A DNA stretch of 22,878 nucleotides from a virus. Below are positions 1 to 22,878 of this stretch, piece by piece. The translations under genes and the position numbers were made by a program. The stretch covers positions 1 through 22,878 of IMG/VR virus record IMGVR_UViG_3300037071_000701; one strand, 5' to 3'. The notes beneath the pieces were generated by a model that saw only the letters and a program-made list of their open reading frames with translations, was not told the DNA's origin and made no database searches. The stretch's first letter is position 1. The number at the start of each line of letters is the position of its first letter.

Positions 1-1
1 A

Positions 2-103
2 AGAGGCACCCCCGGCACACGGGCGGCGAAGCGCATCACCGAACAGCCTCTCCCGACTGGACAAATCCCGTCCGAGAAGAAGGACAAGGGAGGGACGGTT
101 TGA
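2..103 (+). CDS. 3' end of an upstream gene (unidentified, possibly portal or other head protein)
   Basis: The frame starting at base 2 is open from the window edge to a TGA at 101-103 and gives 33 residues rich in Gly, Pro, Thr, Lys and Arg, ending in KKDKGGTV. This looks like the disordered tail of a larger protein whose body lies outside the window. Its stop overlaps the TTG start of the next gene (TTGA at 100-103), the same stop-start overlap seen throughout this gene series, which supports it as a real end. A portal protein would be a normal occupant of this place in a podovirus-like gene order, but nothing in these 33 residues identifies it. The frame starting at base 1 is also open through this stretch, so the assignment is tentative. 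Confidence 0.4.
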   Translation, partial: RGTPGTRAAKRITEQPLPTGQIPSEKKDKGGTV

Positions 104-372
104 GCGCCATCGGCGAAGGTAAGACGACCGGGATTACCACGACCCGTAAGCCACTGACGACGACCTCAACGCCGATGCGGGAGGTTCTCGTCACGGCGGC
201 TGAGGCAAACGACGCGAACGTGCGCGTGGGTAGCGCCGCGATCGCCGCCGACACCGGAAGCTGGCTCGCCGCGGGTGATGCCGTCAGGCTCAGGGGCGAT
301 GACCTCGCTTCGGTTTATGTGATCGCTGAGTCCGGCTCGCAGGCGGTCAGCTACACCTACGAATATGCCTGA
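100..372 (+). CDS. Small beta-rich virion protein (head accessory or decoration candidate)
   Basis: This 90-residue protein has a Thr-rich N terminus followed by a compact beta-type segment (about residues 28-90) with alternating hydrophobic residues, a VRVGSAAI stretch, a Gly turn before an AAGDAVRL strand and a final SVYVIAES strand. That pattern is common in small phage accessory proteins forming one beta sandwich, and a head decoration or stabilising role fits the position upstream of scaffold and coat. The start is a TTG at 100 preceded by a purine-rich AAGGGAGGG at 85-93, a good ribosome-binding site. The frame remains open upstream to the window edge, so a longer protein cannot be excluded, but the upstream residues look unlike coding sequence. 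The stop overlaps the ATG of the next gene by eight bases. Function is inferred from context only. Confidence 0.65.
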   Translation: MSAIGEGKTTGITTTRKPLTTTSTPMREVLVTAAEANDANVRVGSAAIAADTGSWLAAGDAVRLRGDDLASVYVIAESGSQAVSYTYEYA

Positions 373-1456
373 GCTTTACCGCCGATCGAGTGGAGGCGGT
401 GGTGGTGGGCCAACGTCGCAGGCGGTGGAAATCATCGAAGGCACGCTCGTCACGCCGGACGCTGGCGACAACGGCAAGCTCTACATCGTTTATTCCGACG
501 CGGGAGCATCGGCAGGGGCTAACCAATCGTGGACGCTCGACCTACGGGAGTCCTACCCCGGCGATCCTTACAGCGGGCAGTTCACGATCTTTTGGGGCGC
601 GGTCGAAAGCGACCCGATCGAGATATTCAACACGGCGAACGATCAGACGGCCATGAACGCGGCGCTTGAGGAGATACTTGGGCCGGGGAACTTCGTTCTC
701 AACTATCCCGGCGGTGGCAACTTCACCATCGTTCTACAGGGCGATCTTGCCTCGCAGGAGTTCCCCGACGACGAACTCTCCATCGGCGACCCCGGCCCGA
801 TACTCAACTACGAGAAAACGGTTGTGAACATCACCGCTCCCGGTGCGCCGACCGGGGGCGACTGGACGTTCACGGTAAATGGGCAGACCACCGCTCCGAT
901 CGCGTTCGACGCTGACGAGACAGCGTTCCTTGCCGCTCTGGAAGCCCTCTCCAACGTGGACCCCGGCGACGTGTTCGTGATGGTGAATCCCAACAACACC
1001 TACCAGATGTTCTGGCAGGGGCAGTATCTCGGGACAAACATGACGACGAGCGCGAACTTCGCGGGGCTCACGGGCGGGATGTACGCCCTCCTTACGGCGG
1101 ATCAGGGCGGGGAAGTGCTTGAGGACGTGACGCTCTCGCTTCAGCAACTCGGCAGCGAGCGCAAGGGCGGCCTCCTGTTTCCCGAAGGGTGGGCTGCGTC
1201 TGTCGGGGCTCCGGTTGGATGGCGCTGCGAGCTTGCTGTCACTGATCGGGAGCTTTTCTTTCAGCGCAACGGGTACATCTTTTTCGATGCCGAGAGCGAC
1301 ACGCGAATCTTCGACTCTATTGCTGCCGAGCCCGGGGAGTGGTCGCAGTCGGTGGACCCGGCGGGAAGTGCTGAGTTGATCTACATGGGCGAAGCTGAAG
1401 ATGCGGGCGTTGAAGTGTGGAATGGGATAAGGAACTTCGGGTTCTTTAGTGACTAG
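365..1456 (+). CDS. Putative capsid decoration protein with tandem beta-domain repeat
   Basis: The 363-residue protein starts with a short tail containing a run of six glycines, then has beta-rich sequence. Two segments align by eye: residues about 70-140 and 164-238. Each has a strand (GQFTIFW or DWTFTVNG), then a PI(E/A)(I/F) strand, a helix with an AALE(E/A) motif, a P-G turn, a VFVMV-like strand and a final strand ending before an L-S/L-T stretch. This arrangement resembles a domain I know from actinophage and bacterial surface proteins that combines the NGQTTAPIA and ALEAL motifs. The last 110 residues are non-repetitive and rich in aromatic and acidic residues. Lying between a small beta protein and the scaffold/coat genes, a head decoration role is plausible; a tail-spike or adhesion role is the alternative. 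The start overlaps the previous stop (365-372), so translational coupling is likely. Function is inferred. Confidence 0.6.
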   Translation: MPELYRRSSGGGGGGPTSQAVEIIEGTLVTPDAGDNGKLYIVYSDAGASAGANQSWTLDLRESYPGDPYSGQFTIFWGAVESDPIEIFNTANDQTAMNAALEEILGPGNFVLNYPGGGNFTIVLQGDLASQEFPDDELSIGDPGPILNYEKTVVNITAPGAPTGGDWTFTVNGQTTAPIAFDADETAFLAALEALSNVDPGDVFVMVNPNNTYQMFWQGQYLGTNMTTSANFAGLTGGMYALLTADQGGEVLEDVTLSLQQLGSERKGGLLFPEGWAASVGAPVGWRCELAVTDRELFFQRNGYIFFDAESDTRIFDSIAAEPGEWSQSVDPAGSAELIYMGEAEDAGVEVWNGIRNFGFFSD

Positions 1457-1993
1457 ATGATGATTGCGCGACGACTGAGCGGCTTCGTCCTAATGGTGGC
1501 TCTGTGGCCTTGCGTCGCTGTCGCTTTCGCTGCCGATCATGGCGTAGTGAAGCTGCGTAACCCGGAGCCGTTTACCACTTGGGCCGCTAGTGCAGCCGTG
1601 GAAACGCCGCCCTTCGATGTGGAGTCCATCGACTGTCCCGGTTCAGACGGCCATCCCGGTATCTGTGTCAAGCCTGACACTCAGATCATGTATTTCCCGG
1701 CCAAGCATTTCGATCTGCTCCGGGCGAGGGTGGGGTTCTGGCATGAAGTGGGCCACGAGTTTCAGCTTGCCCACAACGCTGAGGTTCAGGCCGGGTGGCC
1801 CGCCGTGGACGCAGGGTGTAACGGCACCTTCTCGTTTAACTGCGCCGAGCGGTTTGCCGACGCTTACCGTAACTGCGCGGCGAATGACAAGGACGCAGAT
1901 GAGCGTGATCCGTGGCAGTTCAACCGAACCTATATGCCGACCGCAACCGAACACGCGATCGCCTGTTCCTTCATCAACAACGTCGCTGAATAA
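1457..1993 (+). CDS. Secreted zinc metallopeptidase-like protein (HEXXH)
   Basis: This 178-residue protein begins with a classic signal peptide: MMIARR, a hydrophobic core at about 9-24, and an AFA-A cleavage site near residues 23-26. The mature part carries HEVGH at 96-100, the HEXXH zinc-binding and catalytic motif of zincins, followed by an AERFADAYRNC segment in which Glu131 could be the third zinc ligand, as in gluzincin-type enzymes. Six cysteines remain after cleavage (60, 70, 121, 129, 140, 170), enough for three disulfides and consistent with an extracytoplasmic protein. At about 150 mature residues it is a minimal peptidase. It starts directly after the preceding stop (TAG then ATG 1457; a second ATG lies at 1460). 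Actinobacterial secreted proteins with HEXGH plus ERFAD-type segments are familiar, so host origin is plausible. Substrate and role (virion maturation, envelope entry, lysis) are unknown. Confidence 0.65.
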   Translation: MMIARRLSGFVLMVALWPCVAVAFAADHGVVKLRNPEPFTTWAASAAVETPPFDVESIDCPGSDGHPGICVKPDTQIMYFPAKHFDLLRARVGFWHEVGHEFQLAHNAEVQAGWPAVDAGCNGTFSFNCAERFADAYRNCAANDKDADERDPWQFNRTYMPTATEHAIACSFINNVAE

Positions 1994-2154
1994 ACCCGTC
2001 CGGCGGACTGCGTTACTCTTTCGGTCAATGTTCACGCGCACGAGGGACTCCGCGTACAGCGTTGCCAGGGCCATAAACCCCGTAGCCGGGGTGGAGGTAC
2101 AGCCGCGCCAGGGCGCAACAGGGAGTTACGGTGCCAACAGTAAGGACGTAAACC
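1994..2154 (+). other. 161-bp gap upstream of the scaffold gene
   Basis: No convincing gene occupies this stretch, although one frame is open and contains a 44-codon ORF from ATG 2028 ending inside the scaffold start. It holds a perfect GC hairpin (2077-2092) and ends with a strong AAGGA ribosome-binding site at 2142-2146, eight bases before ATG 2155. It is the longest clear non-coding gap in the window, and it sits just before the two most highly needed structural genes, so a promoter, processing site or leader is a reasonable guess. I could not identify convincing -35/-10 boxes. Confidence 0.45.
2077..2092 (+). promoter_or_regulatory. GC-rich hairpin in the scaffold leader
   Basis: The arms ACCCCG (2077-2082) and CGGGGT (2087-2092) pair perfectly around a TAGC loop. 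No T-tract follows, so it is not an intrinsic terminator. It lies about 50 bases before the scaffold ribosome-binding site. It could stabilise or mark the 5' end of a scaffold-coat transcript; the function is a guess. Confidence 0.4.
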
Positions 2155-2970
2155 ATGCCTGATCCCGTACAGCCCGCGGCAACACCGGACGCGCCGGAAG
2201 GCGCAGAAGTAGAGCCCGAGGGCCAGGGCGAGGCGGCTGGTCTTTACGACCTCAGTTCCGTTCCCGACGAGCTAAAACCGCACGTTGAGGAACACCTGAA
2301 GCAGATGGAGGCGAACGCCACGCGCAAGTTCCAAGAGTTCGCGGAGCAGCGCAAGGCGTGGGAGCCGTATGAGGAGCTAGGGATTAACGAGCTTGATCCT
2401 GCCGCTCTCAAGCAGCTTCTTCAGTTCGCGGAACTCGCTCAGGACGAGGATCGTTTCAAGGAGTGGTGGGAGGAGGTTGGCGAGCGCATGGAGTTGTTTG
2501 AGGACGGCTCTGGCGGCGAGCTTGACTTCTCCAACGAGAACTTCTCTGAGGACGAGCTAACTCCCGAGTCGATCAAAGCGATGATCGCTGAAGGTGTGTC
2601 CGAGGCCGTCAAGCCCATTCAGGAATCTCTTACTCAGGGCGAGCAGGAGAGACTTGAGCAGGAGGCGATGTCTGAGGTAACAGGTGTTCTCGATGGTCTG
2701 AAGGAGGAGCATGGTGCCGATCTGGACACCGACGCGATCCTTCAGCTTGCGTATGCGTATGTGGACGAGGACCCGGATAACGCAGTCCAAAAGGGGTTTG
2801 AGGACTTCCAGCGGATTGTTGGTGCAGGGCAGGCAAGCCTTCTGAAGAAGAAGGCCGATGATCCTGCCCGCGTCGAAGGCCCGGGTTCAGCGGACACCAC
2901 GCCTCGCAAGATCACGTCCTTTGAGGACGCGAAGGCGGCGGCTGCGGAACGGTTCAAGGCAACCGTTTAA
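2155..2970 (+). CDS. Capsid scaffolding protein
   Basis: This 271-residue protein is strongly acidic and almost wholly helical in character: a Pro/Glu-rich disordered N terminus (1-28), helices with Glu/Lys/Gln heptad-like patterns (about 38-200), and a C terminus that turns basic and Ala/Lys-rich (LLKKKADDPARV, then a final EDAKAAAAERFKATV). Acidic helical bodies with a basic coat-binding C-terminal end are typical of phage scaffolding proteins, and the position immediately before the major capsid gene is the canonical one. The scaffold would organise coat subunits in the procapsid and leave before or during DNA packaging. The start is ATG 2155 with AAGGA eight bases upstream; only 18 bases separate the stop from the coat start. 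Scaffolds diverge quickly, so the call rests on composition and location rather than on a motif. Confidence 0.85.
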   Translation: MPDPVQPAATPDAPEGAEVEPEGQGEAAGLYDLSSVPDELKPHVEEHLKQMEANATRKFQEFAEQRKAWEPYEELGINELDPAALKQLLQFAELAQDEDRFKEWWEEVGERMELFEDGSGGELDFSNENFSEDELTPESIKAMIAEGVSEAVKPIQESLTQGEQERLEQEAMSEVTGVLDGLKEEHGADLDTDAILQLAYAYVDEDPDNAVQKGFEDFQRIVGAGQASLLKKKADDPARVEGPGSADTTPRKITSFEDAKAAAAERFKATV

Positions 2971-2988
2971 CTACCGCTAGGAGAACCA

Positions 2989-4227
2989 ATGGCTACGCAG
3001 ACAGTCGCAACGGCGGACGCCGTACTGAAGGATTTGTACGTCGGCCCGATCGTTGAGCAACTCAACTACAAGACGTATCTCCTCGATCAGATCGAGCGAG
3101 ACTCGGACCACATCGACCACACGGGTCGGCGCGCGATTGTTCCGGTTCACACCGGGCGCAACCGCGGGCGCGGTTCACGCGGCGACGCGGGGACCCTGCC
3201 GGTCGCAGGCGCGCAGACGTGGGCCGACGCGATCATCCCGATTCGGTATCACTACTCGGGGATTGAAGTCTCCGATGGTGCGATCGAAGCGTCGCAGTCC
3301 AACGAGGGGGCGTTCGTAAACCTCCTCGACGCTGAGACAAAGGGCGTCGCGCAGGACATCCGCAAGGATGTGAACCGGCAGGTGTTCGGCACCGGGGACG
3401 GCGTTCTGGCGACCGTCGCCGCGACCGCCACCACGCAGGCCACGATCACGTTGGACTCCGTTCAATACATCGCGGTCGGCGATCCCGTCGATGTGCTGGT
3501 CACGTCCACGGGTGCTGCGGCTGCGGGCGGGGGTACGGGTAACACCGTCACCGCGCGTGCCGGTGGCACCACCAAGACGATCACGCTCGCCACGTCGGTC
3601 ACTGTCGATCTGACGCACTCGGTTTACGTCGCCGGGTCACGGGCGAACGAAATGGACGGGCTGCGTAGCATCGCTGCGACGGGCCGGACGCTCCACTCGA
3701 TCAACTCCGCCACGGCGGGGAACGAGTATTGGAACGCTCAGGTTCGCCTCGTCGGTGCGTCAGCCGCGGCACCCGCCGTCGCAGGCGAGACTCACTTTGA
3801 GTTGCTCGCCGACGACGTTGGGCTCACCGGACAGGGCGAGGTTGAGGTTTTCCTGACCTCTCGCGGCATCCGCCGCAGGCTCGCCGACACGTTCCAGTCG
3901 CAGAAGCGTTTTAACGACGCTCAGGCTGTGAACATCCACGGTGGGTACTCGGCGATCATGGTGAACGAGGTTCCCGTGGTTGCTGACGACGATGCGCCGC
4001 GCGGTTGGGCTTTCGGGCTCGACAAGAGCGCGTTCCGCTGGTTCCAGCAGGCCGCACCCGGCTGGCTGGAAAAGGATGGCAAGGTGTTCCACCTGAAGGA
4101 CGCCTCAACCGCCGGTCAGAAGATGGCCGTGTGGCAGGCATGGTTCAAGTGGTACGCGAGCTTCGGCTGCGTCGCGCCCTCGCGGGTCGGTGCGCTCAAG
4201 TTCATCACGGACGACAACCCTGCCTAA
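2989..4227 (+). CDS. Major capsid protein (HK97-type fold expected)
   Basis: This 412-residue protein follows the scaffold gene and is preceded by AGGAG at 2979-2983. Features consistent with coat proteins of many short-tailed and actinobacterial phages are an N-terminal helical stretch (about 8-40), a long extended segment with many Arg/Gly (46-66), a helix with DAETKGVAQDIRKDVNRQVFG (about 114-134, the spine-helix region), and a C-terminal segment with MVNEVPVVADDDAP (324-337) and AVWQAWFKWYASF near the end. Residues about 139-218 are Thr/Val/Gly/Ala-rich and beta-like and look like an inserted beta-barrel domain. No maturation protease gene or obvious cleavable delta domain is seen, so the protein may assemble without N-terminal cleavage. 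It is followed by a strong terminator, as is common for the most abundant late transcript. Confidence 0.9.
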   Translation: MATQTVATADAVLKDLYVGPIVEQLNYKTYLLDQIERDSDHIDHTGRRAIVPVHTGRNRGRGSRGDAGTLPVAGAQTWADAIIPIRYHYSGIEVSDGAIEASQSNEGAFVNLLDAETKGVAQDIRKDVNRQVFGTGDGVLATVAATATTQATITLDSVQYIAVGDPVDVLVTSTGAAAAGGGTGNTVTARAGGTTKTITLATSVTVDLTHSVYVAGSRANEMDGLRSIAATGRTLHSINSATAGNEYWNAQVRLVGASAAAPAVAGETHFELLADDVGLTGQGEVEVFLTSRGIRRRLADTFQSQKRFNDAQAVNIHGGYSAIMVNEVPVVADDDAPRGWAFGLDKSAFRWFQQAAPGWLEKDGKVFHLKDASTAGQKMAVWQAWFKWYASFGCVAPSRVGALKFITDDNPA

Positions 4228-4247
4228 TCCGTAGGGGTCACGAGCGA

Positions 4248-4283
4248 GGGCCGGGGTTTGATGCACCCCGGCCCTTTCTTTGT
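4248..4283 (+). terminator. Rho-independent terminator after the major capsid gene
   Basis: The arms GGGCCGGGGT (4248-4257) and ACCCCGGCCC (4265-4274) pair perfectly around a seven-base loop (TTGATGC), and the stem can be extended by A4247-T4275. It is followed by TTTCTTTG. This is the clearest intrinsic terminator in the window. It lies 20 bases after the coat stop codon, and it makes the TTG at 4280 an unlikely start for the next gene because that codon falls in the T-rich tract. Confidence 0.9.
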
Positions 4284-4309
4284 CTGCGCGCTCGACTAGG
4301 CTTCAGCCT

Positions 4310-4828
4310 GTGACTTCGGTACTGGCTGAACCCAAGTGGCAGCACGATGGCACCAAGCGGACGGAGGGCGAGGTTCTCGACCTCCTCCACTCGCTTGTGC
4401 GCTGTCAGAAGCCCGCTGTGGTGATCGAGACAGGCACCTTCGCGGGCCACGGCACGCAGGCGATCTTCACGGCGCTTGAGCGCAACGAATACGGCCACCT
4501 GTGGACGGTGGAGAACGATCCGGTTTTGTACGAGGCGTACCCGGACGATTCTCCTCGCACGACTTACGTTGAGGGCGACTCCCTCGCGTTTGTCACCGCC
4601 GGAGAACTCCCGCCGCCTGACCTTGCTTTCGTGGATTGCGGCGAGTGGGAGCATCGGGTTCACGTTGCCCAGGAGACAAAGCGGATTCTCAACAAGGGCG
4701 GGCTGATGCTTGTCCACGACACCGAGTTTTACCCGGAGCTACTTCCTGCCATCCGCGGGCTCATCGGCGCTCCGCAGCTTCATCTTCCGACGCTTCATGG
4801 GGTCACGATCTGGCTTGAGGAACTCTGA
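4310..4828 (+). CDS. Class I SAM-dependent methyltransferase-like protein
   Basis: With a GTG start at 4310 the protein has 172 residues. It shows the Rossmann-type methyltransferase layout: motif I VIETGTFAGHGT (38-49), an acidic residue at the end of the second strand in WTVENDP (Glu68), a fourth strand LAFVDCGE (Asp109), and the late ILNKGGLMLVHDTEF segment (126-140) typical of small-molecule or sugar-directed class I enzymes of the Methyltransferase_24 type. The substrate cannot be read from sequence. A TTG at 4280 would add ten residues but lies in the terminator tract; GTG 4310 has only a weak AGG upstream. The stop overlaps the next start (TGATG at 4826-4830). A glycosyltransferase lies one gene downstream, so methylation of a glycan or of a surface component is a plausible shared pathway. 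Class assignment is good, function inferred. Confidence 0.75.
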   Translation: MTSVLAEPKWQHDGTKRTEGEVLDLLHSLVRCQKPAVVIETGTFAGHGTQAIFTALERNEYGHLWTVENDPVLYEAYPDDSPRTTYVEGDSLAFVTAGELPPPDLAFVDCGEWEHRVHVAQETKRILNKGGLMLVHDTEFYPELLPAIRGLIGAPQLHLPTLHGVTIWLEEL

Positions 4829-5274
4829 TGGAGATTCCGCCCCGCAAGGCCGACCTCGCACAGATCAGCCGTGGCCGTCACGGTGAAATGGTGCTGATCG
4901 AAAACGACGTGCAGGGCGTCGCCAACTCGCTCGCTGAGATTGACCCGCACCTTCGCTTGCGCTTCTCAGAGGCCGGGGAATACTTCGTCGTTTACTGGAA
5001 GCCCGACGATGAGCCGGAGGGCAACGGCGAGCTTGTCACCACGGCGCTCGACCTTGATATGAGGATCGTGGAACTCGTCCGCGAGCTTTACTGGAAAGCG
5101 AAGCAGCCGGGGTACTCGTTCGCCGACGAGCTTGCCGCCGAGCAGGAGCGCCGTCAAGCAGTTGAGGGCGCGAAGTTCACAGAGGAGCATGGAGAAATGT
5201 TTGAGCGCCTAGCCCACGCGATGCGTAAGGACTTGGGTTACGACAAGGGCCGGGTGTTCGTCCCCGATGTCTGA
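4828..5274 (+). CDS. Conserved-looking phage protein of unknown function
   Basis: This 148-residue protein has a short basic N terminus, a segment with hydrophobic strands (MVLIENDVQGVANSL then HLRLRFSEAGEYFVVYWKP, about 21-58), a hydrophobic helix MRIVELVRELYWKA (about 78-91), and a charged Glu/Arg-rich helical second half (100-135). There is no signal peptide or membrane segment. It is soluble and mixed alpha/beta, and it overlaps the methyltransferase stop by one base and the glycosyltransferase start by eight bases, so translation is probably coupled. The position between coat and adaptor genes would suit a small head or connector assembly protein, but it could equally belong with the two enzymes. 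I recognise no named family. Confidence 0.7.
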   Translation: MEIPPRKADLAQISRGRHGEMVLIENDVQGVANSLAEIDPHLRLRFSEAGEYFVVYWKPDDEPEGNGELVTTALDLDMRIVELVRELYWKAKQPGYSFADELAAEQERRQAVEGAKFTEEHGEMFERLAHAMRKDLGYDKGRVFVPDV

Positions 5275-5968
5275 GATTAAGCCTGACGTGGTAATCGCCG
5301 TTCCCTCTCGGGGGATGGTCCGAGCGGAGTGGGCAGCGATGCTCGCCGGGATTGCGATGCCGGTGAACACGACGCAGATGCTCAGGATTATCCCCGGGCG
5401 TTCAGTTGAGGAGGCCCGCAATGTCGCCGTCGAAGATGCGCTCCGAGTGGGCGCGAGCTACCTGTTCTTCCTCGATGATGATGTCCTGATCCCCAACGGG
5501 GCGCTGCGCCGGATGATTCACAAGATGGAGAACGAGGAGCGGTGGGACCTCTGTTCGGGCATCGTGCCGACAAAGACCGACCCGCCGGAGCCCTGCGTGT
5601 TCCGCGGCCACCGCCCGGGAGCCTTTTGGGGCTGGACGTTTAACAAGCACTTCCAGATCGACGCTTGCGGGATGGCCTGTTGCCTGATTCGTACGAGCGC
5701 CTTTGAGAAGGTGCCGGAGCCGTGGTTTGAGTGGAAGCAGGGCAGCGACGGGCAGCACTCCACAGAGGAGGGCGAGGACTTGGGTTTCTGCCGCAAGCTC
5801 CACGAGGCGGGCGGTTTCATGCTCGCGGATGGAGGCGTACTCTGTGGTCACATGGACACGGACGGCAAGGTTTACTCGCTCGACGTGGACACCGCTCCCT
5901 TCCGCCGCGGGAAGGACGACCTCAAGAAGTTCACGCTCCTTCAGCAAGCGGAACAGGCTCCCGCATGA
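5267..5968 (+). CDS. GT-A fold glycosyltransferase (family 2-like)
   Basis: The 233-residue protein opens with a strand VVIAVPSRG (8-16), the start of a Rossmann-like nucleotide-sugar domain. It has a RNVAVEDALRVGASYLFFLDDDV region in which Asp70-Asp71-Asp72 form the DXD metal-binding motif, a central acceptor region with several Cys and Trp, an EEGEDLGFC segment (167-174) that matches the catalytic-base ED position of GT-A enzymes, and a CGH motif (193-195) where a His often completes metal binding. It lacks a membrane segment and is about the length of a single catalytic domain. It would transfer a sugar from a nucleotide donor to an unknown acceptor. Lying in the virion operon next to a methyltransferase-like gene, it may modify a virion protein. 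The start (5267) overlaps the previous stop by eight bases. Confidence 0.8.
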   Translation: MSEIKPDVVIAVPSRGMVRAEWAAMLAGIAMPVNTTQMLRIIPGRSVEEARNVAVEDALRVGASYLFFLDDDVLIPNGALRRMIHKMENEERWDLCSGIVPTKTDPPEPCVFRGHRPGAFWGWTFNKHFQIDACGMACCLIRTSAFEKVPEPWFEWKQGSDGQHSTEEGEDLGFCRKLHEAGGFMLADGGVLCGHMDTDGKVYSLDVDTAPFRRGKDDLKKFTLLQQAEQAPA

Positions 5969-6138
5969 GCTTCATACCTCCGGCTGAGAACGGCAAGATA
6001 ATCTCCATCACCGAGCCGGAGGACATCGAGAACTGGACCGAGCATTGGGATTACACCCACGATCGCACCTATCAGTGGTGGAGCCGGGATAAAACCCCGG
6101 AGGACTACGAGGCCGAGAGAACGCAGTTGGTGATGTGA
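5965..6138 (+). CDS. 57-residue acidic, aromatic-rich protein
   Basis: This short ORF begins with ATG 5965, overlapping the glycosyltransferase stop (ATGA), and ends with TGA 6136-6138, overlapping the adaptor start. The product is acidic with five Trp/Tyr-rich positions in its middle (NWTEHWDYTHDRTYQWWSR, about 23-41) and no hydrophobic membrane stretch. The double overlap with certain neighbours and the absence of any gap make it a likely real gene. It is too short for a family assignment; it might be a small partner of the enzymes upstream or a minor structural peptide. Confidence 0.6.
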   Translation: MSFIPPAENGKIISITEPEDIENWTEHWDYTHDRTYQWWSRDKTPEDYEAERTQLVM

Positions 6139-6767
6139 TGAACCGGGGACAGATCGCAAACGAGTGTCTCGCCCATCAGTTCAATGACACCAAGTACCGC
6201 CCGCTCATGGAGGAGTGGATAAACGAGGGTCAGAACCGAATCGCTCGTGAGGCAGACATCCGGGCGCTGTTTACCTCCGTGTCGATTGCCGACACGAGCC
6301 ACGAGGTTTCGCTGCCCGTGGACTTCGCTCGCCTGATTGAAGTGTCCGACGCAACGGACGGCGATAACTGGACGCCGCTCGTGCCGATGGAGTTGCGCGA
6401 CTTCGATGATGCGTCGGTCGTTTACTCAAACCCAACCTTCTACGTCGTGGCGGGGGAGATTCTCTACCTGTTTCCCTACCCCGCTGATGAACGCACGATT
6501 GCCCTCAACTACTACCGTCTGCCCGCGGCTATGGAATCTGACGCGGATGTGCCGGAGATTCCCGCCGACTATCACTCGCTGCTGGTCTATTACGCGCTGT
6601 GGCGCGGCTTCCAGCGGGAGAATGACTACGAGGCGGCGGGCTACTGGCGCAACGAGTTCGATGCCGGACTGATGAAGATGCGGGGCGAGCTTCAGTACGA
6701 CACCGCAGCGCCGCCCACCCAAGTCCCCGGTCTGATGGACGAGGTTCCCGACCTACGGTGGCACTAA
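6138..6767 (+). CDS. Head-tail adaptor protein (tail tubular protein A-like)
   Basis: This 209-residue protein fits the phage adaptor family that forms a ring under the portal in short-tailed phages. It has an N-terminal helical part (about 4-42) with NEGQNRIARE, then a beta segment containing the characteristic LPVDFARLIEV motif (about 58-68), a strand-rich middle with a YVVAGEILYLFPYP stretch, and a C-terminal helical part starting IPADYHSLLVYYALWRGF, in which the P-x-D-Y-H and YYAL pattern is typical. The length is normal for the family. The ATG at 6138 overlaps the preceding stop (TGATG); a GTG at 6135 would add one residue. It sits directly before the nozzle gene, the expected pair order. 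It is known in family members to connect portal and nozzle and hold packaged DNA. Confidence 0.8.
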   Translation: MNRGQIANECLAHQFNDTKYRPLMEEWINEGQNRIAREADIRALFTSVSIADTSHEVSLPVDFARLIEVSDATDGDNWTPLVPMELRDFDDASVVYSNPTFYVVAGEILYLFPYPADERTIALNYYRLPAAMESDADVPEIPADYHSLLVYYALWRGFQRENDYEAAGYWRNEFDAGLMKMRGELQYDTAAPPTQVPGLMDEVPDLRWH

Positions 6768-6770
6768 GCC

Positions 6771-8315
6771 ATGCGGGGCGAGGAGCAGGTATATCTCGAC
6801 TTCTCGGGAGGGGTAAACCTCGCGGCGGCTCCCTACCTCCTCGCCGAGAATCAGGCCCGGGACGCGCGCAACGTACACACTGACTCGCAGGGTCAGGTCC
6901 GCAAGCGCAACGGGTTTACCAATCTCGTTTCCCTGAGTGCCTCACCAGCCTCGTTTACTGAGCCGCCGCACTCGCTGTTCGCCTCCTACATCGGCGGCAC
7001 CGCGCGCTTGCTGGCGGTCGGCAAGATCGGAGCGTCAGACGATCGGGTGGTGACGATCACCGGCACGACCGTCACCGACCGCACTCCTGGCGGGCTCCCC
7101 TTTACTGCGAGTAAACGGTGGTACTTTGCTCAGGCACCGGCCTCCGGGGGACAGGGGCCGGTGTTCGCCATGAACGGCACCGACACGCCGCAGCAGTTCA
7201 CGGGCGCGGGGGACTTTGCCGACTGGACAGCGACGACCGGGACGGTCCCGGCAACGGGGAAGTACCTCGTCCATCATGGCTCGCGGCTGTGGTGTGTTGA
7301 GGCGGGGACGAGCCGGGTTCGCTACTCGGGGATTACCGGGTCGGCTCCTGATGTTCGGGCGTGGGACGCGAACGATTACGTGGACATCGAAGCTGAGGAC
7401 GGCGAGGAGATTACGGCGCTCGCGCCGTTCGGTCCCTACCTCATCGTGTTCAAGCCGCGCAAGACGTATGTGATCTACGACCTCGTAAGCGGGGCGAACC
7501 GTCAGATCAGCGACACCATCGGCTGCGCCGCCCACCGCTCCTGCGTGGACGCACCGATGGGTTTGTTCTTCTTGAGCGAGGAGGAGGGGGTGATGCTCAC
7601 GGACGGGAACTCGATCGAACACGTTTCCGCGCCCATGACACCGCTCCTGCGGACTATCTCATCGGTGACGATTGCGGATGCTTGCGGTGTGTTCGTGGAC
7701 GGACGCTACTTCCTCTCGTTCTCCACAGACGGCGCGGCGAACAACATGACGATCGAGTTCGACACCGACGCGAAGGCATGGTGGATTCACGATTGCGCGT
7801 CGAATCAGTTTGCCCTCCTCGACCCGATCGGCACCCCGCAGTTGTTCTCGGCGGACCCTTCAGCGATCCGCGTTCAGCGCGCGTTCGTGCCGCTCGTGTT
7901 TCAGGATGCGGGCGCAAACTACGTGAGTGGCGCGTATATCACCGGAGCGCACCTGATGTGGGACCAGCCGCACGTCACCAAACGGGTTCGGCAGTTCCGC
8001 GTGGACGGAACGGGTCAATGGGTGTTGGAGTACGCAACCAACTTCTCCAACGACTACGAAATGGATCAGGGCGAAGTGTGGGACTCGACCGAGGAGGGGG
8101 GTACGCTTTTCGCACCATCCGCCGCCGATGGAGAGATATTCGCGCCGTCTGTCACCACGTCTGACTTGTTCTCACCGATCACCACAGCGATCACCAGCCG
8201 CCGTTACTACACGCTCGGCGTGGGGCGCGCGTGGAGCTTTAAGCTGAGTAACGACGACTCTGGCGACTTCCAGATTTACTCGGCGACGGCTGCGATTACG
8301 AGGAGAACAGACTGA
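6771..8315 (+). CDS. Tail nozzle / tail tubular protein B-like (beta-propeller)
   Basis: The 514-residue protein begins YLDFSGGVNLAAAPYLLAENQARDA, followed by NVHTDSQGQVRKRNGF. This opening (a Gly-Gly-Val, an N-Q-A and an RKRNGF) is characteristic of phage tail stabilisation or nozzle proteins that form a beta-propeller hexamer at the tip of the short tail. Repeated short beta blades follow, with turns such as ADGEEI, FGPYLIVFKPRKTYVIYDL (about 223-241) and FFLSEEEGVMLTDG. The C-terminal 100 residues contain VTKRVRQFRVDGTG and an ending rich in Ser/Thr/Asp. It follows the adaptor after three bases and its stop overlaps the next ATG (8315). It would form the tail conduit and anchor fibres. There is no tape-measure partner nearby, supporting a short tail. 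Confidence 0.8.
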   Translation: MRGEEQVYLDFSGGVNLAAAPYLLAENQARDARNVHTDSQGQVRKRNGFTNLVSLSASPASFTEPPHSLFASYIGGTARLLAVGKIGASDDRVVTITGTTVTDRTPGGLPFTASKRWYFAQAPASGGQGPVFAMNGTDTPQQFTGAGDFADWTATTGTVPATGKYLVHHGSRLWCVEAGTSRVRYSGITGSAPDVRAWDANDYVDIEAEDGEEITALAPFGPYLIVFKPRKTYVIYDLVSGANRQISDTIGCAAHRSCVDAPMGLFFLSEEEGVMLTDGNSIEHVSAPMTPLLRTISSVTIADACGVFVDGRYFLSFSTDGAANNMTIEFDTDAKAWWIHDCASNQFALLDPIGTPQLFSADPSAIRVQRAFVPLVFQDAGANYVSGAYITGAHLMWDQPHVTKRVRQFRVDGTGQWVLEYATNFSNDYEMDQGEVWDSTEEGGTLFAPSAADGEIFAPSVTTSDLFSPITTAITSRRYYTLGVGRAWSFKLSNDDSGDFQIYSATAAITRRTD

Positions 8316-9232
8316 TGCCCGCACCGACCTATACGGTCCCTAGCGCCAACTCGGATACCGCCACGGAGGAGCCCAAGATAATCACGGCTCTGACCGAGAT
8401 TAAGGCGCTGCTGAACGCGGGGCTGGATGAGGACAACTTCGATCCTGGCGCGACGTGGCCTCCCTCACGAATCAACAACGGTTCGTCCGGGCAACTGCTG
8501 ATCGCATCGGCTAGTGGCATTTGGACTGCGCGTGATGTAACCGGCGATGTGACGGTTGGGCCGACCGGCGTAACTGCGATTGGCGCTGACAAGGTGACGA
8601 ACACGCAGTTGAAGGACGACGCTTCCACGGATAGCAACCGCGCCGTCACCCGCGATCACATCCGCGACAACGCGATAAACCAAGCGAAGCTGGACGACGA
8701 CTCGGTTGGCGACGACCAGCTAATCAGTCCGCCGAACGAGTGGCGCGACGTGGACTCGTGGACGGGCCGTTTCGCCGCTTCGACATCAGGCTTCCGTTTG
8801 TTCCGCGGCGATGGGACGATGCCGGAGGATGGGACCTCCGACCCGGAAGCGGTGAACCTCATCAGCTTCCCCGACGACGTTTACGACCGTGACGGGAAGG
8901 ACACCAAGCTGCGATTCATCCTGATCTGCGTATCCAACGTCGTGTTTCCGAACAACGGCACTCTGACTTTCGGCTTGCGGCTAGTGGACTCAATCGGCGG
9001 CGGGTCGGATGTTCTCAACATCGGGACTTCACCTGAAGTGACGATTACGAAGTCGATCGCAGCGGGTTCAACACAGTCGTTTATTCACAAGTCAAGCGCC
9101 CAAGACTTGCCGACCGGCCCGGATGGTGGAGAACTCGATATGTGGGCTCCGTTCGTTGGGCTTACCGGCGTTGGAACGGGCGGCAACCAGCGCGTGAGCT
9201 TCTCCCTGCGCTGCCAAGTCTCCAACGTCTGA
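8315..9232 (+). CDS. Tail fibre or tail-tip protein
   Basis: The 305-residue product has an N-terminal helical stretch (about 15-42), then a fibre-like segment with IWTARDVTGDVTVGPTGV and IGADKVTNTQLKDDA, followed by DNAINQAKLDDDSVGDDQL. This G-D-V-T and A-V-T-N-T-Q-L pattern is well known in trimeric phage fibre collars and repeats. The final part (about 150-305) is a beta-rich domain rich in Gly, Thr and Ser, without transmembrane or enzyme motifs, and could be the exposed head of a fibre. The start overlaps the nozzle stop (TGATG). Receptor binding or fibre attachment is plausible but inferred from residue pattern and order. Confidence 0.65.
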   Translation: MPAPTYTVPSANSDTATEEPKIITALTEIKALLNAGLDEDNFDPGATWPPSRINNGSSGQLLIASASGIWTARDVTGDVTVGPTGVTAIGADKVTNTQLKDDASTDSNRAVTRDHIRDNAINQAKLDDDSVGDDQLISPPNEWRDVDSWTGRFAASTSGFRLFRGDGTMPEDGTSDPEAVNLISFPDDVYDRDGKDTKLRFILICVSNVVFPNNGTLTFGLRLVDSIGGGSDVLNIGTSPEVTITKSIAAGSTQSFIHKSSAQDLPTGPDGGELDMWAPFVGLTGVGTGGNQRVSFSLRCQVSNV

Positions 9233-9236
9233 TGCC

Positions 9237-9578
9237 GTGGCCCGCCGACTGCCCGATGTCGTATCGAACCTCCCGACCCAACGGAACTTCGATGCGCTCC
9301 TCGCGTTTATTGACGATCTTCAGAATCAGATAGACGCGATCGGCGGTGGTCCGGGCGGCAGCGTCGCCGCCTACGACGAACTCATCGGCGACGGGGCGGC
9401 TACTTCGTATGACGTGGCCCACGGGCTCAGTAGCGAGTTGATCGACGTGAGCGTTTACGAGGATGCGACCGGGGACGAGGTTGGCTGTCCGGTGACGATC
9501 TTGGACGACGATACGGTTCGGGTGTTCGTAACGCCTGCGCCTGCGACCGACTCCCTGCGGGTGGTGGTGATCGGATGA
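9237..9578 (+). CDS. Small tail-associated protein with helical stem and beta domain
   Basis: This 113-residue protein starts at a GTG (9237), five bases after the previous stop; an ATG at 9232 opens a different frame that ends quickly. Residues 17-36 form an amphipathic helix, a Gly-rich linker follows, and the last 65 residues match a small beta sandwich recurrent in phage structural proteins: GDGAATSYDVAHGL, a Glu-rich loop, an LIDVSVYEDATGDEV strand pair, and the ending SLRVVVIG. It could be a cap, fibre linker or spike subunit that trimerises via its helix. The stop overlaps the next ATG (ATGA at 9575-9578), tying it to the fibre gene. Confidence 0.65.
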   Translation: MARRLPDVVSNLPTQRNFDALLAFIDDLQNQIDAIGGGPGGSVAAYDELIGDGAATSYDVAHGLSSELIDVSVYEDATGDEVGCPVTILDDDTVRVFVTPAPATDSLRVVVIG

Positions 9579-11029
9579 GCGGCACCACGAAGCTCAAGGG
9601 TCCGCTCGATATGGAGCAGAACCGGATTACCGACCTTCCGGCTCCCGGGGCTGGATCGGACCCGGCGACGAAAACCTCATCGGACGCAGCAGCGGCGGCG
9701 GCTCAGGCGGCGGCGATAGCAGCCTCGCAACCGCTCGACTCAGACCTAACCGCGATTGCGGCGCTCAGTACGACCAGCTTTGGCCGGGGTTTGTTGGCGC
9801 TGGCGAACGGGGCGGCGCTCCTATCGTCGGCGGGCGCGGCGGCGGCAGTCCATACCCACGCGGAGAGTGACATCACCGGCCTTGTTGCTGACCTCGCCGC
9901 GAAGCAGCCGATCGACTCAGACCTCACGGCCATCGCTGCGCTGGCGACTACCTCATACGGTCGCTCGCTGCTGACTCAAGCTGACGCGGCTGCGGCGCAG
10001 GCGACTCTTGGGGTGTATTCGACGGCGACTGTGGATGCCTTCTTTCAGCCGCTCGACGCCGACCTGACCGCCATCGCCGCGTTGAGTACCACGGCTACCG
10101 GGCGCTCCTTGCTCGCCGCTTCCAACGCCGCCGCGATCAGGACTATTGCCGACTCGCAGCAACTCGACTCCGATCTGACTGCCATCGCCGCGCTGTCGCC
10201 TTCCAACGATGACGTGGTGCAGCGCAAGGCAGGGGCGTGGACGAATCGCTCGATGGCGCAGGTTAAAAGCGATCTGGCGCTGGTCAAGGGCGACGTTGGG
10301 CTCGGCAACGTGGACAACGTGCAGCAGCAGCCGATCGACTCGGACCTGACGGTGATCGCGGGGCTCACGCCGACGACGGACAACTTCATGCAGGCGAAGT
10401 CAAGCGCGTGGGCATCCCGCACCATCGCTCAGGTCAAGACCGACCTGGGAATCAGCAACGTGGACAACACCACCGACCTGAATAAACCTGTCTCCACGCT
10501 TCAAGCGACGGCTGACTTGGCGGTGGAAGTGAAGGCTCTAGCGCGGTGGGTGCCGATCTTCGACGCCCATGTGAACCTCTCGGCGGCAGCAGCCGGGGTT
10601 TACCCCGCTCATCGAACGGTCACGGAAGATCAGTTGATCGGAGCAGCGTCCCCGGCGGGTTACAACGTCGCGTTCATGTTCCTCGACCCCGCCGACTACG
10701 CGATAGCGGGCTACACGCTCAAGTACCGGGTGATCGCATCCTTCTCACAAAACGCTGTGGCGAACGCCGGTACTTCAGTTGCGACGGCGGGGCTGTATCC
10801 CTACGTGGGAGCGGGTGCGACGACGACCTGGCTCGCAACTCTCGGCGCGGTCATTGGAGGCTCTACGGCAGCGCGAACGGGCGGCGCGGCAAGCTCTGAG
10901 GCCCGCGTTATCTCGACCACCTTCACCGCTCCTGCCGCCGATACCTACGCACTAGCGGTGGCGATCACAACGGCGACAACGGCGGGCTCGACCCGAATCA
11001 ACGTCCGCCTTGAGTATTCCTACGCCTGA
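9575..11029 (+). CDS. Tail fibre protein with five degenerate motif repeats
   Basis: The 484-residue protein has an N-terminal element (LDMEQNRITDLPAPGAGSDPATK, about 11-33) that is a standard phage fibre anchor segment. An Ala-rich helix follows, then five copies of a QP(L/I)D(S/A)DLTAIAAL motif at about residues 52-64, 111-123, 158-170, 195-207 and 252-264. Two further paired segments (KAGAWTNRSMAQVKSDL and KSSAWASRTIAQVKTDLG, about 218-291) also repeat. The last 160 residues (325-484) form a beta-rich head domain with many Ala/Thr/Gly. Motif and layout are typical of trimeric receptor-binding fibres; the exact receptor cannot be read. It overlaps the previous gene by four bases and ends 30 bases before the next. 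Confidence 0.75.
   Translation: MSGTTKLKGPLDMEQNRITDLPAPGAGSDPATKTSSDAAAAAAQAAAIAASQPLDSDLTAIAALSTTSFGRGLLALANGAALLSSAGAAAAVHTHAESDITGLVADLAAKQPIDSDLTAIAALATTSYGRSLLTQADAAAAQATLGVYSTATVDAFFQPLDADLTAIAALSTTATGRSLLAASNAAAIRTIADSQQLDSDLTAIAALSPSNDDVVQRKAGAWTNRSMAQVKSDLALVKGDVGLGNVDNVQQQPIDSDLTVIAGLTPTTDNFMQAKSSAWASRTIAQVKTDLGISNVDNTTDLNKPVSTLQATADLAVEVKALARWVPIFDAHVNLSAAAAGVYPAHRTVTEDQLIGAASPAGYNVAFMFLDPADYAIAGYTLKYRVIASFSQNAVANAGTSVATAGLYPYVGAGATTTWLATLGAVIGGSTAARTGGAASSEARVISTTFTAPAADTYALAVAITTATTAGSTRINVRLEYSYA
9728..10366 (+). repeat. Five degenerate fibre-motif repeats
   Basis: Five imperfect copies encoding a Q-P-(L/I)-D-(S/A)-D-L-T-A-I-A-A-L pattern lie within the fibre gene, with residue spacings of about 59, 47, 37 and 57. 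The nucleotide copies are alike but differ at synonymous sites, so the repeats look old. This motif is common in phage fibres. They could be hot spots for recombination and length change. Confidence 0.75.
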
Positions 11030-11059
11030 CCCTCCGATAAACCCTTTAGGATTACCGGG

Positions 11060-11992
11060 ATGATCCGTACCGCCCAACGAGCGAATAGGCGGGTGCGTTT
11101 CGGCGTGCCGAAGGTGAACCAAGACCCGCAGCCGCCGAACGCCGCGAAGGGACCGTACCCGCCCACGAAACCGCAGTTCCCCGCGCCCGGGTGGACGCCG
11201 CTTACTGACGGCGGTGGCGGCAACCACGGGCAGGGTGCAGGACACCAGCGACATAATCCCCTGCGGAACGGTCCCAACAACGGGCAGGGCCGTCAGCATG
11301 GTCGCTCGCCGAACCACATCCGGTCGGCCTTCGATCGCCTGCGCGGGTTGGAGAACCGCCGGGGTGGGAACATCACGAAGCCGGTCGCTACCACTGCCGC
11401 TCCCACGAACCTCAACGCGAATACCGTCCAGCAGCAGATTGAGGCGCTCGGGGATAATCCGGCGAACGCGATGGCCTTCTCCTCGTTCACTCCCGGGCCG
11501 GGGCAAGTGGACCCACGCGACTCTAAGTATTGGGCGAACGTGTCCACGCTTCTGTTCAACACGCAGGGGGATTTCAACCAGCTTCAGCTTCAGCAGCAGC
11601 GAGCCGGACTCGACGCTGAGAAGGGGCTTGGCGATCTGGCAACAAACCGGCAGCGCGAGCAGCGGTCACTCGCGGAGGAGGCGATGCGCTCCGGCTTGTC
11701 TAGCTCTGGCTGGCGCGACCGCACTGACGCTGAGGACACCGGGGACTTCCTGCGCGACTATGAGGACTTCCAGACCGGCACCGCTCGGGACAAGGCCGAT
11801 CGCTCTGCCGCTATGAGCCGAGTGATCCAGAACTTCATCGCAGGGGAGCGCGATCTGTCGCTGGACGCGCTCACGTCTTACGATCAGTCGCAGCGAGATT
11901 CCGCAGCCGAAGGCGCTCCGGTTTACGATCGGGCCGATGTCCGCGGGATAATCAAGGCGCTTCGCAAGAGAGGACCGAGAGGACGCCGATGA
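11060..11992 (+). CDS. Basic, partly disordered internal virion protein candidate
   Basis: This 310-residue protein begins with a long Pro/Gly/Asn/His-rich stretch (1-105) containing TAQRANRRVRFG and many basic residues, then a Gln/Ala/Arg-rich helical segment (about 155-290) with LQLQQQRAGLDAEKGLGDL and short heptads, and it ends in basic KALRKRGPRGRR. There is no enzyme motif and no signal peptide. The mix of disordered basic ends and a helical core, just upstream of another such protein and of the giant virion protein, fits a phage internal (ejection) protein. Start ATG 11060 has AGGA at 11048-11051. The stop overlaps the next ATG (ATGA). Exact homologues were not recognisable. Confidence 0.6.
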   Translation: MIRTAQRANRRVRFGVPKVNQDPQPPNAAKGPYPPTKPQFPAPGWTPLTDGGGGNHGQGAGHQRHNPLRNGPNNGQGRQHGRSPNHIRSAFDRLRGLENRRGGNITKPVATTAAPTNLNANTVQQQIEALGDNPANAMAFSSFTPGPGQVDPRDSKYWANVSTLLFNTQGDFNQLQLQQQRAGLDAEKGLGDLATNRQREQRSLAEEAMRSGLSSSGWRDRTDAEDTGDFLRDYEDFQTGTARDKADRSAAMSRVIQNFIAGERDLSLDALTSYDQSQRDSAAEGAPVYDRADVRGIIKALRKRGPRGRR

Positions 11993-13218
11993 GCGTTTAC
12001 GACCCACCCACGCAGACCAAGCCGCGGCGTCGTCGGCGTAAGCCGCCGAGTAAACCGCAACAGCACGCCGGGGCTAACCGCGGCGGTGGGCATCGCAACG
12101 GCAGCGGACCGAAGCCGCCCAAGTTCCCCTCCCGTTTGTTTAACCCGGAGAACACCCGCTCTGGCAACGATCTGCGTCGGGCAGCTTCAGCGATGGAGCG
12201 CATCGAGCGCGTCCCGCAGCAGCGGGCGCTTGGCCGTCTGATTAAAACCCTCCGGGGGCAGACGACGGCAGACTCTCTCGCCCTTCAGCGGCTCGGACAG
12301 CGCAGTGCGGAGGCGGTCGGCGGCGCTTACCAGGGCTTCGACGCGGGCGCGCAGGCTGGCACGCAACGTGCCGCTGCGGTCGGGCAGATGCTCAACAACA
12401 CCCTCGCCACTCAGGGGCAGCAGGCCGCTCAGGATCAGCAGGCCGTCCAGACCGGGCAGCTAGGCGGGCTTCAGGAGGCGATGGGGCTGCGGGGCGCTCC
12501 CGGTGGCGGTCAGGCGCAGCAACAGCTTCAGGCGCTCGTGGAGGCTCAGGCCGGACGGCGAGCCGCAGAGACTCAGGCCACGGGTGCGTTCGGTGCCTCT
12601 CAGGGCGCAGCGTTTACCGGGCTCGCTGAGGGCGCGCGGACGGCGGGCGCACTTCAGGGCGCGGAGGCGCAGCGCGACATCCGTTCCGCAATCGCCTCTC
12701 GCATCGCCGAGAACCGCCTTGCGGCGAGCGGGGACATCCGCGAGGCGCTTGGCAAGAAGGCCGACATTAAGAGCCTTCAGGGTGCGAATATGCTGGCGAA
12801 CCTCATGGAACTCACCGAGAAGGAGCGCGACTTCATTCTCGGGAACAAGGCGGTTGCGACCGACCGGATGGGTCAACGTCTGTCGGCTCGTTCCGATGCC
12901 GCCGATCGCCGCCTGCGGGCTCAGTCGCAGGCCGAGACTGCGCGACATAATCAGGCGACCGAACACGAGACACGTTGGGACCATCGCCACGACGGGGGCG
13001 GTGGCTCCGGGTCCGGTTCCAACAACAGGGACAACCAACGGGATGCTCGCCACGACCGCGAGGACGCGCGGGCGGCAGCGCACGCGATCGGTAATCACCA
13101 CTCGCGTCAGGAGCTTCGTCGCAATCTCAGTGAGTTTGCAAACGAGATTGCAGATCGCTCCGGTGTTCGGTACAGCATCGCCCTGCGGATTGCGAAGAAG
13201 TACCTGCGGAACGGGTAG
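11989..13218 (+). CDS. Basic Gln/Ala-rich internal virion protein candidate
   Basis: This 409-residue protein starts with a very basic segment (PTQTKPRRRRRKPPSK, about 6-21), followed by Pro/Gly, then a long Ala/Gln/Gly-rich helical region (about 60-310) with many ALQ, QQAAQ and RAAE motifs suggesting a coiled or helical assembly. A His/Asp/Arg/Gly/Ser-rich linker lies at about 320-370, and a final helix rich in Arg and Lys (RQELRRNLSEFANEIADRS, then RIAKKYLRNG) closes it. It shares the disordered basic N terminus and helical body of the gene upstream and lies four bases before the giant protein. A role as one of the ejected core proteins is the favoured inference; no catalytic motif is present. 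Confidence 0.6.
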   Translation: MSVYDPPTQTKPRRRRRKPPSKPQQHAGANRGGGHRNGSGPKPPKFPSRLFNPENTRSGNDLRRAASAMERIERVPQQRALGRLIKTLRGQTTADSLALQRLGQRSAEAVGGAYQGFDAGAQAGTQRAAAVGQMLNNTLATQGQQAAQDQQAVQTGQLGGLQEAMGLRGAPGGGQAQQQLQALVEAQAGRRAAETQATGAFGASQGAAFTGLAEGARTAGALQGAEAQRDIRSAIASRIAENRLAASGDIREALGKKADIKSLQGANMLANLMELTEKERDFILGNKAVATDRMGQRLSARSDAADRRLRAQSQAETARHNQATEHETRWDHRHDGGGGSGSGSNNRDNQRDARHDREDARAAAHAIGNHHSRQELRRNLSEFANEIADRSGVRYSIALRIAKKYLRNG

Positions 13219-13221
13219 GCG

Positions 13222-16200
13222 ATGGCCTACTTTGAGGCGCTATTCCCCTCGCAGAATCGGCGACGGCGCACAGGCGCGGGCGCGACTCAGGCGCTTCGTT
13301 CATCCCGGGGGCTCCCTGCCGCATCGCCGTCCGGCGGGTACGGTCCTGCCGCTCCGGTAACTGGCACCCCGGCGGGTCCGGCGCTTCCGTCTGCCGCGGC
13401 GAAGGCGAAGGCGGCAGCGGCGCGCAAAGAGCAGGCCAAGCTCGTCCGTGAGTACGTCACCGATCGTGAGAAGCAGCGGCTCGCCGAGCAGCACGAGGAG
13501 CGCGACGCTGAGAAGAAGGCGGCGGGCAAGGAAGGTGTCACCGAGAAGTGGGTTGATCGCAAGCTGGATGAGGCGCGCGATCGGGCTAAGGACACGTCGA
13601 AGAAGATCATGCGGTCGGCTCCGGTGCGCCGCGCCAACCGTGAGGGGCTCGTCGTCACGCGCAAGGGTGTCGATTCGGTCGCCAAGTACGTCAGCGTCCC
13701 CCGGCAGCAGAAGGTGGATACGGCGGTTGGTGAGCAGATCGTCAGTGGGATTAACCAGCAGCAGGCCGCGAGGATCGCCAAAACCGAAACGACGACCGAG
13801 CAGCTAAACCGCGAAGCGCGCGAGCAGGCTCGTTCACAGAAGGTCCGGCACCCCGGCGGCACAGTGGTCGATGCGATCCTCAGTGGCGCAGGCGCGTTCG
13901 GCGAGGCTGACCCTCAACATCCCCGGGGAAATCTCCGCTACCTCCGTCCCCCAACGCCGCAAGAGGCGATAGAGGGAGTTGCCACGACTGTTCCGCTCGC
14001 TGGCCCCGCCGCCATTGTTGCGGGTGCTGAGAGGCTTGCCGGGACGAGGGCAGGCGGCGCAATCGCTCGCGGGGCAGCCGGAGTTGGTGCTGACTTGCGT
14101 GCGGCAGGCCGCGCTACTGAGGGCTTGCGAGGCGGCTACAAGGCAGAGCGTCGGGGCGGCGCGGCGCGCTCGGTTGCTTCAGTCAAGGGTGCTACACGCG
14201 CCGTCACGCCGTTGAAGGCGCAGCAGGCCGCAGCGAAGGCAGCGGAAACGGCGGGCAGGGTGCCGTTGGCTACTCCGTTTGGCAAGGCGCTTCAGGCGAA
14301 GCCGGTTCGCACCGGACTTAAAACCACCCTCGCAGCGACGGCGCTAGATGAAACCATCGAGTCCGGCGCAGAGAACGTCAAGAACACGCTTGAGGACATC
14401 GGGGATATCGACCCCGATGATGTTAAGGAAGCGGTGGAGACTGCGGTGGACGTGGGCAAGGCCGTTCCCGGCGTGCTGCTTCACTCCGGCGAGGCGTTGC
14501 TTGGCGACGCTGATGTTCGTGAGGAATCGCTGAAGGGGATTGTTCAGGCGGGCATCGCGTCGATCGCCTTCCCGTTTGTTTTGGGCAAGGACATCGCGCA
14601 GGAGGGCGTCGGCGGTGGTATCGAAAAGGCGTTCGACCCGATCGCAGAGGACATCAGCCGCCGTTGGACCCCGGCGCTTGAGGGTGACTGGAAGGCGTTT
14701 GAGAAGCAGATGGCCGAGCCCGGTGGAGGCGGCGCGACGTTTACCTTGCTTGAGGCGTTGGGGCTTGGGCGGGCCGGGTCGGTGGGACTGTCGAAGGGGA
14801 TACGCGCCCCGCTTCGCGCAGTCGCCAAGAAGGGTGCAGGGGAGTCGATTATTCCGTCAGGAGTCTCTGAGGGAGCGGCGAGCTTGTTGAATCGCTTGGA
14901 GACTCGTCCGGGCAGGACAGTCACGAGCGGCGAGGGCGGCACCCTGCCGAAGTACGCCTCAGAGGGCATCATCGGCAGGGGCGTACAGGCTGCGATGGAT
15001 GCCGCTGCCAAGCGGGTGTCGGCTCACGCTGAAGGCAAGGTAGGTAAACCGAAGGGCCGGGGCTCTCGTGAGCTCCACCGCGAGTCGCCGGATAAAACGA
15101 GGCCGAGTGACCGCGGACAGTGGCGTGACGAGCTTCGTGCAAGCCGCGAGGAGGTAGAGAATCTGAGAGCGGCGGTGGACAACCTTCATGCCCGGGGTGC
15201 GTCCCCTACGAGGCTGCGAGCCGCCGTCCGACAGCTTGAGCGCGCCGAGCAGCGACGGGCGCGGATGCTTCGCGGCGAGCGTATTCCAGAGGGCTACGAC
15301 GCTGACCTTGCGATGGCTGAAGCGGAACGGGAACTGGCGCTCGATGAAGTGGGCGCGGCTGAGGCGTGGGGCGAGAAGGCTGGCATCCAGGCTGCTACCG
15401 AGCGCCTTGAGTTTGCCAACGCTGCGGTCCGTGAGCTTGAGAGGGGTGTGCGCGTGGACCCGGGCGCAGTCGTACCGATTCTCAAGCCCGCTCGTACCCG
15501 GCAGGCAAAGAGCCTTGCGTCCCGAATCAAGGCTGAGGAAACCCTGTCGGCTGAACGCTTCACGGAGGAGTTGCTTGGCAAGGGCCGGGATCGCTACATA
15601 AACGAGACATACGGCGATGCTGCAATACCGCATAACGCTCGCCGGGGGATCAGGCACTTCGCGCAGATTCTCAGTCAGTCTGAGTGGGATGCCGCTGTGT
15701 TTATGGCCCGGACGGGTATGCGGGACAGGGCGGGACTTCAGGGCTGGTTTGAGTCGCGCAAGCGCACTCTGCCGGAGTCCTCTCCTGAGCGCCAACTGAT
15801 CGCCGACGTTGAGAAGCTGCTTGCGAAGGGAGAGCCCGCGGCGAAGGTAATCCGCGGCGCTGAGGCGTTCGACAGGATTGGACGGGCGCTTGAGGAGCGA
15901 ACGCCTGCACTTGACACGACCGCTCGTGGGTCGGGGCGCATGACCGAAGGCGAGGCAGCGCGTCAGTCCGAGTTCGCAGAACAAACCGGGCGCGATGAAG
16001 CGTTCCGCGATGCCGAGCGGCGAGGCATTGAGATTGAGGAGGCCGAGCGCGCCCACTTGGAGGCCGAGCTTGGGATTACTCCTACCGCGAAGTCGAAGGC
16101 TCGGGTTCAGCGAGCGGTGGCGGCGCGCAAGCACGCGCAGGCAGCCGCCATTTCCGCTGATCGTCGTGCGGAACGCTTCGCCAAGCCGGAGGTCGATTAC

Positions 16201-19200
16201 GCACGCGAGCGCGTGTCGAAGATCGAGCGCAGCGCGAATCAGGCAAAGGCCGATTACGAGCGCATCCGCACCGACGAGGTAAACCGCGCCGAGAAGAAGG
16301 CGCGTACAAAGGCCGAGCGGGAGAACAAGCAGGCGGAAGTGAAGGCCGAGCGGGAGGTTGCTCGCACGAAGGCGGCGCTTACGAGGGCGCAGGAGTCGCT
16401 CAACAAACTGGACGCGGAGATTGCCGCGCGTCAGAAGCGCGGCCAGGACCCGCTCAAGCGGCAGCTTGACGCTCGTGAGGGGCGCGTGGACCGCCGCGAC
16501 GCAGCGCGTGACGCGAATCAGAAGGCGCTCCGTGAGCAGAAGAAGGTTCAGCGCGAAGCGAACGAGAAGGTCACGAAGGCCGCAGAGGAAGCTCGTCAGA
16601 AGGCGGCGGATAATCCCTCGCAGCGGGTTAAGACCGCAGAGCAGCTTGTCGGCTCAGAGGCCAAGCGCCTTGCCGCCGCTCGCAAGCTCCGTACTCGCGC
16701 GGAGCAGGCAGCCTACGCGCATCGCAACCGTGTCGTGCGGGAGGCGAAGGAGCAACTCAAAGAGGCAGAGAAGGCTGAACGCGCTCTCGCTAAGGAACAC
16801 GCGCGGACTACTGCGCGTGAGCGCGAGCTACGGGGCAAGGGCTCGCTTCACGAACGCACTTGGCGGGCTGACAGGATTGCCTACACCCGCAGCGTCGGCC
16901 CGGAGCGTCTGCGGCAGCGCCAGAAGGCTCTTGGTGGCAAGAACGCCGTAGAGCCCGGGTACATCCCCGACATCCCGCCTTTTAAGGGCGCGTTTGCCGA
17001 TCGAGCCGCCAATCGCGGCAAGAAGGGTGCGACGCCGAAGGCATCGACTGGATGGCGGGCGCGTGAGGGACTTCGCACGACGGAGAAGGAAGCTCTCATG
17101 GAGGTTTATTCACAGCAGATCAACGGCACCGCTCTGCTGCGGATAAATCGCCGGATGGCTGAGACTCTTGGGCTCTCGATCGTGGATGTGTTCGGGTCGA
17201 AGATCGAGCGGCTTATCGGACGTAACGGGATGCTGCGTCGGCCTTCGCGCAAGGAACTCGACGCGCTTGCACAGGAGATTGCCAACTTCCCCGAAGGTGA
17301 GTTCGTCGCCGTGAACGTGGGACGGTTTACGCAGGACTTCCGCAAGTATCTCTCGCAGGAACAGAGGGACGGCCATACCCCATCTGCTGCGGAACTCATG
17401 GAGAAGGTGCGGCAGCTTGAGGCCGAATCCGCAGTTCAGCGTCCGGCGAAGGACATGATTCAGGAGTGGTTCAATCAGATTGAGCAGAACCCCGCTGAGT
17501 GGCAGGACTTGGGGGAGTGGCGGTTTGTCCGCAAGAACGTCGCCGAACAGTCGGCTCCGAAGCCTCCCGGTCCTGTTGCCGGAACGCTGGCATGGTCGAA
17601 GGGGCTTGCCTCACGGATGATTCTCGGGCTCAACCCTCAGTGGCTCGGCTTTCAGGTTTACGCGAACGCGATGGTTCTTGGGCTCGGCAACCCGCGTGGG
17701 TTCCTTGCCACTGGATTTACCGGACGACTCGACCGCGCCAACCTCCCTCCTGCCGTCCGCGAGTCGTGGGAAATGACTCTTGGGCTCTCCCGGCATATGC
17801 CCGACTACGGCTATCAGGGCGCTCACGGCGCGCTCGGGTGGATGGCGCACAGGGCTGGCATGGAGCAGTCTCGGCTCTATCAGTCGGTGAAGGGGCGCTC
17901 GCTCCTGACCCCGATGTTCACACTGGACTACAAGAACAACCGTTTCTGGAAAAACATCTACCTGACGGACAAGGTTAAGCGCGAGGCGATCAAGGACATG
18001 GACGCACGCATGGCGAACATCAGCGTCATGCTCGATCGCATCAGCAGCAAGGTCACGGGCGGTAAGGTCACATCCGGCAAGCTCGATGAGTACCAGCGAC
18101 GGTTTAACGAGGTCGCCGCTGATCGTCCCCGGATGGAGCAGCTTGGCCGCGAGGTCGATCGCTGGATGGGTGACTACCTGCGGTTTACTTCAAACGAGCG
18201 CGCGTGGCTTGTGAACAACGTCATGTTCTACGGCTTCCTGCGGCACTCGCTGACGATTGCCCTGAGCGCCCTTCCGCGCTCCCCGATCAAGGCGAACATC
18301 CTCGCCAAGATGGGGCAGGTTGCGCTTGAGGATCAGAAGGAAATGCTGCGTCGGATGATGCGGCAGGCGATCCGCGATCAGGTTCAGCTTTGGTATCCGC
18401 GGGGCGAGACAGGCCGCAAGGAGTTCCGTTCAGAGGTCGATCACTACTACGACTCGATGGAGGCGGATGGTTTGTTTGACGACATCCCCCTCCCGATGCT
18501 CGGCGACTTCTACTTTGAAGGCCCGATCGACGTGCCGATTCTCGGTGAGATTGTCGGCGAGGGCATCCATCGGATTCAGACATCACGCGCGGCTGCGCTC
18601 GGCAACGTCCTCTTGGAGTCACGCTCGCCGTGGCAGTTGCTCAATGTGATTAACCCATTCGTCGTGACAACGCTGGAAGCAGCGATGGGTTACGACTTCT
18701 ACACCGGGCAGCAGATCAGGACTGACCCGAAGGGTGGCATCGACCCGGGATTTCGCACGCTTGGGGCGCAGGATGCGGCGCGGCACATGATGAGCGACAT
18801 CGCCAACCTTGTGCCGCCGATCCGCGGTTTGCTTACCGGCCTCTCCGACTACCCCTCGATGGAGCGCACAGATGGATTCATCCCCGGCCTCTTTCCTGAA
18901 GAACCAATGCAGTGGAAAGAGGACTGGCGCAAGAAGGTTCAAAGCGCCAACGTCCGGCGGTTCCAGAATATTCAGGGCTCGCCGCTCGATGAAGTGCTGA
19001 AGGTGACGGCTCCGTTTATCGCGCAGAAGCGTGATCCGATGTCGATTCTCGGTCCGCTGGTGAGCGCCGAGACACCGGAGGGCGAAAAAACGCCGCTTGA
19101 GGAGCTTGGCTCCAACCTTCGCAACTTCTCAAAGGACCGCTATGGGAAGGCGCACTCGTGGTCCCCTGACGACCGCTTTGGTGACGACACCGGATTGTTC

Positions 19201-20505
19201 GCTAAGGATGAGGGTCGCTTCGATGAGTCCTCGCCGAACTACCGGGACGGCGGCGGGGCGTTCGGGCAGCTTCAGTCGAAGTTGCCACCCGATCAGGCGA
19301 AGTCGAAGCAGAAGAAGATGGATGAGGCTCGGAAGAACCGTAAGGTCGTCGTGCCGGATTACGTTCCCGCCGAGTACCGAGACAATCTTGAGAAGGCGGA
19401 ACGCGATTACGGTGTTCCGGCCACTCTCCTCGCCGCACAGATTCAGCAGGAGTCCGGGTTTGACAAGGACGCGGGCTCGCGCGCTGGCGCACAGGGCATC
19501 AGTCAGTTCATGCCGGACACGGCTGCGGGTTTGGGTGTCGATCCGTGGGACCCCGATTCCGCAATCGACGGACAGGCCCGGATGATGAAGGGACTCCTCG
19601 ATCAGTTCGGCGGCAACGTGGAGCTTGCGCTGGCGGGCTACAACGCCGGGGCTGGTGCGGTGGAGGCTGCGGGTAATCAGATTCCCGACTTCCCTGAGAC
19701 ACAAAACTACGTCGCGTCGATCAAGGCCGCTGTCGGTGGCTCATTCGGTCGGACGGCTCCCGGGGCGGGTGCGACGCCGAAGAAGCACAAGGGCGCATAC
19801 GCCGGGTCGAAGGCGATCGTCCGCGAGTTGATCGGCAAGAAGGCCGCTCAGAACTACGACTGGAAGGACAAGGAGGATCGTGGTGATCCCGGCGGCACCC
19901 TCCATGACATCGGCACCGAGAACGGCTACGCGGCTGATCTGTCGGAGGACACGTCCGAGAAGATGGTGGACATCATCGCCAAGAAGCTCGGGCTCGATCC
20001 TGACGAAGTGAACTACGGCACGACCGGGCTTGAGTCGGGGATTACCTACAAGGGGTACGACATCGAGTTTCTGCCCTACACACACGGCTCCGGCCCGCAC
20101 ATCCACATCGGCGCTCAGTGGACGGGAGGCTCGCTCCCGGCAGGCACAACGCTCGGAGGCGGTATGTCGGCTACGAGTACCTCGGGCGGGGTAGCTGCCC
20201 CAACGGGCTCAACGTCCACGAGCGCGGCCCCTGCAACGCCTCAGACCACCCCTCGTCAGGGGCGCGGCGCTGCTAGGCGTGGTTCGCGCGTGAAGGCGCT
20301 TGAAGCGATCAAGGACCGGCGCGAGCCCGGGGGGACTAACGCCTTGCTCGGAGTACCATCAGTAAGGACAGACGAGCGCATCGACCCGATTGCGCTGGCA
20401 TCTGAACCGACTGGACAAGCGTTGGACCCGATCGCGGTAGGAGCCGAATACGCCTCACTGACACGCTCTGGCCTCCCACGGCTAAAGGTACGTCGGCGGC
20501 GCTAG
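13222..20505 (+). CDS. Giant internal virion protein with lytic transglycosylase and putative zinc peptidase domain
   Basis: At 2427 residues this is by far the largest product. A basic N terminus (NRRRRTG) leads into charged helices and hydrophobic segments near 254-275 and 439-455. Residues about 990-1210 are an almost uninterrupted Glu/Lys/Arg/Ala coiled coil. Residues about 1440-1870 include LGLNPQWLGFQVYANAMVLG and NNVMFYGFLRHSLTIALSALP, patterns I associate with huge phage ejection proteins. A soluble lytic transglycosylase (GH23-like) domain spans about 2054-2173, with catalytic Glu2077 in QQESGFD, GIS at 2092-2094, and AGYNAGAG at 2138-2145. A further domain (about 2215-2305) has GYAAD (2235-2239) and HIH (2293-2295), resembling zinc D,D-peptidase/M15-type motifs. 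The tail is low complexity and ends in RRRR. It probably is ejected to open a wall channel. Confidence 0.8.
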   Translation: MAYFEALFPSQNRRRRTGAGATQALRSSRGLPAASPSGGYGPAAPVTGTPAGPALPSAAAKAKAAAARKEQAKLVREYVTDREKQRLAEQHEERDAEKKAAGKEGVTEKWVDRKLDEARDRAKDTSKKIMRSAPVRRANREGLVVTRKGVDSVAKYVSVPRQQKVDTAVGEQIVSGINQQQAARIAKTETTTEQLNREAREQARSQKVRHPGGTVVDAILSGAGAFGEADPQHPRGNLRYLRPPTPQEAIEGVATTVPLAGPAAIVAGAERLAGTRAGGAIARGAAGVGADLRAAGRATEGLRGGYKAERRGGAARSVASVKGATRAVTPLKAQQAAAKAAETAGRVPLATPFGKALQAKPVRTGLKTTLAATALDETIESGAENVKNTLEDIGDIDPDDVKEAVETAVDVGKAVPGVLLHSGEALLGDADVREESLKGIVQAGIASIAFPFVLGKDIAQEGVGGGIEKAFDPIAEDISRRWTPALEGDWKAFEKQMAEPGGGGATFTLLEALGLGRAGSVGLSKGIRAPLRAVAKKGAGESIIPSGVSEGAASLLNRLETRPGRTVTSGEGGTLPKYASEGIIGRGVQAAMDAAAKRVSAHAEGKVGKPKGRGSRELHRESPDKTRPSDRGQWRDELRASREEVENLRAAVDNLHARGASPTRLRAAVRQLERAEQRRARMLRGERIPEGYDADLAMAEAERELALDEVGAAEAWGEKAGIQAATERLEFANAAVRELERGVRVDPGAVVPILKPARTRQAKSLASRIKAEETLSAERFTEELLGKGRDRYINETYGDAAIPHNARRGIRHFAQILSQSEWDAAVFMARTGMRDRAGLQGWFESRKRTLPESSPERQLIADVEKLLAKGEPAAKVIRGAEAFDRIGRALEERTPALDTTARGSGRMTEGEAARQSEFAEQTGRDEAFRDAERRGIEIEEAERAHLEAELGITPTAKSKARVQRAVAARKHAQAAAISADRRAERFAKPEVDYARERVSKIERSANQAKADYERIRTDEVNRAEKKARTKAERENKQAEVKAEREVARTKAALTRAQESLNKLDAEIAARQKRGQDPLKRQLDAREGRVDRRDAARDANQKALREQKKVQREANEKVTKAAEEARQKAADNPSQRVKTAEQLVGSEAKRLAAARKLRTRAEQAAYAHRNRVVREAKEQLKEAEKAERALAKEHARTTARERELRGKGSLHERTWRADRIAYTRSVGPERLRQRQKALGGKNAVEPGYIPDIPPFKGAFADRAANRGKKGATPKASTGWRAREGLRTTEKEALMEVYSQQINGTALLRINRRMAETLGLSIVDVFGSKIERLIGRNGMLRRPSRKELDALAQEIANFPEGEFVAVNVGRFTQDFRKYLSQEQRDGHTPSAAELMEKVRQLEAESAVQRPAKDMIQEWFNQIEQNPAEWQDLGEWRFVRKNVAEQSAPKPPGPVAGTLAWSKGLASRMILGLNPQWLGFQVYANAMVLGLGNPRGFLATGFTGRLDRANLPPAVRESWEMTLGLSRHMPDYGYQGAHGALGWMAHRAGMEQSRLYQSVKGRSLLTPMFTLDYKNNRFWKNIYLTDKVKREAIKDMDARMANISVMLDRISSKVTGGKVTSGKLDEYQRRFNEVAADRPRMEQLGREVDRWMGDYLRFTSNERAWLVNNVMFYGFLRHSLTIALSALPRSPIKANILAKMGQVALEDQKEMLRRMMRQAIRDQVQLWYPRGETGRKEFRSEVDHYYDSMEADGLFDDIPLPMLGDFYFEGPIDVPILGEIVGEGIHRIQTSRAAALGNVLLESRSPWQLLNVINPFVVTTLEAAMGYDFYTGQQIRTDPKGGIDPGFRTLGAQDAARHMMSDIANLVPPIRGLLTGLSDYPSMERTDGFIPGLFPEEPMQWKEDWRKKVQSANVRRFQNIQGSPLDEVLKVTAPFIAQKRDPMSILGPLVSAETPEGEKTPLEELGSNLRNFSKDRYGKAHSWSPDDRFGDDTGLFAKDEGRFDESSPNYRDGGGAFGQLQSKLPPDQAKSKQKKMDEARKNRKVVVPDYVPAEYRDNLEKAERDYGVPATLLAAQIQQESGFDKDAGSRAGAQGISQFMPDTAAGLGVDPWDPDSAIDGQARMMKGLLDQFGGNVELALAGYNAGAGAVEAAGNQIPDFPETQNYVASIKAAVGGSFGRTAPGAGATPKKHKGAYAGSKAIVRELIGKKAAQNYDWKDKEDRGDPGGTLHDIGTENGYAADLSEDTSEKMVDIIAKKLGLDPDEVNYGTTGLESGITYKGYDIEFLPYTHGSGPHIHIGAQWTGGSLPAGTTLGGGMSATSTSGGVAAPTGSTSTSAAPATPQTTPRQGRGAARRGSRVKALEAIKDRREPGGTNALLGVPSVRTDERIDPIALASEPTGQALDPIAVGAEYASLTRSGLPRLKVRRRR

Positions 20506-20514
20506 GGATTATGT

Positions 20515-20730
20515 GTGAGAGTGAACGGGAAAGCAGAATCCGCGTGGCGGTGGCTGTGCCGCGGTTTGGCCGTGGTGGGTTTTGTGTACCTCTTGGCGAC
20601 AGTCGGCTTCAACGCGCCGTGGGGAGCGTTCCTGCTCCTACTCGGATTGTTTTTCGGTCCAGAAATGGTTGCGGGGCAACTTCAGATCAACCGGAGGGCG
20701 AGGAACGGTGGGAGTAATGGTTCTAGCTGA
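20515..20730 (+). CDS. Small two-helix membrane protein (lysis cassette)
   Basis: From GTG 20515, preceded by AGGGA at 20504-20508, the product has 71 residues: a short basic N terminus, hydrophobic stretches at about 16-31 and 34-50 (with LLLLGLFFGP), and a polar basic tail ending NGGSNGSS. Two transmembrane segments are likely. An ATG at 20511 opens an alternative frame with Arg/Val/Cys-rich sequence that looks non-coding. The gene is ten bases after the giant protein gene and is followed by two other membrane proteins and an amidase, so a holin or other lysis role is plausible, though small membrane proteins of this kind often remain unassigned. Confidence 0.6.
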   Translation: MRVNGKAESAWRWLCRGLAVVGFVYLLATVGFNAPWGAFLLLLGLFFGPEMVAGQLQINRRARNGGSNGSS

Positions 20731-20869
20731 GAAACCGCCGCACCGCTCTCCTTACGAGAGTCGCGTGTTGCGCTCGCTGACCGGGATTAAGTTCATCCTC
20801 GTCTGTCTGCTGCTGATTGGCGCTGTCGCGTTTGTGCTGACTGCGCTTCAGCCGGGAGGCCCGTTCTAG
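20717..20869 (+). CDS. 50-residue single-pass membrane protein
   Basis: ATG 20717 begins a 50-residue protein with a cytoplasm-type basic N terminus (about 1-23) and a clean hydrophobic segment LVCLLLIGAVAFVLTAL (about 28-44) just before a short end. A GTG at 20708 would add three residues and is a possible start. It overlaps the end of the previous gene and its TAG overlaps the next GTG (20867-20871). It is too short for a family call; an antiholin or holin accessory is a possible role from position. Confidence 0.5.
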   Translation: MVLAEKPPHRSPYESRVLRSLTGIKFILVCLLLIGAVAFVLTALQPGGPF

Positions 20870-21309
20870 TGGTGCCGCATTTTGACGAGGATGGTGGGTT
20901 CGCGGAGTGGTGGCGCAGATGGGTCGGCTCGATCGCGTTTGCGCTGCTGATTGCGCTCGGCATCGTCGGGTTTACCAAGCTGGAAAACACGGACGACGAG
21001 ATTGCTGCCGCTGTCAAGGCCACCAACGACAACCTTGCAGCGATTGAGGCTGAACGTGCGAGCCGCGTCGAAGCTGTGACCAGCGTGATCCAACTGTTCT
21101 GCAACACGAACAACGAACAGGACACCATCCTCGCAGGGCTTATCAACGTGTCGCTTGCGGCATCTGAGGGGCGGGACCTTACTCCGCAGCAGGAGGAGGG
21201 GTTAGCCGTCTTTCAGGCCGCGGCTGACGATCTGAGGAAGGGATTACCCTGCGCAACGATCGTGGAGCGTTACCTTGACGGGAAGCCGATTCCGACGAAG
21301 GCCGAATAG
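20869..21309 (+). CDS. N-terminally anchored membrane protein with extracytoplasmic helical domain
   Basis: The 146-residue product starts at GTG 20869 (GGGAGG at 20854-20859; a second GTG at 20872). A short acidic/aromatic N terminus with EWWRRW precedes one transmembrane segment at about 20-36 (SIAFALLIALGIVGF), followed by a helical domain with a likely coiled-coil (40-70) and two cysteines at 78 and 128. This layout is compatible with a protein exposed on the outer face of the membrane and resembles an inner-membrane spanin-like layout, but no partner outer-membrane lipoprotein is present, and a Gram-positive host would not need one. It may regulate holin or endolysin action or sit in the wall. 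Its position just before the amidase supports a lysis role. Confidence 0.6.
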   Translation: MVPHFDEDGGFAEWWRRWVGSIAFALLIALGIVGFTKLENTDDEIAAAVKATNDNLAAIEAERASRVEAVTSVIQLFCNTNNEQDTILAGLINVSLAASEGRDLTPQQEEGLAVFQAAADDLRKGLPCATIVERYLDGKPIPTKAE

Positions 21310-21339
21310 TGCGTCCGAACGGCCACGGAGAATAAACCC

Positions 21340-22113
21340 ATGCCTAGTCTCAAGTATCTGAAGCACGAGCTTGCCCGCGAAAAGCAGGAACACGCGCGCA
21401 AGGAACGAGCCCTCACGCGCCTTCGCAACGTCAAGAAGTGGGCGCGAAAGGTGGGCCTCGATTACCTCGTCCGTCGCCTCGATAGCGCGATTGACGACAC
21501 CGCCGAGAAGAAGGCGGAATCGGCGGGCCGGATTAAGAAACTTGAGCGGCGCATCAAGAACTACGATCCGCCTGCTGGCGACGTTCCCCCGATGGTGGAC
21601 GGCGGCTGGCATCCCGGCGCACAGCGCACGCAGGTACAAAACGGGATCGGCGCGATGATGAATGTTCCAGCGAAGCTCGTATGGCATACCACGGAGGGCT
21701 CAAGCCTTCCCGCCTACTCGGGCTCACATCCGCACTTCACCCTGAACCCTCAGAGCGGTGCGCTGTATCAGCACATCAGCGTCAAGTCCGGGGCGATGGC
21801 GCTGCGGAACCTCTCGGGTGGGGCAGAGACAAACCGCGCCAACGCGATTCAGGTAGAGCTAATCGGCTTCGCCTCACAGACACAAAACTGGTCCGACGCG
21901 GCCTACGCGAATATCGCCGAGCTTGCTCGCTGGATCGAGAAGCACTGTGGAGTAGCGCGAGAGTGTCACGTCACCTTCCAGGGCTCGGGCGGACCGTTCC
22001 CCAAGCTCAGTGTGGAAGCGTGGTACGCCTACCGCGGCCATCTTGGGCATCAGGACGTTCCCGAACAGGATCATTGGGACCCGGGAGCCTTCAAGATCGG
22101 GCTGGTGATTTAG
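21340..22113 (+). CDS. N-acetylmuramoyl-L-alanine amidase endolysin with N-terminal coiled coil
   Basis: The 257-residue protein starts at ATG 21340 with GGAG nine bases upstream. Residues 1-75 form a Lys/Arg/Glu-rich coiled coil. Residues about 85-257 match the Amidase_2/PGRP fold: WHTTEG with zinc ligand His116, a HPHFTLNPQSGALYQH segment (130-145), ANAIQVELIGF with Glu173, and GHQDVPEQDHWDPG (236-249) with His237 as a second zinc ligand and Asp247 at the position of the third ligand (Cys in T7 lysozyme). His245 occupies the site of the catalytic Lys in T7 lysozyme. It would hydrolyse the bond between MurNAc and L-alanine of the wall. No separate C-terminal wall-binding domain is evident, so the coiled coil may serve oligomerisation or binding. 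It lacks a signal peptide, in keeping with holin-dependent release. Confidence 0.85.
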   Translation: MPSLKYLKHELAREKQEHARKERALTRLRNVKKWARKVGLDYLVRRLDSAIDDTAEKKAESAGRIKKLERRIKNYDPPAGDVPPMVDGGWHPGAQRTQVQNGIGAMMNVPAKLVWHTTEGSSLPAYSGSHPHFTLNPQSGALYQHISVKSGAMALRNLSGGAETNRANAIQVELIGFASQTQNWSDAAYANIAELARWIEKHCGVARECHVTFQGSGGPFPKLSVEAWYAYRGHLGHQDVPEQDHWDPGAFKIGLVI

Positions 22114-22220
22114 TGAAGCCGCACCAACCCACACGACTTGACGCTGTAATCGACTGGATATGCGTGACGGTTTATGACACCGTTGCGTGGGTAGAAAAAC
22201 GACTAAGGAGAACTGCATGA
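22113..22220 (+). CDS. Possible 35-residue lysis-cassette protein
   Basis: A GTG at 22113 overlaps the amidase TAG (TAGTG) and the frame ends with a TGA at 22218-22220 that overlaps the ATG of the next gene (ATGA at 22217-22220). The product has a Pro/His basic N terminus, a short hydrophobic stretch (AVIDWICVTVYDTVAWV, about 11-27) and an Arg/Lys-rich end. The precise double overlap is the main evidence. It could be a small membrane or amphipathic peptide, perhaps a holin regulator. Length is too short for a firm call. Confidence 0.45.
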   Translation: MKPHQPTRLDAVIDWICVTVYDTVAWVEKRLRRTA

Positions 22221-22405
22221 GTTTCCTCGATGACCTACCGCTTGGCACGCTGCTCACCATTGGTGGCGCGATCCTCGCGTTTGTCGCGTACCTCAACCAC
22301 GACCTGTCGGCGCTTGAGGCGCTCGGCGTGTTCGGTATCACGACCGTTGGCGCAGGCCAGATCGGTCAGGCCCGCGCACAGTCAGGGAAGGGCGTCCGGC
22401 GCTAG
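22217..22405 (+). CDS. Holin-like small membrane protein
   Basis: ATG 22217 is preceded by AAGGAG (22205-22210), an optimal site, so the upstream in-frame start is rejected. The 62-residue product has an N-terminal polar segment, a hydrophobic stretch (PLGTLLTIGGAILAFVAYL, about 8-26), a short polar gap NHDLS, a second hydrophobic stretch (ALEALGVFGITTVGAGQIG, about 32-50) and a basic tail ending GKGVRR. Two transmembrane segments and a charged tail match class II holin-like topology. It lies directly after the endolysin, the commonest place for a holin, and its stop is followed at once by the next ATG. Confidence 0.7.
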   Translation: MSFLDDLPLGTLLTIGGAILAFVAYLNHDLSALEALGVFGITTVGAGQIGQARAQSGKGVRR

Positions 22406-22534
22406 ATGAGCCTGGGCCTTCTCCTCATAATCCTCGGGATCGTCCTAGCGGTACTCGTTCACTACCTGCTAGGCATCCTGCTCATCGTGGTTGGGATTGT
22501 GCTGCTGTTCGTCCCGGCCACTCAGTTTCGCTGA
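22406..22534 (+). CDS. 42-residue double hydrophobic-segment protein
   Basis: ATG 22406 follows the holin-like stop (TAG 22403-22405) without a gap. The 42-residue product is almost entirely hydrophobic: SLGLLLIILGIVLAVLVHYL and then LGILLIVVGIVLLFVP, divided only by a His-Tyr, ending in PATQFR. It could form a membrane hairpin with little outside the bilayer. Its last 66 bases overlap the 3' part of a gene on the other strand. It is too short for a confident functional call; a second holin or an antiholin is the natural suggestion. Confidence 0.55.
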   Translation: MSLGLLLIILGIVLAVLVHYLLGILLIVVGIVLLFVPATQFR

Positions 22535-22687
22535 GGTTTTAGGGCGTAGGCGCTTCCGCCTCCCGCACAGCACACAAACCCGGCCCGTCTGCTGAACGTC
22601 ATACAGCGGCTCGCGCCAAACGTGGAAGTCCTTAGCCTGCTTGCGCTCGCACCCGCGATCGAGCCCGACGAACGGGCAACGGCTCAA
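22469..22687 (-). CDS. Small Cys-rich protein (zinc-ribbon-like), minus strand
   Basis: On the minus strand a TTG at 22687-22685 overlaps the HNH stop (TTGA) and begins a 72-residue product. It has CPFVGLDRGC near the N terminus (Cys4, Cys13), a KDFHVW segment, and VCVLCGRRKR (Cys38 and Cys41), a CXXC knuckle that could bind zinc with the earlier cysteines or His22. After residue 48 the sequence becomes polar and disordered. Its 3' part overlaps the + strand 42-residue gene by 66 bases. The start overlap and the cysteine pattern suggest a real gene, possibly a DNA-binding partner of the HNH gene. Confidence 0.55.
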   Translation of the reverse strand: MSRCPFVGLDRGCERKQAKDFHVWREPLYDVQQTGRVCVLCGRRKRLRPKTSAKLSGRDEQQHNPNHDEQDA

Positions 22688-22878
22688 GAGGCTTTGCCGC
22701 CCGCTACGGCGATGTCCTTATGCCGGGTGAGGTTGCAGGCGCGGCAGAGCGTCCGTTTGTTGGAGGCCCGGTTATCGAGAGGCTCCCGGTTCTTGTGGTC
22801 AGTTACAAGGTCGCTTGTAGCTCCGCACCGGGCGCAACGCTTCCCCGCTGTCTCGTTCGCGCGCTGGTTGCGCTTGTC
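22684..22878 (-). CDS. HNH endonuclease with zinc finger (partial, N terminus outside)
   Basis: The reverse strand is open from the window edge to a stop at 22686-22684, giving 64 residues of a protein whose start is outside. It carries CARCG (a CXXC knuckle), then TDHKNREPLDNRASN, in which D-H-K and the N-R-A-S-N positions match the core of an HNH active site, and then LCRACN, a second CXXC knuckle, followed by HKDIAV. This Cys4-type zinc-stabilised HNH fold is common among phage endonucleases linked to packaging or homing. The orientation opposite to the late genes suggests it belongs to another transcription unit. Its role (packaging, homing, host DNA cutting) cannot be decided from the fragment. 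Confidence 0.8.
   Translation of the reverse strand, partial: DKRNQRANETAGKRCARCGATSDLVTDHKNREPLDNRASNKRTLCRACNLTRHKDIAVAGGKAS

What the first reader, a model, noticed from the sequence alone, without database searches (positions are those of the whole stretch)
1457..1993. A secreted HEXXH metallopeptidase inside the head gene block
A protein with a clear signal peptide, HEVGH (96-100), a possible third ligand Glu131 and six mature cysteines lies between a decoration-like gene and the scaffold. Late structural operons usually encode cytoplasmic proteins; a signal peptide means this enzyme is exported while virions assemble. It might cleave host surface proteins to aid release, block reinfection or act on the envelope, or it may be a host-derived moron. 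Seen: motifs and signal peptide. Inferred: function.
Basis: partly seen in the sequence, partly recalled or inferred. Interest (0 to 1): 0.62.

Follow-up and report, generated by a model that had tools for sequence, protein, structure and literature searches.

The report
Exported zinc protease of soil phages
A phage that probably infects soil bacteria of the class Thermoleophilia carries, among the genes for its head, an accessory gene for a small zinc protease with a secretion signal; it belongs to an undescribed protease family shared by about a dozen other phage sequences and by the bacteria themselves, and it probably acts on the outside of the infected cell.

Summary
Window 1457-1993 (+) encodes 178 aa with a Sec-type signal peptide, HEVGH at 96-100, Glu131 and six mature cysteines. 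It is not a chance motif: a profile built without it scores it 60.6 bits, against at most 20.0 for 1000 shuffles that keep the motif. It is a divergent member of a small exported gluzincin-type family with no Pfam or NCBIfam entry and no informative PHROG entry. I found 12 further phage loci and chromosomal copies in Solirubrobacter (class Thermoleophilia). H96, E97, G99, H100, E131, F133 and A134 are invariant in the 20-row family alignment, so Glu131, not His106, is the likely third zinc ligand. A family model (pLDDT 90) most resembles M34-type (PPEP-1-like) proteases, below significance. Prophages with this phage's capsid gene lie in Thermoleophilia genomes, so host and protease lineage coincide. 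In sister phages one antisense slot holds a gluzincin, a metzincin-like protein or a third exported protein, with similar signal peptides. The gene is an accessory (moron-like) export gene. Best guess at function: late envelope proteolysis aiding release, as reported for the Listeria metzincin Mtz; lysogenic conversion is the main rival. No substrate or activity is shown.

The parts
1457..1993 (+). Exported zincin gene, 178 aa
   Evidence: ORF; profile match without itself 60.6 bits, E 1.4e-17; full-length BLASTP to a Solirubrobacter chromosomal copy, 25%, E 6e-8
1457..1531 (+). Sec-type signal peptide (residues 1-25; cleavage after A23 or A25)
   Evidence: rule-based scan: only 1 of 114 window ORFs passes; family members have equivalent N-termini
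1742..1756 (+). HEVGH, zinc-binding motif, residues 96-100
   Evidence: H, E, G, H invariant in all 20 rows of the family alignment
1847..1849 (+). Glu131, proposed third zinc ligand, in E-x-F-A-D-x-Y
   Evidence: invariant in all 20 rows, with F133 and A134
1634..1666 (+). Cys60 and Cys70, inferred disulfide
   Evidence: pair kept in most family members; both absent together in L080 and L081
1817..1843 (+). Cys121 and Cys129, window-specific pair in a loop where the family's conserved Arg segment is lost
   Evidence: alignment; pairing is inference
1874..1966 (+). Cys140 and Cys170, inferred conserved disulfide joining the Glu-bearing helix to the C-terminal helix
   Evidence: near-invariant; both absent together in L108
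365..1456 (+). Upstream 363-aa ORF whose stop abuts the zincin start; extra, together with ORF 100-372, in the portal-scaffold interval
   Evidence: absent from that interval in relatives; weak PHROG tail/sheath hits
2155..2970 (+). Scaffold-position protein downstream
   Evidence: homologous to the gene before the capsid gene in relatives
2989..4227 (+). Major capsid protein, used to find relatives and host class
   Evidence: phrog_14242 5.6e-66; relatives; prophages

Best explanation
It is an accessory (moron-like) phage gene for a small Sec-exported zinc endopeptidase of gluzincin type: His96, His100 and Glu131 bind zinc, Glu97 is the general base, and disulfides stabilise the fold outside the membrane. 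The fold is most like a minimal M34 (PPEP/ATLF-like) catalytic domain. The gene belongs to a family of the phage's probable host lineage (Thermoleophilia) and has come to lie in different slots of different phage genomes. In this phage it lies in the head operon without a recognised promoter of its own, so it is probably made late, exported, and cleaves host envelope or cell-surface proteins during virion assembly, which would help lysis and release (as reported for the Listeria metzincin Mtz) or modify the surface. Shown by sequence: family, motif conservation, signal-peptide pattern, sporadic presence, host class of the phage group. Inferred: zinc binding, activity, disulfides, late expression, substrate and benefit.
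For: Profile without the window protein 60.6 bits against a maximum of 20.0 in motif-keeping shuffles. Twelve phage homologues found by motif and profile scans, with signal-peptide-like N-termini. Zinc residues invariant in 20 rows; paired loss of cysteines in L108 and in L080/L081. Chromosomal copies in Solirubrobacter. Prophages with this capsid type in Thermoleophilia, one inside a 5.1-Mb contig. Sporadic: 3 of 20 records of the capsid group, one of them the metzincin-like relative. In sister phages L004 and L077 (capsids 91% identical) the same antisense slot holds a metzincin-like or a gluzincin-type exported protein, and L005 has a third exported protein there with a similar signal peptide. 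Family model pLDDT 90, pTM 0.88; nearest folds M34-type. Precedent: exported phage-origin metzincin raises phage lysis and virion release (PMC8235301).
Against: The window copy is the most divergent member (longest branch, 2.87): it has Gln for the conserved Asp103 and lacks the conserved Arg segment, so altered specificity or lost activity is possible. Its own model is only moderate (pLDDT 69.9). No fold match reaches significance. Most other copies lie antisense to late genes or elsewhere, which fits expression in the lysogen as well as late expression. The Listeria pair needs a lipoprotein partner; no adjacent exported protein is seen here. No promoter or transcript evidence.
Confidence: 0.5

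Rival explanations
1. Lysogenic-conversion cargo: the protease serves the lysogen (nutrient proteolysis, competition, surface change) rather than virion release; its place in the head operon of this phage is incidental.
For: Integrases in near-complete relatives G303, G304, G320, G310 and G318; antisense, moron-like placement in L070, L072, L077 and L079 and in an integrase-ended element of S. phytolaccae; Solirubrobacter keeps chromosomal copies of its own.
Against: In the window the gene is sense, directly abuts the upstream stop, and no separate promoter was recognised, so it should be silent in a lysogen unless an unrecognised promoter exists.
Confidence: 0.3
2. Exclusion role: the exported protease removes surface receptors or appendages and blocks reinfection by the same or other phages.
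For: Export of a protease during infection or lysogeny is compatible; different zincin types occupy the same slot in sister phages.
Against: No receptor or substrate is known; nothing in the sequence favours this over lysis.
Confidence: 0.12
3. Degenerate or non-proteolytic member: the zincin fold is kept but substrate-site changes have made it inactive.
For: Longest branch of the tree; loss of conserved Asp103 and the Arg segment.
Against: All three ligands, the general base, the open frame and the cysteines are intact; a new cysteine pair suggests maintained folding.
Confidence: 0.08

Closest known systems
Chromosomal exported zincins of Solirubrobacter (undescribed; L092-L095, L099, L106, L107)
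   Same: signal peptide, W..WA and V.T segment, CPG...C pair, HExGH, ExFAEAYxxC, C-terminal Cys-x-Leu-Ile; 25% identity over the full length
   Different: bacterial copies have long Ser/Thr/Pro-rich tails and keep Asp at +3 after the HEXXH and the Arg segment; the window copy lacks these
M34-type gluzincins (PPEP-1/Zmp1, ATLF-like domains)
   Same: HExxHxxD and downstream E-x-F-A-E pattern; top fold hits
   Different: similarity below significance; no Tyr 7 residues before the Glu; cysteine pairs not compared with M34
Listeria Mtz-Tim pair of phage origin (PMC8235301)
   Same: Sec-exported zinc protease associated with phages; reported to enhance phage lysis and virion release
   Different: Mtz is a metzincin (HEXXHXXGXXH and Met-turn) with a TIMP-like lipoprotein partner; here gluzincin type, no partner seen, different slot
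Metzincin-like exported protein of sister phage L004 (10585-11145 -)
   Same: same phage group, Sec signal peptide, exported zincin
   Different: HEVGHLLGYSH motif; antisense slot downstream of the capsid gene

Membership tests
New exported gluzincin-type family (this report) | significant profile match over the domain | tested here: met
   60.6 bits, E 1.4e-17 with a profile built without the window protein
New exported gluzincin-type family (this report) | HExGH and downstream ExFA[DE] residues | tested here: met
   intact; invariant in 20 rows
New exported gluzincin-type family (this report) | signal peptide | tested here: met
   rule-based, not a trained predictor
New exported gluzincin-type family (this report) | common but not universal feature: Asp at +3 after HExGH and Arg segment | tested here: not met
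   Gln103 and a deletion in the window copy; makes it a divergent member
Peptidase M34 / PPEP (ATLF-like) | HEXXH with a Glu third ligand | tested here: met
   by alignment
Peptidase M34 / PPEP (ATLF-like) | significant sequence match | tested here: not met
   PPEP E 0.05-0.3; no Pfam hit
Peptidase M34 / PPEP (ATLF-like) | significant fold match | tested here: inconclusive
   most of the top 20 hits M34-type, best E 0.027, probability up to 0.85
Peptidase M34 / PPEP (ATLF-like) | catalytic Tyr seven residues before the Glu ligand | tested here: not met
   no conserved Tyr there
Metzincins (M10/M12, Mtz) | HEXXHXXGXXH | tested here: not met
   HEVGHEFQLAH has Gln for Gly; His106 is not conserved
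Metzincins (M10/M12, Mtz) | curated family score | tested here: not met
   Reprolysin_4 11.7 bits against a cut-off of 22
Mtz-Tim system | adjacent exported lipoprotein partner | tested here: not met
   no other window ORF passes the signal-peptide rule; lipobox motifs were not scanned separately
Phage moron | accessory, sporadically present | tested here: met
   window gene absent from the same interval in relatives; 3 of 20 records have any match
Phage moron | own promoter and terminator | tested here: inconclusive
   none recognised near the gene, but a sigma-70 consensus is a poor guide for this lineage
Prohead maturation protease | cytoplasmic protease of the head operon | tested here: not met
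   signal peptide and cysteines; no PHROG match

The most novel reading that the evidence does not exclude
These temperate soil phages keep dedicated export positions in which exported zinc proteases of different catalytic type replace one another under similar signal peptides, because proteolysis outside the membrane is a selected step of the infection cycle; the window phage has moved that function into its head operon to time it with assembly.
Probability: 0.2. Interest if true: 0.72.

Novelty: new variant of a known kind. Interest (0 to 1): 0.5.

Why it matters
It defines a small exported zinc-protease family, unlisted in Pfam, NCBIfam or (informatively) PHROGs, that is shared by soil phages and by their probable hosts, the little-studied Thermoleophilia. 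If active during infection it would extend the one experimentally studied case found here, the Listeria metzincin Mtz, to another catalytic type and another bacterial class, and make testable whether phages use exported proteases to prepare the envelope for lysis. The head-operon copy gives a clean prediction of late expression.

Tried and rejected
Direct tblastn against phage and plasmid records: two weak phage matches at E 8 over the N-terminal third, no plasmid match. Pfam, NCBIfam, PHROGs and PDB with the single sequence: nothing significant. Metzincin reading with His106 as third ligand: rejected, His106 and the Gly are not conserved while Glu131 is invariant. Prohead protease: rejected because of the signal peptide and cysteines. 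RNA element in the 1994-2154 gap: no structure beyond shuffles (z 0.89). Promoter scan: nothing at the gene. First genome scan with A2 found no relative; a signature pattern did, of which the three Acrocarpospora hits look like unrelated cytoplasmic proteins and were left out. Tree: position of the window protein unresolved, so single or repeated transfer from hosts cannot be told. Recent foreign origin by base composition: not supported (GC 0.592 against 0.629 for the window; scaffold gene 0.593). L001 agrees with the window over about 4.43 kb, so it is no independent evidence.

Full report
OBSERVATION. The ORF at 1457-1993 (+) encodes 178 aa as described: signal-peptide-like N-terminus, HEVGH at 96-100, Glu131, and mature cysteines C60, C70, C121, C129, C140 and C170. 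By a simple rule (positive n-region, hydrophobic core, A-x-A site) it is the only one of 114 window ORFs with a signal peptide; 11 of 5000 shuffles of the protein pass. A trained predictor was not available.

SINGLE-SEQUENCE SEARCHES FAIL. Pfam gives a sub-threshold Reprolysin_4 hit (11.7 bits, cut-off 22); PHROGs, NCBIfam and PDB give nothing meaningful; phage and plasmid records have no relative. In the viral collection the only close match is L001, which agrees with the window over about 4.43 kb apart from its ends and so is the same virus population.

A FAMILY EXISTS. Degenerate DNA patterns for HExGH followed by ExFA[DE]xY (read) returned, among unrelated long phage proteins, six small proteins of one kind, exported where the N-terminus is complete; a profile from these (A2) brought the phage set to twelve further loci, L070-L081. 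They share features that were not part of the search: W...A.V.TP, CPG...C, a Trp before the Glu, Cys140, and a C-terminal Cys followed by Leu-Ile. To guard against circularity, a profile was built without the window protein: it scores the window protein 60.6 bits (E 1.4e-17), no other window frame comes close, and 1000 shuffles that keep HEVGH and the ExFA residues reach 20.0 bits at most. A separate BLASTP finds L077 at E 1.9e-6.

BACTERIAL COPIES. A genome-wide pattern scan found close family in Solirubrobacter species, class Thermoleophilia, with the same domain plus a long Ser/Thr/Pro-rich tail. BLASTP of the window protein with one is full-length, 25% identity, E 6e-8. In S. soli the gene lies among ordinary chromosomal genes (L129). 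In S. phytolaccae a second copy lies antisense near an integrase, with a replication-initiator-like and a head-protein-like gene, i.e. in a prophage-like or satellite-like element of about 12 kb (L130). In 299 genomes of the class, 21 match at 1e-5 but only five at 1e-15 or better; the weaker ones that I read are more distant zincin-like proteins, several of them exported.

ACTIVE SITE. In the 20-row alignment (A8) H, E, G, H of the motif and E131, F133, A134 are invariant. His106, which would give the window a metzincin-like HEVGHEFQLAH, is not conserved, and the metzincin Gly is Gln. So Glu131 is the likely third ligand. Cys140 and Cys170 are lost together in L108, and Cys60 and Cys70 together in L080 and L081, which supports two disulfides; Cys121-Cys129 is specific to the window. 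The window copy has Gln for the conserved Asp103 and lacks the following Arg segment, and has the longest branch of the tree (2.87).

STRUCTURE. AlphaFold2 for the window protein with 13 sequences is moderate (pLDDT 69.9, pTM 0.68); the helices that carry HEVGH, Glu131 and the C-terminus are among its confident parts. The Solirubrobacter domain with 20 sequences is confident (pLDDT 90, pTM 0.88). Foldseek against the PDB has no hit at E below 0.001, but the top hits are nearly all M34-type gluzincins: lethal-factor-type catalytic domains, E from 0.027, probability up to 0.85, and PPEP-1. Profile searches of PDB sequences give the same families at E 0.05-0.3. The Tyr seven residues before the Glu in PPEP-1 is not conserved here. 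I therefore call the fold M34-like and do not file the family under M34. The tools give no coordinates, so residue distances in the window protein were not measured.

PHAGE AND HOST. The capsid gene (phrog_14242) has 18 relatives in viral contigs besides L001. The nearest cultured phages are Arthrobacter phages of the genus Jasminevirus and Microbacterium phage Shocker, at about 28-30% capsid identity. The capsid profile finds three of 399 Thermoleophilia genomes, one match inside a 5.1-Mb contig with syntenic neighbours, hence a prophage. Near-complete relatives carry integrases. So the group is at least partly temperate and infects Thermoleophilia; that the window phage does too is inference.

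POSITION. L001 extends the window upstream: portal end, ORFs of 88, 112, 122 and 105 aa, then ORFs of 90 and 363 aa, the zincin, scaffold, capsid. Relatives have portal, small genes, scaffold, capsid, without the 363-aa and zincin genes. The zincin start abuts the stop of the 363-aa ORF (TAGATG), no promoter was recognised, and the gap after it has no RNA structure beyond chance. Co-transcription with the head genes is therefore likely, not shown. Base composition resembles that of the scaffold gene.

A SLOT IN SISTER PHAGES. L004 and L077 have 91% identical capsids. Between the same two late genes, antisense, L077 has a member of this family and L004 a metzincin-like protein with HEVGHLLGYSH; their signal peptides are alike, and similarity outside them is weak. 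L005 has in that place a third exported protein with a similar signal peptide and no zincin motif. L004 and L077 also share a short one-helix membrane ORF before the zincin. This is replacement of exported proteins in one slot, in two cases by zinc proteases of different type, and suggests that export of a protease is useful to these phages. Of the capsid relatives searched only L077 carries the same family; three of 20 records have any match.

MECHANISM. Best guess: late production, Sec export, zinc-dependent cleavage of host envelope or surface proteins, easing lysis. The closest experimental precedent is the Listeria pair Mtz and Tim (PMC8235301): a Sec-exported metzincin of phage origin, acting with a lipoprotein it cleaves, makes cells more sensitive to phage lysins and raises virion release about five-fold, and related genes occur in listerial prophages downstream of holin and lysin. 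The present protein differs in catalytic type, genomic place and lack of a visible partner. Lysogenic conversion is the main rival, given integrases and antisense placement elsewhere. Activity, substrate and timing are untested.

VERDICT. Real gene, real family, exported by all available signs; function inferred. It is a new variant of a known kind, phage-encoded exported zinc proteases. Interest 0.5.

Noticed in passing
L004:10585-11145(-), L077:9992-10582(+), L005:10553-10888(-): The same antisense slot in related phages holds a metzincin-like protein, a gluzincin-type protein or an unrelated exported protein, all with similar signal peptides; in L004 and L077 a short one-helix membrane ORF precedes it.
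   Followed up: partly
L081:253-1458(+): A long open frame seems to hold two zincin domains in tandem: an N-terminal one with a signal peptide and HEASH, and a C-terminal one of this family with HELGH.
   Followed up: no
L130:1315-12898: Element of about 12 kb in Solirubrobacter phytolaccae with replication-initiator-like, head-protein-like and integrase genes and an antisense zincin; size suggests a satellite or a remnant prophage.
   Followed up: partly
window 4280-4828 (+) and 5267-5968 (+): A methyltransferase-like gene (Methyltransf_24, 3.5e-11) and a weakly glycosyltransferase-like gene lie in the structural block; of the relatives compared, only L077 has a homologue of the second.
   Followed up: no
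window 13222-20505 (+): 2427-aa protein with a lytic transglycosylase-like domain near its C-terminal end (residues about 2041-2233).
   Followed up: no
L093, L099, L106, L107: Chromosomal Solirubrobacter homologues carry long Ser/Thr/Pro-rich C-terminal tails after the protease domain.
   Followed up: partly
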